A stretch of 55,563 nucleotides of DNA, taken from positions 1 to 55,563 of the forward strand of contig JAFGBU010000038.1 in the NCBI GenBank assembly GCA_016932995.1. The letters are read 5' to 3'. Below, piece by piece: positions 1-55,563 of the stretch. The DNA comes from Desulfovibrionaceae bacterium (GTDB taxonomy: Bacteria; Desulfobacterota; Desulfovibrionia; Desulfovibrionales; Desulfovibrionaceae). A program made the translations under genes and the position numbers. Within the stretch, counting starts at the first letter, position 1, and each line of letters opens with the position of its first letter. The notes beneath the pieces were generated by a model. The model did not search any database and was not told the origin of the DNA. It saw only the letters and a list, made by a program, of their open reading frames with translations.

Positions 1-1268
1 GAGACCAGGTCCTCCACGCCGGTGAACGGCCCGGCCGCGGCCACCCGGGCCTCGTCCCCGCCGTTGGCGGCCACGGCGAGCAGGACGTCGGTCACCCGCA
101 GCTTGTGCGGGGACACGGCCGGGACAAAGACCTGGCCCTCGGGGTCCTCGACCGGCAGGACCAGGCCCTGGGCCCCGAGGTCGCCCAGGACCTCGGCCAC
201 CAGCGAGCCGGGCACGCCCATGGCCGCGGCGACCTCGTCCACGTTGCCGGGCCGCTCGCCGTGCAGGAAGCGCCGGGCCAGGACGATCAGCGCCAAGAGG
301 GCGATCTTCTGCCTCTGCCGGGCGCTGACCCGGCCCAGGAAGCGCTGCCTGGTGTAGGACTTGATGTTCTGCACCGCGTAGCAGACCTCGGCGCCCAAGA
401 GCACGATGATCCAGCTTATGTACAGCCAGATCAAGAGCAGGGGCAGTTGGGCGAAGCTGCCGTAGATGGCGTTGTACTTGTGCATGCCTATCTGCCAGTT
501 GATGTACGCCCACTGGGCGGTCTGCCACAGGGCCCCGGCCAAAAGCCCGCCCAGGACCGCGCTGGCGAGCCTGACCCTGGTGTTGGGGATGAACGAGTAG
601 GCGAACACGAAGCCCATCCAGACCAGAAACAGCGGGGCCAGCTTGAGCAGGGCGGCCTCCAGCCAGCCCAGGGCCGAGACGCTTAATATCTGGCGCACGA
701 AGTCCTGCTTCTGAAGGGTCAGCGTGACGCTGGTCGCGATCACGACTATCACCGGGCAGACCAGGATGACCGAGAAGAAGTCCGTGAACTTGCGCCAGGG
801 CGTCCTGCCCCTGCGCACCCGCCAGATGGTGTTGAAGGCCTTTTCCACGGTCCCGACCATGGAGAACACGGTGACCAGCAGGAGCCCGACCCCGAGCCAG
901 CCCAGGGTCTTGACGTTGGTGTTGGCGATGTACTGGAGAATCGTGTCCGCGGTCTCGGCCCGGCCCGCGGTCAGGCGCAGGAGCAGGTCCCGGATGAAGG
1001 CCGCGTTCTGCAGGCCGAAGCCCTTGGAGATGGAGAAGGCCACCGCGACCAGGGGCACGATGGACAGGATGGTGGCAAAGGTCAGGGCCGCGGCCCGGAC
1101 CAGGCACTGGTCCTTGAGGAAGTTCCTGGCCACCAGGTAGCCGAAGCGGCTGACCGAGTCGGCCAGGCAGCTCAAGGACCTGCCCCCGCAGGAGTCCTCG
1201 GACCAGATGCGCGCCGAGAAGTACTCGGCGGCCTTTGAAATACGCTCCTTCAACCTGGAGGACGGCAT
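1..1268 (-). CDS. YihY/UPF0761-family inner membrane protein (3' end outside window)
   Basis: The reading frame is open from an ATG at 1268 to the left edge, about 422 codons, with no stop, so the C-terminus is missing. The N-terminal soluble stretch (about 50 residues) leads into the family's hallmark first membrane segment, AALTFATILSIVPLVAVAF (roughly residues 57-75), followed by several more hydrophobic helices. This fits the YihY/BrkB family, once misannotated as RNase BN, whose function is not established. Residues from about 340 on are soluble and read like a winged-helix domain (VDEVAAAMGVPGSLVAEVLGDL), an extension I associate with sulfate-reducer homologues. An AAAGGGG ribosome site precedes the ATG. 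The gene lies about 100 nt downstream of the AsmA-type gene and may be last in that operon. Confidence 0.8.
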   Translation of the reverse strand, partial: MPSSRLKERISKAAEYFSARIWSEDSCGGRSLSCLADSVSRFGYLVARNFLKDQCLVRAAALTFATILSIVPLVAVAFSISKGFGLQNAAFIRDLLLRLTAGRAETADTILQYIANTNVKTLGWLGVGLLLVTVFSMVGTVEKAFNTIWRVRRGRTPWRKFTDFFSVILVCPVIVVIATSVTLTLQKQDFVRQILSVSALGWLEAALLKLAPLFLVWMGFVFAYSFIPNTRVRLASAVLGGLLAGALWQTAQWAYINWQIGMHKYNAIYGSFAQLPLLLIWLYISWIIVLLGAEVCYAVQNIKSYTRQRFLGRVSARQRQKIALLALIVLARRFLHGERPGNVDEVAAAMGVPGSLVAEVLGDLGAQGLVLPVEDPEGQVFVPAVSPHKLRVTDVLLAVAANGGDEARVAAAGPFTGVEDLV

Positions 1269-1371
1269 GCGCGCCCCTTTGGACTGCGGCCCGCGGGCCT
1301 GGTGGTGCGGGTATATGATCTTTTTAAACCAGGCCAGGGTCCGGGGCAAGGCCGGCCCTTGGGCCCGGGGC

Positions 1372-4300
1372 TCAAAACAAAAGGTCGCGCAGAAACCTGA
1401 ACGAGCGCTGGGGCAGGGTCAGGATGTTCTTGGCGGTGTTGGTCAGCATCTTGCCCGGCGGGACCCTGACCTCGGGGTCGGAGAGCCTGCCGGCCATGGT
1501 GATGGGCACGTCCGGCGCGGCCACGAAGTCGAAGTACACGGTCACGTCGATGCTGTCCTCGGGCAGGCTGAAGCTGCCGCCGCCCGTGGACTTGAACAGG
1601 GTGGAGTCGAGCTTGAAGTCCTTGTTGCTGAACACCCCGTCCTTGACCTTGAAGTTGGCCGCGGCCCACTTGAACCCGGTGCGGCCGTCCGTTGCGCCCT
1701 CCTGCGCCGGGGCCTTGGAGAAGCGGTACGAGCCGTCCCTGATCCTGAACCCGGCGTCCCCGTCCAGGTGGTCCACGATGTCCCGGTCCGTGGCCCCGTC
1801 GCTGAACAGCTCGAACCACAGATCGGACTCGCCTCGGATATACTCGGCCCCGGCCAGGTCCTTCATGAACGGGCCCGCGGAAAAGCCGTTGCCCGAGATG
1901 TCGATCAGGACGTTCAGGGCCGTGGAAACGGCCTTTGCCGACAGGTCCGCCTTGAGCCTGCCGCCGTAGAAGTCAGCAGTAAGGCCGTTCAGGTTCAGCC
2001 GCCCCTTTTCGGCCGTGGCGTCGAAGCGCATGTCCGTGGCGGTCAGGCGGTGGTACTTGAAGCGCTTCACGGCCACGGAGCCGGCCAGGTTCAGACGCCT
2101 CAGGGCCTCCAGGGGCAGGGGCTCGGCCGGGCCGCGCCTGCGCGGCCCGGACTTGGCCTCGGCCTCGGGCTTCTTTTTGTCGGCCGGAAGATAGCGGTCC
2201 AGGTCCAGGGTCCCGGCCTGGAGCGCGAACACGTACCTGGGCCGCTCAAGGCCCTCGACGTTGATCTGGCCCTGAACCTCGGTCTGATCCAGGGTCAGGT
2301 TGAGCTTGGAGAGCACCGCGCCCTGGGCCGTGGCCGTGGCCTCGCACGAGCCGGACAGGCGGCCCCAGACCGCGGGGTCCGAGGGCTTGGGCGGGTTCAG
2401 GTCCAGGCCGGACAACAGCCCCTTGGGATCGGACCCGGGAACGCTGAGCCTGACCGTGACCTTCCAGTCGTCCTTGAAAAGCCTCTCGACCTCCAGGCCG
2501 CCGGTCGCCTCCAGGCCCAGGGCCGTAAGCGACAGCTCGGCCAGGCTGAGGCCGCGGGCCGCGGTGTCCAGCGAGGCCTTGGCGGACAGGACCGCGTCGG
2601 GCAGGGGCTTGAACACGAGGCCGCCCTTCTGGGAGGCCTTCAGGGCCGCGGCCTTGAGCTTCAGGGTCTTGAAGTCGCCGTCGGTGAGCGCCGGGCCATT
2701 CAGCTCGGCCGCGAACGAGCGGCCAGGGGCCCTGCCCGCGCAGCTCAGGTCAAGGGCGACCACATAGGCCAGATCATTGCCGGGCGTAAGGCCCATATCC
2801 GGCTTGAGCCGGGCGGTGAGCCTGGCCTTGGAGAACTCCAGCCCGGGCCAGGACTTGGCCGGGGCAACCGCGCCCTGGGCCAGGGCCAGGTCCAGGACCG
2901 CCGAGGTCCGGGCAAGGGCCATGAGCGCCGGGTCCTTGAGCCTGAAGGCGGTCCCGGGCATGGACAGGCTCAGATCGAGGTTTGCCCTGCCGCTCAGGCC
3001 CAGGTCCCGGGCCAGGGGCAGGGCCTTGGCCTCGGCCCCGGCGATCTTCAGGGCCGCGCTGAGCAGAACCGTCCTGGCCTCGTCCTGCGCCGGGCCGACC
3101 AGGCCCTTGAGCTCGGCGCTCAGGCTGCCGCCGAGGGCCTTGACCGGGTCCAGGGAGAGGCGCGCGCCGTCCGGGCCGGAGACAAGGCCCAGGCCCACGC
3201 GGCCCAGGTCCCTGGCCATGAGCCTGAGCGCGGCGACCTCGATGCGGCCCTCGGCCCTCAGGCCGTGGAACAGGTCGGGAAAGAAATCGCCGATCACAAA
3301 GGGCTCCGGGGTGATGAACAAGGGGATGTAGCGGTCCAGGTCCAGCTGGTCCACGCGCAGGTCAAAGACGTAGTCCGGCTGCCTGAAAAAACCCTTTGAG
3401 CTGATCGAGCCGCTGATCCTCGTGTCGTCCAGGACCAGGGTCAGGTCCTTGAAGTCCGCGGACTTGTCGTTCACCGAAAGCTCGGCGCAAAAGGCCGCCC
3501 TGCGCAGGACGTCCTTGGGCGCGTCCTTGAAGGCGTCCTTGAAGAAAAGACCGGCCAACTGCCTGGGGTCAAAGGGCTTGATCTCCAGACGGCCCTCGGC
3601 CGCGGGGTTTTCAAAGATGCGCTCGCCCTTGAAGTACCCGGACAGGTCCAGGCCCAGGGTCTTCATCCTGAAATCGGACAGGGCCAGGGTCTGGGCCCAG
3701 GGATCGAAGTCCAGGTTGGCCAGGAACTCGGCCTTGGGAGACGAGTCCGGGAGAAAACGGCCGCCCAGGAGCACGTGCAGAACGGCCTTGTCAATGGCCC
3801 CGGCCCTGTTGCCGGTCTCCAGGCTGCCCTGGAGCCGGACCCCGGCCGCGAGCTTGAGCAGCCGGGTGCGGAAATCGAAGTCCAGGGAAAAGGCCAGGGG
3901 CTCGCCGGGCACGAACATCCCGGTGCTCAGGTCCACCCCGCTCAGCCTGTAGCGCTGGCCGAGCCGGTCGTCCCTGAAGGAGAACGAGGCGTCCTCCAGC
4001 TTCAGGCCCAGGACGCTGACCTTGAGCGCCTCGGCCGACTCGACCGGCTTTGCCTGGCCCGGGCCGGGGCTCAAAAAGGAGAACAGGTCGCCCCAGTTGG
4101 TCCTGCCGTCGGCCAGCCGGACCAGGTTCACCTCCATGCCCTTCACGGTCACCGTGCTCAGGACGACCTCCCCGGACACAAGCGGCAGGAGCTTAACCGC
4201 GGCCGCCACGCCCCGGGCGCTGATGAAGCTCTCCAGGCCGAAATCCCGGCCGTCGCGAATCTCCACCGGCCCGGTCTCCACCCCGAGCCAGGGGTAGACG

Positions 4301-4500
4301 CTGACGCCCAAATCGCCCTTGAGCGCCACCTCGCGGCCCAAAAGACCCGACAGGGTCTCGGAGAGCTCGGACTTGAAGGCCTCGGAGTCCAGGTACAGGG
4401 ACGCGGCCGCGAGGCAGGCGCCGATGACCAGCCCCAAAGACACCAGGGCCGCCAAAAGCGTGTACAGGCGTCCGGGCCTGCGCCTTTGGGAACGGCTCAT
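1372..4500 (-). CDS. AsmA family protein
   Basis: A 1042-residue protein with one N-terminal membrane helix (about residues 12-34) and a very long periplasmic region of repeated beta-rich segments. It ends in an AsmA C-terminal-type domain (region of LNGLTADFYGGRLKADLS and the following 150 residues). AsmA/TamB/YhdP proteins are bridge-like proteins of the envelope linked to lipid transport or outer-membrane homeostasis; the exact role here is inference. The ATG at 4500 is chosen because it overlaps the stop of the DUF89 gene as ATGA (4497-4500), implying translational coupling. An in-frame start further upstream (4638) would add 46 Arg/Pro-rich residues before the membrane helix and is rejected. 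Confidence 0.85.
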   Translation of the reverse strand: MSRSQRRRPGRLYTLLAALVSLGLVIGACLAAASLYLDSEAFKSELSETLSGLLGREVALKGDLGVSVYPWLGVETGPVEIRDGRDFGLESFISARGVAAAVKLLPLVSGEVVLSTVTVKGMEVNLVRLADGRTNWGDLFSFLSPGPGQAKPVESAEALKVSVLGLKLEDASFSFRDDRLGQRYRLSGVDLSTGMFVPGEPLAFSLDFDFRTRLLKLAAGVRLQGSLETGNRAGAIDKAVLHVLLGGRFLPDSSPKAEFLANLDFDPWAQTLALSDFRMKTLGLDLSGYFKGERIFENPAAEGRLEIKPFDPRQLAGLFFKDAFKDAPKDVLRRAAFCAELSVNDKSADFKDLTLVLDDTRISGSISSKGFFRQPDYVFDLRVDQLDLDRYIPLFITPEPFVIGDFFPDLFHGLRAEGRIEVAALRLMARDLGRVGLGLVSGPDGARLSLDPVKALGGSLSAELKGLVGPAQDEARTVLLSAALKIAGAEAKALPLARDLGLSGRANLDLSLSMPGTAFRLKDPALMALARTSAVLDLALAQGAVAPAKSWPGLEFSKARLTARLKPDMGLTPGNDLAYVVALDLSCAGRAPGRSFAAELNGPALTDGDFKTLKLKAAALKASQKGGLVFKPLPDAVLSAKASLDTAARGLSLAELSLTALGLEATGGLEVERLFKDDWKVTVRLSVPGSDPKGLLSGLDLNPPKPSDPAVWGRLSGSCEATATAQGAVLSKLNLTLDQTEVQGQINVEGLERPRYVFALQAGTLDLDRYLPADKKKPEAEAKSGPRRRGPAEPLPLEALRRLNLAGSVAVKRFKYHRLTATDMRFDATAEKGRLNLNGLTADFYGGRLKADLSAKAVSTALNVLIDISGNGFSAGPFMKDLAGAEYIRGESDLWFELFSDGATDRDIVDHLDGDAGFRIRDGSYRFSKAPAQEGATDGRTGFKWAAANFKVKDGVFSNKDFKLDSTLFKSTGGGSFSLPEDSIDVTVYFDFVAAPDVPITMAGRLSDPEVRVPPGKMLTNTAKNILTLPQRSFRFLRDLLF

Positions 4501-5390
4501 GGGCTCCCGGCCGGCTGCGGCGCGCCCTGCGCGGCGGGGTCGCCGGAATAGAGGAATACGGAGCGCCCCTGGGGCTGGCCGGTCAATCCGGCGACCACCG
4601 GGCACTTGACCTTGAAGGCGAAAAACACCTCCGGCCACCTGTCGCTCAGGGCCTCGAAATTGCCCTGGCCCTTGCTGAGCACGACCCGCGCCCCGCGCAA
4701 GCGCTCGACGAACCCGGCGGAGCAGCGCTCAAGCACCGCGCCGGGCGTGTCCGCGCCCGAGGAGACCACCTCGCAGAGCCTGTCCATGCCGACCATCCTG
4801 GCGTCGGCCATGGTCGCGTCGTTGAGCACCGGCCTGCCCCGCACAGCGTAGCACACCCGGCAGCCGTGATCCATGAGCGCCTCCACGAGCAGGACGTCCA
4901 GGCCGATCTCGCCGGCGTTGTCGCCGATGATCATGACCGTCACGCCCGGGCCCAGGCGGGAGCGGAAGGACTCCAGGGTCCGGGCGTCGATGTCCCGGGA
5001 CAAGCTCCTGAGACAGGACTCCCAGTCGAACTCCGCGGCCACCCCGCAGTCGATGAAGTTGCCGATGATGGACACCTCCAGGGCCGCGGCCAGGGGGTCC
5101 CCGGCCCTGGCCACGCTCCGCCTCAGGCCGGGCAGAAGGCCCAGGACCCGCTCGTTGGCCGCGCGCTTCTCGGCCTCGAACACGTCCCCGCACCCGGTGA
5201 TCTCGGCGATGAGATTGTAAAGCTCCCCGGCCAGGGCCGGGGGAGGCTGCGAGAGGTCCAGGTCCTGGAGCCTGGAGGCCCAGGCCGAGAGGACCCGGAA
5301 ATGCGTCTCGGGGTCGTGCGGCACGGCCAGCCTGGCCCCGGCCAGGGCCTGGCGCATGAAGCAGACCACGCAGTCAAGACTGGTTTGCAT
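4497..5390 (-). CDS. DUF89 (ARMT1-like) family protein, putative damage-control phosphatase
   Basis: 297 residues. The start at 5390 gives the N-terminus MQTSLDCVVCFMRQAL, which matches the typical DUF89 opening of paired cysteines followed by RQAL; the open frame further upstream does not resemble the family. The metal-binding signature GDNAGEIGLD is at about residues 156-165 (D157, N158 and E161), and a second conserved block, SKGQGNFEAL, lies nearer the C-terminus. Characterised members are metal-dependent phosphatases acting on damaged phosphometabolites, so a house-cleaning phosphatase is a reasonable but unproven role. It overlaps the AsmA-type gene by 4 nt. It is divergent from the DUF5320-MinD operon, with a 282-nt shared upstream region. 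Confidence 0.82.
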   Translation of the reverse strand: MQTSLDCVVCFMRQALAGARLAVPHDPETHFRVLSAWASRLQDLDLSQPPPALAGELYNLIAEITGCGDVFEAEKRAANERVLGLLPGLRRSVARAGDPLAAALEVSIIGNFIDCGVAAEFDWESCLRSLSRDIDARTLESFRSRLGPGVTVMIIGDNAGEIGLDVLLVEALMDHGCRVCYAVRGRPVLNDATMADARMVGMDRLCEVVSSGADTPGAVLERCSAGFVERLRGARVVLSKGQGNFEALSDRWPEVFFAFKVKCPVVAGLTGQPQGRSVFLYSGDPAAQGAPQPAGSP

Positions 5391-5578
5391 ATCCTGGACT
5401 TCCGGTTGCAGGGCCTCGTTGTCTTGTCGCCGAAGCGGGGCGCAACAAACCTTCCGCTCTCGGCAATATGAATCCAAGGGCCTGGTTTGGCAACCTCGGC
5501 CCAGGGAAGAAAAATCGCCCTGGCCGGGCCGGACCCGGCGCATAATTAGCCGAAAAACACGCCGCTCAGGCCTGCCGT

Positions 5579-5652
5579 AAATTCAACTTCTTAAAATACA
5601 AAGACAAATTCAATGGCACATGGCTTGCTTTTAACTAATCGCCATTGAATTT
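5579..5652. repeat. Three copies of AAATTCAA flanking the sigma54 promoter; 12-bp inverted repeat
   Basis: AAATTCAA occurs at 5579-5586 and 5606-5613 in direct orientation and at 5645-5652 inverted (TTGAATTT). The latter two extend to a perfect 12-bp inverted repeat, AAATTCAATGGC (5606-5617) and GCCATTGAATTT (5641-5652), separated by 23 nt. The left arm overlaps the -24 element and the right arm falls at the predicted start of the transcript. This looks like an operator or activator site for a dedicated regulator. No regulator gene lies nearby in the window. Confidence 0.7.
5614..5629 (+). promoter_or_regulatory. sigma54 (-24/-12) promoter of the DUF5320-MinD operon
   Basis: TGGCAC (5614-5619), five bases, then TTGCT (5625-5629). 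This matches the sigma54 consensus TGGCAC-N5-TTGCW at every fixed position. Transcription should begin about 12 nt past the GC, near 5640, leaving a leader of about 33 nt that contains the AAGGAGG ribosome site of the first gene. Confidence 0.85.
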
Positions 5653-5672
5653 AAAAGCAAGGAGGCATAGAC

Positions 5673-5978
5673 ATGCCGGGATTTGACATGACCGGACCGC
5701 TGGGTCAGGGACCCATGACCGGACGGGGGGCCGGACGCTGCTCGGGCCAGGCCGGCCAGGGGCGCGGCCCTGGATTCGGACGCGGCCTTGGATTCAGGCG
5801 CGGATTTGGGCCGGGCCGCGGCCTTGGATTCGGACGCGGCCTCGGGCGGGGCGGCTTCGGCCTGCAGCAGGCCGGGGACCTTTCCGGGCCCAGCAACAAG
5901 GACCTCAGGGACAGGCTCGACTGGCTGGAGTCCGAGGCGGCCAGGATAAGGGAACAACTGAACAGCCAAAACGGCTAA
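5673..5978 (+). CDS. DUF5320 domain-containing protein
   Basis: 101 residues beginning MPGFDMTGPLGQGPMTGRG, the diagnostic opening of DUF5320 proteins. The middle (about residues 24-65) is a low-complexity run of Gly, Arg and Phe repeats. The C-terminal 30 residues (DLRDRLDWLESEAARIREQL) are a predicted short amphipathic helix or coiled coil. DUF5320 has no assigned activity but commonly sits next to MinD-like Fe-S ATPases and NifX/NifB-type proteins in anaerobes, as here. The ATG is preceded by AAGGAGG at a good distance and lies directly behind the sigma54 promoter. A strong hairpin follows the stop codon. Confidence 0.85.
   Translation: MPGFDMTGPLGQGPMTGRGAGRCSGQAGQGRGPGFGRGLGFRRGFGPGRGLGFGRGLGRGGFGLQQAGDLSGPSNKDLRDRLDWLESEAARIREQLNSQNG
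5767..5850 (+). repeat. Imperfect tandem repeats encoding the Gly/Arg/Phe tract
   Basis: Units built on GGATTCGGACGCGGCCTTGG recur around 5772-5790, 5790-5808 and 5825-5843 inside the DUF5320 gene. They encode alternating Gly-Phe-Gly-Arg-Gly-Leu motifs. The DNA-level similarity suggests recent tandem duplication. Confidence 0.6.
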
Positions 5979-5981
5979 CCC

Positions 5982-6018
5982 ACCCGGCCCGGGCGAGGTT
6001 CAAAGGCCCGGGCCGGGT
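5982..6018 (+). terminator. Strong hairpin between DUF5320 and the first MinD ATPase (attenuator-like)
   Basis: A perfect 13-bp stem, ACCCGGCCCGGGC (5982-5994) with GCCCGGGCCGGGT (6006-6018), and an 11-nt loop, followed by a short CTTTC. It starts 4 nt after the DUF5320 stop. The weak T-run suggests partial termination or an mRNA-stabilising element that lets the first gene be expressed above the rest. Confidence 0.55.
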
Positions 6019-6047
6019 CTTTCAGCGGCCCAAAGGAAGGCCATACG

Positions 6048-6914
6048 ATGCGCATCGCCATAGCCAGCGGCAAGGGCGGGACAGGCAAAACCACGGTGGC
6101 CGCGAACCTGGCCCGGGTGTTCAGCGACCAGGGCAAAAAGGTCTGCTTCGTGGACTGCGACGTGGAGGAGCCCAACGCCCATTTCTTTCTCAAGCCCGAG
6201 CTCGGGCCCGAGCGCGAGGAGTACGTGCCCGTGCCCGAGGTGGACATGGACAAATGCCTGGGCGCCGAGTGCCGCAAGTGCATCGAGCTCTGCCGCTTCA
6301 AGTCCCTGATCTGGATGGCCGACCAGGTCATGTCCTTTCCGGAGCTCTGCCACGGCTGTGGCCTGTGCCAGCTGGCCTGCCCGGCCCGGGCCATAGGCGA
6401 GACCACCCGGCTCATCGGGACCTCGGCCAGCGGCAGGGCCGGGGACATAGACTTCCACATGGGCCTGCTGCGCATCGGCGAGGCCATGGCCCCGCCGCTC
6501 ATCAAGGCGGTCAAGGCCAGGGCCGAACGGGCGGACATCGAGATTTTGGACTGCCCGCCGGGCACCTCCTGCCCGGTGGTCGAGTCCATGCAGGACGTGG
6601 ATTACGCCCTGCTGGTGGCCGAACCCACGCCGTTCGGGCTGCACGACCTGGGCCTGGCGGTCAACCTGATGCGCAAGCTCGGCCTGCGCTTCGGCGCGGC
6701 CGTGAACCGGGCGGGCATGGGCGACGGCCGGGTCGAGGACTATCTCGAACACGAGGCCGTGCCCCTGCTGGGAAGCCTGCCCCACACCCAAGAGGCCGCG
6801 GCCGCGTACTCCAGGGGCGAGCTCCTGGTCGAGGCCCTGCCGGAGTTCAGGGGACGCTACGAATCCATGGCCCGGGCATTGCTGCAGCAGGCCGACGGGG
6901 AGGCCGAGGCATGA
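6048..6914 (+). CDS. MinD-superfamily P-loop ATPase with inserted ferredoxin domain (first of pair)
   Basis: 288 residues. The deviant Walker A motif SGKGGTGKTT is at about residues 7-16, and DCDVEEPNAH and LDCPPGTSCP correspond to the switch and Walker B regions. Between them (about residues 68-110) is a two-cluster ferredoxin insert. The second cluster is regular (CHGCGLCQLACP). The first is CLGAECRKCIELC, with four rather than two residues between the first two cysteines. Homologues in Desulfovibrio belong to the orange-protein (ORP) loci; a role in ATP-driven Fe-S or metal-cofactor handling is inferred. GGAAGG precedes the ATG. The stop overlaps the next start as ATGA, so the two ATPases are probably made in equal amounts and may form a heterodimer. 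Confidence 0.88.
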   Translation: MRIAIASGKGGTGKTTVAANLARVFSDQGKKVCFVDCDVEEPNAHFFLKPELGPEREEYVPVPEVDMDKCLGAECRKCIELCRFKSLIWMADQVMSFPELCHGCGLCQLACPARAIGETTRLIGTSASGRAGDIDFHMGLLRIGEAMAPPLIKAVKARAERADIEILDCPPGTSCPVVESMQDVDYALLVAEPTPFGLHDLGLAVNLMRKLGLRFGAAVNRAGMGDGRVEDYLEHEAVPLLGSLPHTQEAAAAYSRGELLVEALPEFRGRYESMARALLQQADGEAEA

Positions 6915-7768
6915 AACAGCTCGTGGTCGTGAGCGGCAAGGGCGGAACCGGCAAGACCAGCCTGACCGCGGCCCTGGCCGGGCTGGGCCCGAAAAAGGTC
7001 CTGGCCGACTGCGACGTGGACGCGGCCGACCTGCACCTGGTCCTGCACCCGGAGGTCCTTGAAAAGCAGGACTTCTACAGCGGCGAGCTGCCGGTCCGGG
7101 ACCCGGACCGGTGCACCTCCTGCGGCCTGTGCCTGGAGCACTGCCGGTTCGGCGCGATCAGCGAGGACTTCCGCATCCTGCCCGAGCACTGCGAGGGCTG
7201 CGCGGTCTGCGCCTTTGTCTGCCCGACCGGGGCCGTGGAAATGCGCCGGCGGCACTGCGGCTTCCAGTACCGCTCCAAGACGCGCTTCGGGACCATGATC
7301 CACGCCGAGCTGGGCACGGGCCAGGAGAACTCGGGCAAGCTGGTGACCTCGGTGCGCAACGCGGCCATGGAGCAGGCCCAGGCCGAGGGCGCGGACCTGG
7401 TGCTCGTGGACGGCTCGCCCGGGGTCGGCTGCCCGGTCATCGCCTCGCTGACCAACACCGACGCGGCCGTGTTCGTGGCCGAGCCCACGGTCTCCGCGAT
7501 CCACGACCTGAAAAGGGTCCACGCCCTGGCCAAATACTTCAAGATCCCGGGCCTGGCGATCATCAACAAGACGGGCATAAACCCCGGGCTGGAGGAGGAA
7601 ATCCGCGCCTTCTGCGCCGCGGAGGACATCCCCGTGGCCGGGGCCCTGCCCTACGACATGGCGGTGACCAAGGCCCAGATCCTCGGCCAGACCATCGTCG
7701 AGTACGACCCGAACGGCCTCGGCCGCCTGGTCCAAGACATCTGGGACACCATAGCCGCAAACCTCTAA
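6911..7768 (+). CDS. MinD-superfamily P-loop ATPase with inserted ferredoxin domain (second of pair)
   Basis: 285 residues, paralogous to the preceding gene. Walker A SGKGGTGKTS lies within the first 18 residues, and DCDVDAADLH and LVDGSPGVGCP follow the same plan. The inserted ferredoxin has two canonical cysteine sets, CTSCGLCLEHC and CEGCAVCAFVCPTG (about residues 67-103), enough for two [4Fe-4S] clusters. The ATG at 6911 overlaps the upstream TGA by 4 nt. A tandem pair of such ATPases is typical of anaerobes, next to DUF5320, NifX/ORP or CGGC genes. The substrate of the ATPase cycle is unknown. Confidence 0.88.
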   Translation: MKQLVVVSGKGGTGKTSLTAALAGLGPKKVLADCDVDAADLHLVLHPEVLEKQDFYSGELPVRDPDRCTSCGLCLEHCRFGAISEDFRILPEHCEGCAVCAFVCPTGAVEMRRRHCGFQYRSKTRFGTMIHAELGTGQENSGKLVTSVRNAAMEQAQAEGADLVLVDGSPGVGCPVIASLTNTDAAVFVAEPTVSAIHDLKRVHALAKYFKIPGLAIINKTGINPGLEEEIRAFCAAEDIPVAGALPYDMAVTKAQILGQTIVEYDPNGLGRLVQDIWDTIAANL

Positions 7769-7847
7769 TCCTCAACCGAACAGGCTAAAAGCCGCATCAG
7801 CGGCGGGTCAAGCATTGGAAGCAACGTCAACAAGAGAGGAGACGGCC

Positions 7848-8213
7848 ATGGAAAAGATCCTGATCATCGGCTGCCGGCACATTGAAAACGAGATCTGCAT
7901 CGGCTGTTCGAGGTGCATGGTGGGCTTCAACCGCAGGGAGGGCGAGTTCGCGGCCTACGGCCCGGACGCCCAGCTCATCGGCATCCTCAGCTGCGGCGGC
8001 TGCCCGGGCTCGGGCGTGGTCGTGCGCATGGCCCAAATGAAGCTCTGGAACGCGCCCATGAAGGAAATCCCGACCAAGATCCACATCGCGCCGTGCATGC
8101 TGCACAACTGTCCCAACAAGGAGACATTGGTCCCCAAGATCAAGGCCAAGGCCGGGGTGGAGGTCATCGAGGGCACCCACCCCTATCTGCCGGAAAACAT
8201 CTTCGCCCAATAG
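7848..8213 (+). CDS. CGGC domain-containing protein
   Basis: 121 residues. The family name motif appears as SCGGCPGSG near residues 46-54, and there are two further cysteine patches, CIGCSRC (about residues 17-23) and APCMLHNCP (about 83-91). The cysteine content suggests metal or Fe-S binding; family function is unassigned. The ATG at 7848 is preferred over an in-frame ATG 33 nt upstream because GAGAGGAG sits just before it and the protein then opens directly into the conserved beta strand EKILIIGC. It is 79 nt after the second ATPase and 10 nt before the FmdB-like gene, so probably cotranscribed. Confidence 0.8.
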   Translation: MEKILIIGCRHIENEICIGCSRCMVGFNRREGEFAAYGPDAQLIGILSCGGCPGSGVVVRMAQMKLWNAPMKEIPTKIHIAPCMLHNCPNKETLVPKIKAKAGVEVIEGTHPYLPENIFAQ

Positions 8214-8223
8214 GAGGGGCTAA

Positions 8224-8466
8224 ATGCCCATCTACGAGTACCAGTGCCCGGACTGCGGCAGGACCTTCGAGGAGATCGTCCTCCGCAACGAGGCCCCAAA
8301 GTGTCCGGATTGCGGCGGGACCAGGCCGGCCAGGGTGCTCTCCGCGAGCTCCAGCCTGAGCGGCAGGGAGCGCGCCCAGACGCCCGGGGCCACGGGCCAC
8401 GGCTGCTGCGGGCAGAGGCCGAGCGACCGGGGCTGCGTGCCGGGCACCTGCTGCGGCAAGGCGTAA
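8224..8466 (+). CDS. FmdB-family zinc ribbon protein
   Basis: 80 residues opening MPIYEYQCPDCGRTFE, the classic FmdB/CxxC_CxxC_SSSS N-terminus, with the second knuckle CPDCGG about 20 residues on and a Ser-rich stretch after it. Members are small putative regulatory or metal-binding proteins. Unusually, the C-terminal tail carries five more cysteines (HGCCGQ and GTCCGKA among them), which could bind additional metal. GAGGGG precedes the ATG, 10 nt after the CGGC gene. Confidence 0.8.
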   Translation: MPIYEYQCPDCGRTFEEIVLRNEAPKCPDCGGTRPARVLSASSSLSGRERAQTPGATGHGCCGQRPSDRGCVPGTCCGKA

Positions 8467-8470
8467 GCCC

Positions 8471-8505
8471 GGGCCCCCGGAGGCGCGCCAAGCGCCCCGG
8501 GGCCC
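8471..8505 (+). terminator. GC-rich hairpin after the FmdB-like gene, possible terminator
   Basis: GGGCCCC (8471-8477) pairs with GGGGCCC (8499-8505), with an inner GGCGC/GCGCC stem and two bulges. No T-run follows, so it may only mark the 3' end or act with Rho. Confidence 0.35.
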
Positions 8506-8613
8506 TGTTGCGCCCTCTGCCCGGCCCTGGCCAAGGCCCGGGTTTTAGGATATAGACGTCGTCCTGACGCGTTGTTTAGGTCGCTATTGAAAACTCGAAC
8601 AGCGGGGAAAGGC

Positions 8614-9057
8614 ATGAAGTCAAACCTTGGCCGCGCCCTTGACCAGCTCCAGCGCCAGGTCGAGGCGGAGAGCCTGGAAAAATACGGCCGCCGCGTGATT
8701 GAACGCTGGGAAAACCCGCCCCACAAGGGCATGATCGACAACCCCTCCTGCCGGGGCAAAAAGACCGGCTCCTGCGGGGACTCCATGGAGATATTCCTGC
8801 GCATCCAGGACGGCAGGATCATGGCCGCCGGATTCGTGGCCGACGGCTGCGGCTCCAGCCAGGTCGCGGCCTCGGCCTGCTGCGAGCTGTCCATGGGCCG
8901 GACCCTGGAGGACGCCATGTCCATAGACAAGAACGCGGTGCTCGAGCTCCTGGGCGGCCTGCCCGACGACGACGCGCACTGCGCCCACCTGGCGGCAAAG
9001 ACCCTTGAGGACGCGATCCACGACTGGATGACCAGATTTCGGGACCAGGCCGGCTAG
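8614..9057 (+). CDS. IscU/NifU N-terminal-like iron-sulfur cluster assembly scaffold
   Basis: 147 residues with the three cluster-ligand regions of IscU/NifU-N proteins: GSCGDSMEIF (CGD motif), ADGCGSSQVAAS (GCGS motif) and AHCAHLAAKTLEDAI near the C-terminus. Extra cysteines (NPSC before the first motif and a CC pair after the second) distinguish it from housekeeping IscU. The ATG at 8614 is preferred over an upstream in-frame start because GGGGAAAGG lies just before it. Placed after two Fe-S ATPases, it suggests cluster building for that module, although a 147-nt gap with a hairpin separates it from the FmdB-like gene. Confidence 0.82.
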   Translation: MKSNLGRALDQLQRQVEAESLEKYGRRVIERWENPPHKGMIDNPSCRGKKTGSCGDSMEIFLRIQDGRIMAAGFVADGCGSSQVAASACCELSMGRTLEDAMSIDKNAVLELLGGLPDDDAHCAHLAAKTLEDAIHDWMTRFRDQAG

Positions 9058-9079
9058 GCCCTGAACCGGCCTGCGAAGT

Positions 9080-9937
9080 TTAAGGGCCGGGAGGAACGCC
9101 TCCGGCCTGGCCCGGGGCCTGGGCCTTTAGCACCGCCTCGCTGAGCCCGACAACGGCTATGCCGGACCTGTCCGCCAGGGCCACGGCCTGGTCGCGGTCA
9201 AAGAACAGGCTCCTGCCCGCCTCCACGCCCAGGCAGACCGCGCGGCCCTCGGCCATGATCCTGACCGTGTCCGGGCCCACGCTGGGCAGATCGACCTCGG
9301 CCTGCTGGCCGGGCTTGAAGACCTTGATCACCACGCAGCCCTCGCCGCCCAATTCGCAGCCGCGCCTGACCGCCGCGTCCGTGCCCTCCAGGGCCTCGAC
9401 CGCGGCGACTATGCCCTCGCGCAGCACCAGGCACTGGCCGATGTCCAGGCGGCCCATGTCCTTGGCCACCCGCCAGCCGTAGGCCAAGTCCCCCCACTCG
9501 CGCTCGCTGGGCCGCCTGGCGCCCAGAACGCCCTCCGGGGTGAGCAGTTCGGGGAGAAACTCGTGGGCCGGGACAACGGCCATGCCCTCGGACTCGAACT
9601 CCCGGGCCACGGCCCCGAGCACCGAGGCGTCGCCCTTGTTCTTGTTCCTGAACACGACCTTCAGGGCGCGCATGTCCAGATGGCGCACGTCCATGATCTT
9701 GGGCTTGTCGATGGTCCCGGCCATGACCACCCGCTGGACGCGGTTGTCCTTGAAAAAGGAGATCAGCCTGCCCAGCTGGCCGAGCTTGAGCTCCTTCCAG
9801 ACGTGGGCCAGCTCGGCCACGGCCATGTTGCTGTGCCCGGTGAACCCGGCCGCCACCAGCCTGTGGCCCTGGTCCCTGACGCCCTTGGCGACCATGACCG
9901 GGAACTGCCTGCCGCCGGCCACCAGGCCTATGACCAT
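9080..9937 (-). CDS. lpxI: UDP-2,3-diacylglucosamine diphosphatase LpxI
   Basis: 285 residues. Hydrolyses UDP-2,3-diacylglucosamine to lipid X and UMP at the fourth step of lipid A synthesis. The N-terminus MVIGLVAGGRQFPVMVAKG and the later blocks VVMAGTIDKPK, ARRPSERE and DLPSVGPDTV are typical of LpxI, the metal-dependent enzyme that replaces LpxH in alphaproteobacteria and many other lineages. Two ATGs are possible. The one at 9937 has GGAGAG 7 nt upstream and gives the family's usual start; the one at 9952 adds MESSA. Last gene of the outer-membrane operon in this window, 41 nt after lpxA. No lpxB follows. Confidence 0.9.
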   Translation of the reverse strand: MVIGLVAGGRQFPVMVAKGVRDQGHRLVAAGFTGHSNMAVAELAHVWKELKLGQLGRLISFFKDNRVQRVVMAGTIDKPKIMDVRHLDMRALKVVFRNKNKGDASVLGAVAREFESEGMAVVPAHEFLPELLTPEGVLGARRPSEREWGDLAYGWRVAKDMGRLDIGQCLVLREGIVAAVEALEGTDAAVRRGCELGGEGCVVIKVFKPGQQAEVDLPSVGPDTVRIMAEGRAVCLGVEAGRSLFFDRDQAVALADRSGIAVVGLSEAVLKAQAPGQAGGVPPGP

Positions 9938-9978
9938 GGCTGAACTCTCCATCCCCGCCCGCCCCCGGGCCCCGGCGG

Positions 9979-10785
9979 CTAGGCCCCGTTTCCGTTCTTG
10001 TTGGCGTCCGGAGTGACGCCGCGCTGGGCCGTGCGCAGGAACTCCAAGAGCCTTTCGACCTCGGCCACGCCCGGCAGCTCGGCCGCGGCCCTGGCCAGGG
10101 CCTCGTCCCTTTGCAGCCCGGACCTGAAGATGATCTTGTAGGCCTTTTTCAGGGCCTGGACCGCCTGGGCCGAGAACCCGTGCCGCTTGAGCCCGATGAG
10201 GTTCGGGCCGTAGAGCCCGGCCCTTATGCCGTAGGCCAGCATGTACGGGGGCACGTCCTGGGCGAACCCGCTCATGCCCCCGAGAAATGCGTAGTCCCCG
10301 ACCCGCGTGTACTGCTGGACCCCGGACATCCCGTTGACGACCACGTGGTCGCCGATCTCCACGTGCCCGGCCAGGCTGGAGGCGTTGGCCATGATCACGT
10401 GGTCGCCGAGACGGCAGTCGTGGGCGATGTGCACGTAGGCCATGAGCATGCAGTGCGAGCCGACCACGGTCCTGCCCGGGCCGCCGGCCGTGCCGCGGTG
10501 GATGGTCACGTACTCGCGGATGTCGTTGGCCTGGCCGATGACCACCCGCGTCTCCTCGCCCTTGAAGGCCAGGTGCTGGGGCTCGTCCCCGATGCAGGCG
10601 TAGGAATGGATGTGGTTGCCGGGCCCCATGCTGGTGAAGCGCTTGACCTGGCTAAAGGCCTCCAGCCTGGAGCGGTCGCCGATCTCGACCCCGTCCTCGA
10701 CCACGCAGTACGGGCCGATGACCACGTCCTGGCCGATCAGGGCCTTGGGCCCGATTATCGCCGTGGGGTGGATGTCCGTGGCCAC
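9979..10785 (-). CDS. lpxA: Acyl-ACP--UDP-N-acetylglucosamine O-acyltransferase
   Basis: 268 residues, close to the 262 of E. coli LpxA. Catalyses the first committed step of lipid A synthesis. The left-handed beta-helix hexapeptide repeats run from IHPTAIIGPKALIGQDVVIG through about residue 190. The catalytic histidine region (AYVHIAHDCRLGDHVIMAN) and the C-terminal helical domain (GLKRHGFSAQAVQALKKAYK) are intact. The start is a GTG at 10785 (GTG-GCC-ACG-GAC) that overlaps the fabZ stop by one base; no ATG lies near it. Confidence 0.93.
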   Translation of the reverse strand: MATDIHPTAIIGPKALIGQDVVIGPYCVVEDGVEIGDRSRLEAFSQVKRFTSMGPGNHIHSYACIGDEPQHLAFKGEETRVVIGQANDIREYVTIHRGTAGGPGRTVVGSHCMLMAYVHIAHDCRLGDHVIMANASSLAGHVEIGDHVVVNGMSGVQQYTRVGDYAFLGGMSGFAQDVPPYMLAYGIRAGLYGPNLIGLKRHGFSAQAVQALKKAYKIIFRSGLQRDEALARAAAELPGVAEVERLLEFLRTAQRGVTPDANKNGNGA

Positions 10786-11246
10786 TACATGCTCTCCCTG
10801 TCCACCATGGCCGCGGAGAGCTCGCCCTCGGCAACGACCTCGCCGTCCACGCTGGCCACCCCGCTCATCTTCCACAGGCTCAGCTTGTTGCGGATATCGC
10901 CGACCTCCAGGACGAGCCTGTCCCCGGGCAGCACGGGCCGGCGGAAGCGGACCTTGTTCATGCCCGTGAACAGGAATATCTTGTCGTTCAAAGGCAGGTC
11001 CGAGCCCGAAAGAATGGCCACCCCGCCCGCCTGGGCCAGGGCCTCCAGGATGAGCACCCCGGGCATGACCGGCAGGCCCGGGAAATGGCCCATGAAAAAG
11101 GGCTCGTTCGCGGTCACGTTCTTGTAGGCCTTGATGGACACCCCGGGGGTGCATTCAATGACCCGATCGACCAGAAGAAACGGATATCTGTGCGGCAGAA
11201 GCCGCATGATGCGCAATATGTCTATCTCAACGCGGTCGTCAGCCAT
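10785..11246 (-). CDS. fabZ: 3-hydroxyacyl-ACP dehydratase FabZ
   Basis: 153 residues. Dehydrates 3-hydroxyacyl-ACP in fatty-acid elongation and competes with lipid A synthesis for 3-hydroxyacyl-ACP, which explains its place between lpxD and lpxA. The hot-dog fold motifs are intact: [13 protein letters not shown], the active-site [19 protein letters not shown] (catalytic His in MGHFPG and Glu in LILEALAQ) and [22 protein letters not shown] precedes the ATG. It overlaps lpxD by 8 nt and abuts lpxA by 1 nt. Confidence 0.95.
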
Positions 11247-12276
11247 GTTCCTCTCCGTCAGCGGCGGTCCCGGACAGCCGCTCGATCTCCTTTTCCAGCC
11301 TGCCCACCCGGCGGATGAGCTCGGGCAACCGCGACAGGGCGGCCGAAGATTTCAAAAAAACCATGTGCTCCATGGCCGGGGTCCCGCCCACCAGGCTGCC
11401 GTCGGCAAGGTCCTTGCCCACCCCGGCCTGGGCCGCGACCATGACGTTGTCGCCCAGGGTCACGTTGTCCTTGATCCCGGCCTGGCCGGCCACGACCACG
11501 TTGTCCCCCAGCCTGGAGCTGCCCGCGATCCCGCACTGGGCGATGAGCAGGCAGTTGGCCCCGACGCGCACGTTGTGGGCCACCTGGACCAGGTTGTCCA
11601 TCTTGGTCCCCGGACCGATCCGGGTCACGTCCAGGGAGGCCCGGTCCACGGCCGAGTTGGCCCCGATCTCCACGTCGTCTCCGATCTCGACCACCCCGAC
11701 CTGCGGTATCTTGACGTGCCCGGCCGGGCCCTGGGCAAAGCCGAAGCCGTCGCCGCCGATGACCGCGCCGGGCTGGATGATGACGTTTCTGCCCAGCCTG
11801 GTCCCGGACATGAGCACGACGTTGGGATACAAGAGGCAGTCCTCGCCCAGCACGCAGTCCTCGCCGACATAGCAGCCCGGAAAGACCACCACGCCGGGCC
11901 CGAGCACGCAGCGCGCCCCGATGTAGGCGAAGGGATAGACCGTGGCCCGGTCGCTGACCTCGGCCTGGTCGTGGACAAAGGCCAGCTCGCTGATCCCGGA
12001 GAAATCGCCCTTGGGCTTGGCGAACACCGAGACCAGCCTGGCCAGGTCCAGGTAGACGTTGGCGCTGACCAGGGCCGTGGGGACCAACGCGGCGTGCGCC
12101 TCGCCCACGAGCACGGCCCCGGCCTCGGTCGAGTCCAGCAGGTGGGCGTACCTCGGATTGATGAAAAAGGAGAGCTCCGAGGGCCCCGCCTTTTCCAGGA
12201 CGTTGACCCCGTCGATCTCCTTGTCCCCGCCCTTCAGGGTCAGGCCGAATCTGGCGGCCAGTTCCGAAAGCAGCAT
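11239..12276 (-). CDS. lpxD: UDP-3-O-(3-hydroxyacyl)glucosamine N-acyltransferase
   Basis: 345 residues. Adds the second 3-hydroxyacyl chain in lipid A synthesis. The N-terminal uridine-binding domain (to about residue 100, including [10 protein letters not shown]) is followed by a long run of hexapeptide repeats. The conserved [21 protein letters not shown] carries the catalytic histidine, and GGDGFGFA is the usual signature. The C-terminal helix (about residues 310-335) is charged and includes [18 protein letters not shown]. It overlaps fabZ by 8 nt and starts 19 nt after the skp stop. Confidence 0.95.
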
Positions 12277-12295
12277 GTCCGCGCCCGGACCCGCT

Positions 12296-12838
12296 CTACT
12301 TGTTGCCCTTGGTCTTCCAGGCGCTGTTCAGCTCGGCCGTGATCTTGTCCGTCACGTCGATGGCCGGATCGTTGAACAAAAGCCCGCTGACCCTGGCGTT
12401 CTTGTCCACGAGCATGGTGAAGCCGTTCTTGGTGCCGTAGTCCTTGACCACCTCGACCAGGAGCTTGAGGATCGGCTCGCTGAGACGGCCCTTCTCCATG
12501 GCGAACTTCTGCTGATAGGCCTGGGAGGTGTCCTGGAAGTCGCGCACCTTGCGCTTGAACTCCAGCTCCTTGTCCTGCTTGGCCTCGAGCGACAGGACCA
12601 GGCCCTGCTTCTGGAGGTCCTCCCTGAGCTTGGTGACCTCCTTCTTCTGCCGCTCCAGGTCCTTGGTCATGGTCTCGAACTTGGCCTTGAGCTTTCCAAA
12701 GGCGTCCTTTCCCGGCTCGGACTCGCTAAAGACCTTGCCGGTGTCCACGACGCCTATCTTCACCTGCCCTGCGGCGAACGCAGAGACCTGCAAGGCCAGA
12801 AACAGAACCAGGGCCCAAAAGACTGTCCTTTTCATCAT
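12296..12838 (-). CDS. skp: Skp/OmpH-family periplasmic chaperone
   Basis: 180 residues with a cleavable signal peptide ([20 protein letters not shown]), then [14 protein letters not shown] and a long Lys/Glu/Gln-rich helical arm (about residues 45-110), as in Skp, which forms a trimeric jellyfish that carries unfolded outer-membrane proteins to BAM. The C-terminal part ([19 protein letters not shown]) returns to the beta body. Two ATGs are adjacent; AAGGAG lies 4 nt before the first (12838). It is 145 nt downstream of bamA and immediately precedes lpxD, the conserved order. Confidence 0.88.
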
Positions 12839-12983
12839 ATATCTCCTTTACTTTTGAATCTCCATACCTTGAGGGGCGGTCCGACGGCCGTCCGCCGCGG
12901 CCGCGCCCCGCCCGAATCTAAACGGGATACACGCAACCAAGGCGGTAAGGCAACCCCCCGGAAGGACCTATGGGAACAATAGG

Positions 12984-15710
12984 CTAGAAGGTCTGGCCCA
13001 TGGAGAACTCGATCTTGCTCCTGCTGCTGTCGTAGAGTTCGTCAAGGCCGTAGCCGTACTCGATGCGCAAGGGGCCCATGGGCGAGAACCAGCGGATGCC
13101 GGCCCCGACGCTCTTGTACAGGCCCAGGGGCGGGGTGTCCGCGTCCTTGCGCTTGGGGTCGGATAACAACCACTCGCCCTCCTTCCAGACGCCGCCGGCG
13201 TCGAAGAAGCCGACCAGGGAGATGCCCATCTCCTTGTCCACTGTGTAAATCAGCTCGACATTGGTGAATAATTCCTTGTCGCCGCCGATGGACTCGCCGG
13301 TCTCCAGGTTGTGGGCGGTGATCTTGCCCACCCCGTAGCCGCGGACGCTGTTCATGCCGCCCAGGGTGAAGCGCTGGACCAGGGGAATCTTGCCCTTGCC
13401 GCCGATGTTCTCGTGGACCCAGCCCGCGTTGCCCCGCAGGTGGAGCACGGTCTCGTCGTTGATGACCGGCGTGAAGTAGTCGACGTTGCCCTTGTACTTG
13501 ACCCAGCTGTCGTCGCCGAGCAGCACGCCGCCGCCGTTGACAAACGCCAAGGCGATGATCGAGCCCTGGCTCGGATTGTACCTGCGGTTGGTGGTGTCCC
13601 TGGCCGCGCCCAGGCTGATCGAGCTGGAGATGTGCGAGCCCTCCTCGTCCTTGATGTCGCTGGAGGCGGTGTCCGAGAGGTCGAAGATCTCGTAGTTGTC
13701 CAGGGTGTAGGACACCGTGAGCCCGGTGTACTCGCCCAGGGGATAGGTGAACTTGGCCTGGCCGCCGACGGTCCGCTTGTGATAGTCCACGAACTCCTCG
13801 GTGCGGTGGTAGGCCGAGCCGCCCACGCCCAGGGCGGTGTCGTTGTAGTGGGGGTTCATGAAGTTGAGGTTGAAGGCGATGGACTTGCCGCTGAAGGCCC
13901 CGTTCAGGCCCAGGGAGTAGCCCTTGCCGAACAGGTTGCCCTCGGTGATGTCCGCGCCGAAGCCCACGCCGTCGTAGGTCGAATAGCCCACGCCGCCGCC
14001 TATCCTTCCGGTGTTCTTCTCCTTGACCTTGACCTTGAGGTCCATGAGGTCCGGGTCGCCCGTGGGCAGGGGATCGACGCTCACCTGATCGAAGTAGCCG
14101 AGGCTCTCAAGCCTCTTGGTCGAGCGCTGGAGCTTCTTGCCGCTGAACTGGTCCCCGTCGGCCAGGCGCAGCTCCCTGAGGATGATGTTGTCCCTGGTCC
14201 GGGTGTTGCCCTCGACAAGGACCCGGCGGATGCGCACCCGCTGGTGCTTGGACAGGACGTAGATTACGTCCACGGTCTTTTCCTCGGGGTGGTCGTTCAC
14301 CCGGACCGAGGTCTCGGCATAGGCGTAGCCGAAATCGTTGTAGTACGAGGTCAGGGCCTTGACGTCCTCCTGGATCACCGAACGGCTGAGGTACTCGTCC
14401 TCGGCCTTGAGGTCGTCCAGGCCGATGACCGTCTTGAGCTTTTCCGGATCAGCGATCAGGTCGCCCTCGAACTGGACGTCGGCGACCTTGAAGCGGCTGC
14501 CCTCGAAGACCTTGAAGGTGACGTAGATGCCGTCGTCCTTGATCTCCACCTCGGGCTGGCCGACCTTGGCGTCGATGAACCCGCGGTTGGCGTAAAAGGC
14601 CATGATGGCCGCGGCGTCGCGCTCGAGGAGCTCCTCCTTGAGCGCGCCCTTGGAGGTGAACCAGGAAAACAGGCCCTTTTCCTGGAGGGCCAGCTCGTCC
14701 TTCAAGTCGTCCGGATCTATCTGCTTGGCCCCGTCGATTATGATCTTCTTGATGTACAGCTTGGGGCCCTCGTCGACCACGAAATTGAGCCTGGCCTGGC
14801 CCTGGCCGCTGTCCTCGATCTCGTGCCGCACCGTGGCCTTGTAATAGCCCTCCTTGCGGTACATTTCGCGGATGGTCTTGAGGTCGTCGCCCAGGACCTT
14901 GGGGTTGACCACCGCGCCCTTCTTGGTGGTCACCGCCTCCAGGATGTCGTCGCTGTCTATCTCCTTGGCGCCCGTGACCCCGATGGCCTGGATGCGCGGC
15001 TTCTCCTTGACCGTGAAGATGAGCCGCTTGCCCTGCGCGGTGTCCTCCACCGCGACCTTGACGTCGTCGAAATAGCCGAGCTCATAGACGCTCTTGAGGT
15101 CGGAGTTGACGGTCCTGGCGTTGAACACGTCGCCCTTCTTGAGCCCCAGGCGCATGAGCACGACTTCCTTGTCCAGGACATTGGTCCCCCTGACCTCGAT
15201 GTCCGAGATGCGGTCCTGCTTGAGCAGGTTGGCGGTTATCTGGGCGACCAGATCGTCCGCCGCGGGCAGGAGGTTGATCAGGCCCTCCTTGGTCACGAAC
15301 AGGGGCGCCGCGGGCTTGAGGCCGAAGGCCTCGACCAGCCGGGCGTCGATGCTTATGGTCTCGCCCACCTGGCTGAAGCTCCCGTAGACCGCGAACCCAG
15401 CGCCGGTGAGCAGGGCGATCTCCTTGGCCAGCTTGAGGTCCAGAAACTCCGCGGCCCTCTCGTCCAGGGCCTTTTCCGAATCGGCCCGGTCCACGACCTT
15501 GAACCCGGCCTCGGCCAGGCGGTCGGAGATGAGCTCGGGCAGGCTGTCCCTGAGATACTTGAGGTCCTCGCCGGCGTTGACCTCAAAGGGCAGCACGGCC
15601 ACCTTGATGTCCTCAGATCCGGCGGCGGCCACAAGGCCCGGGGCCGAAAACCAGGCCAACGCGGCCAGGACCACGAGGGCCATAAACGCTCGGGCCTTAC
15701 TGCCGGGCAT
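12984..15710 (-). CDS. bamA: Outer membrane protein assembly factor BamA, with extra N-terminal domain
   Basis: 908 residues, about 100 more than E. coli BamA. A signal peptide ends near residue 30 (AAAG). Residues about 34-165 form an additional domain (IKVAVLPFEVNAGEDLKYLRD and GFAVYGSFSQVGETISIDARLVEAF) that resembles the N-terminal domain of FlgO/TolB-like proteins. POTRA domains follow from about residue 175 (ISDIEVRGTNVLDKEVV and later repeats), then the Omp85 barrel, with VRGYG in the conserved loop, ending in a terminal Phe as expected for BAM substrates. The ATG at 15710 has GGAGAG upstream and overlaps lolD by 14 nt; the frame further upstream lacks signal character. Confidence 0.93.
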   Translation of the reverse strand: MPGSKARAFMALVVLAALAWFSAPGLVAAAGSEDIKVAVLPFEVNAGEDLKYLRDSLPELISDRLAEAGFKVVDRADSEKALDERAAEFLDLKLAKEIALLTGAGFAVYGSFSQVGETISIDARLVEAFGLKPAAPLFVTKEGLINLLPAADDLVAQITANLLKQDRISDIEVRGTNVLDKEVVLMRLGLKKGDVFNARTVNSDLKSVYELGYFDDVKVAVEDTAQGKRLIFTVKEKPRIQAIGVTGAKEIDSDDILEAVTTKKGAVVNPKVLGDDLKTIREMYRKEGYYKATVRHEIEDSGQGQARLNFVVDEGPKLYIKKIIIDGAKQIDPDDLKDELALQEKGLFSWFTSKGALKEELLERDAAAIMAFYANRGFIDAKVGQPEVEIKDDGIYVTFKVFEGSRFKVADVQFEGDLIADPEKLKTVIGLDDLKAEDEYLSRSVIQEDVKALTSYYNDFGYAYAETSVRVNDHPEEKTVDVIYVLSKHQRVRIRRVLVEGNTRTRDNIILRELRLADGDQFSGKKLQRSTKRLESLGYFDQVSVDPLPTGDPDLMDLKVKVKEKNTGRIGGGVGYSTYDGVGFGADITEGNLFGKGYSLGLNGAFSGKSIAFNLNFMNPHYNDTALGVGGSAYHRTEEFVDYHKRTVGGQAKFTYPLGEYTGLTVSYTLDNYEIFDLSDTASSDIKDEEGSHISSSISLGAARDTTNRRYNPSQGSIIALAFVNGGGVLLGDDSWVKYKGNVDYFTPVINDETVLHLRGNAGWVHENIGGKGKIPLVQRFTLGGMNSVRGYGVGKITAHNLETGESIGGDKELFTNVELIYTVDKEMGISLVGFFDAGGVWKEGEWLLSDPKRKDADTPPLGLYKSVGAGIRWFSPMGPLRIEYGYGLDELYDSSRSKIEFSMGQTF

Positions 15711-16383
15711 AAAGCTCTCCTGAATGAAGCTCCATCCTGCGCTGCATGAGTCCGGCGAGCTCCACATTATGCGTAACGACCACGAAAGTCATACCCAGTT
15801 CCCTGTTCAGGTCCGCCAGCAGGCCGGCTATCCTCTTTCCCGTCTTCTCGTCCAGGTTCCCGGTCGGCTCGTCGGCCAAGAGCACCTTGGGCCTGAGCAG
15901 TATGGCCCGGGCTATGGCCGCCCTCTGCCGCTCCCCGCCCGAGAGCGTGGTCACCCGGTGCTCCTTGCGCTGCTCCAGGCCGACCAGGTCCAGGGCCTCC
16001 GCGGCCAGGGACAGGCACTCGTCGCGCCTTCTCCCCTGGATCACCCCGGGCATGGCCACGTTCTCCAGGGTGCTGAACTCCGGCAACAGGTGATGGAACT
16101 GAAACACGAACCCTATCTCGCTGTTGCGCAGCCGGGCCCGGCGCTCGGGCCCCAAGGTCTTCATGTCCTGCCCGGAAAAGTAAATCTCCCCGCTGGTCGC
16201 CTCGTCCAAGGTCCCCAGGATGTGCAAAAGCGTGGTCTTGCCCGATCCCGAGGCCCCGAGCACGGCCACCGACTCGCCCGGCTCGACCACCAGGTCCACG
16301 CTGGTGAGTATCCTCAGCGGCTCGGTCGGCCCAGCAAATTCCTTGCCAACCCCCAACAGGCGATATACCGCGCCGTTATTCAT
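15697..16383 (-). CDS. lolD: Lipoprotein-releasing ABC transporter ATPase LolD
   Basis: 228 residues. Powers extraction of lipoproteins from the inner membrane for delivery to LolA. Walker A is GASGSGKTT, the Q-loop region is FVFQFHHLLPEF (a LolD/MacB-type signature), the ABC signature is LSGGERQRAAIARA, Walker B is VLLADEPTGNLD and the H-loop is VVTHN. The ATG overlaps the end of lolC by 8 nt and has no separate ribosome site, which indicates coupling. Confidence 0.92.
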   Translation of the reverse strand: MNNGAVYRLLGVGKEFAGPTEPLRILTSVDLVVEPGESVAVLGASGSGKTTLLHILGTLDEATSGEIYFSGQDMKTLGPERRARLRNSEIGFVFQFHHLLPEFSTLENVAMPGVIQGRRRDECLSLAAEALDLVGLEQRKEHRVTTLSGGERQRAAIARAILLRPKVLLADEPTGNLDEKTGKRIAGLLADLNRELGMTFVVVTHNVELAGLMQRRMELHSGELYARQ

Positions 16384-17605
16384 AGCGCAAGGCGTCGCTG
16401 GGGTTCAAGTTCGAGGCCCGCCGCGCCGGGTATATGGTGGCCAGAAAACACAGCAACAGGGCCGCCCCGCCTATGAGCGCCATGTCCAGGAACTCCAGCC
16501 TGATAGGCAGGTAGTCCACGGGGTACACGTTGCTCGGCAACCGAATAAACTGATATTTCTTAAGAAGCAAGCTCACCGGCAGGCCCAGGCAAAAGCCCAG
16601 GACCGTGCCCACGAGCCCGATGACCGTGCCCTGACACATGAAGATGCGCCTGATGCTCCCGGCCGCCGCGCCCATGGACATCAACACCGCGATATCCTTG
16701 GTTTTCTGCATGACGAGCATGACCAGCATGGTCACGATGCTGAAGGACCCGACCAGGACGATCATGGCCAGGATGATGAACATGGCCGTCTTCTCCAGCT
16801 TGAGGGCCGCGAACAGGTTGGCGTTCATCTCCTGCCAGTGGCGCACGACCACCGGGAACGAGCCCACGGCGCGCTGGATGTCCTCGCTTATCCGGGCGAC
16901 CCTGCCCACGTCGGCGACCCTGACCTCCAGGCCGGAAACTATGTCGTTGTTAAAACCCAAAAGCCTTCTCGCGGCGTCGATGGTCACGTAGCCGAGCGAC
17001 GAGTCGTACTCGTACATCCCGGTGCGGAATATCCCGGCCACCCTGAAGGTGGTCACCTTGGGCCTGTATCCCACGGCGCTCGCCCGGCCGGACGGGGACA
17101 GCAGGTGGACCTGCGCGCCCACGGAAAGGGCGAGCCGCTTGGCCATCTCCGAGCCGATGACGATGCCCGGGGCGCCGTCCGGCTCGTCCAGGTCCTTGAG
17201 GCCTCCCGCGACCATGTCCCTGGACAGGCTCAGGACCCGGTCCGAGGTCTGGGGGTCGATGCCCCTGAGCACCACGCCCTTTACCCCGCCCCGGGCCGAG
17301 AGCATGACCTCGGAGTACACGAACGGGGTGACCCCGACCACGCCGGGCACCCTCATGGTTTCATCGGCCAAGTAGTTGTAATCCTTTATGCCGCCCGAAT
17401 ACGAGGTCATCAGGATATGGGCGTTGACCCCGAGTATCTTGTCCCTCAGGTCGGTGGAGAACCCGTTCATGACCCCGATGACCACGATGAGCGCGCCCAC
17501 GCCGATGGCCACCCCGCAGACCGCGAACAGGGAGATGATCGAGATGAACGACTGCCTGCGCAGGGCGGCCAGGTATCTCAAGGCGATGAAGAACTCGAAC
17601 TTCAT
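16376..17605 (-). CDS. lolC: Lipoprotein-releasing ABC transporter permease (LolC/E family)
   Basis: 409 residues with the LolC/E plan: one N-terminal membrane helix (about residues 20-45, with FEFFIALRYL at the start), a large periplasmic domain to about residue 260, then three helices with the FtsX-type block (GSFSIVTMLVMLVMQKTKDIAVLMSMGA) and the final LNPSDALRYE. Only one LolC/E gene is present, so the complex may be a homodimer as in LolF-type systems. The ATG overlaps the lysS stop as ATGA (17602-17605). Confidence 0.92.
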   Translation of the reverse strand: MKFEFFIALRYLAALRRQSFISIISLFAVCGVAIGVGALIVVIGVMNGFSTDLRDKILGVNAHILMTSYSGGIKDYNYLADETMRVPGVVGVTPFVYSEVMLSARGGVKGVVLRGIDPQTSDRVLSLSRDMVAGGLKDLDEPDGAPGIVIGSEMAKRLALSVGAQVHLLSPSGRASAVGYRPKVTTFRVAGIFRTGMYEYDSSLGYVTIDAARRLLGFNNDIVSGLEVRVADVGRVARISEDIQRAVGSFPVVVRHWQEMNANLFAALKLEKTAMFIILAMIVLVGSFSIVTMLVMLVMQKTKDIAVLMSMGAAAGSIRRIFMCQGTVIGLVGTVLGFCLGLPVSLLLKKYQFIRLPSNVYPVDYLPIRLEFLDMALIGGAALLLCFLATIYPARRASNLNPSDALRYE

Positions 17606-19200
17606 TTTCCGGACCCCGAGATCTCGGGCCGCAGCAGGGGAAAGAGGATGACCTCCCTGATGGACGGGCTGTCCGTGAGCAGCATGACCAGCCGGTCGAT
17701 GCCCACGCCCTCGCCCGCGGCCGGCGGCATGCCGTACTCCAGGGCCCGGACGTAGTCCTCGTCCATGAACTGGGCCTCGTCGTCGCCGGCCTCCTTTTCC
17801 CTGACCTGGTCCTCGAACCGGCAGCGCTGATCCACGGGATCGTTCAGCTCGGAAAAGGCGTTGGCCATCTCCCTGCCGGCGATGAACAATTCGAAGCGGT
17901 CGGTTATCTCCGGGTCCTTCTCGTTGCGCCTGGCCAGCGGCGATATGTCCGTGGGGTAGTGGTAGATGAAGTGCGGCTGCACCAGCTCGGGCTCCACGAG
18001 CACGTCGAAGAGTTTGGCCTGCAGCTTGCCCAGCTTCTCGTTGCCCAGGACCTTTTCCCCCAGCTTCTTGACCAGGGCGGCGCAGCGCTCGTAGTCCCTG
18101 AAGACCTCCGGGGACACGCCCCCGACCCGCTCCAGGGCCTCGAAGAACGCGAGCCGCTTCCAGGTCCCCGGGGCGAGCTCGATGGTCCGGCCCTGACAGG
18201 GGACCGCGGTCGAGCCCACGGCCTCGATCGCGACCTGGCTGAGCATCTCCTCGGTCAGGTCCATGAGCTCGGCGTAGTCGGCGTAGGCGCAGTAGAACTC
18301 GAGCATGGTGAACTCGGGGTTGTGCTGGGTGGATATGCCCTCGTTGCGGAAATTCCTGTTTATCTCGTAGACCCTCTCGAACCCGCCGACCAGAAGCCTC
18401 TTCAGATAGAGCTCCGGGGCGATGCGCAGGTAGAGCTTCATGTCCAGGGCGTTGTGGTGGGTCTCGAAGGGCTTGGCCGTGGCCCCGCCGGGCACGGCCT
18501 GCATCATGGGCGTCTCCACCTCGACGTAGCCCTTGGAGTCCAGAAAACCGCGCATGGCGCTGACCACCCTGGTGCGGATCCTGAATATCTCCGCGGTCCT
18601 GGGGGTGACGATGAGGTCCACGTAGCGCTGGCGGTAGCGGGTCTCCACGTCCTTTAGGCCGTGGTACTTCTCGGGCAGGGGCCGCATGGACTTGGTCAGC
18701 AGCCTGAACCGGCCGGCCTTCACGGTCAGCTCTCCGGTCTTGGTCCTGAACAGGCCGCCGGCCACGCCCACGATGTCGCCGATGTCGGTCTTCTTGAACA
18801 GGCTGTAGGGCTCCTGGCCCAGGTCCTCCCTGGCGGCGTAGACCTGGATGCGGCCGGTGCGGTCCTGGAGGTGGAAAAAGGTGACCTTGCCGAAGGAGCG
18901 GAAGGCGACCACCCGGCCGGCCAGGACGAACTCCCGGTCCACGGCCTCCAGGGCCTGAGCGTCCAGGTCCGCGAAGCCGTTGATCAGGGCCGAGACGTCG
19001 GTGTCCTTGCGGAAGTCGTTGGGAAACAGCGGGACCTCGGCGTCCAGCAGGGTGCAGGCCTTTTCAAGGCGGGTCTTGATGACCTCGTTGAGCTCCTCGC
19101 GGGCGGCAAGGGCCTTGAGCATGGGCATGAACCTCTCGGCGTGTCCGGACTTGGTGTTGAGCCTGAGGTCCTTGTTGCTGGTCTTAGCCTGGTCCGCCAA
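17602..19200 (-). CDS. lysS: Lysyl-tRNA synthetase, class II
   Basis: 532 residues. The N-terminal OB-fold anticodon-binding domain (about residues 80-180, VLAGRVVAFRSFGKVTFFHLQD) precedes the class II core with motif 2 (RNFRNEGISTQHNPEFTMLE) and motif 3 (GEGVGIDRLVMLL). The start is uncertain. A TTG at 19200 follows AAGGGGACGG at a good distance and gives the listed protein; ATGs at 19128 and 19122 would remove 24-26 residues without touching the OB fold. It is the first gene of the long minus-strand operon, with a promoter candidate at 19266-19294. Confidence 0.93.
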   Translation of the reverse strand: MADQAKTSNKDLRLNTKSGHAERFMPMLKALAAREELNEVIKTRLEKACTLLDAEVPLFPNDFRKDTDVSALINGFADLDAQALEAVDREFVLAGRVVAFRSFGKVTFFHLQDRTGRIQVYAAREDLGQEPYSLFKKTDIGDIVGVAGGLFRTKTGELTVKAGRFRLLTKSMRPLPEKYHGLKDVETRYRQRYVDLIVTPRTAEIFRIRTRVVSAMRGFLDSKGYVEVETPMMQAVPGGATAKPFETHHNALDMKLYLRIAPELYLKRLLVGGFERVYEINRNFRNEGISTQHNPEFTMLEFYCAYADYAELMDLTEEMLSQVAIEAVGSTAVPCQGRTIELAPGTWKRLAFFEALERVGGVSPEVFRDYERCAALVKKLGEKVLGNEKLGKLQAKLFDVLVEPELVQPHFIYHYPTDISPLARRNEKDPEITDRFELFIAGREMANAFSELNDPVDQRCRFEDQVREKEAGDDEAQFMDEDYVRALEYGMPPAAGEGVGIDRLVMLLTDSPSIREVILFPLLRPEISGSGK

Positions 19201-19265
19201 CGCTTCCGTCCCCTTGGGGAAAAAAGTCTAGAAAAAGGCAAGAAAAATATTTCGGGAACGAGGAT

Positions 19266-19294
19266 TCCCTATGCCAATTACGGACCGGCGTCAA
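19266..19294 (-). promoter_or_regulatory. Putative sigma70-type promoter of the lysS-lol-bam-lpx operon
   Basis: Reading leftward, TTGACG (19294-19289), a 17-nt spacer, then TAGGGA (19271-19266). The -35 is good and the -10 is poor. It lies about 65 nt upstream of the lysS start. Confidence 0.4.
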
Positions 19295-19357
19295 GAAATC
19301 CCTGAGTTTTGACGTTGTTTTGGCCTGTCCGGCGGGCTTGCGGGACCTAAAAAGGGC

Positions 19358-19387
19358 TTGACCTCGGGGCACGGATTGGATTAGACA
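19358..19387 (+). promoter_or_regulatory. Putative promoter of tRNA-Asn
   Basis: TTGACC at 19358-19363 is followed after 17-18 nt by an AT-rich TTAGACA, about 27 nt before the tRNA. The -10 match is weak; the call rests on the -35 and position. Confidence 0.4.
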
Positions 19388-19413
19388 ATCCACCTTGCTC
19401 GCTTGGGGCATAT

Positions 19414-19489
19414 TCCCCGGTAGCTCAATCGGCAGAGCGGGTGGCTGTTAACCACTAGGTTCGCGGTTCAAGTCCGTGCCGGGGAGCCA
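19414..19489 (+). tRNA. tRNA-Asn (anticodon GTT)
   Basis: 76 nt including an encoded CCA. The acceptor stem TCCCCGG pairs with CCGGGGA. The D arm GCTC...GAGC is regular, the anticodon loop CTGTTAA reads GTT, and the T arm contains GGTTCAAGTCC. All four arms pair. A terminator hairpin follows. Confidence 0.96.
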
Positions 19490-19527
19490 GACATCAATCC
19501 GCTGACCTCAGCGGTTCCAATTTGACG

Positions 19528-19561
19528 CAAGACCCCGGGGGCCAGCCGCTGCGGGGTCTTG
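19528..19561 (+). terminator. Terminator after tRNA-Asn
   Basis: A perfect 10-bp stem, CAAGACCCCG (19528-19537) with CGGGGTCTTG (19552-19561), and a 14-nt loop, followed by TCGTTTCC. The T-run is short. Confidence 0.65.
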
Positions 19562-19800
19562 TCGTTTCCAGGGCGTTGACCCCGGCCGTGCATGGCCCGC
19601 GCCCCGAGGCGTCCGAATCCCCGGCCCCGCCCGCTTGCCTCGCCTTGCGCATTTCTCCCAATCCGCGATCTTGAAAAGCCAAGCAACCAGACGGGCTGGA
19701 TTAAATCCAAAAATCGGCTTATGCTCCCGCCGAATTATTCAATAAAAATAACAGCCCGCCGTCGCCGGGACAAGAATCCGATCACGAAAACGCCCCGTCT
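19562..19800. other. Intergenic region before the TauE gene, nothing recognised
   Basis: The stretch is GC-rich at first, then AT-rich near 19736-19755. I see no gene, RNA or clear promoter; the GGATTAAATCC palindrome near 19697 is too short to interpret. Confidence 0.5.
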
Positions 19801-19817
19801 CAAGGAGAGAGGATAAA

Positions 19818-20648
19818 ATGGAAATGCAGGCCGCACAGATCATTGCCCTGCTGATCACCGGCGTGTGCGTCGGATTCGCGTCCGGGCTCCTGGGAGTCGG
19901 GGGCTGCTTTATAATGGTGCCGGTCCAGTTCTGGGTCCTGAAGACCATCGGCGTGGACCCGACCATCGCCATCCGCATCGCGTTCGGGACCAACCTGCTG
20001 GTGGTTCTGCCCACGGCGCTCAGCGGCGCCCTGACCCATCACAAAAAGGGCGCGGTCATATGGAAGGCGGGGGTGACCCTGGGCCTCTTCGGGGCCATTG
20101 GGGCCTTTTTCGGGGCCTTCATAGCCAGCCATCTGCCCGGCAAGGTTCTGACCATGGCCTTCGGCCTGGCCATACTCCTGGGCGGCGTTCGAATGCTCAG
20201 CGCAAAACCGCCGCGAATCACACAAGAGCCCTCCGACGGCATGACCGCCTTTGTCCTCTGGGGCATCGCCCTGGGTGTCGTTTCCGGCATCATCGGCATC
20301 GGCGGCGGGGTCTTGATGATCCCGATCATGGTCTGGTTTTTCAAGTTCAAGATGCACCAGGCCGTGGGGACCTCCACCGCGCTGATGATCTTCACGGCCA
20401 TAGGCGGCGCGCTCTCCTACTGGATCAACGGATTGGGAGTCCAAGGCCTGCCGCCCTATTCCACGGGCTACCTGAACTGGCTGCAATGGGTCCTGCTTGC
20501 CGGATGCAGTATTCCAAGCGCCGTATTGGGGGCCAAGGCCGCGCACCTTCTCCCGGCCAAGCAGCTGAAATACATCTTTATCATGGTCATGTTCTACATG
20601 GGGCTGAAAATGACCGGCGTGTTCGGCTACCTGGGCCTGCCGATATGA
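19818..20648 (+). CDS. TauE/SafE-family anion exporter
   Basis: 276 residues, almost entirely hydrophobic with about eight membrane segments. Two inverted-repeat halves each carry the family glycine motif: GLLGVGGCFIMVPVQFW near residue 23 and GIIGIGGGVLMIPIMVWFF near residue 157. TauE/SafE proteins export sulfite, sulfoacetate and related organosulfur anions; in a presumed sulfate reducer a sulfur oxyanion is a fair guess, but no neighbour fixes the substrate. AAGGAGAGAGGA lies upstream of the ATG. It appears to be transcribed alone. Confidence 0.87.
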   Translation: MEMQAAQIIALLITGVCVGFASGLLGVGGCFIMVPVQFWVLKTIGVDPTIAIRIAFGTNLLVVLPTALSGALTHHKKGAVIWKAGVTLGLFGAIGAFFGAFIASHLPGKVLTMAFGLAILLGGVRMLSAKPPRITQEPSDGMTAFVLWGIALGVVSGIIGIGGGVLMIPIMVWFFKFKMHQAVGTSTALMIFTAIGGALSYWINGLGVQGLPPYSTGYLNWLQWVLLAGCSIPSAVLGAKAAHLLPAKQLKYIFIMVMFYMGLKMTGVFGYLGLPI

Positions 20649-20809
20649 CGCCGCCCGCCCCCGTCCTTTGACGCGCCCCGCGGTTTCCATTGATCCGGGG
20701 TGGAAAATTCTTGTGGCGAAAAACACGGCCAGGAGTTATTGAACATCCCGGACAAGCGACCCCGCATACACACTCCCTGAAAAAACGCGGTCACAAGAGG
20801 GACGCTGCG

Positions 20810-22051
20810 GTGAACACAGGTTCGCATCCCGGCACGATCAGAGGCCCCGGCGTGGAGATCGAGTTCATGATCGTGGACCGGCGCAGCCTGGACCCCATGC
20901 CCATCGCGGACAGGCTCATCGCCGCAGCAGCCGGCTCAGCCCTGCCCCGGGCCCGGGTCAACGACATGACCTGGTCCAGCGGCCCGGCCCTGCACGTGGT
21001 CAGGCTCAAGACCAACGGCCCGGCCCCGGACCTGAGCGGCCTGGCCGAAAAATTCTCCGGCCACCTGGCCAGGATGAACTCCATACTCGGGTTCATGGGC
21101 GCGAGGATCATGCCCGGCGGGGCCCACCCCTGGATGGACCCGGCCAAACAGGCCCGGCTCTGGCCACACCAAGAGGGGGACCTGCACGCGGCCTGCGACC
21201 GGGCATTCGACTGCAAGACCCACGGCTGGAGCAATGTCCAGGGCGTGCACGTCAGCATCCCCTTTGAGGACGACCGGGAGTTCGCCGGGCTCCACGCCGC
21301 GACCCGGCTGCTTTTGCCCATCATGCCGGCCGTGGCCGCCAGCTCGCCCATACTCGAGGGCCGATCCACCGGGCTTCTGGACGGCCGCCTGGAGGTTCTG
21401 CGCCGCGACCGGGGGGCCAGGGTCCCGTCCATGACCGCGAGCCTGGTGCCCGAGAAGGTCTTCAGTCGCCGCGACTACGAGCGCCGGATACTCAAGAGGA
21501 TGTACAAGGAGATCAAGAAGCAGGACCGGGACAAGGTCCTCAGGCAGGAGTCCCTGAACTTCCGCGGGGCCGCGGCGCGATTCGAGGACAAAAGCCTGGA
21601 GATACGCATGCTCGACGCCCAGGAGTGCCCCAGGGCGGACCTGGCCGTGGCCGCCCTGATCGTCCGCTCCCTGGAGTACCTGGCCGCGGAGACCTGGTCC
21701 GGGCTGGACGAGCAGATGGCCTGGGAGGACGAGGTCCTGGCCGCCATGCTCAGGGACGCCGAGCGCGATGGGCCCGGGGCGGTGATAAAAAATCCGGATT
21801 ATCTGCGCAACCTCGGCCTGCCCACAAGAAGGGTGTGCACGGCCGGGGAGATATGGCTCCATCTGGCCAAGACCTGCCTGCCGACCGAGGGCTTCGACGA
21901 GCTTTGGGAGGCGCCGCTCAAGCGCATCCTGACCGACGGGCCCCTGGCCCGCCGCATCCTCGACGACCTGGGCGAGGGGTTCGGCCCGGACAGGCTCAGG
22001 CAGACCTACCAGCGGCTTTGCGACTGCCTGGGAAAAGACGAGATATTCTAA
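20810..22051 (+). CDS. Glutamate-cysteine ligase (GCS2)-family protein
   Basis: 413 residues from a GTG at 20810 that follows AGAGGGA. Earlier in-frame starts (TTG at 20690) lack a ribosome site and would add a 40-residue, non-family N-terminus. Recognisable GCS2/carboxylate-amine ligase elements are PGVEIEFMIVDRRSL at the start (nucleotide/metal-binding Glu residues), the MPGGAHPWMDP block, the LLPIMPAVAASSPILEG segment and KSLEIRMLDAQECP near residue 265. The family joins a carboxylate to an amine using ATP; some members make gamma-glutamylcysteine. The actual substrate is not evident. It is 94 nt upstream of the CULT-domain gene, same strand. Confidence 0.8.
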   Translation: MNTGSHPGTIRGPGVEIEFMIVDRRSLDPMPIADRLIAAAAGSALPRARVNDMTWSSGPALHVVRLKTNGPAPDLSGLAEKFSGHLARMNSILGFMGARIMPGGAHPWMDPAKQARLWPHQEGDLHAACDRAFDCKTHGWSNVQGVHVSIPFEDDREFAGLHAATRLLLPIMPAVAASSPILEGRSTGLLDGRLEVLRRDRGARVPSMTASLVPEKVFSRRDYERRILKRMYKEIKKQDRDKVLRQESLNFRGAAARFEDKSLEIRMLDAQECPRADLAVAALIVRSLEYLAAETWSGLDEQMAWEDEVLAAMLRDAERDGPGAVIKNPDYLRNLGLPTRRVCTAGEIWLHLAKTCLPTEGFDELWEAPLKRILTDGPLARRILDDLGEGFGPDRLRQTYQRLCDCLGKDEIF

Positions 22052-22145
22052 GCCCCCGCAGCGCCCCGAACAGCCGGTCTGAACCGCGTCCGGTTGCCCA
22101 AAGCCGGACAATGAAATAGCATCAAGGGCCTAACCAAGGCCCGAC

Positions 22146-22592
22146 ATGATGACCGCGATCCAACACGCCCTGCCCTGCCCTACCCCGTTCCTGGCCAAGG
22201 AGGCCGGCCAAAACGCGCCCGGCGGCGGTGCCGAGGCCGAGGACCAGGCCAAGCCGGACAACGGCCAGAACGGCCCCAGGCTGCTCTGCCGGGCCTGCCG
22301 TTTCCAGGTCACCTGGGCCAATGCCGGGATCAGGGTGAACGGCAGGCACAGCCACGTGTTCTTCAACCCCTACGGCCTGGTCTTCACCGTGGCCTGCTTC
22401 TCCACGGCCCCGGGCTGCGGCCTGACCGGGCGGCCGAGCTCGGAGTTCGCCTGGTTCCCGGGCTACTCCTGGCAGATAGCCGTCTGCGGCCGCTGCCAGA
22501 GCCACCTGGGCTGGCGCTTTTTGTCCGGGAACCACGGCTTCTGGGGCCTGATCCCCGGGACCCTGGTCGAGGATCAAGGGACCGGTTCATAG
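22146..22592 (+). CDS. CULT-domain (cereblon-like) small protein
   Basis: 148 residues. The N-terminal 44 residues look unstructured (Gly/Ala/Pro-rich). Residues about 45-145 match the CULT fold found in the thalidomide-binding domain of eukaryotic cereblon and in small bacterial proteins such as the one from Magnetospirillum. Seen directly: zinc cysteines C48/C51 (CRAC) and C114/C117 (CGRC), and the aromatic-cage tryptophans W103 (FAWFPGY), W109 (SWQIAVC) and W123 (HLGWRF), plus HVFFNPYG and FWGLI. The physiological ligand of bacterial CULT proteins is unknown. It ends inside the convergent MFS gene (19-nt overlap). The ATG follows a weak AAGG that sits in a 6-bp hairpin (22126-22142). Confidence 0.88.
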   Translation: MMTAIQHALPCPTPFLAKEAGQNAPGGGAEAEDQAKPDNGQNGPRLLCRACRFQVTWANAGIRVNGRHSHVFFNPYGLVFTVACFSTAPGCGLTGRPSSEFAWFPGYSWQIAVCGRCQSHLGWRFLSGNHGFWGLIPGTLVEDQGTGS

Positions 22593-23752
22593 CCCGGCCG
22601 GAAGACATCCCGCAGGGCGTAGAGCAGGGGCAGGGACAGGACCTGCCCGGCGAGGCAGAAGACGATCAACCCGGTCATGGAGTACTCGTACAACAGGCCC
22701 ATGGCCACGCTGCCCGCGAACCAGGCCAGCCCGAAGCCCGCGTTGAACAGCCCATAGCCCGTGGCCCGCCGGGCGACCGGGACCAGCCGGGCCAGCCCGG
22801 CCCTGAGGATGGACTCCTGGGCGCCCATGCCCAGGCCCCAGAGCCCGAGGCCCGCGGCCGCGAGCACCGGCCGGGTCGAAAAGGCCAGGGGCGCGAACAG
22901 GGCGGCCGGAGCGATGCCGAGCATCAGCGCGACCAGGCCCTTTTTGTCGAACAGCCGGCCCAGAATCAGCGCGGCCAGGGCGTCGACGCCCATGGCCCAG
23001 GCGTAGAGCAGCGGAATCCACCTGTCCTCGAACATCCCGCTGACCTTGAAGTGAAAGGCGATGAGCGGAAAGTCCGCATAGGCCGCGGCCACCAGGCAGG
23101 CCGCGGCCAGGTAGAGCCAAAACCCGGGCCTGAACCCGGTTTGGGCCCGGGAAACAGCGTCCGGTTCAGCCTCCAGGTCCATGGGCCGGGGGCAGGTCAG
23201 CCTGGCCAGGACCAGGACCGAGAGGGCCAGGACCGCGGGCGCGGCCAGTGCGGCAAAGGCCGAGTCATAGCCGCCGTTCGCGGCCAACACGGCCATGACG
23301 ATGAGCGGGCCGAGCATGGCCCCGACCTGGTCCATGGCCTCGTGCAGGGCAAAGGCCCAGCCCCTGCCCACCGAGTAGGCCGCGTGGGAGAGCATGGCGT
23401 CCCTGGCCGGGGTGCGGATGGCCTTGCCGAGCCTCTCGGTCATGATCAGGGCCGCGGCCAGCTCCCAGCTCCCGGCCAGGGCCAGGGCCGGGACCGCCAA
23501 AAGGTTCACGGCGTAGCCGACAATGGTCATGGTCCAATAGCGGCGGGTGCGGTCGCTGATAAGCCCGGAGACGATGCGCAGCCCGTAGCCGACGAGCTCC
23601 CCGAGCCCGGCGACCGCGCCGACCACCGCCGAACCGGCCCCGAGAAGCGCCAGAAAGGGTCCGTGGACGCTGCGCGCGGCCTCGTAGGTCATGTCCCCGA
23701 ACAGGCTGACCAGGCCCAAAAGGACCACGAAGACATAGGCCCTGCGGTTCAT
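22574..23752 (-). CDS. Major facilitator superfamily permease
   Basis: 392 residues with about 12 membrane helices. The loop between helices 2 and 3 carries GYGLRIVSGLISDRTRRYW, the MFS A-type motif, and the second-half equivalent is LILGRLFDKKG. The conserved TERLGKAIRTPARDAMLSHA segment resembles a group of uncharacterised MFS proteins in proteobacteria. The substrate cannot be inferred. It lies 33 nt downstream of ade, in the same direction, so purine traffic is possible but not shown. Its 3' end overlaps the CULT gene on the other strand by 19 nt. Confidence 0.85.
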   Translation of the reverse strand: MNRRAYVFVVLLGLVSLFGDMTYEAARSVHGPFLALLGAGSAVVGAVAGLGELVGYGLRIVSGLISDRTRRYWTMTIVGYAVNLLAVPALALAGSWELAAALIMTERLGKAIRTPARDAMLSHAAYSVGRGWAFALHEAMDQVGAMLGPLIVMAVLAANGGYDSAFAALAAPAVLALSVLVLARLTCPRPMDLEAEPDAVSRAQTGFRPGFWLYLAAACLVAAAYADFPLIAFHFKVSGMFEDRWIPLLYAWAMGVDALAALILGRLFDKKGLVALMLGIAPAALFAPLAFSTRPVLAAAGLGLWGLGMGAQESILRAGLARLVPVARRATGYGLFNAGFGLAWFAGSVAMGLLYEYSMTGLIVFCLAGQVLSLPLLYALRDVFRPGYEPVP

Positions 23753-23785
23753 GTCCGGCCCCGCCCCTGCCTTTGGACCCCGGCC

Positions 23786-25513
23786 TCAGTCCACCCAGAG
23801 GTCCGTGAAGTCGAACGCGGCCACGTCCACAAGGCCCTGGTCCGTGAGCTTGAGAAAGGGGATCACCGGCAGGGCCAGAAACGAGAGGGCCGCGAACGGG
23901 CTCTCAAGGCCTGGGCACAGGTCCCGGGCCGCGCCGAGCACGGCGTCGAAGCCCCGGGCCACCTCGGACAAGGGCCTGTCGCTCATCAGCCCGGCAATGG
24001 GCAGGGCCAGGGAGGCCAGGACGCGCCCGCCCGCGGCCGCGGCCAGACCGCCGCCCATGCGCACGCACTCCCGGGCCGCGGCGAGCATGTCCTTGTCCTT
24101 GACCCCGGCCACGATAAGGTTGTGTGAGTCGTGGGCCACGGTCGAGGCCAGGGCGCCTTGGACAAGGCCCAGGCCGTGGACAAAGCCCAGGCCCACCTTG
24201 CCGCTGCCTTGGTGGCGCTCTATGACCGCCAGCTTGGCCAGGTCCCGGGACGGGTCGGCCTCGGGCCGGCCGTCCACCAGCCGGGGTTCGAGCACGAGGC
24301 TCTCGGTGATCACCTGGCCGGGCGTGAAGCCGATGACCCTGATCCGGCCCCGGCCAGGGGCCAGGCCAAAGGACTCCGGACAGAGCCCGGACACGTTCAT
24401 GGTGTTTTTCAGGCCCCTGCGCCGGCCGGCCGGGAAGTCCAGGTCCCGGACGTTTCGGCCGGCCAGAAAGACCTCGCTGATGGAAAACTCCTCCAGATCG
24501 TCCAGGAGCAGGAAGTCGGCCCGGTATCCGGGGGCCACCGCGCCCCTGCCCCTGAGCCCGAAGTAGCGGGCGGTGTTGACGCTCGCCATCTGCACGGCGC
24601 GCATGGGGGGCACGCCATGGGCCATGGCCAGGCGCAGGCTGTGGTCCATGTGCCCGAGGCGCATCAGGTCCCCGGCGCTGCGGTCGTCCGAGACCAGGGA
24701 CACCCGGCAGGAGTTGAACTCGTTGACCACCGGGACCAGGTCGGCCAGGTTGTGCTCGGTGCTGCCCTCGCGGATCATCAACTGCATGCCCGCCCGGAGC
24801 TTTTCCCGGGCCTCGTCCGGGCCGCTGGCCTCGTGCTCGCTCCCGGGCCCGGCCAGGACATAGGCGCACAGGTCCCGGCCGCTCAAGAGCGGGGCGTGGC
24901 CGTCCACGGGCCGCGGGCCCGCGGCCGCGATCTTGGCCAGGACCTCGGGCCGCCCGGCCAGGACCCCGGGAAAGTTCATGACCTCGGCCAGGCCCAGGAC
25001 CCGGTCCGGGTGGCGCTTGAAAAGCCCGGCTATGTCCGAGGCCGATATCTCGGCCCCGGAGGTCTCCATGTGCGTGGCCGGGACGCACGACGAGGCCATG
25101 AAAAACACGCTCACGGGCAACAGGCGGCTGGCCTCGAGCATGTACTCCACCCCGTCCAGGCCGCGCACGTTGGCTATCTCGTGCGGGTCGCAGACCACCG
25201 CGGCCGTGCCGTGCGGGGCCACGGCCCGGGCGAACTCAGGGGGGGACAGGAGCGAGGACTCGATGTGGATGTGGCCGTCGATGAGCCCGGGGCACAAAAA
25301 CCTTCCGGCCGCGTCCAGGACCTCCTCAGACTGGTAGTCGCCGAACCCGATCACCCGGCCGCCGGCCACGGCCACGTCGGCCGGGTGGATCTCGCCGGAC
25401 AGGACATTGACCAGCCTGGCGTTCTTGACCAAAAGGTCCACCCGGCCCTGGCCCCGGGCCAGGGCTATGTCCGCGGCGAGCCGCGCGGTGTCGAAACCGG
25501 TCCGGTCCTTCAT
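23786..25513 (-). CDS. ade: Adenine deaminase
   Basis: 575 residues, the usual length. Deaminates adenine to hypoxanthine in purine salvage. The amidohydrolase metal site GLIDGHIHIESS is at about residues 95-106, the CDPHEIANV block follows near residue 128, LLSGRDLCAYVLAG and SEHEAS are the middle signature, and the C-terminal domain has VAHDSHNLIVAG, all typical of Ade. GGGAGGAGG precedes the ATG. It is 72 nt downstream of the OFA permease, separated by a 14-bp hairpin. Confidence 0.93.
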   Translation of the reverse strand: MKDRTGFDTARLAADIALARGQGRVDLLVKNARLVNVLSGEIHPADVAVAGGRVIGFGDYQSEEVLDAAGRFLCPGLIDGHIHIESSLLSPPEFARAVAPHGTAAVVCDPHEIANVRGLDGVEYMLEASRLLPVSVFFMASSCVPATHMETSGAEISASDIAGLFKRHPDRVLGLAEVMNFPGVLAGRPEVLAKIAAAGPRPVDGHAPLLSGRDLCAYVLAGPGSEHEASGPDEAREKLRAGMQLMIREGSTEHNLADLVPVVNEFNSCRVSLVSDDRSAGDLMRLGHMDHSLRLAMAHGVPPMRAVQMASVNTARYFGLRGRGAVAPGYRADFLLLDDLEEFSISEVFLAGRNVRDLDFPAGRRRGLKNTMNVSGLCPESFGLAPGRGRIRVIGFTPGQVITESLVLEPRLVDGRPEADPSRDLAKLAVIERHQGSGKVGLGFVHGLGLVQGALASTVAHDSHNLIVAGVKDKDMLAAARECVRMGGGLAAAAGGRVLASLALPIAGLMSDRPLSEVARGFDAVLGAARDLCPGLESPFAALSFLALPVIPFLKLTDQGLVDVAAFDFTDLWVD

Positions 25514-25531
25514 GTCCTCCTCCCTGCGCGC

Positions 25532-25573
25532 TGACCCCTGCCCCGAGTCTGGCCGAGTCCGGGGCAGGGGTCA
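25532..25573 (-). other. Perfect 14-bp hairpin between the OFA permease and ade
   Basis: TGACCCCTGCCCCG (25532-25545) is exactly complementary to 25560-25573, with a 14-nt loop. No T-run follows in either direction. It could protect the upstream mRNA end or attenuate ade. Confidence 0.5.
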
Positions 25574-25585
25574 AGGCCGCCGGGC

Positions 25586-26890
25586 CTAGGCCCGGACCGG
25601 GGGCCTGACCAGCCAGATCAGGACCGCTCCGGCCAGGCAGAGGACGCCGCAGATGGTGAAGGCCAGGGGGAAGCTGCCCAAGTCGCCGAGCATGCCGCCG
25701 GTGATCGGGCCGAAGATGCCGCCCACGCCGTAGGCCAGGAACACGAACGGATAGTTCTGGCCCACGTTCCTGGTCCCGAAGGTGTCCGCGGTCATGGTCG
25801 GGAACAGGGCGAAGTTGCCCCCGAAGTTGAAGCCGATGAGCGCCGCGCCGAGGTAGAGCAGCGAGGGGACCGAGGCCATGAGCGTGAAGCAGATGACCAC
25901 CAGGCCCTGGGTCCCGGCCATGAGCGCCAGCGAGGGCCTGCGGCCCAGCCGGTCGCTGACCGCGCCCCAGGCGATGCGGCCCACGCCGTTGGCCAGGCTG
26001 AAGAACACGGCCATGGCCGTGCCCGCCATGCCGCTGGCCGCGGCCTGGTCGAACCCGGCCCGTTGCAGGGCCTCCATGGGATAGAGCTTCATCAAGCCGA
26101 TGCTCATCAGCCCGGCCCCGGCGCTGAACACGAAGGTCAGAAATATCATGTAGAACTGGGGGGTCCTGAGCATCTGGGCGCTGCCCATGGCCGGTCCGGA
26201 CGCGGCCTTGGCCGCGGCCTTGGCCTGGACCTGCGGAGGGGCCCAGCCCTCGGGAGGAAAGACCATCCACACCCCGCCCAGGATCACCAGACCGGCGAAG
26301 AGCAGGCCGTAGAGGATGAAGGTGTTGCCCAGGCCCAGGCCCTCGATGCAGTGGCCCCAGGACCCGGCCAGCTTGACCCAGCCCATGGCCCCGAACCCGA
26401 ACCCGGCCACGGCCAGACCGGTGATCATGCCCTTCTTGTCCGGGAACCAGCGCATGCCCACGGCGATGGGCACCACGTAGCCCAGACCGATGCCCGCGCC
26501 GCCGACCACGCCGATGAACACGATCAGGCCCAAAAAGTTCGTGGGGTCCAAAAGCCCGGCCAGGACATAGCCCAGGCCCAGGGTCGCGCCGCCGATCATG
26601 GCCAGCCTCCTGGGCCCCCAGTCCTTCAGGCGCTTGCCGGCCCAGACCATGACCAGGGCGAACACGGCCAGGCCCACGGAAAAGACCACCTGGGTCTGGA
26701 CCTTGGTCCAGCCCGCCTGTCTCAGGGCCGGGGTGAACACGGACCAGGCGTAGATCGCGCCCAGGCAGACCTGGATGAGCACCGAACCGATGACCACCTT
26801 CCACCGGTTCATGACCTTGACCGGCGCGGCCACGGCGGCCTCGATCACTCGATCGACTTCAGCCGAACCAAAACCAGAAAGACGACGCAT
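25586..26890 (-). CDS. OFA-family MFS permease (oxalate/formate antiporter family)
   Basis: 434 residues with 12 predicted membrane helices. After about 26 soluble residues comes NRWKVVIGSVLIQVCLGAIYAWSVF, the strongly conserved first helix of OFA permeases; the GIGLGYVVPIAVGMRWFPDKKGMITGLAVAGFG region (split across helices 4-5) and GRIAWGAVSDRLGRR are also typical. Family members carry monocarboxylates or dicarboxylates such as oxalate, formate, lactate or pyruvate. The ATG at 26890 follows a long G-rich run (GAGGGGGGGG). A second ATG at residue 27 would start right at the helix but has no clear ribosome site. Confidence 0.87.
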   Translation of the reverse strand: MRRLSGFGSAEVDRVIEAAVAAPVKVMNRWKVVIGSVLIQVCLGAIYAWSVFTPALRQAGWTKVQTQVVFSVGLAVFALVMVWAGKRLKDWGPRRLAMIGGATLGLGYVLAGLLDPTNFLGLIVFIGVVGGAGIGLGYVVPIAVGMRWFPDKKGMITGLAVAGFGFGAMGWVKLAGSWGHCIEGLGLGNTFILYGLLFAGLVILGGVWMVFPPEGWAPPQVQAKAAAKAASGPAMGSAQMLRTPQFYMIFLTFVFSAGAGLMSIGLMKLYPMEALQRAGFDQAAASGMAGTAMAVFFSLANGVGRIAWGAVSDRLGRRPSLALMAGTQGLVVICFTLMASVPSLLYLGAALIGFNFGGNFALFPTMTADTFGTRNVGQNYPFVFLAYGVGGIFGPITGGMLGDLGSFPLAFTICGVLCLAGAVLIWLVRPPVRA

Positions 26891-26942
26891 ACCCCCCCCT
26901 CGCGAAAAAGAAGGTGAAAATCCGGATGCGGACGCAGAAGCC

Positions 26943-26967
26943 GACCCGGGCCCATAAGGCCCGGGTC
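26943..26967 (-). terminator. Hairpin after wtpC, terminator-like without T-run
   Basis: GACCCGGGCC (26943-26952) pairs perfectly with GGCCCGGGTC (26958-26967) around a 5-nt loop. It lies between wtpC and the OFA gene and probably separates them, but lacks a T-tract. Confidence 0.45.
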
Positions 26968-27024
26968 AAGAGATGCCCGGATCAACCCAAATACAGGACA
27001 CCCTATAAGCGGGGCCGGGAAAAG

Positions 27025-28059
27025 TCAACCGATTATGTGCAGGCAGTCCTCGGGAAAGGCCAGCCAGACCTCGGTCCCGCGGTCCAGGCCGTTTTCAAGG
27101 ACCCGACGCTGGCTGGCGTGGACCCGAAAGGCCAGGTCCCCGACCAGGACCTCCAGGCCCGCGCCCAGGCCCTCGGGATACACGGACCGGACCCGGCCCT
27201 GAAAGCAGTTCGCGTAGCGGCCGGCCAGGTCCTCCCGGCCCAGGACGATGTCCTCGGGCCGCACGGCCAGATGGGCCGGCCCAGAGCAGCGGCCTGCGGT
27301 CCTGAAGGTCAGATCCCCGACCCGGACGCCGTCCGGGCCGCAGACCGCGGGCAGGATGTTCTTCATGCCCACGAAGGCGGCCACAAAGGGCGTCGCGGGC
27401 CGGTGGAAAATCTCGGCCACCTCTCCGGACTGCACGATGCGGCCCTGGTCGATGACCGCGCCCCGGGCGGCCAGAAAGAGCACGTCCTCGAAGTTGTGGC
27501 TGACCATGATGAAGGTGAGGCCCAGGTCCTTGTGGATATCCTTGAGCAGCATCTGGACGTCCTGGCGAAAGGCCGGATCAAGGGCGGACATGGGCTCGTC
27601 GAGCAGAAGCACCGAGGGCCCGACGGCCAGGGACCTGACCAGGGCGACCCTCTGCCGCTCCCCGCCCGAGAGCCCGGCCACGGCCCGGTCCAGCAGGGGC
27701 CCCAGGCCCAGGCGCTCGACCAGGCCCAGGGCGTTTTGCCAGGCCCGGTCCCTGTCCCGGCAATACCTGAGCCCGAAGCGGACGTTGTCCCTGACGCTTA
27801 AGTGCGGAAACAGGGCGAAGTCCTGATACACGATGCCCAGCCCCCGCCTCTCGGGCGGCAGGCCGGTTATCTGCCTGCCGTTCAAAAACACCGAGCCCCG
27901 GTCAAGGGGCATGAGCCCGGCCACGGCCTCCAGGAGCACGGACTTGCCCGCGCCCGTGGGCCCGAGCAGGGCGAAGAACTCGCCCTGGGCCACGTCAAGG
28001 TCCACGTCCCGGAGGCAAAACCCGGGCAGGTCCACACCCAGGCCCCTGATCTCGATCAC
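27025..28059 (-). CDS. wtpC: Tungstate/molybdate ABC transporter ATPase (WtpC/ModC-like)
   Basis: 344 residues. ATPase domain (about residues 1-235) with Walker A GPTGAGKS, signature LSGGERQRVALVRS, Walker B VLLLDEPMSALD and H-loop SHNFED. The C-terminal 100 residues form a TOBE-like oxyanion-sensing domain (HLAVRPEDIVLG). The length fits WtpC rather than the shorter TupC. The start is a GTG at 28059 behind GGAGGGC; it overlaps the permease stop as GTGA, so no ATG start is needed. Confidence 0.85.
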   Translation of the reverse strand: MIEIRGLGVDLPGFCLRDVDLDVAQGEFFALLGPTGAGKSVLLEAVAGLMPLDRGSVFLNGRQITGLPPERRGLGIVYQDFALFPHLSVRDNVRFGLRYCRDRDRAWQNALGLVERLGLGPLLDRAVAGLSGGERQRVALVRSLAVGPSVLLLDEPMSALDPAFRQDVQMLLKDIHKDLGLTFIMVSHNFEDVLFLAARGAVIDQGRIVQSGEVAEIFHRPATPFVAAFVGMKNILPAVCGPDGVRVGDLTFRTAGRCSGPAHLAVRPEDIVLGREDLAGRYANCFQGRVRSVYPEGLGAGLEVLVGDLAFRVHASQRRVLENGLDRGTEVWLAFPEDCLHIIG

Positions 28060-28841
28060 GACGCCCTCCGGCCGCGGGAGACCAGGCGCAGGAGCAGGAA
28101 CAGGGACAGAGAGACCAGGATGAGCCAGACCGCGATGGGCTGGGAATACTTGAGGCCGAAGGCCGTGAAGCGCTCGTAGATCATCACCGGCGCGACCATG
28201 GGGTGGTAGGCCACGATGACCACCGCGCCGAACTCGCTGATCGCCCTGGCCATGCACATGATGAAGCCCACGAGCATGCCCCGCCAGGCCAGGGGGAAGG
28301 TCACCCGGACAAAGGCCCCCCAGGACGAGGCCCCGAGGGTCCTGGCGGCCTTTTCCAGGCGCTCGGGCACGGCCTCGAACCCGGTCTTGGCCGAGTTGAC
28401 GAAGAACGGCAGACCGACGAACACGAGCACGGTGACGATGCCGGTCACGCTGCCCATGATGCGCACGCCCAGGGATTGGAGGAACTCGCCCAGCCAATGG
28501 TTCCGGCCGGCGAGGCTCAAAATGGCGATGCCGACCACCGGGTGGGGGATCATGATCGGCAGGTCCACGACGCTCTCCACCAGGCGCTTGCCCGGAAAGT
28601 TCCGGCGGGCCAAAAGGTAGGCAAAGGGCGTGCCCAGGGCAAAGGAGATCAGCGCGGCCAGGCCCGAGGTGTAGATGCTCAGGCCGATGGTCCGGCGCAC
28701 GGCGGGGTCCTCGATGGTCACGCGCATGTCCTGGACCGAGGGCGCAAAGACCATCTCGATCAGGGGCAGGAGCAGAAAGGCCAGAATGACCCAGCCGCAG
28801 CAAAGGGTCAGCCAGAAAAAAAGGTCCTTTTTTCTCGCCAT
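28056..28841 (-). CDS. wtpB: Tungstate/molybdate ABC transporter permease (WtpB/ModB-like)
   Basis: 261 residues with about six membrane helices. The cytoplasmic EAA loop appears as EKAARTLGASSWGAFVRVTFPLA, the docking site for the ATPase. IPHPVVGIAIL and ISEFGAVVIVAYHPMVAPVMIYERF are typical of the Wtp/Mod/Tup permeases. The ATG at 28841 is preferred over a TTG one codon upstream; the ribosome site is weak. It lies 60 nt after wtpA, with a strong hairpin between them. Confidence 0.87.
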   Translation of the reverse strand: MARKKDLFFWLTLCCGWVILAFLLLPLIEMVFAPSVQDMRVTIEDPAVRRTIGLSIYTSGLAALISFALGTPFAYLLARRNFPGKRLVESVVDLPIMIPHPVVGIAILSLAGRNHWLGEFLQSLGVRIMGSVTGIVTVLVFVGLPFFVNSAKTGFEAVPERLEKAARTLGASSWGAFVRVTFPLAWRGMLVGFIMCMARAISEFGAVVIVAYHPMVAPVMIYERFTAFGLKYSQPIAVWLILVSLSLFLLLRLVSRGRRAS

Positions 28842-28866
28842 CAACGCATTCCGCGGGCCCGAAGAA

Positions 28867-28894
28867 CGGGGCCGGACCCGAGGGTCCGGCCCCG
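28867..28894 (-). other. Intercistronic hairpin between wtpA and wtpB
   Basis: CGGGGCCGGACCC (28867-28879) pairs perfectly with 28882-28894. It fits the usual arrangement where a stem after the binding-protein gene stabilises its mRNA and lowers permease expression. No T-run follows. Confidence 0.55.
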
Positions 28895-28901
28895 AAAGGC
28901 G

Positions 28902-29870
28902 CTAGTCCTTGACCTCAACCAGCGGCTGCAGAGACGACGGAAGCCCGCTCTTCATCTTTTCCGTGGGCACCCGGCAGGGAATGAACGGGGGCTGGCCCAG
29001 GTCCCGGAATATCTTCAAGCCGTGGTCCGGGGAGAGCATGTACTCCAGAAAGGCCACGGCCGCCTCGGGGTTCGGGGCCTCGTTGCACATGGTCACCCCG
29101 TAGGTGCAGGACTGGCCCACCCGGTCGATGAACGTGCCGGGCTGCTTGCCCGAGACCTTGACCACGGCCTGCTTGTAGAAGTCGTCCAGCTTGTAGTCGC
29201 CGAGGTTGATGTGCTTGTCGAGGGTCAGGTACTTGAGCCCGTGCTGCACGGCCACGGACAGGTACTCCCAGGCGTAGTCCATGTTCCCGGTCTTGAGCAG
29301 GGAGACGAGCTCCACGGACTTGGGCCGGATGTTCTCCTGGGGCCTGTTGGCCAGAAGCCGCTCATAGAGCCCGGGCTTGGCGTAGAACTTCTCGGCCAGC
29401 TGGAGGACCATGACACTGCGGTAGCCGCAGGGGTCCAGATTGGGATCGGAATGGCCCCAGACCACCCCCTTCCTCTGGAGGATGTCGAACCAGTTGTCCG
29501 CGTTGATCTGGTCGGCGAACTTGCTCTTGTCCGTGTAGCACAGGACAAGCTGGTTGGTGGCGAAGCGGATGTTCCAGGTCGCCTTGGCCGGGATCAGGCC
29601 CTTGTCGATGACCGTGTAGTCGGCCGAGGCCATGATGTCCGCCGGCTTGCCCAGCTCAGAGATCATCCTGGCCATCTTGGTGCTGCCCCCGGCCTCCCTC
29701 AGGATGTCCACTCCCGGGTGCAGGGCCTCGAACTCCTTCTCCATCTGCTCCAGGGGAACGGTCAGACTGCCGGCATGAAAGATTATCACCTCTCCCTTGA
29801 CCTCCGCGTTGACTGCGGCCGCGCCCAGGCCCAGGACCAGGAACAGGACGGCCCCCAAAATCATCTTCAT
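28902..29870 (-). CDS. wtpA: Tungstate/molybdate-binding protein (WtpA-like)
   Basis: 322 residues, periplasmic. The signal peptide is [22 protein letters not shown]. The mature protein opens [20 protein letters not shown] and continues with [24 protein letters not shown] (in two parts), the oxyanion-binding signature of WtpA, and [13 protein letters not shown] later. The ATG at 29870 has GGAG 8-9 nt upstream; a GTG three codons earlier is less likely. Tungstate is used for formate dehydrogenases in such anaerobes (general knowledge), and moaC for the pterin cofactor lies elsewhere in this window. Confidence 0.87.
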
Positions 29871-30001
29871 GGCACACACTCCGTTTTAAATTATGTTTGC
29901 TCCAACACAACAGCTTTTTTTTCAGACTTGCCCTGTTATGTCAATTGGAACCGAAAGGCGGACAAGACCTTTTTCAACGGGAACCCGTCGTTTCCGCGTC
30001 C

Positions 30002-30017
30002 CAGGCCCGAAGGCCTG
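30002..30017 (-). terminator. Small UUCG hairpin next to the radical SAM gene stop
   Basis: CAGGCC and GGCCTG form a 6-bp stem around a TTCG loop (minus strand), immediately after the stop codon. There is no T-run, so termination is uncertain. Confidence 0.3.
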
Positions 30018-30018
30018 C

Positions 30019-31179
30019 CTAGCCGAGCTGTTTTTCCAGTTCCTTGAGCCGGTTTGCCCGGGCCTGCTCGGACATGGAACTCATGTAGGTGAGATGGGTG
30101 GTCACGGCGTGGGGGTTTTCCCGGCCGCGCGTGCACTTCCTGCAGTTTCCCGGCGGATGGGCGCTGTTCACCAGCCGGCGGAAGGTGCGGAACGGCTTGG
30201 AGTTCCAGACCTCGAAGAAGTCCTGGTTGAAGATGTTTCCCAGCCTGCCCGAGCCGCCGCAGCATATGGTCACCTCGCCCTGGCGGCTCACGATCAGGTG
30301 CTCCCACGGCTTGTAGCATGGACCAAGGGCGGTCCCGGTTGCATCGTAGGTGGAGAAGAACGGCTGGTGCTCAAGACGGATGTCGTATTCTACGGCCTTC
30401 AGTTGGGCCATGCCCACATAGCAGTCGTACAACGCCTTGTGGAAATACATGCTCTCAATATCGAGCCCCTGCCTCTCGTCGGTCACGAGGAGGTAGTTGA
30501 CCTGGATGGCCTTTGCGCCGACGCGTCGGGCAAAATCCACATAGTCCAGCAATTAAGTTATATTCCGTCTCATGGCGCAAAAGACCAATGTCAAGCTGAA
30601 GTCTGGATTGATCTTGCGGCTGAGCAGCTTAAGGTGCATCAGGTTCGACAGGACCTCGTCGAACCTGAGCCCGCGCATGATGCCCTCGTATGTCTTCGGA
30701 TCAGGCGAATGAAAGGAGCAGTACACGGACTGCATGCCGTTTTGCAGACAATATTCGGCTAGGTCAGGGGTCAGGGCCTTGCCGTTGGTGAAAATCTGAA
30801 ACGGGGTGTAGTACTCGCGCAGCTTGTCTACGAACTGCGGAAAATCCGGATTCAACAAGGCCTCATAGGAGGAAAAGATGGCCAGATTGATGAACGGGAG
30901 CAGCCCGCTATAATGGTCCAGCCACTCCGGGGGACAAAAGGCGTCCTTGTCCGACCCGGCCCTGCGGCCCTTCTCGGCCAGGCAAAAAATGCACCTGGCG
31001 TTGCAGGCCGAAGAGATGTCGAGCCCGAGATGCAGGGGGCGTGAACTGACAATGGTCTGGTTGTTCCGGCTCTCCAGCTCGTTGATCTGTCGGTTGAGCT
31101 GCCGCGCGGCCATGAAATCCGACTCCTCGCTGTACTTGCCGCTCACGGTCCTGCCGCCTTGCTTGCTGGCGATGGGCAT
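30019..31179 (-). pseudogene. Radical SAM/SPASM protein interrupted by one in-frame TAA
   Basis: The frame from the ATG at 31179 (AAGGAG upstream) has the radical SAM motif CNARCIFC at about residues 60-67 and stops at TAA (30555-30553, codon 209). The very next codon continues the same protein in the same frame (LLDYVDFARRVGAKAIQVNY) to 30019, with SPASM-type cysteines (GPCYKPW, TICCGG and NCRKC). Together they make one 386-codon protein of normal length. A single G-to-T change of GAA (Glu) to TAA explains it, since RRNI-x-E-L-x-x-x-V is common at this point in the family. It is either a fresh pseudogene or a sequence error. The second half has no good start of its own. Base composition is less GC-rich than in the neighbours. 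Confidence 0.8.
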
Positions 31180-31222
31180 TTTTTGACTCCTTATTCCTCA
31201 ATCGGGTGGACGAACGCCTCCA

Positions 31223-31238
31223 TGCACCAGCCGTGCCA
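31223..31238 (-). promoter_or_regulatory. Putative sigma54 promoter of the radical SAM gene
   Basis: On the minus strand, TGGCAC (31238-31233), five bases, then GTGCA (31227-31223). Only the first T of TTGCA differs from consensus, and the GG-N10-GC spacing is exact. It lies about 45 nt before the ATG at 31179. Confidence 0.5.
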
Positions 31239-31269
31239 CGCCGCTGGACAAGTCGGGGCCCGCGGCCCG

Positions 31270-31300
31270 GCTTTGCAAAGCGCGCGGCTTGGCGTACACT
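31270..31300 (+). promoter_or_regulatory. Putative promoter of the anchored hypothetical gene, with palindrome
   Basis: TTTGCA (31272-31277), 17 nt, then TACACT (31295-31300), about 50 nt before the ATG at 31350. The -35 lies inside a perfect 12-bp palindrome, GCTTTGCAAAGC (31270-31281), a possible operator. Confidence 0.4.
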
Positions 31301-31349
31301 GCGGCCTGTTCGGACCACAACTCAAGGCCCGCAAAAACAGGAGCGCGCG

Positions 31350-32435
31350 ATGGCCAGACGCCCCTCGATCCTTCTGCCCCTGGCCGTGTTCGTCGCGGTG
31401 TTCGTGGCCGTGCTGGCCTTTTTCGTCTGGCGCAGCGAACGCCGACAGGCGGAGCTGGTCGACCAGCCGGCCGCTGTCCAGGAGGCGCCCGCGCCGCAGG
31501 CCCCGGCCAAGGGCGAGGTCTTCAGGGTCGAGCCGGCCGGGCCCGAGCCCGAGAGCGCGCCTTCGGCCGGTTTGGAAAAACCGGCCGAGCCGGGTCCAAA
31601 GGCCGAAGGGCCGCGGGTGGTGGTCGAGGACAAGGTCGTGGGCTTCGCCTTCCTGAACCACGTGGCCAGGTTCGCGGTCGAGCGCTACCGCCCGGCCGGG
31701 CCCGGGGAAAAAGGCCCGATCGGGGCCGGGTTCAGGGCCCTGAACATGGCCTGCGGCTCGGACCTTGCGGGCCTGTCCTTTGAGGGCGACGACATCCGCA
31801 AGGCCCGGCAGATGGTCCTTGACTACCTCTTCCGCCCCGAGACCCTGAAGGCGGTCTACGCGAGCTACGCGGACCTGTTCCTGGACGACCTGGCGGCCGC
31901 GGCCGAGGAAACCGAAAAGACCCTTGCCGACGCCCAGGGCGTCGAGACCCGGCGGGTCATGAACCCGGCCGAGGTCGCGGACATGCTCCGCCTGTACGCG
32001 GACAAGCTCGATTCCTGGGCCGAGGTCTTCCGGACCCTGGCCCGAAACCCGGACATCGTGCGCTCCGTGGCCCGCTATCACCAGGCGGCCCGGGCAGTGG
32101 AGGCGGCCAACTCCGAGTATCAGGAGCGCCTGAGCCAGGCCCAGGACCTGGCCGGGGAGCACACCGCGGAATCGGGCCAGCGCCTCAAGCAGGCCATTGT
32201 CAAACGCGAGCGGATCAGGGCCGGGGTGGTCAGCGCCCTCAAGGAGCCCAAAAAGACCTGCGCCGAGCCGGACAACGGGCTGTTCTACATGGCCCAATGG
32301 GCCTACCGCCGGACCGGGGCCGAGCCGGAAGACCTGAACACCCTGGACACGGCCTCAACGCTCATGATCGACCTGGCCGGCCGGATGCGGGCCCGGGCCG
32401 AGGGCCTTACGGCCCCCGCCCCGGCGGAGCCCTAG
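31350..32435 (+). CDS. Membrane-anchored hypothetical protein
   Basis: 361 residues. Not recognised. One N-terminal membrane helix (about residues 6-26, SILLPLAVFVAVFVAVLAFFVW) is followed by a Pro/Ala/Glu-rich linker to about residue 90, then a mostly helical domain to about residue 345. That domain has two cysteines (NMACGSD and KKTCAEP) and a stretch of predicted coiled coil (about residues 225-295, rich in Ala, Glu and Arg). It is probably a periplasmic protein anchored in the inner membrane. The ATG at 31350 follows AGGAG; the frame extends upstream but without signal or membrane character. It stands alone between the radical SAM gene and tRNA-Lys. Confidence 0.75.
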   Translation: MARRPSILLPLAVFVAVFVAVLAFFVWRSERRQAELVDQPAAVQEAPAPQAPAKGEVFRVEPAGPEPESAPSAGLEKPAEPGPKAEGPRVVVEDKVVGFAFLNHVARFAVERYRPAGPGEKGPIGAGFRALNMACGSDLAGLSFEGDDIRKARQMVLDYLFRPETLKAVYASYADLFLDDLAAAAEETEKTLADAQGVETRRVMNPAEVADMLRLYADKLDSWAEVFRTLARNPDIVRSVARYHQAARAVEAANSEYQERLSQAQDLAGEHTAESGQRLKQAIVKRERIRAGVVSALKEPKKTCAEPDNGLFYMAQWAYRRTGAEPEDLNTLDTASTLMIDLAGRMRARAEGLTAPAPAEP

Positions 32436-32560
32436 ACCCGGACGCGGGCCCCTCAACGCGGCCCGCCGAGCCCGGCCATTGATGACAAAATGAATCAAAC
32501 AGGCTAGTATTTGATATTGGACAAAAGACGGCCCGCAGGATGAGCCGGAACCCAAAAAAA

Positions 32561-32589
32561 GGGCCCGCCACGGTGTCCGGGGCGGGCCC
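32561..32589 (-). terminator. Intrinsic terminator of tRNA-Lys
   Basis: GGGCCCGCC and GGCGGGCCC form a perfect 9-bp stem (32561-32569 and 32581-32589). On the minus strand the stem is followed directly by seven Ts (32560-32554), a textbook Rho-independent terminator 11 nt after the tRNA. Confidence 0.88.
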
Positions 32590-32599
32590 TGCTCTGTCG

Positions 32600-32675
32600 T
32601 GGTGGGTCACCAAGGAATCGAACCTTGAACCTCCGGATTAAGAGTCCGCTGCTCTGCCAATTGAGCTAGTGACCC
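32600..32675 (-). tRNA. tRNA-Lys (anticodon CTT)
   Basis: 76 nt with encoded CCA. The acceptor stem GGGTCAC pairs with GTGACCC, the anticodon loop CTCTTAA reads CTT, and the T arm is CAAGG-TTCGATT-CCTTG. The base pair at 27-43 is a G-G mismatch; all other stems pair. The promoter and terminator are visible on either side. Confidence 0.95.
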
Positions 32676-32692
32676 ACGACTTGAGGGAAGCT

Positions 32693-32721
32693 TGTTTAGC
32701 CGCCGCACACCATTTTGTCAA
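32693..32721 (-). promoter_or_regulatory. sigma70-type promoter of tRNA-Lys
   Basis: On the minus strand, TTGACA (32721-32716), a 17-nt spacer, then TAAACA (32698-32693), about 18 nt before the tRNA. The perfect -35 and spacing support it. The -35 is only 10 nt from the start codon of the divergent dsbD-like gene. Confidence 0.65.
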
Positions 32722-32730
32722 TATAAAATA

Positions 32731-34587
32731 ATGCGCCGCCCCCAGCACAAGCACACGATCAAATACAAGCTCTTCCTGCTCGCGCTGGCCCTGGTCTGGG
32801 GCGCGTCCGCCGCGCATGGGGCCGAATTGCAACCCCCCAGCCGGGACATCCCCATGTCCTTTGACTGGGGGCTGTACCGTTTGCCCGGAGACAACGGCCG
32901 AGCGGCCCTGTTGGCGGTGCTGAACATCGAGCCGGACCCGGGCTGGCACACCTACTCCCACGACCCCGGGCCCCTGGGAAAGCCCCTGGTCCTTCGGGCC
33001 TCGGCCCTGCCGGGCAACGAGCCCCTGGCAGTGGCCTATCCGCCCGGCAAGGCCGTGCGCGACGAATTCGACCCCTCAAGGACCTATTCGGCCTACCTCG
33101 GGCCGACCCCGCTGTTCATCGCCCTTTTGCCGGACCGGGCCCCGGCCGGGATACAGGCCCGGATCGAGCTCCTGCTCTGCTCCAGGACCAAGTGCCTGCC
33201 CGTGAGCCGGGACCTGGCCTTTGATCCGCCGGACCAGGACCCCTCGACCCTGCCCAGGGCCGAGGACCAGCCCTGGTGGCCGGACTGGCTCGCGGTCCAG
33301 AACGCGTCCCAAGCGGCCGGGCCCGTGGAAAAGGCCACACCTGCGACCGAGGACTGGGGCTTCAGCCCGAGATACCTTGCGCCCGGCCTCGAGGTGACCG
33401 GCCTCGGCGCCGCGATCCTGTTCGGGCTGCTGGCCGGACTGCTTCTCAACTTCATGCCCTGCGTGCTCCCGGTCATCAGCCTCAAGCTGTCCACCCTGCT
33501 CTCGGCCTCCTCGGGCAAGGGCAGGGTCCTGAGGCAGGAGATATTCCGGGCCCACAACCTGTTCTTCGCCCTGGGCGCGCTGACCTATTTCCTGGTGCTC
33601 GCGGTCCTGCTCTGGGGCACGGGCCAGGCCTGGGGGGAGCTGTTCCAAAGGCCCGAGGCCGTGCTGTTCATGATCGCGGCCGTGTTCGCCCTGAGCCTGA
33701 GCCTGTTCGGGCTCTACCACCTGCCCATCGTGGACCTGAAGTTCGACCGGGGATCCGACAGGCCCAAGACCCAGGCCTTTTTGACCGGGGTCCTGGCGAC
33801 CCTTCTGGCCACGCCCTGCAGCGGCCCCTTTCTGGGCGGGGTCCTGGGCTGGGCATTGATCCAGCCGCCGCAGGTCGTGGCCGCGGTGTTCGCCAGCATC
33901 GGCCTGGGCATGGCCTTTCCCTACCTGGTCATGGCCTTTTTCCCAAGCCTGGTGCGCCTCTTCCCCAAGCCCGGGGCCTGGGTCCGGCATGTGGAAAGGG
34001 CGGTGGCCTTCTTTCTCATGGCCACCTGCCTGTACCTGCTGACCATCCTGCCCCAGGACCTGCGCCTGCCCTGCCTGGCGGTGCTCTGGGTGGTGGGCGT
34101 CGCGGCCTGGTTCTGGGGCCTGGCCCCGGGCCTGGGCAGGGCAGGCAACCTGATCTTCAGGCTGACGGCCGCGGCCCTGGTCGCCGGGGCCCTGTGGTGG
34201 GCGCTTCTGCCTCGGGCGGACCAGGGCCCGCGGGAAAAGTTCGAGCCCCAAAACCTGAGGGCCGCGCTGGGCCAAAAGGCGGTCCTGGTGGACTTCACCG
34301 CGGACTGGTGCCCGACCTGCAAGTTCCTGGAGCAGACCGTGCTGACCCCGGCAAGGCTCCTGAAGCTCAAGGAAAAACACGGCCTGGTCCTGCTCAAGGT
34401 CGACCTGACCGAGGACTCGCCCCAGGGCGAGGCCCTGCTGCGCGCCCTGGGCGGCAAGAGCATCCCCCTGGCCGCGATCTTCCCCCGGGGGCCTGAGAGC
34501 TCCTCGCCCCTGGTCCTCAGGGACCTGTTCACCCCGGGCCAGTTGGAAGAGGCCCTGGACGAAATCCTGCGGCCCCAGGAACCCTGA
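32731..34587 (+). CDS. Protein-disulfide reductase, DsbD family
   Basis: 618 residues with the three-part DsbD architecture. A signal peptide (to about residue 30) leads to a periplasmic domain with C150 and C155 (LLCSRTKCLP). An eight-helix membrane domain has paired redox cysteines near 244 (FMPCVLPV) and 363 (ATPCSGPF). A C-terminal thioredoxin-like domain has WCPTCK near residue 526. It moves electrons from cytoplasmic thioredoxin to periplasmic thiols, for example for cytochrome c maturation. The CPTC active site differs from the CVAC of E. coli DsbD. The ATG at 32731 gives a clean signal peptide but has no ribosome site; the bases before it are AT-rich (TATAAAATA). Confidence 0.87.
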   Translation: MRRPQHKHTIKYKLFLLALALVWGASAAHGAELQPPSRDIPMSFDWGLYRLPGDNGRAALLAVLNIEPDPGWHTYSHDPGPLGKPLVLRASALPGNEPLAVAYPPGKAVRDEFDPSRTYSAYLGPTPLFIALLPDRAPAGIQARIELLLCSRTKCLPVSRDLAFDPPDQDPSTLPRAEDQPWWPDWLAVQNASQAAGPVEKATPATEDWGFSPRYLAPGLEVTGLGAAILFGLLAGLLLNFMPCVLPVISLKLSTLLSASSGKGRVLRQEIFRAHNLFFALGALTYFLVLAVLLWGTGQAWGELFQRPEAVLFMIAAVFALSLSLFGLYHLPIVDLKFDRGSDRPKTQAFLTGVLATLLATPCSGPFLGGVLGWALIQPPQVVAAVFASIGLGMAFPYLVMAFFPSLVRLFPKPGAWVRHVERAVAFFLMATCLYLLTILPQDLRLPCLAVLWVVGVAAWFWGLAPGLGRAGNLIFRLTAAALVAGALWWALLPRADQGPREKFEPQNLRAALGQKAVLVDFTADWCPTCKFLEQTVLTPARLLKLKEKHGLVLLKVDLTEDSPQGEALLRALGGKSIPLAAIFPRGPESSSPLVLRDLFTPGQLEEALDEILRPQEP

Positions 34588-34614
34588 GGCCCAAGACAAA
34601 CAAAGGAAAAAAAA

Positions 34615-35805
34615 ATGATCAACTTCCAGATACACATCCCCACGCGCATCCTGTTCGGGGTCCGGGCCCTGGAGGAGCTGGCCTCCACCCCCCACCTGCC
34701 CCGGGGCAACTCGGCCATGATCGTCATCGGCCAGTCCGGGGCCATGATCGAGCAGGGCTACCTGGCCAGGGTCCAGGGCTGCCTGGCCGAAAACCGGGTC
34801 AAGTCCCTGATCTTCGACAAGATCAGGCCCAACCCCGAGACCGACGAGGTGGACGAGGCCGCGGCCCTGGCCAGGGAGATGGGCGTGGACTTCGTGCTCG
34901 GCCTGGGCGGGGGAAGCACCATGGACTCGGCCAAGGCCATAGCCCTGACCGCGGCCAACGGCGGGCGCTGCTGGGACTACGCGCCCAGGGGCAGCGGCAG
35001 GGGCCTGACCCCGGCCGCAGGGGCCCTGCCCGTGGTCGAGGTGCCGACCACGGCCGGCACCGGCAGCGAGGCCGACCCCTGGGCGGTGATCACCAAGAGC
35101 GGGGGGCCGGAAAAGATCGGCTTCGGATTCGACTCGACCTTTCCCCATTTGTCCGTGGTCGATCCCGAGCTCACCGTGTCCTCGCCGCCCAAGCTCACCG
35201 CCCTGACCGGCATGGACGCCTTTTTCCACGCCGTGGAGACCTTCCTGTCCACCAAGCGCCAGCCCCTGAGCGACATGCTCGCCCTGGAGGCGGTGAACCT
35301 CATAACCCGCCACCTGCCCGCGGCGGTCAGCGACGGACAAGACATGGAGGCCCGCACCGCGCTGTCCTGGGCCGCGACCGCCGGGGGCCTGTGCCTGTCC
35401 CTTGGCCGGCCCCTGTCCCAGCACTCCATAGAGCACGCCATGAGCGCGCACTTCCCGGACATCCCCCACGGCGCGGGCCTGGTCATGCTCAGCCGGGCTT
35501 ACTTCGCCTGGCTCGGAAACAAGCGGCCCGAGCGCTTCGACGACCTGGCCGCGGCCATGGGCCTGGACAAGGCCCACGACCTGCCCGAGTCCGACAAGCC
35601 CAGGGCCTTCCTGGACCGGCTCGCCGATCTGGTCGAGGCCTCGAACCTCGCCGGGCTCAGGATGTCCGATTACGGGATCAGGCCCGAGCACATCCCGGCC
35701 ATGGCCGAGACCGCGTTCACGACCATGGGCCACCTGTTCGAGACCACGCCCGCGGCCATGACCGAAAAAGACGTGGTCGAGATACTGGAGGCGGCCTATG
35801 CCTGA
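34615..35805 (+). CDS. Iron-containing alcohol dehydrogenase
   Basis: 396 residues. NAD(P)-dependent Fe-ADH family, typical of anaerobes. The Rossmann-like domain carries GLGGGSTMDSAKAIAL (nucleotide-binding GGGS), then VPTTAGTGSEAD. Iron ligands are visible as the Asp and His of GMDAFFHAVE and the histidines of QHSIEHAMS and IPHGAGL. The alcohol or aldehyde substrate cannot be told from sequence. AAGGAAAAAAAA precedes the ATG. It is 27 nt after the dsbD-like gene, though a shared function is not obvious. Confidence 0.9.
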   Translation: MINFQIHIPTRILFGVRALEELASTPHLPRGNSAMIVIGQSGAMIEQGYLARVQGCLAENRVKSLIFDKIRPNPETDEVDEAAALAREMGVDFVLGLGGGSTMDSAKAIALTAANGGRCWDYAPRGSGRGLTPAAGALPVVEVPTTAGTGSEADPWAVITKSGGPEKIGFGFDSTFPHLSVVDPELTVSSPPKLTALTGMDAFFHAVETFLSTKRQPLSDMLALEAVNLITRHLPAAVSDGQDMEARTALSWAATAGGLCLSLGRPLSQHSIEHAMSAHFPDIPHGAGLVMLSRAYFAWLGNKRPERFDDLAAAMGLDKAHDLPESDKPRAFLDRLADLVEASNLAGLRMSDYGIRPEHIPAMAETAFTTMGHLFETTPAAMTEKDVVEILEAAYA

Positions 35806-35826
35806 GCCCCGGACCGGCCCGGGCCT

Positions 35827-35855
35827 TTGACAAAAAATCCGTTTTCCGGTTAGGG
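35827..35855 (+). promoter_or_regulatory. Putative promoter of the small membrane protein
   Basis: TTGACA (35827-35832), 17 nt, then TTAGGG (35850-35855). The -35 is perfect and the -10 poor, about 45 nt before the ATG at 35899. Confidence 0.4.
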
Positions 35856-35898
35856 ATTCAAAGGCGAGGCGAAAAAACATCCAGCCCTGGAGGACGAT

Positions 35899-36282
35899 AT
35901 GGAGGCGACGGTCCGGTTGGCCGGCGGCAGGCTCAAGTTCCCGAAGTTCCGCAGATACAAGGTGGCCTATGTGCTCCTGGCCATCCTGTTCATCATCTAC
36001 GGGATCGGGCTGTTTCTCATCCCCGTGGACTTTCCGGCCCAGATCGGCACCCTGGGCAAGGTCAAGCTCCTGCCCCTGGCCTTCTCCCTGGGCTTCATCG
36101 CCCTGAACGCCGTGCTGGTCTACATAGCCCTGCACGTCTGCAACAGGGCCATAGCCAGGCGCGAGGGCCAGGACACCTACTATCTCTCCAGGATCCGCGA
36201 CGTGTTCATCGCCGCCTTCGGGTTCGGGATCTGCGTCAGGACCATGTTCTGCATCATGTGGATCATCCAGGCCTCGGCCTGA
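35899..36282 (+). CDS. Small membrane protein of unknown function
   Basis: 127 residues. Not recognised. Three hydrophobic helices are evident at about residues 22-45 (VAYVLLAILFIIYGIGLFLI), 54-80 and 100-125, with a basic N-terminus (RLKFPKFRRYK) and a positively charged loop (NRAIARREGQD), suggesting an inner-membrane protein with its N-terminus in the cytoplasm. Two cysteines lie in the last helix. GGAGGACG precedes the ATG. A single gene, closed off by the terminator at 36310-36342. Confidence 0.72.
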   Translation: MEATVRLAGGRLKFPKFRRYKVAYVLLAILFIIYGIGLFLIPVDFPAQIGTLGKVKLLPLAFSLGFIALNAVLVYIALHVCNRAIARREGQDTYYLSRIRDVFIAAFGFGICVRTMFCIMWIIQASA

Positions 36283-36309
36283 GCGGCCCGGGACCAGGAG
36301 CTGAGGACA

Positions 36310-36342
36310 AAAAGGCCCGGACCTCTTCGGTCCGGGCCTTTT
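36310..36342. terminator. Bidirectional terminator between convergent genes
   Basis: A 14-bp perfect stem, AAAAGGCCCGGACC (36310-36323) with GGTCCGGGCCTTTT (36329-36342), and a 5-nt loop. T-runs end the stem in both directions, so it serves the small membrane protein (plus) and the M24 peptidase (minus). Confidence 0.9.
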
Positions 36343-36355
36343 ATTCGACCAAAAA

Positions 36356-37573
36356 CTAGCCGACCCGGATCATGTCGTACTTGCGGCCGGTGATGCACAC
36401 CGCGCCCGAGTCGGTGACCTCGAAGGTGTTCTCCACCCCGACCATGCCCAGCCCGAACAGGCCGTGCTTGGGCTCCAGGGCCAAAACCATGCCCGTTTCC
36501 AGGGGCCGGTCAAAGCCCCTGGCCAGGGCCGGGTACTCGTCGATGTGCAGCCCGATCCCGTGGCCCACGAACGAGACCTTGTTCCCGGCAAGGCCCATGA
36601 ACCCCTCGGCAAAGCCCTCGGCCTCGGCCCATTCCAGGCAGTGCGCGTAGAGCTCGGAGGGCCTGGCCCCGGGCCTGGCGTTCTCGGCCAGCCAGGCCTG
36701 CACGTCCATGCAGAACGAGTGGGCCGAGAGGACCGCCTCCGGGATGTCGCCCCCGGACCAAAAGACCTGGGTCTTGTCCGTGTGGTAGCCCTCCAGCAGG
36801 AACCCCACGTCCATGGCCAGGGGCTCGTCCCGCTCCCAGGTCCTTCCGGCGTAGCCCATCTGGGGCACGGCCGGATGTTCGCCCCTCAGGCCCAGGGGCC
36901 CGTTGAAGCTGCTCGGGTAGTTGCCCGAGTCCCCGGCGGACACGTGGCCCAGGAATATCTCCTCGCCAGGGGCCTGCATGCGCATCAGGCCCTGGTGGCC
37001 CAGGGAAAAGAAGACCCGCCAGCAGAGGTGCGAAATCTCCCTCTCGCTCATGCCCGGCGAGATCAGGCCCGGCAGGATGTCGTGCAGGGCCCGGTGGTGC
37101 CTCTCCCCGGCCAGGCGCATGATGGACAGCTCCCACTCGGACTTGCGCGCCCGGGCCAGGGCCAGGGCCTCGTCCCCGGGAAGGAACTCGACGTCCTTGA
37201 GCCGCTGCTCGAGCATGCCGCCGAGCTGCCAGGACAGCCCGGACCTCTCCACGGCCACGGTCCGGCTCAGGGGACAGCCCGCCTCCCGGGCCAGGCCGAC
37301 CAGGTCCGCAAAAGACCTGAACCCGACCACCCGCTCCAGGCCGGACTCCAAAAGCCCGCGCTCCAGGCCCTTGCGGAGCATGAGCACGGGCTCCCCGGAC
37401 ACGGGCAGCCAGAGGACGCCCTGGCCCAGGGTCCCGGACAGGTAGTAGATGTTGACCCGGGAGAAGACCAACAGCCCCCCGGCCCGGGGGCAGACCTCGG
37501 CCAGGGCGGCCCGGCACCTCTGCCAGCGGTCTCTGAGCTCGGTCTTGGGCACGGTGGCCAGGGCCTCGAACAT
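36356..37573 (-). CDS. M24-family aminopeptidase (Xaa-Pro peptidase-like)
   Basis: 405 residues. A creatinase-type N-terminal domain (about residues 1-150) precedes the pita-bread catalytic domain. Metal ligands are visible as the Asp of MDVGFLLEGYHTDKTQVF (two Asp), the His of FVGHGIGLHIDEYP, the Glu of LALEPKHG and the Glu of GVENTFEVT. Family members remove N-terminal residues before proline; a di-metal peptidase is likely. The ribosome site is AAGGAGGCGTCGTC before the ATG. Single gene, convergent with the small membrane protein. Confidence 0.88.
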   Translation of the reverse strand: MFEALATVPKTELRDRWQRCRAALAEVCPRAGGLLVFSRVNIYYLSGTLGQGVLWLPVSGEPVLMLRKGLERGLLESGLERVVGFRSFADLVGLAREAGCPLSRTVAVERSGLSWQLGGMLEQRLKDVEFLPGDEALALARARKSEWELSIMRLAGERHHRALHDILPGLISPGMSEREISHLCWRVFFSLGHQGLMRMQAPGEEIFLGHVSAGDSGNYPSSFNGPLGLRGEHPAVPQMGYAGRTWERDEPLAMDVGFLLEGYHTDKTQVFWSGGDIPEAVLSAHSFCMDVQAWLAENARPGARPSELYAHCLEWAEAEGFAEGFMGLAGNKVSFVGHGIGLHIDEYPALARGFDRPLETGMVLALEPKHGLFGLGMVGVENTFEVTDSGAVCITGRKYDMIRVG

Positions 37574-37672
37574 GACGACGCCTCCTTATGAGGCCCCAAG
37601 GCTTTGCAAGCCGGGGCGGTTTGCGGTAACAGCGGTTTCGATCGCACAACGAGCAAGCCCAAAGGCGGTTTC

Positions 37673-38098
37673 GTGCTCTTCAACGACAAAGAGCTAATAG
37701 CCCTGCTCGCCTCAGTCAAGACCATCGCCGTGGTCGGCGCCGTGGACAAACCGGGCAGACCCGTGGACACGGTGGCCAGGGCCCTGATCCGGGCCGGCTA
37801 CCGCGTCCTGCCCGTGCACCCCAAGCGCAAAAACGTCTGGGGCCTCGAGACCTTCGAGTCCCTGACCGCGATTGGGGAGCCCGTGGACCTGGTGGACCTG
37901 TTCAGGGCCTCGGAGCACTGCGCCGGCCACGCCCGGGAGTGCCTGGCCATGAGCCATCTGCCCAAGATATTTTGGATGCAGGAGGGCGTGGCCAGCCCAG
38001 AGGCCAGACGCATCCTCCAGGGCCGTCCGGTGACCGTGGTCCAGAACCGCTGCCTGTGGGTCGAGATCAAGCGCCTGGGCATAGGGGCCCCGCAATGA
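37673..38098 (+). CDS. CoA-binding (YccU-type) Rossmann protein
   Basis: 141 residues from a GTG at 37673 behind AAAGGCGG. Shorter starts lose the first beta strand, and the upstream extension is not family-like. The core TIAVVGAVDKPGRPVDTVARAL and AGYRVLPVHPK is the CoA-binding Rossmann signature of the YccU family; DLVDLFRASEH and KIFWMQEGV are also typical. Family role is unclear, perhaps sensing CoA or acyl-CoA. It overlaps the next gene by 4 nt (ATGA). Confidence 0.85.
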   Translation: MLFNDKELIALLASVKTIAVVGAVDKPGRPVDTVARALIRAGYRVLPVHPKRKNVWGLETFESLTAIGEPVDLVDLFRASEHCAGHARECLAMSHLPKIFWMQEGVASPEARRILQGRPVTVVQNRCLWVEIKRLGIGAPQ

Positions 38099-38550
38099 GC
38101 CAAAAGGCCTTTGAGTGCCGCCGCTGCGGCCAGTGCTGCCAGGGCCGGGGCGGCATCGTGCTCACGGCCGAGGACATCGAGCGCCTGGCCGGACACCTGG
38201 GGGTTTCCGAACCCGAGTTCCTCAGGGACTTCGTGGAGACCCAGAACCACAAGCCCGGGCTGCGCAGCGCGGACGACGGATACTGCGTGTTCTACGAACC
38301 GGACCTGGGCTGCGGCGTGCACCCGGCCCGGCCGGACATCTGCCGGGCCTGGCCCTTTTTCCGGGGCAACCTGCTGGACCCCGAGAGCTGGCGCATGGCC
38401 CAGGAGTACTGCCCGGGCATAAACCCCGAGGTGGAGCACCAAGAGTTCGCGCGCCAGGGCGCGCTGCTGCTGCGCGAGCTCGGCCTGGCCCGCGGCCCCG
38501 GCCGATGCGCGCCCAACGCCCTTGTCTGGGACCAGGCCGTCAAGCCCTAG
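38095..38550 (+). CDS. YkgJ-family cysteine cluster protein
   Basis: 151 residues. The N-terminal cysteine block FECRRCGQCCQGRGG and a later set (YCVFYEPDLGCGVHPARPDICRAWPF, in parts) are the CxxCxxCC and C...C...C pattern of the YkgJ/zinc- or iron-chelating family, which is of unknown function. The ATG at 38095 overlaps the stop of the CoA-binding gene as ATGA, indicating a two-gene unit. Confidence 0.85.
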   Translation: MSQKAFECRRCGQCCQGRGGIVLTAEDIERLAGHLGVSEPEFLRDFVETQNHKPGLRSADDGYCVFYEPDLGCGVHPARPDICRAWPFFRGNLLDPESWRMAQEYCPGINPEVEHQEFARQGALLLRELGLARGPGRCAPNALVWDQAVKP

Positions 38551-38652
38551 GGCCGCGGCCGTGAAACGCAGCGAGATGATGAAAAAAAGCCGGTTGACCG
38601 CGACACGGGGCCGCAGCGGCGCGTCTCGCGGACATAACCCCGGGGGCCGGCC

Positions 38653-39417
38653 ATGGGCCTGAGCCTCGACGAATGCTACGCCATCCTGGAGGTCGATAAA
38701 AACGCCGACCAGGAACAGATCAAAGGCGCCTTTCGCCGCCTGGCCTTCAAGCTGCACCCGGACCTGAACCCCGCACAGGACGCGGCCGGCCGTTTCAGGC
38801 GCCTCAACGAGGCCTATGTCCTGCTCAGGCAGAACGCCGGACCCGGGGCCAGGGGCCCGAACCAGGAGGCCAGGACCAGGCCGGACCTGGGGGCCGAGGC
38901 CTACAGGCGGCAGCAGCGCCAGGCCGGGCCGACGGCCGAACGCCGCAAGGAGCCCAGGGGCTTCGGCCCGAGCTTCGAGTTCAAGGACGAAGAGGTCCTC
39001 AAGGACATCCTCAAGGACCCCTTCGCGCGCAAGGTCTTTGAGGACATCTTCAGCCAGATCAAGAGGTCCAGGCCCGGGTTCAGGCCGGCCAAGAGCGCAC
39101 TGTCGAGGGAGCTGCGCCTGCGCTGGGGCGGCCGGGTCCTGTCCCTGGACTTCACCCGGGGGATTTTAAACGGCCTCAAGTCCTGGTTCAGGGGCCAGCT
39201 CGACCACGAGCAGACGGTCCGCTTCCCGGCCAACAACCTGATCCCCGGACGCCAGGTGCGGATCACGGTCCACAGGCGCTTTTCCAAGGGCCCCAAGACC
39301 GTGGAGTTCACCCTGCCGCCGGACTTCGTCCCGGGCAGGCCCATCCGGCTAAAGGGCCTGGGCCGCAGGCTAGGCCCGGCGCGGGGCGACCTGCTGCTGC
39401 GCATAATCGCCAAATAG
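38653..39417 (+). CDS. J-domain protein (CbpA-like, no zinc-finger region)
   Basis: 254 residues. The N-terminal J-domain (about residues 5-60) includes the essential HPD in [10 protein letters not shown] long linker (about 65-150) has a charged [23 protein letters not shown] patch. A C-terminal beta domain (about 180-254) resembles the second DnaJ substrate-binding domain ([15 protein letters not shown]). No CxxCxGxG repeats are present, so this is not a type I DnaJ; a type I dnaJ is at 41447-42562. A cochaperone for DnaK is likely. Confidence 0.82.
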
Positions 39418-39502
39418 GGCCCTGACCCCGCGCTCCGGTCCCCTCTTGTTTTCCTCGGAAATATTTACTAGTGCGCAGGAAAACTCCTCAGGAGGGGCCG
39501 TG

Positions 39503-40144
39503 ATGCTGGCCATATTCGATTACCATGCCGGCAACCAGACCAGCGTTCGCCGGGCGCTCGACCACCTGGGCATCGAGAGCAGGATCACCTCGGACCCGGA
39601 GCTCCTGGACCGGGCCGAGGGCATCATCTTCCCCGGGGTCGGCGCGGCCGGGCAGGCCATGGAGGAGTTGACCTCCTGCGGCCTGGACGAGGTGCTCAAG
39701 GCCCTGATCTGGCAGGAAAAACCGCTCCTGGGCATCTGCGTCGGCTGCCAGATACTGCTCGACTACAGCCAGGAGAACAACACCAAGGCCCTGTCGATCA
39801 TCCCCGGGGAATGCCGACTGTTCAACCCCTCCTGGACCGACGAGGACAACCGGCCCATCCGCGTACCGCACATGGGCTGGAACAGCGTGCAGCTCAAGCG
39901 CGACTGCGTCCTGTTCCAGGGCCTGGAGCCCGGTTCGGAGTTCTACTTCGTGCACAGCTACTACCCGGCCCCGCCCGAGGAGTTCGTCATCGGCACGACC
40001 ACCTACGGCCGGCCGTTCTGCTCGGTCCACGGCCGACCCGGGCTGTGGGCCGTGCAGTTCCACCCCGAAAAAAGCGGCGCGCCCGGGCTCAGGATACTGT
40101 CCAACTTCCACGCCTACTGCCGGGAGGCGTCCGATGCTCAGTAA
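39503..40144 (+). CDS. hisH: Imidazole glycerol phosphate synthase glutaminase subunit
   Basis: 213 residues. Glutaminase half of IGP synthase in histidine synthesis, feeding ammonia to HisF. The catalytic triad is visible as Cys in [13 protein letters not shown], and His and Glu in [23 protein letters not shown] supplies the oxyanion region. The ATG at 39503 is the start of the family ([11 protein letters not shown]) with GGAGG 8-9 nt upstream; the frame extends further but without similarity. It overlaps hisF by 11 nt. Confidence 0.93.
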
Positions 40145-40913
40145 GCGGATCATCCCCTGCCTGGACGTGCGCGACGGCAAGCTGACCAAGGGCGTCAGGT
40201 TCAAGGGCAACGTGGACATCGGCGACCCGGTGGAGACGGCCAGGATGTACTACGAGCAGGGCGCGGACGAGATCGTGTTCTACGACATAACCGCCTCGGC
40301 CGAGGGCCGGGGCATCTTCCTGGACGTGGTAGAAAAGGTCGCCTCGACCATCTTCATCCCCTTCTCGGTCGGCGGGGGCATAGGCAGCGTGGAGGACATG
40401 CGCGCCGTGCTCCTGGCCGGGGCGGAAAAGGTCTCGGTGAACTCCGGCGCGGTCAAGAACCCGGACATCATCAGCCAGGGGGCCGCGGCCTTCGGCTCGC
40501 AGTGCGTGGTCCTGGGCATGGACGTGAAGAGGGTCGAAAAGTCCGAGGCCGTGCCCTCGGGTTTCGAAGTCGTGATCCACGGCGGCCGCAAGCACATGGG
40601 CCTGGACGCCCTGGACTGGGCCAAGACCGGCGAGGCCCTGGGCGCGGGCGAGATCTGCCTGAACTCCATCGACGCCGACGGGACCAAGGACGGCTACGAC
40701 CTGGAGCTGACCAGGCTCATCTCGCGCAAGGTCAGGATCCCGGTCATCGCCTCGGGCGGGGCGGGCAACCCCGGGCACATGGCCGAGGCCTTCGTAAAGG
40801 GCGGGGCCTCGGCGGCCCTGATCGCCTCGATCGTCCACTACGGCGAGTACAGCATCGCCCGGATCAAGCAGGAAATATCGGAACAGGGCGTCAAGATGAG
40901 GATGGTCTGGTAG
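40134..40913 (+). CDS. hisF: Imidazole glycerol phosphate synthase cyclase subunit
   Basis: 259 residues, a (beta/alpha)8 barrel. Catalytic Asp of [15 protein letters not shown] near residue 11 and the second Asp in [14 protein letters not shown], plus phosphate-binding [11 protein letters not shown] and [11 protein letters not shown]. Together with HisH it makes IGP and AICAR. There is an 11-nt overlap with hisH, and no other his gene is in the window. It ends 22 nt before the convergent moaC, with a GCCGGGCCCGGC palindrome in the gap. Confidence 0.95.
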
Positions 40914-40935
40914 GCCGGGCCCGGCCGGACCGGAC

Positions 40936-41445
40936 TCACTCGGCCCGGTAGTCGCCCGACTTGCCGCCGGTCTTGCGCACCAGGCGCAGGTCGGTGATGA
41001 CCAGGTCCTTCTGCACGGCCTTGCACATGTCGTAGATGGTCGCCGCGGCCACCTGGGCCGCGATCAGGGCCTCCATCTCCACCCCGGTGCGCGCCTCGGC
41101 CCGGGCCTCGGCCTCCACGATTATCGCGGACCCCGGCTCGTCGATCTCAAAACGCACGTCCACAAAGCCGAGCGGCAGGGGATGGCACAGCGGGATCAGC
41201 TCGGGGGTCCTCTTGGCCGCCAGGATCCCGGCCATGCGCGCCGCGTTCAGGGCGTCGCCCTTGGGCAGGGCCCTTTCCCTGAGCAGGCCCAGGGTCCGGG
41301 CGGACATGACCACCCTGGCCCGGACCACGGCCACGCGCAGGGTCACGGCCTTGCCCGAGACATCGACCATGCGCGGCGCGCCTTCGGCGTCCACGTGGCT
41401 CAGGACCGCGCCAGGCCCAGCGGACCGCGAATCTTGATCTGCCAT
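40936..41445 (-). CDS. moaC: Cyclic pyranopterin monophosphate synthase
   Basis: 169 residues. Makes cyclic pyranopterin monophosphate, the first stable intermediate of molybdopterin, needed for Mo/W enzymes. Conserved parts are [24 protein letters not shown] (active-site His region), [21 protein letters not shown] and KTGGKSGDY. It starts 1 nt after the dnaJ stop, apparently the last gene of the DUF4340-rpoZ-dnaJ unit. Confidence 0.95.
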
Positions 41446-41446
41446 G

Positions 41447-42562
41447 CTACTCCCCCATGACCTTGTCTTTGGTCTTCTTGAAAAGCCTCTTGACCTTTTC
41501 CATGGGCTTGTGCTCCTCGAGCGCGGCGAACTCCCTGAGCAGCTCCTCCTGGCGCTTGGTCAGCCGGGTCGGGGTCCTGACCGTCACGCCCACGAGCAGA
41601 TCGCCCTTGTGCGGGCTGCCCAGGTGCGGCAGGCCCATGCCCCTGAGCCGGAAGACCTCCCCGCTGTGGGTCCCCTTGGGGATGTCCAGGGTCACCGGGT
41701 CGTCCAGGGTGGGGACCTCTATCCTGCAGCCCAGGGCGGCGTCCACGAACCCGATCTCCGCGCCCACGACCAGGTTCTGGCCCTGGCGCCTGAAATTCTT
41801 GTCCGGCTCGACGCTGATGATCACGTACAGGTCGCCCGGGGGCCCGCCGTTGATCCCGGGCTCGCCCTCGCCCCTGAGCCTGAGCCTGGAGTTGTCGTCC
41901 ACCCCGGCCGGGATGTTGACCTTCAGGTCCTTGGCCTTCTTGACCCTGCCCAGGCCGTGGCACTTGGCGCAGGGGTGGGTGATCAGCTTGCCGTGGCCGC
42001 GGCAGGAGGGGCAGGTCACGGAGATGCGGAAGAACCCCTGGGCCTGCTGCACGTGGCCGGTCCCGCCGCACTGGCGGCAGGTCTCCGGCGGATGGGCCGG
42101 GTCCGCGCCGCTGCCCTTGCACTCCGGACAGACCACTTCCATGGGCAGCTTGAGATTGACCTCCGCGCCCCTGGCCGCGTCCCTGAACGAAACCGTCAGG
42201 TTGTAGCGCAGGTCCGCGCCCGGCTGGGGGCGGTTGGCGGAACGCCGGGCCCCGGCAAAGCCGAAGAACTCGCCGAAGATGTCGCTGAAGGCCCCGAAGA
42301 TGTCGTCGGAGCTGCTGAAGCCCGAAAAACCGTTCGCGCCCAGGCCTTCGTGCCCGAACTGGTCGTAACGGGCCCTCTTGTGGGGGTCCCTGAGCACCTC
42401 GTAGGCCTCGGCCGCCTCCTTGAAGCTGGCCTCGGCCTCGGGGTCTTCGGGGTTGCGGTCCGGGTGGTGTTCAAAGGCCAGCTTGCGGTAGGCCCTCTTT
42501 ATCTCCTCGTCGCCCGCGTCGCGGGCCACGCCGAGGACCTCGTAGTAGTCACGCTTGGACAT
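41447..42562 (-). CDS. dnaJ: Chaperone DnaJ (type I)
   Basis: 371 residues with all DnaJ parts in order: J-domain with HPD ([10 protein letters not shown]), a Gly/Phe-rich stretch ([17 protein letters not shown]), four zinc-finger repeats ([24 protein letters not shown] and CAKCHGLG), and the C-terminal substrate domains. Works with DnaK/GrpE, neither of which is in the window. It begins 2 nt after the rpoZ stop. Position next to rpoZ rather than dnaK is notable. Confidence 0.96.
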
Positions 42563-42564
42563 GC

Positions 42565-42795
42565 CTAGGCTTCGACGGATTCATCCACGACTATCCCGGC
42601 CTCGGGGATGGCCCTGTCCGGAAGGACCTTTTCCGCGGCCACCTCGCGCAGGGCGGTGACGACTTCCTTGTTCTTGGACTCGACCAGCGGGGTGTACCCT
42701 TCCCGGTACTGCTTGACCCGCTTGATGGCCATCTGGACGATCAAAAAACGGTTGCCGACCTTCTGAAGACAGTCTTCAACAGTGATTCTGGCCAT
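42565..42795 (-). CDS. rpoZ: RNA polymerase omega subunit
   Basis: 76 residues, close to the usual omega length. The core [19 protein letters not shown] and MAIKRVKQ match the conserved N-terminal helices that clamp the beta-prime subunit. The ATG at 42795 has AGGAG about 7 nt upstream; a frame-open start 21 nt earlier lacks one. Located between DUF4340 and dnaJ, with 2 nt to dnaJ. Confidence 0.92.
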
Positions 42796-42831
42796 GACCA
42801 CTCCTTGCGCCTGCATCCACAGCCGCGCTCA

Positions 42832-44187
42832 TCAGCTCGCGAAATCCTTGTTGGGCAGGAAAAGGCCCTTGAGATCGTTGAGCAGCTGATTGGATACCGG
42901 ATAATATTTGTCCTCGGACCCGACCCGAAGCCAACACTGGCCCACGGGGAGCTCCTTGTCCTCATAAAACGACAACAGCGACAACACCTTGCCCTGAACG
43001 TCCTGCAACTCGCAGGTCATGGACCAAAGGGCGGACGTGGGCAGCCGAACCCCGGGCTCGGCCTCGAACTGTAATTCTGTAAATCGCCACAGGGTCAAGT
43101 CAATACCCAGGACATTGCTTTTGCCGCTCCTCTCCCTCCAGCCGGTCTCGGTCTTCTCGGCCTCGAAGACCTCCTGGCCGTAGGTCACGCGCACCAGCTC
43201 GATGTCCCCGAGGTTGAGACTGACCACGCTGCGGCCCTTGAGCTCGAAGGCCGTCTTCACCAACGGCCTGATCCGGTCCCAACCGACCTCGAACAGGCAG
43301 GGCTGCCTGCTGGACTGGCCCAGGAGCCCGGTCTCGTCGCCGGGGACCTGAAAAAGCCGCAAGAACTCCGGCTCCGAAGACTTCCTGGGCCAGAGGGCGA
43401 ACTCCAGCAGGGCCGCCTGGCCCGGCAGGGGCCGGCCGGACTCCAGGCGGGAGGCCTTGAGGCTGAGCAGGTTGTGCAGGTAGAGCTTGACCTCGGCCTC
43501 GGACAGGGCGTTGTCCTTGACCGTGTCCGGACGCAGGAAAAAATACTTGCCGTCCCTGGACTCGGCCTCCCAGTCCAGGCCCTCCAGGCCCTTGAGGCCC
43601 ATCCTGGCGACCTGGTCCTCGGCCACCTCGAAGACCTTGAGGTCATGGTAATAATCCATGGGGTGATCGACCTGGCGCAACCAGCTCTTGTCGAGCAGGA
43701 ACAAAATGTCCGGGGTCAGCGAGCTCAGGGCGTAGACGCCCTCTCCCGAGGGGTTCTCCTTGCCCAGGCTGAATTCGAGGTCCTTGCCCGGGCCCTGGAC
43801 CCCGACGATCCTGAGCACAAGGCCGGGCCCGGCCAGGCCAAAGGCCTCGGCCTGGCTCCGGGCAAAGGGGCCCAGGACCCTCTTGGGCCTGTTGGCGGAG
43901 ATGAAGTTCAACAGGGCCGTGAACTTGGCCAGGTCGGCCTTGGGCGCGCAGATGTCTCCGGGCCGGGCCGCGAGCGGCCTGACCAGCCAGGCCCCGGCGC
44001 CGGGCTCGAACACATAGGACTCGGTGGGCGTGCGGACCTCAAGGGCGGCGACCTTGGCGGGCTCGATGACCGGCCATTGGGCCTCGTCCGCCGGGCCCTG
44101 CCTGACGGCGAAACCGAAATAGTAGACCCCCAGCGCCAGCAGGACGAGCGCCAGCGGGAGGCCGATGAACCCCCACCATGTCTTCAA
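42832..44187 (-). CDS. DUF4340 domain-containing membrane-anchored protein
   Basis: 451 residues from a TTG at 44187 (TTG-AAG-ACA-TGG), preceded by AGGAGG at about 10 nt. The only nearby ATG is out of frame. One membrane helix at about residues 8-27 (GLPLALVLLALGVYYFGF) is followed by a periplasmic part containing the DUF4340 beta repeats (VAALEVRTPTESYVFE near residue 47). Such genes often lie next to Gld-type ABC transporters, but none is here. Function unknown. It heads the rpoZ-dnaJ-moaC unit. Confidence 0.78.
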   Translation of the reverse strand: MKTWWGFIGLPLALVLLALGVYYFGFAVRQGPADEAQWPVIEPAKVAALEVRTPTESYVFEPGAGAWLVRPLAARPGDICAPKADLAKFTALLNFISANRPKRVLGPFARSQAEAFGLAGPGLVLRIVGVQGPGKDLEFSLGKENPSGEGVYALSSLTPDILFLLDKSWLRQVDHPMDYYHDLKVFEVAEDQVARMGLKGLEGLDWEAESRDGKYFFLRPDTVKDNALSEAEVKLYLHNLLSLKASRLESGRPLPGQAALLEFALWPRKSSEPEFLRLFQVPGDETGLLGQSSRQPCLFEVGWDRIRPLVKTAFELKGRSVVSLNLGDIELVRVTYGQEVFEAEKTETGWRERSGKSNVLGIDLTLWRFTELQFEAEPGVRLPTSALWSMTCELQDVQGKVLSLLSFYEDKELPVGQCWLRVGSEDKYYPVSNQLLNDLKGLFLPNKDFAS

Positions 44188-44416
44188 AACCGGGTTTCCT
44201 CCTGGTCGCTATCCTCGGGAAACCTCAATCTTCGCATTGAGTCAAGATATTGGACCCTGTAAGGCCGCGCCTCGCCAGGGAACTGGTCAGTCGCCCGGGA
44301 CCCCGCAATGCAGAGCAAGGAGAGGAACGTATATCCCCACCCCTTGCAAGTCAAGGGCGAATAAACTAGTGACTGCACTCTGCAAAGCGGCCGCAAAAGC
44401 ACCTGGAGAAAAGACC

Positions 44417-45208
44417 ATGGCCGGATGGGGCAAGCTCACCTTCGCCCAGAAAAAATGCGTCTCCACCGTGGGCCTTGCGATGCACAGGACCCAGATGGTC
44501 CGACCCGGGTCCCGGGTCGGGGTGGCCGTGTCCGGCGGGGTGGACAGCTTCGCCCTGCTCCAGATACTGATCCTGCGCCAAGCCATCGTGCCCTTTGACC
44601 TGGAGCTCATGGTCCTGCACGTGAACCCCGGCTTCGACCGGCTCAGCCACCTGGCCCTGGCCGAGTTCGCGGCCCGAAACGGCCTGGCCGCGCACCTGGA
44701 GGTCACGGACTTCGGGCCCAGGGCCCACAGCAAGGAGAACCTCAAGCGCTCGCCGTGCTTCCTGTGCAGCCGGCTGCGCAGGAAACGGCTCTTCGACCTC
44801 TGCCGCCGATACCGTTTGAGCCATCTGGCCTTCGGGCACACGGCCGACGACCTCCTGGACACCTTCTTCATGAACCTGATGCAGAACGGCAGGGTCGAAG
44901 GCCTGTCCATCAGCGAGCCGTTCTTCAACGGCCGGCTGCAGGTGGTCAGGCCGGCGCTGCTGCTCGAAAAGGGCCTGCTTCGGACAGCGGCCAGGCAGTG
45001 GGGCCTGCCGATCCAGGAAAACCCCTGCCCCTCGAACGGCCGCACCAAGCGGGACCAGATCCATTCCTGGCTCGCCCGGACCTGGTCCGGGGACAAGAGG
45101 ATAAGGAACAACCTGCTGAACGGCCTGGTGCGCTGGCAGCTTGACGCGGCCTTGCGGAATGGTATATACCCCGGTCCAGTAAAAGGCCGCGCGCATTCGG
45201 ACACCTAA
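44417..45208 (+). CDS. TtcA-like PP-loop ATPase (tRNA thiolation family)
   Basis: 263 residues. The ATP-binding PP-loop is AVSGGVDSFALLQIL near residues 37-50 (TtcA itself has SGGKDS). CFLCSRLRRKRLFDL near residue 113 matches the CxxC of TtcA, which holds an Fe-S cluster, and HLAFGHTADDLLDTFFMNL is the family's second motif. A further cysteine, NPCPSNG, could be the third ligand. It probably thiolates tRNA or is a close relative. GGAGAAAAG precedes the ATG. It is divergent from DUF4340 (229 nt between them) and 16 nt from the M23 gene. Confidence 0.82.
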   Translation: MAGWGKLTFAQKKCVSTVGLAMHRTQMVRPGSRVGVAVSGGVDSFALLQILILRQAIVPFDLELMVLHVNPGFDRLSHLALAEFAARNGLAAHLEVTDFGPRAHSKENLKRSPCFLCSRLRRKRLFDLCRRYRLSHLAFGHTADDLLDTFFMNLMQNGRVEGLSISEPFFNGRLQVVRPALLLEKGLLRTAARQWGLPIQENPCPSNGRTKRDQIHSWLARTWSGDKRIRNNLLNGLVRWQLDAALRNGIYPGPVKGRAHSDT

Positions 45209-45224
45209 TCCGCACAGGGGCGCC

Positions 45225-46133
45225 ATGTTCTTCGAAAAGTACCAGCTCCTCCTGTTCAAAGAAAAACACGGCAACTGCCGCAACTTCCAACTGCGCGGCT
45301 GGATGATAGCCTCCTTTTTCCTGGTCCTGGGCCTGCTCGCCGCGGGCAACGCCTTTCTCTGGAAATACTACAGCACCCACCACAAACTCGAAAAAACCCT
45401 GAGCCTGGCGGAAAAAACGGTCCAGGAACAGAAGTCGCAACTCTTAAGCCTGTCCCAAAAAATAACCTCCCTGCAAAAGAACCTGGCCCGCATCAATGAT
45501 TTCGACTCCAAGCTCAGGATGATGATCAATCTCGAGCAGGAGAACGTCCAGGACCCGGCCGCTTCCAAGGGCGGGCCGAACACCAACGACTTCTCCAAGG
45601 GTTACCTGCCCCTGTACAGGCAGGAGCTCCTGGCCCGCAAGATGCACGACTTCCTGCGCCAGCTCAACGTGGAGGCCAGGCTCGAGGAGGTCCGCCAGCA
45701 GGAGATCATCCACAGGCTGCAGACCGACCTCGACCGCCTGGAATCCACCCCGTCCATCTGGCCGGCCACGGGCTGGCTGACCTCGCACTTCGCCTGGCGC
45801 ACCTCGCCGTTCACCGGCAAACGCGAGTTCCACAAGGGCATCGACATCTCCGCCCCCCGGGGCACGCCCATCTACGCGCCGGCCAGGGGCAAGATCGTCT
45901 TCGCCGGCCGGGACTCCTCGTACGGCCTGAGCGTCAAGCTGCGCCACGACTCCAGCCTGGAGACCGTCTACGCCCACCTGCAACGCTTCGCGATCAAGCC
46001 GGGCCAGAACGTGTCCCGGGGCGAGCTGCTCGGATACGTGGGCAACACCGGCCGCAGCACCGGCCCCCACCTGCACTACGAGGTCAGGGTCAACGGGGTC
46101 CCGGTGAACCCCCTGCGCTACATACTGAACTGA
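45225..46133 (+). CDS. M23-family peptidoglycan endopeptidase (LytM)
   Basis: 302 residues. The cytoplasmic N-terminus (about 25 residues) precedes one membrane helix (IASFFLVLGLLAAGNAFLW) and a coiled coil (about residues 50-100). The C-terminal LytM domain has the zinc ligands His and Asp in FHKGIDISAPRGTP and the HxH in GPHLHYEV. It would cut peptidoglycan cross-links in the periplasm, or act as an activator if inactive; the active-site residues are all present. AGGGG precedes the ATG. The hairpin terminator at 46161 follows. Confidence 0.9.
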   Translation: MFFEKYQLLLFKEKHGNCRNFQLRGWMIASFFLVLGLLAAGNAFLWKYYSTHHKLEKTLSLAEKTVQEQKSQLLSLSQKITSLQKNLARINDFDSKLRMMINLEQENVQDPAASKGGPNTNDFSKGYLPLYRQELLARKMHDFLRQLNVEARLEEVRQQEIIHRLQTDLDRLESTPSIWPATGWLTSHFAWRTSPFTGKREFHKGIDISAPRGTPIYAPARGKIVFAGRDSSYGLSVKLRHDSSLETVYAHLQRFAIKPGQNVSRGELLGYVGNTGRSTGPHLHYEVRVNGVPVNPLRYILN

Positions 46134-46160
46134 GTCCGGAACGCACAGATCCGCAACCCC

Positions 46161-46194
46161 GGCCCTGTCGGCGCAACGCCCGGCAGGGCCTTTT
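46161..46194 (+). terminator. Terminator after the M23 peptidase gene
   Basis: GGCCCTG (46161-46167) pairs with CAGGGCC (46184-46190), extended inward by a few pairs with one mismatch, followed by TTTT (46191-46194). It separates the M23 gene from the flagellar operon. Confidence 0.78.
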
Positions 46195-46221
46195 CGCGTC
46201 CGATCCGTGACCCCCCAACCC

Positions 46222-46237
46222 TGGACCGCCTCTTGCA
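46222..46237 (+). promoter_or_regulatory. Putative sigma54 promoter of the flagellar export operon
   Basis: TGGACC, five bases, then TTGCA (46222-46237). The GG-N10-GC core and the -12 element are perfect; two bases of the -24 hexamer differ. It lies about 83 nt before the fliR start, between the terminator and that gene. sigma54 control of flagellar genes is common. Confidence 0.5.
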
Positions 46238-46319
46238 ATGCACTGCCCTGAAGCCAGGGGCAAGGCAGCCCTGAAAAACAGAACCGGTTTCAAGATCAAG
46301 ACGGCCTGAAAGGAGCGGC

Positions 46320-47102
46320 ATGGACATCTTCCATTTCGACCCGGCCGCCACGTTGAGCTTCTTCCTCACCCTGTTCAGGATCAGCGTGGTCCTCTTCCTG
46401 CTGCCGTTCTTCGGCGGAAGGACGCTGCCCGCGCCGGTCAAGGCGGCCATGCTCCTGGTCCTGAGCTTCGCGGTCTGGCCCCGGCTCTCGTTCCCGGCCG
46501 AAATGATGCCCGCAAGCGGGTGGAACATCGGCCTGATGCTCCTCGGCGAGGTCGTCCTGGGCCTGGTCATGGGGATGATGGTCAACTTCCTGTTCGCCGC
46601 GGTCCAGACCGGGGGCCAGATAATCGGCTTTCAGATGGGCTTTGCCATGATCAACGTGGTCGATCCCCTGACCGGCCTGAGCGAGGCGGTCACGGCCCAC
46701 TTTTTGTACATGTGCACGACCCTGGTGTTTCTGGCCATAAACGGGCACCTGTTCCTGCTCCAGGGCCTGGCCCAGAGCTTCGAATACATCCCCCCGGGCA
46801 GGCTCTTTCTCTCGCCCCAGCTGGTGAACAACATCCTCGACTTCTCCAAGGTCATGTTCACCCTGGCCATCAAGATCGCGGCCCCGGTCATGGCCGCCCT
46901 GTTCATCGTGGACCTGGCCCTGGCCCTGATCTCCAGGGCCGCCCCGCAGATGCACGTGCTGACCCTCGGATTCCCGGTCAAGATCGCGGTCGGCTTCTTC
47001 TTTTTGGCCTTCATCTTCAACGTGCTCTCGGACTACGTGGCCGGATACGTGAAGGGCCTCGACCCCTTGTTCCTGAACCTGTTCAAGTCCGTGGCCGGCT
47101 GA
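46320..47102 (+). CDS. fliR: Flagellar export apparatus protein FliR
   Basis: 260 residues, mostly hydrophobic with about six helices. The core of the type III export gate with FliP/FliQ. GEVVLGLVMGMMVNFLFAAVQ and GFQMGFAMINVVDPL are characteristic. AAAGGAGCGGC precedes the ATG. First gene behind the sigma54 candidate, 16 nt before flhB. fliP and fliQ are not in the window. Confidence 0.92.
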   Translation: MDIFHFDPAATLSFFLTLFRISVVLFLLPFFGGRTLPAPVKAAMLLVLSFAVWPRLSFPAEMMPASGWNIGLMLLGEVVLGLVMGMMVNFLFAAVQTGGQIIGFQMGFAMINVVDPLTGLSEAVTAHFLYMCTTLVFLAINGHLFLLQGLAQSFEYIPPGRLFLSPQLVNNILDFSKVMFTLAIKIAAPVMAALFIVDLALALISRAAPQMHVLTLGFPVKIAVGFFFLAFIFNVLSDYVAGYVKGLDPLFLNLFKSVAG

Positions 47103-47118
47103 GGCCGGGACCTGCGCC

Positions 47119-48189
47119 ATGCCCCAGAAAGACCCGAGCAGGACGGAAAAGGCGACCCCGAAGAGGCGCGACAAGGTCAGGGAGGACGGAAACGTCCCCA
47201 AGGGCTCGGAGCTGGGCAAGAGCATAGTGCTCTTGGCCGGGGTCCTGGCCCTGAGGTTTCTGGTCGGGTTCTACCACCAGCAGTTCCACGACATCTACGT
47301 GTTCTTCCTCAAGGACAGCCTGTCCCAGGAGCTCACGCCCGAGACGGTCTATTACATGTTCTTGTGGAGCATCAAGAAGATCGCGCTCATGGTCATGCCG
47401 CTCATGCTCATGCTGGCCTTCACCGCCTACCTGACCATGCGCCTCCAGGTGGGCAAGCTCTGGACCACCAAGGTGCTCAAGCCGAAGTTCGGCAAGATAT
47501 TCAACGTGATAAGCGGCCTGAAAAACCTCATGCTCAGCGCCCAGGCCTTTGTGCGCTTCGGCAGGAGCATACTCCAGGCCCTGGCCGTGGGCATCGCGCC
47601 GTACATCGTCATCAAGCAGGAGATCGGCAACCTCGTGCCGCTGTTCTACGAGAACACCTCCGGGGTCGCGATGTACCTCTTGTCCACGGGCTACAAGATG
47701 GCCTGCTACGCCCTGGTGCCCATGATGCTCATCGGCATAGCCGACCTCTGGTACACGCGCTGGGACTACGAGGAAAACCTCAAGATGACCAAGGACGAGA
47801 TCAAGGACGAACGCCGCCAGGCAGAGGGCGATCCGGTCATCAAGGCCCAGCAGCAGAGGAAGATGCTGGAGGTCATGGCCAGGCGCATGCTCGCGGACGT
47901 GCCCAAGGCCGACGTGGTCATCACCAACCCGACGCACCTGGCCGTGGCCCTGCGCTACGACATCGCCAAGGCCCCGGCGCCCATGGTCCTGGCCAAGGGC
48001 GCGAACCACCTGGCCGAGAAGATCAAAGAGGTGGCCAGGGAGAACAACGTGCCCATACGCGAGGACAAGCCCCTGGCACAGGCTTTGTATAAGCAGGTCG
48101 AGATCGGGCAGAGCATCCCCGAGGAACTGTATCAGGCCGTGGCCGCGGTCCTCGCCAGCCTCGACAAGTTCAGGCGACAGAGGCGCTAG
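47119..48189 (+). CDS. flhB: Flagellar export switch protein FlhB
   Basis: 356 residues. The N-terminal EKATPKRRDKVREDGNVPKG, four membrane helices and then the cytoplasmic domain with the autocleavage motif NPTHLAVALRYD (cleavage between Asn and Pro) are all present. Cleavage switches export from rod/hook to filament substrates. It follows fliR by 16 nt and precedes flhA by 49 nt. Confidence 0.95.
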   Translation: MPQKDPSRTEKATPKRRDKVREDGNVPKGSELGKSIVLLAGVLALRFLVGFYHQQFHDIYVFFLKDSLSQELTPETVYYMFLWSIKKIALMVMPLMLMLAFTAYLTMRLQVGKLWTTKVLKPKFGKIFNVISGLKNLMLSAQAFVRFGRSILQALAVGIAPYIVIKQEIGNLVPLFYENTSGVAMYLLSTGYKMACYALVPMMLIGIADLWYTRWDYEENLKMTKDEIKDERRQAEGDPVIKAQQQRKMLEVMARRMLADVPKADVVITNPTHLAVALRYDIAKAPAPMVLAKGANHLAEKIKEVARENNVPIREDKPLAQALYKQVEIGQSIPEELYQAVAAVLASLDKFRRQRR

Positions 48190-48238
48190 CGCCCGGCCCG
48201 GACCATGGGGGACGCCCCCGGGACAAGGTGTCAAATTT

Positions 48239-50341
48239 ATGGCTCAAAGCGCCACCAAATCAGCCATAATGAACCTGGACTACCAGAAGTTCGCCAAGCA
48301 GGGAGACATCCTGCTGGCCGCGGGCGTGGTGACCATCCTGTTCGTCATGCTCGTGCCCCTGCCCACGCCGTTCATCGATTTCATGCTCACGGTGAGCATC
48401 TCCCTGAGCCTGGTGGTCCTGGTCACCTCCATGTTCATGGGCTCGCCCCTCGAGTTCTCCATCTTCCCCTCCCTGCTTCTGGTCACCACCATGCTCAGGC
48501 TGGCCCTGAACGTGGCCACCACCAGGATCATCCTCCTGCACGGCGACGAGGGCACCCAGGCCGCGGGATCGGTCATCCAGAGCTTCGGCGAGTTCGTTGT
48601 CGGCGGCAACTACGTCATCGGCATCGTCATCTTCCTGATCCTGTTCATCCTGAACAAGGTGGTCATCGTCACCGGCACCACGCGCATCGCCGAGGTCGCG
48701 GCCAGGTTCACCCTGGACTCCATGCCCGGCAAGCAGATGGCCATCGAGGCCGACCTGAACGCGGGCCTCATCGACGAGAAGGAAGCCACCCATCGAAGGG
48801 ATCTGATCCGCAGGGAGGCCGACTTCTACGGGGCCATGGACGGCGCGGGCAAGTTCGTTTCCGGAGACGTCAAGGCGGGCATCATCATCACCGGCGTGAA
48901 CATCGTCGGCGGCTTTCTCATCGGGGTCATCCAGAAGAACATGGGCTGGATGGACGCCGCCCAGACCTACACCCTGCTGACCATCGGCGACGGCCTGGTG
49001 GCCACCATCCCCTCGCTGATCATCTCCACCTCGGCGGGCATCATCGTCTCCAGGGCCGCGGCCGAGGCCAAGATGGGCGAGGAGTTCCTGGGCCAACTCA
49101 CCTTCCACACCCGGGCCCTGAAGCTGGTCTCGGTCATCCTGGTGATCTTCGGCATCGTGCCCGGCATGCCCACAGTGCCCTTCCTGACCCTGGCCGCAAT
49201 CGTGTTCTGGGTCTCCAGGGTGTCCGGCAGGCAGAAGGCCGAGCTCGAGGCCGCGGCGGACAAGTCCAAAAAGGGCGAGACGCCGACCCTGGACACCCCG
49301 GAGGAGGTCCAGTCGCTCCTGCCCCTCGACCAGCTGGAGCTCGAGGTCGGCTACGGCCTCATACCCCTGGTGGACGAGGAGCAGAACGGAAACCTGCTCT
49401 CCCGGATCCGGTCCATCAGACGCCAGTTCGCCCTGGACATGGGGGTCATCATCCCCTCGCTGCACCTGCGCGACAACCTGCAGCTCAAGCCCGGCGAATA
49501 CAAGGTGCTCATCAAGGGCAACCCCGTGGCCTCGGCCGAGATACTCATCGACCACTACCTGGCCATGGACCCGGGCGACGCCAAGCACCGCATCAAGGGC
49601 GTGGAGACCGTGGAGCCGGCCTTCAACCTCCCGGCCCTGTGGATTCCGGAGTCCCAAAAGGAGGAGGCCATGCTCGCGGGGTACACCGTGGTCGATCCGT
49701 CCACCGTGGTCGCCACGCACCTCACCGAGATATTCCGCCGCAACCTCCACGAGTTCCTGGGCCGCCAGGAGGTCCAGGAGCTGCTCGACAACCTGTCCAA
49801 GCGGGCGCCCAAGGCCGTGGAGAACCTGGTCCCGAACATCCTTGCCCTGGGCACCGTCCAGAAGGTCCTCCAGGGCCTGGTCCGGGAAAGCGTGTCCGTC
49901 AGGGACCTGCTGACCATCGTCGAGACCCTGGCCGACTACGGCGCGGCCAGCCAGGACCCGGCCCAGCTCACCGAGTACGTGCGCTCGAAGATGTCCAGGA
50001 CCATTGTCAAGCCCTACCTGGCCGCCGACGGCAGCCTGCCCATCCTGACCCTGGGCCCGAGCGTGGACAAGATTCTCAGCGAAAGCCTCAGGCCCGCGGA
50101 ACAGGGCGGATATCTGGCCCTGGAGCCGGGCATGGCCCAGAAGATACTCCGGGCCATAAACAAGGCCACGGAAAAGGCGGTCGGGGCGGACGGCCAGCCG
50201 GTCCTGCTCACCGCGCCGCACATCAGGTCCCAACTCGCCCAGCTGCTCATCCGTTTCCTGCCGACCCTGCCGGTCATCTCCCAGGCCGAGATACCGACGG
50301 ACATAAAAATAACCTCCCTGGCCGTGGTAACCATGGATTAA
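48239..50341 (+). CDS. flhA: Flagellar export protein FlhA
   Basis: 700 residues. Eight membrane helices occupy the first half, with the conserved FHIPEP-type blocks SLLLVTTMLRLALNVATTR and MPGKQMAIEADLNAGLIDEKEA. The C-terminal cytoplasmic domain (about residue 360 on) docks export substrates. The ATG follows a weak AAGGTG. It ends 4 nt before flhF. Confidence 0.95.
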   Translation: MAQSATKSAIMNLDYQKFAKQGDILLAAGVVTILFVMLVPLPTPFIDFMLTVSISLSLVVLVTSMFMGSPLEFSIFPSLLLVTTMLRLALNVATTRIILLHGDEGTQAAGSVIQSFGEFVVGGNYVIGIVIFLILFILNKVVIVTGTTRIAEVAARFTLDSMPGKQMAIEADLNAGLIDEKEATHRRDLIRREADFYGAMDGAGKFVSGDVKAGIIITGVNIVGGFLIGVIQKNMGWMDAAQTYTLLTIGDGLVATIPSLIISTSAGIIVSRAAAEAKMGEEFLGQLTFHTRALKLVSVILVIFGIVPGMPTVPFLTLAAIVFWVSRVSGRQKAELEAAADKSKKGETPTLDTPEEVQSLLPLDQLELEVGYGLIPLVDEEQNGNLLSRIRSIRRQFALDMGVIIPSLHLRDNLQLKPGEYKVLIKGNPVASAEILIDHYLAMDPGDAKHRIKGVETVEPAFNLPALWIPESQKEEAMLAGYTVVDPSTVVATHLTEIFRRNLHEFLGRQEVQELLDNLSKRAPKAVENLVPNILALGTVQKVLQGLVRESVSVRDLLTIVETLADYGAASQDPAQLTEYVRSKMSRTIVKPYLAADGSLPILTLGPSVDKILSESLRPAEQGGYLALEPGMAQKILRAINKATEKAVGADGQPVLLTAPHIRSQLAQLLIRFLPTLPVISQAEIPTDIKITSLAVVTMD

Positions 50342-50345
50342 ATCT

Positions 50346-51437
50346 ATGAAGCTGAAGACCTTCAAGGGCAAGAACACCACGGAGACCCTGGCCAAGATCA
50401 AGGCCGAGCTCGGCGACGAGGCGGTCATCCTCAGCAACCGGACCGTGGACAGGAACGGCAGGCAGGTCTGCGAGATCACGGCCGCGGTCGAGGGCGCCGG
50501 GTCCGGGCCGAGCAGGGACGAGTACCTGGACGGGGCCCTGGCCGGCGGCGCGCCCTGGTCCCGGGAGTGGGGGGAGATAAGGTCGCACCTCCTGGCCCTG
50601 CTCAGGCCCAAGATGGACCTCGCCCGGCTCTCGCCCAGGCAGCGGCTGGCCCTGGAGTTCCTGGAGCGGGAGGGCGTGGAGGACTCCGTGCTCCTGGACA
50701 TCTTCCGGGAGCTCAAGGACAGCCCGGGCAGCTCCATCCTCCAGGTCCTGGACCGCATCGCCCCGGTCAAGGCCGTGGGCAACGGGGCCTGGCCCGAGAA
50801 ATACCAGGGCTTTGTCGGCCCGCACGGCTCGGGCAAGACCTGGTCGCTCATCCGCGTGGCCCTGCTCCTGAAGCACAACTCCCCCAAAGCCAGCATCTGC
50901 CTGGCCTCGACCGACCAGGACCAGGGCAAGGGGCGCATGATCCTCAGGCACTACGCCGAGCTGTCCGGCCTGACCTTTCGAGACGCCTCGGGCAGGGACG
51001 GATTCAAGGCCCTGACCCGGGAGGGCCGCGGTTTCGACCTCGTGCTCATCGACCTGCCCGGCCTGAGCGGGCCGACCAACCTGGAGGACCAGCTGACCTC
51101 CCTGGGCATGGCCGACGGCTGCGACCTGGCCCTGCACCTGGTCATGAGCCCCCTGTTCAGCCCGGGCCAGTTCGAGGCCTTCAGGCGCAAGTACTCCAGC
51201 GCCAAGCTCAAAAGCCTGATCTGGACGAAACTTGACGAAGCCTGTACGTATGGAGCGATGATCAATATGGCGCACGCCAGCGGGCTGCCGGTCTCCGCCC
51301 TGTCCTTCGGCGCGGGCCTGAAGAACAGCCTGGCCCCGGCCAGGCGGGAAAGCCTCTGGAGGCTGGTCTTCAAGCACCAGCTGCCGGGCCCGGAACAGGT
51401 CCCGAAAACCACGCAGGGAGGCCGAACAAGGCCATGA
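50346..51437 (+). CDS. flhF: Flagellar biosynthesis GTPase FlhF
   Basis: 363 residues. N-terminal B-domain start MKLKTFKGKNTTETLAKIK, then the SRP-type NG domain. G1 is GPHGSGKTWS (the usual form is GPTGVGKTTT), G3 reads DLPGLSG rather than DTAGRS and G4 is WTKLDEA. FlhF sets the site and number of polar flagella with FlhG. The altered G1/G3 residues suggest changed GTP hydrolysis. It overlaps flhG by 4 nt (ATGA). Confidence 0.88.
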   Translation: MKLKTFKGKNTTETLAKIKAELGDEAVILSNRTVDRNGRQVCEITAAVEGAGSGPSRDEYLDGALAGGAPWSREWGEIRSHLLALLRPKMDLARLSPRQRLALEFLEREGVEDSVLLDIFRELKDSPGSSILQVLDRIAPVKAVGNGAWPEKYQGFVGPHGSGKTWSLIRVALLLKHNSPKASICLASTDQDQGKGRMILRHYAELSGLTFRDASGRDGFKALTREGRGFDLVLIDLPGLSGPTNLEDQLTSLGMADGCDLALHLVMSPLFSPGQFEAFRRKYSSAKLKSLIWTKLDEACTYGAMINMAHASGLPVSALSFGAGLKNSLAPARRESLWRLVFKHQLPGPEQVPKTTQGGRTRP

Positions 51438-52261
51438 GCCGCAATTTTCCCCTGGTGCTTTCCGTGACCTCGGGCAAGGGCGGGGTCGGCAAGACCAACC
51501 TGTCCGTGAACCTGGCCTACACCCTGACCAGGATGGGCCGCCGGGTGGTGCTCCTGGACGCGGACCTGGGCCTGGCCAACGTGGACGTGCTCCTGGGCCT
51601 GGCGCCCAAGCACAACCTCTTCCATTTGTTCCACGAGGGCGCGACCCTGGACGAGACGCTCTTCGACACCCCCTACGGGTTCAGGATACTGCCGGCCGCC
51701 TCGGGCGTCAGCGAGATGGCCAGGCTGTCCACGGGCCAGAAGCTGGAGCTTTTGGAGGCCATGGACGCCCTGGAAAACGAGATCGACTACCTGATCGTGG
51801 ACACCGGCGCGGGCATCAACGACAACGTATTGTACTTCAACCTCGCGGCCCAGGAGCGGCTGCTCCTGCTCACGCCCGAGCCGACCTCGCTCACCGACGC
51901 CTACGCCCTGATAAAGGTCCTCAAGGTCCACCACCAGGTGGAGCGCTTCCACGTGCTCATCAACATGGTCAAGGACGAGCGCTCGGGCAGGGAGACCTTC
52001 GTCAAGCTGCACAAGGCCTGCGACCACTTCCTGAGCGGGGTGTCCCTGGACCTGGTGGGCTATGTGCCGGTCGACCCGGTGGTGAGAAAGGCCGTGATCA
52101 ACCAGACGCCCTTTTGCCACGCCTGGCCCCAGGCCCCGGCCAGCAAGAGCGTCCGGGAGGCGGCCGAAAAGATAAACGCCTGGGAAGTTTCATCGGAACT
52201 GGATGGAAACATTAAGTTTTTCTGGAAAAAACTCCTCTTCCAAGAGCGGTCCGTGGCATAG
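51434..52261 (+). CDS. flhG: MinD/ParA-family flagellar number regulator FlhG
   Basis: 275 residues. Deviant Walker A TSGKGGVGKTNLSVNLA, then LLDADLGLANVDVLLGL and IVDTGAGINDNV. FlhG limits flagellar number and stimulates the FlhF GTPase. Following flhF and preceding fliA is the conserved position. The last 59 nt overlap the start of fliA in another frame. Confidence 0.92.
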   Translation: MSRNFPLVLSVTSGKGGVGKTNLSVNLAYTLTRMGRRVVLLDADLGLANVDVLLGLAPKHNLFHLFHEGATLDETLFDTPYGFRILPAASGVSEMARLSTGQKLELLEAMDALENEIDYLIVDTGAGINDNVLYFNLAAQERLLLLTPEPTSLTDAYALIKVLKVHHQVERFHVLINMVKDERSGRETFVKLHKACDHFLSGVSLDLVGYVPVDPVVRKAVINQTPFCHAWPQAPASKSVREAAEKINAWEVSSELDGNIKFFWKKLLFQERSVA

Positions 52262-52997
52262 GCTCGAATCGGGAAAGACCTCCTGGGACGAGTTCAACGC
52301 CAAGGAGAGAGAGGACATCGTCCGCCACTTCGCCCCGAAAATCAGGATCCTGGCCCTGCGTCTGAAGTCCAAGCTGCCCCAGAGCGTGGAGCTCAACGAG
52401 CTGATCAGCGCCGGGAGCATGGGCCTGCTGGACGCCCTGGGCAAGTTCCGGCCCAACTTCGGAATCAAGTTCGACACCTACTCCGAGAACCGGATCAAGG
52501 GCGCCATGCTCGACGAGCTCAGGCGCATGGACTGGTTCTCCAGGGGCCTGCGGCACAAGGTCAAGGTCCTGGAGAGCGCCATGCGCCAGCTGGAGCACGA
52601 GACCGGCAGGCCGCCGACCCACGAGGACCTCGAAAAACACACCGGCATGAGCGCCAAGGAGGTCCAGCGCGGCCTGGAGGCCCTCCAGAACCAGCTGTGC
52701 ATCAGCATCGACGCCCTGCACGAGAACCTGATCGGCAGCCGCGACGCCCTGTCCGACAACGAGCCCTTCCAGTCCACCGCGTTCCAGGAGCTGGTGGACA
52801 AGGTCGCGGAGCTCATAGAGGAGCTGACCCCGAGGGAGAAGCTCGTGATCTCGCTTTATTACGGCGAGGAGCTGAACATGAAGGAGACCGCCGAGGTCAT
52901 GGACATAACCGAGGGCCGGGTGTCCCAGCTCCACTCCCAGGCCCTGGCCAAGCTGAGGAAGAACTTCCAGGCCCGCTACGAGCAGGGCGGGGAATGA
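52203..52997 (+). CDS. fliA: Flagellar sigma factor FliA (sigma28)
   Basis: 264 residues. Region 2 (ELISAGSMGLLDALGKFRP and the following FDTYSENRIKGAMLDELR), region 3 (GRPPTHEDLEKHTGMSAKEV) and region 4 (LTPREKLVISLYYGEELNMKE) are in order. It directs late flagellar and chemotaxis genes. The only suitable start is the ATG at 52203 (GGA 7 nt upstream), which makes a 59-nt overlap with flhG; no ATG lies near the flhG stop. Confidence 0.92.
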   Translation: METLSFSGKNSSSKSGPWHRLESGKTSWDEFNAKEREDIVRHFAPKIRILALRLKSKLPQSVELNELISAGSMGLLDALGKFRPNFGIKFDTYSENRIKGAMLDELRRMDWFSRGLRHKVKVLESAMRQLEHETGRPPTHEDLEKHTGMSAKEVQRGLEALQNQLCISIDALHENLIGSRDALSDNEPFQSTAFQELVDKVAELIEELTPREKLVISLYYGEELNMKETAEVMDITEGRVSQLHSQALAKLRKNFQARYEQGGE

Positions 52998-53079
52998 CGG
53001 CCGGGGGGGCTTCGGCCCGGCGGACCCGGCGGACGCCGCCCGGACGGGCGGCGGAAAACAGGCCCGAGAGGTGGTCTTG

Positions 53080-53829
53080 ATGGCGCCGGACGATCCGGAA
53101 GAAATCCTCGAACAGGGACCCAAGGACGAGGCCGAGGGGAGCGGCGAGCCCGACCAGGCCGAGGAGGCCCGGCCCGGGGAGGAGTCCGCTCCGGCCCAGG
53201 CCCCCAAGCCCGGTCAGGAGGCCGCGGCCAAGGCCGGCCGCAAGGTCGACCTGGACCTGGACGACGCCCCGTTTCTGGAGGACGAGGAAGAGCAGGAGGT
53301 CGCCCTGGAGGAGCCTCCGGAGGAGCGCGAGGTCCTGAAAGACAGGGGCGTGAAAAAGCCCCTGCCGGCCTTTCTGAAGAAAAAGAGCTTCTACCTCGGC
53401 GGGGCCGTGGGCCTGCTCATAGCGCTCATCGCCTTTTTCGCAATCCCCAGGGGCGCGATCCCGCCCCCGCCGCCGCCGGCCGAGCCCGAAAAGCCGGCCG
53501 CGCCGATCGAGGTGAAAAAGGGGGGCGAGACCCTGGTCAGGCTCGATCCCTTCTGGATCGAGCAGCGCGACGAGGAGAACAATATCCGCTTCCTGGTGGC
53601 CAGGCTCAACTTCAGCACGGACAACGAGCAGTTGGCCAAGAACTTCGTCCAGGAGACGATCACGGTAAGAAACGCCCTCTACTACTACCTCAAGAATAAG
53701 GATTTGGAGTTTTTGTCCGATGAGACGAACGGGGACAAACTGAAAAAGGACCTGCTGGCCGTGGTCAACCAGTACATGGGTGCCGGCCGGTTTGAAACCG
53801 TGCTCTTCGAGCAGTATTTGGTGAAATGA
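53080..53829 (+). CDS. fliL: FliL-family flagellar basal body protein
   Basis: 249 residues. An unusually long acidic, Pro/Ala-rich N-terminal region (about 1-100), one membrane helix (about 103-120, FYLGGAVGLLIALIAFFAIP), a Pro-rich spacer and a FliL-like periplasmic domain (LVRLDPFWIEQRDEENNIRFLVA, in parts, and a final VLFEQYLVK). FliL acts at the stator. The ATG at 53080 follows GAGAGG; a GTG at 53071 is the alternative. No cheY lies between fliA and this gene. Confidence 0.82.
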   Translation: MAPDDPEEILEQGPKDEAEGSGEPDQAEEARPGEESAPAQAPKPGQEAAAKAGRKVDLDLDDAPFLEDEEEQEVALEEPPEEREVLKDRGVKKPLPAFLKKKSFYLGGAVGLLIALIAFFAIPRGAIPPPPPPAEPEKPAAPIEVKKGGETLVRLDPFWIEQRDEENNIRFLVARLNFSTDNEQLAKNFVQETITVRNALYYYLKNKDLEFLSDETNGDKLKKDLLAVVNQYMGAGRFETVLFEQYLVK

Positions 53830-53830
53830 C

Positions 53831-54154
53831 ATGGCCGCCTCGCCCCTTGACCTGCCGGTTCTCGTTTCCCAGCTTCCGTTCGTCCAGAAGCTGGCCAACG
53901 CGGAGCAGGCCCGGCCGGAAATGGAGCGCACCCTGTTCGCCCCGCTCATGGCCGAGCACCAGAAGCTCCTGCAGGAGCGCATCCAGGGGGTGAACAAGAA
54001 GGAACGCGCCGAGGCCGTGGGCCGGGACGCAGGGAGCAAGGGCCAGCAGCAGCAGGCCCCGACAGAACACCGGGAAAAGAAGCCCGAGGACCAGGAGACC
54101 ACGGCCTCCAACGCCTCGCCCTGGGCGGGAAACATAATAAACGTCAAGATATGA
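53831..54154 (+). CDS. Small protein of the flagellar operon, unknown function
   Basis: 107 residues. Not recognised. The N-terminal half (LDLPVLVSQLPFVQKLANAEQARPE) looks helical, and the rest is hydrophilic with a run of Gln and many charged residues. It begins 1 nt after the fliL stop and ends about 44 nt before the next gene, so it belongs to the same transcript. The position after fliL suggests a cytoplasmic partner in flagellar assembly; this is a guess. Confidence 0.7.
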   Translation: MAASPLDLPVLVSQLPFVQKLANAEQARPEMERTLFAPLMAEHQKLLQERIQGVNKKERAEAVGRDAGSKGQQQQAPTEHREKKPEDQETTASNASPWAGNIINVKI

Positions 54155-54197
54155 CGCCCCGCCGGGCAACCGGGCGTCAGCCAGGAGCGATGCGGGC

Positions 54198-54611
54198 ATG
54201 GTCTTTTCCAATCTGCTTTTGATACTCTTCTCCATCACCGAGCTGGTCCTCTTGGGCGTGGTCATCTTCTTCTTCCTCAAGCTCAAGAAGTCCGAGGGCC
54301 TGCTCTTGAAGATCCAGGCCAACCAGGACGACTTCATCAACAAGCTGCGCTTCAACGCCCAGATCGAACAGGAGCTCATCCAGACCTTTGAGCTGCGCCA
54401 GGAGGAGCTGATGAAGCTCAACGAGGCCCTGGAGCAAAAGAGCCGGGAGCTGAAGAGGCTCCTGGACCAGGCCCACGAGTACAGCCGCTCCCCCCAGTTC
54501 CTGCGCCAGATCATCCTCGCCGGCCACGCCAGGGGCGAGTCGCCCCAGGACCTCGCCCGGGCCACGGGCCTGAGCGTGGACGAGGTGGAAATAATCATCG
54601 ACCGCTCCTGA
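54198..54611 (+). CDS. Membrane-anchored coiled-coil protein with C-terminal helix-turn-helix-like end
   Basis: 137 residues. One N-terminal membrane helix (LLLILFSITELVLLGVVIFFFL, in part) followed by a continuous predicted coiled coil (about 30-100, rich in Gln, Glu, Lys and Leu) and a short helix-turn-helix-like C-terminus (QDLARATGLSVDEVEIII). This layout resembles small proteins found in flagellar operons of other bacteria with no known role. The ATG follows a weak purine stretch. It sits 28 nt before the next gene. Confidence 0.7.
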   Translation: MVFSNLLLILFSITELVLLGVVIFFFLKLKKSEGLLLKIQANQDDFINKLRFNAQIEQELIQTFELRQEELMKLNEALEQKSRELKRLLDQAHEYSRSPQFLRQIILAGHARGESPQDLARATGLSVDEVEIIIDRS

Positions 54612-54639
54612 CCCGGCGCCGGGCGGTCCGGGCAAAGAC

Positions 54640-55518
54640 ATGCGCATCACTGGCTACGCACAGGGCCGGGGCCAGGGCCCGGGCGACCGGCAGAGGCGCG
54701 GGGCCGCGTTCAGGAACCGGCACCGCGTCGGCGACCGGGTCCAGGGCAGGGTCCTGGGCTGGGAAGGTCCCGGCCTGGCCTGGGTGTCCATCGACAACCA
54801 GCCGCTTCTGGCCCGCATCGGCTCGCGGCCCGCAGCGGGCAGCGTCATGCACTTCAGGGTCACGGCCCTGTATCCGGAGATCGTGCTCCAGGAGCTCGGC
54901 CCGGGCCCGGGAAGGGGCTCGGCCTTGCTGGCCGTGATGCAGGACTTCGGCCTGGCCAGGGCCAGGTTCGAGGCCGCGGCCCGGGAAATCCTGAAACAGA
55001 ACGCCGCCCTGGTCGAGCTTGAGGCCCGCAGAAAGGCCCTGTTCCGGGCCCTTGCCCAGGAGCCGGACACGGCCGGCCTGTACCTTGAGGTCGCGCGCTG
55101 CGCGGCCCTGGTGGACAGCGCCCTGGCCGGCGCGGGCCAGGGGCGTTTCTCATATCCGCCCTGGCTGATGCCCGGGGCCGGACGCCAGGAGCTCGTGGCC
55201 CGCCGGGCCGCGGTCCGCGGCCCGGACAAGGGCCCGCCGCTCGTGGAGCTGATACTGGGCTTTGAGCTGGACGGGCTTGGCGCGGGCCAGATCCGGCTGC
55301 TCTCGCGCGGCGGGGAGGCCGGTTTCCGGGTGCTCCTGGAGCGGCCGGACCAGGCCGCGGCCCTTTTAAAATTTTTGGGCGCCCAGGGCCCGGGCCTGAC
55401 CCGGCGGTCGACCTGCCTGGGCGTGGACAGGCTCCCGGAGTCCGCGCACGGCGGGGTGCTGCCGGAGATATTTCTCGGCCTGCCCGGGGAGCCGACAGGC
55501 GTCTCCTCGCCGGTCTAG
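54640..55518 (+). CDS. Hypothetical flagellar-operon protein, possibly FliK-like
   Basis: 292 residues, no signal peptide. An N-terminal basic region precedes a small beta-rich domain (about 30-85, GDRVQGRVLGWEGPGLAWVS). The middle is helical, and the C-terminal half has a stretch (about 203-245, VELILGFELDGLGAGQIRLL) that recalls the FliK C-terminal domain fold, but the match is weak. Placement at the end of the export operon would suit a hook-length protein. I am not sure of the family. Confidence 0.55.
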   Translation: MRITGYAQGRGQGPGDRQRRGAAFRNRHRVGDRVQGRVLGWEGPGLAWVSIDNQPLLARIGSRPAAGSVMHFRVTALYPEIVLQELGPGPGRGSALLAVMQDFGLARARFEAAAREILKQNAALVELEARRKALFRALAQEPDTAGLYLEVARCAALVDSALAGAGQGRFSYPPWLMPGAGRQELVARRAAVRGPDKGPPLVELILGFELDGLGAGQIRLLSRGGEAGFRVLLERPDQAAALLKFLGAQGPGLTRRSTCLGVDRLPESAHGGVLPEIFLGLPGEPTGVSSPV

Positions 55519-55551
55519 GGACCTGGGCCGCGACCCGGAAAGACGAAAAAA

Positions 55552-55563
55552 ATGGCCCGCCCC
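55552..55563 (+). CDS. Start of a further gene at the right edge
   Basis: An ATG at 55552, preceded by GGAAAGACG, opens a frame reading Met-Ala-Arg-Pro before the window ends. Too short to identify; in other flagellar clusters a FlhB C-terminal-domain homologue often follows a FliK-like gene, but this is only context. Confidence 0.3.

Follow-up and report, generated by a model that had tools for sequence, protein, structure and literature searches.

The window analysed here, a stretch of 55,563 nucleotides, is the whole of contig C45 in a 2.48-Mb genome of a Desulfovibrionaceae bacterium assembled in 49 contigs. A sigma54 promoter in it precedes a predicted operon of ORP-type iron-sulfur genes, among them two for MinD/ParA-type ATPases, and is flanked on the other side by a divergent gene for an ARMT1-like phosphatase domain (Table 1). 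Further downstream lie CGGC, zinc ribbon and NifU-like genes, and the zinc ribbon protein is one that we take to be FmdB-type. The two ATPases carry ferredoxin motifs and are Orp3/Orp4-like by description, in agreement with the assignment of the genes to the ORP set in the earlier note on this DNA; Orp3 and Orp4 are described as paired ferredoxin-motif ATPases in PMC6345978. Among 29 relative loci of up to 3.9 kb around the first MinD gene (MinD1), the second (MinD2) follows it in all 29, an ARMT1-like gene is divergent in 14 and a CGGC gene is present in 10. A perfect 13-bp G+C-rich hairpin lies at 5982-6018, between the DUF5320 and first MinD genes, and in the corresponding spot three relatives (L011, L015 and L017) have, by eye, a hairpin with a T run behind it, which suggests partial termination after DUF5320.

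Table 1. Positions of genes and sequence elements around the sigma54 promoter, in window coordinates.
Feature	Position	Strand	Remark
ARMT1-like phosphatase-domain gene (PF01937), divergent	4497-5390	-	start 5390 taken from relatives' starts
Palindrome GGCGCATAATTAGCC, predicted site of GAFTDA activator	5537-5551	.	78 nt upstream of -24 GG
First AAATTCAA copy	5579-5586	+	overlaps IHF-like element
IHF-like site TTTTAAGAAGTTG	5584-5596	-	2 mismatches to WATCARNNNNTTR; -31 from -24 GG, spot favoured in relatives
Left arm of 12-bp inverted repeat, AAATTCAATGGC	5606-5617	+	
sigma54 promoter TGGCACATGGCTTGCT	5614-5629	+	-24 GG 5615-5616, -12 GC 5627-5628
Left arm of interlocking 11-bp inverted repeat, CTTGCTTTTAA	5624-5634	+	overlaps -12 element
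Right arm of 12-bp inverted repeat, GCCATTGAATTT	5641-5652	+	just past predicted start
Right arm of interlocking 11-bp inverted repeat, TTAAAAGCAAG	5651-5661	+	reaches Shine-Dalgarno-like AAGGAGG
DUF5320 protein (PF17253)	5673-5978	+	first gene of predicted operon
MinD/ParA-type ATPase, first copy	6048-6914	+	ferredoxin-type motif; Orp3/Orp4-like by description
MinD/ParA-type ATPase, second copy	6911-7768	+	two Fer4 stretches; Orp3/Orp4-like by description
CGGC-domain protein (PF08821)	7848-8213	+	
Zinc ribbon protein (PF09723)	8224-8466	+	
NifU N-terminal-domain protein (PF01592)	8572-9057	+	

The promoter, reported earlier with the same letters and coordinates, is the sole exact match to the sigma54 pattern in the window, where five matches with at most one mismatch compare with 1.74 expected. 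Genome-wide the strict form GGCACN5TTGCW occurs at 17 sites, compared with one for the reversed control, which indicates that most of them are genuine. The usual spacing puts the predicted transcription start near 5640, and a Shine-Dalgarno-like AAGGAGG follows at 5659-5665. Between 5391 and 5645 there is only one sigma70-like pair scoring 8/12, near 5487. At 31 loci the ARMT1-like gene was searched for a divergent sigma54 promoter of its own, with strict GGCAC and up to 350 nt upstream, and none was found.

The upstream palindrome and the IHF-like element

The earlier note suggested that a repeat covering the promoter takes the place of the usual upstream activator site. This is wrong, since a conserved palindrome which that note had overlooked, GGCGCATAATTAGCC, has its centre some 96 nt upstream of the predicted start. 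A near copy with one mismatch, GGCGAATAATTAGCC, the only one in the genome, lies on contig C48 (C48:2066-2080, locus L099), where the sigma54 site of the ORP operon follows 114 nt further on. Two mismatches occur nowhere in the genome; with up to three allowed, the count is 15 places as against 23 for the backwards pattern, which leaves the exact and one-mismatch places as the only informative ones. The pattern GGCNNAWWWTNNGCC occurs at eight places (16 rows, as it is self-complementary), with one per strand for its reversed control, and of the eight only those in the window and on C48 are followed by a sigma54 site within 160 nt. The exact 15-mer GGCGCATAATTAGCC is also found, on either strand, at three relatives' MinD promoters and two activator loci.

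Among the 16 other GGCACN5TTGCW sites of the genome a matching palindrome with at least five A/T inside was seen, by eye, only at an ORP-like gene on C44. This third ORP-like gene (L100 6469-7026, minus strand) is preceded by GGCGTTTTTTTCGCC and, 81 nt further on, a strict sigma54 site; it lies about 750 nt from another sigma54 activator gene, which is response regulator-like. A fourth ORP-like gene, encoding a Nitro_FeMo-Co-domain protein on C13, has GGCTCAAAACTAGCC upstream (L102 2214-2228), but the pattern used finds no sigma54 site there. Four other sigma54 sites (L128, L131, L134 and L135) have a wider palindrome-like TGCGCAA string 68-81 nt upstream, and a similar string stands at 146 at the L136 site. 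By eye these strings have a GCGCA core in common with the GGCGCATAATTAGCC-type sites and differ in dyad spacing. They may belong to another activator; those at the four sites would imply either a second activator with similar sites or an activator less selective than assumed.

Comparison with relatives covered 43 MinD1 loci including the window, 31 of which have a good sigma54 site (score of at least 10, at most 650 nt from the gene); the other 12 were dropped for want of one and their genomes left outside the activator search, and loci L146-L154 stand outside every count. An AT-rich palindrome of the form G[GA]C-N9-G[CT]C is present 66-113 nt upstream (115 nt tested) at 30 of the 31 promoters, 29 of 30 in relatives, compared with 1.1 in shuffled sequence, a figure that is partly circular because the palindrome was read by eye off aligned relatives, hence from some of the same promoters, and later relaxed. 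The strict form GGC-N9-GCC accounts for 20 of the 31. A cleaner test is provided by ten good promoters that were added once the motif had been defined, since the motif came from some of the others: all ten carry the relaxed form and five the strict one. All these counts ignore kinship and are not independent, as the relatives cluster in few genera. One relative with a good sigma54 site, L036, has only a GC-richer palindrome. The spacings of 39 sites, including those on C48 and C44, fall into groups of 66-69, 78-81, 99-101 and 110-114 nt. Palindromes for DVU2106, the Desulfovibrio activator of this type, are reportedly printed in a 2011 paper.

Between palindrome and promoter lies an IHF-like element, which overlaps the first AAATTCAA copy at a position conserved in relatives and is itself overlapped by a plus-strand match with one mismatch at 5581-5593. 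IHF-like 13-mers with up to two mismatches on the minus strand give 22 matches at -32 to -30 across the 31 promoters, against about 1.5 by shuffling. Counting mismatches alone, such sites do not stand out from shuffled sequence (mean shuffle fraction 0.47), so that the case for the element, which in the window has two mismatches, rests on its position.

The activator gene and the ORP regulon

The genome encodes, as had been proposed, a DVU2106-like sigma54 activator with PAS and Sigma54_activat domains and a GAFTDA motif. Its gene, at 683-2074 of C48 (match 740-2071), precedes the ORP operon, in which ORP and MrpORP genes follow, and its stop codon is overlapped by the GGCGAATAATTAGCC palindrome. 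The contig of the window has none of the genome's 19 PF00158 matches, which bears out the earlier statement that no regulator lies there. A second sigma54 activator (G000:C38:42998-44281) is 49% identical to the ORP activator.

Activators were searched for in 42 genomes, namely the 31 with good promoters and 11 chosen by hand whose best MinD1 match is weaker than 1e-7. An orthologue (E <= 1e-130) is present in 31/31 of the former versus 2/11 of the latter. The activator locus was recovered for 30 of the 31 genomes, and in all 30 the protein has GAFTDA and a palindrome lies in the 480 nt around or after the gene end; in 28 of them (within L204-L233) the palindrome starts no more than 15 nt from the end of the aligned protein. 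A sigma54 site by the pattern used lies 55-140 nt past a palindrome in 18 of the 30; the figures for these loci are raw counts. The end of the activator coding sequence thus appears to serve also as enhancer for the operon that follows. Activator and MinD genes adjoin in four (L108, L112, L113 and L114) of the 16 wide loci from relatives (L103-L118), and are neighbours by coordinates also in genomes G027, G059, G087 and G040.

Judging from these sequence comparisons, we put at roughly 0.85 the probability that this is an ordinary activator-dependent sigma54 promoter, a further member of the known ORP regulon. This reading is supported by a sigma54 promoter before ORP-complex genes, matched to Orp3/Orp4 by description, by a GAFTDA activator next to the ORP genes on C48, and by a palindrome common with the ORP operon, the two copies being one base apart. 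GAFTDA is listed for DVU2106, with the orp operons as its targets, in PMC4641369. The PAS/AAA+ activator from C48 would bind the palindrome at 5537-5551, while IHF or a similar bending protein would bind near 5581-5596 and loop the DNA, allowing the activator to open sigma54-RNA polymerase at 5614-5629. The transcript, predicted to begin at about 5640, would include DUF5320 and the two MinD-type ATPases, and the operon probably extends to the CGGC, zinc-ribbon and NifU-like genes. A separate gene set of the MinD/CGGC/zinc-ribbon/NifU type would in this way be tied to the ORP activator via a common, testable DNA site.

Repeats lying on the promoter

An eye-catching feature of the promoter is a perfect inverted repeat of 12 bp (loop of 23 nt) that flanks the sigma54 site, accompanied by three copies of AAATTCAA (5579 and 5606 on the plus strand, 5645-5652 on the minus strand). 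Both had been pointed out earlier and are real; a second perfect inverted repeat of 11 bp, which interlocks with the first, had gone unnoticed. Taken together, the right arms of the two repeats form a 21-nt block (5641-5661) complementary to sequence on the flanks of both the -24 and the -12 element. Three copies of AAATTCAA were reached in one of 100 shuffles of the whole window. Among 2000 dinucleotide shuffles of 5556-5672, an inverted repeat of at least 12 bp arose in one and of at least 10 bp in 12, whereas neither two repeats of at least 10 bp nor three AAATTCAA copies arose in any; with 5520-5690 the counts are 0 for at least 12 bp, 17 for at least 10 bp and 0 for two repeats. The shuffles address this single stretch, which was chosen for being striking, so it is less exceptional genome-wide than they imply. 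Among the 17 strict sigma54 sites of the genome only that of the window has an interlocking repeat pair; elsewhere there are hairpins at L142 (11 bp, G+C-rich, immediately upstream of the promoter) and at L132 (8 bp, downstream).

Genome-wide there are 34 copies of AAATTCAA and eight of the backwards pattern, so AAATTCAA is not rare by this control. Many copies overlap a stop-to-stop frame of at least 100 codons, which is weak evidence for coding in a G+C-rich genome. A search for further pairs near sigma54 sites, as suggested earlier, gave two, neither near such a site: one on C28, 55 bp apart and inside an open frame, and one on C3, 153 bp apart and close to the contig end. Good sigma54 sites are lacking within 250 bp of all 31 other AAATTCAA places, two of which are near a weak GGCC-type match, and AAATTCAA was rejected as a regulon motif.

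At the equivalent promoters of the relatives the AAATTCAA repeat is absent (0/30), the longest perfect repeat over the promoter being 7 bp, which makes it unlikely to be the main element of control. One relative (L185) has a lone TTGAATTT. A core pattern with 5-bp arms over a sigma54 site occurs in 33 of 288 family genomes, at 36 places including the window. It was dismissed as a sign of the repeat elsewhere in the family, since the arms end at 5-6 bp in the eight loci that were extended (27 other places were left unextended). Among the genomes compared the repeat thus appears to be known only from its host, with a function that is unproven or absent. The earlier note would have abandoned its proposal, an autorepressor or dual regulator on the repeat, if AAATTCAA occurred at random frequency and the repeat lacked conservation; the latter is the case, whereas the excess over the backwards control leaves the former unclear.

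How then are the repeats to be explained? They are probably functionless, having arisen through local mutation or by chance in A+T-rich promoter sequence. This would account for their absence at the 30 relatives' promoters and for AAATTCAATGGCAC having just one exact copy in the genome, and the arms contain letters already constrained as parts of the -24, -12 and Shine-Dalgarno elements. Against it stands the local improbability of two perfect interlocking repeats, seen in none of the 2000 shuffles, and the closest comparison is distant, as the host genus is represented by one genome and the nearest MinD2 in the 288-genome family set is 72% identical, which leaves room for recent selection. 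On a rival reading the repeat would be an operator, on which a repressor or dual regulator would occupy both arms (centre near -11) and the third copy to block sigma54 polymerase. A perfect 12-bp dyad centred on the promoter and three of the genome's 34 8-mer copies within 74 bp would suit a repressor, as would the excess over backwards controls both of AAATTCAA and of AAATTCAATGGCAC at up to three mismatches (60 places versus 15, sigma54 sites at those 60 being left out of the scan). An operator ought, however, to be conserved or to recur at sigma54 promoters, and neither the 30 relatives nor the 31 other AAATTCAA places, with their two weak matches, bear this out; moreover, the first bases of the half-sites are 39 and 27 bp apart and the arm centres 35 bp, which would correspond to non-integral helix turns. 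The autorepressor or dual regulator thus finds no support in these comparisons and we consider it unlikely.

Alternative RNA hairpins, one of them touching the Shine-Dalgarno sequence, could form in a transcript from an upstream start. The stems are perfect (alone -13.9 kcal/mol for 5606-5617/5641-5652 and -9.4 kcal/mol for 5624-5634/5651-5661) and by topology look mutually exclusive. The conserved sigma54 promoter would nevertheless start RNA near 5640 and leave the left arms outside the transcript, the single sigma70-like pair near 5487 is all that the upstream region offers, and the repeats were not found in relatives; a role in RNA is accordingly very improbable. The thought that the interlocking repeats add a second layer of control, as a lineage-only operator or DNA-structure switch over a standard activator-IHF-sigma54 promoter, is doubtful to the same degree as the operator. 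The repeat and its interlocking partner are most likely a by-product of A+T-rich promoter sequence in the host lineage, and the locus illustrates that an eye-catching promoter repeat need not be the main control site.

Comparison with known systems

With a sigma54 promoter overlaid by a repressor site the locus would have in common the dyad repeat across -24 and -12; the difference lies in its lack of conservation and of an assigned repressor. A narrow literature search, limited to partial texts, returned no direct precedent for a repressor dyad over a sigma54 promoter, and one may exist in print. The closer parallel is with orp1/orp2 of D. vulgaris Hildenborough, for which PMC3897727 gives activator sites at -131 and -88 and a need for IHF. 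As far as the cited sources describe them, the two systems have in common sigma54 promoters, a single-component GAFTDA activator, ORP, MrpORP and paired ferredoxin-motif ATPase genes, as well as far-upstream palindromes, compared in form and placing; the IHF-like element of the window falls, as the IHF sites of D. vulgaris do, between palindrome and promoter. Unlike in D. vulgaris, the MinD-type operon of the window is on another contig than the ORP and activator cluster, it is divergent to an ARMT1-like gene and continues into CGGC, zinc-ribbon and NifU-like genes, and its promoter bears the extra interlocking inverted repeats. For a regulon that these sources describe in one species, the relatives suggest a family-wide model of the site: GGC-N9-GCC at grouped spacings, with an IHF-like element near -32.
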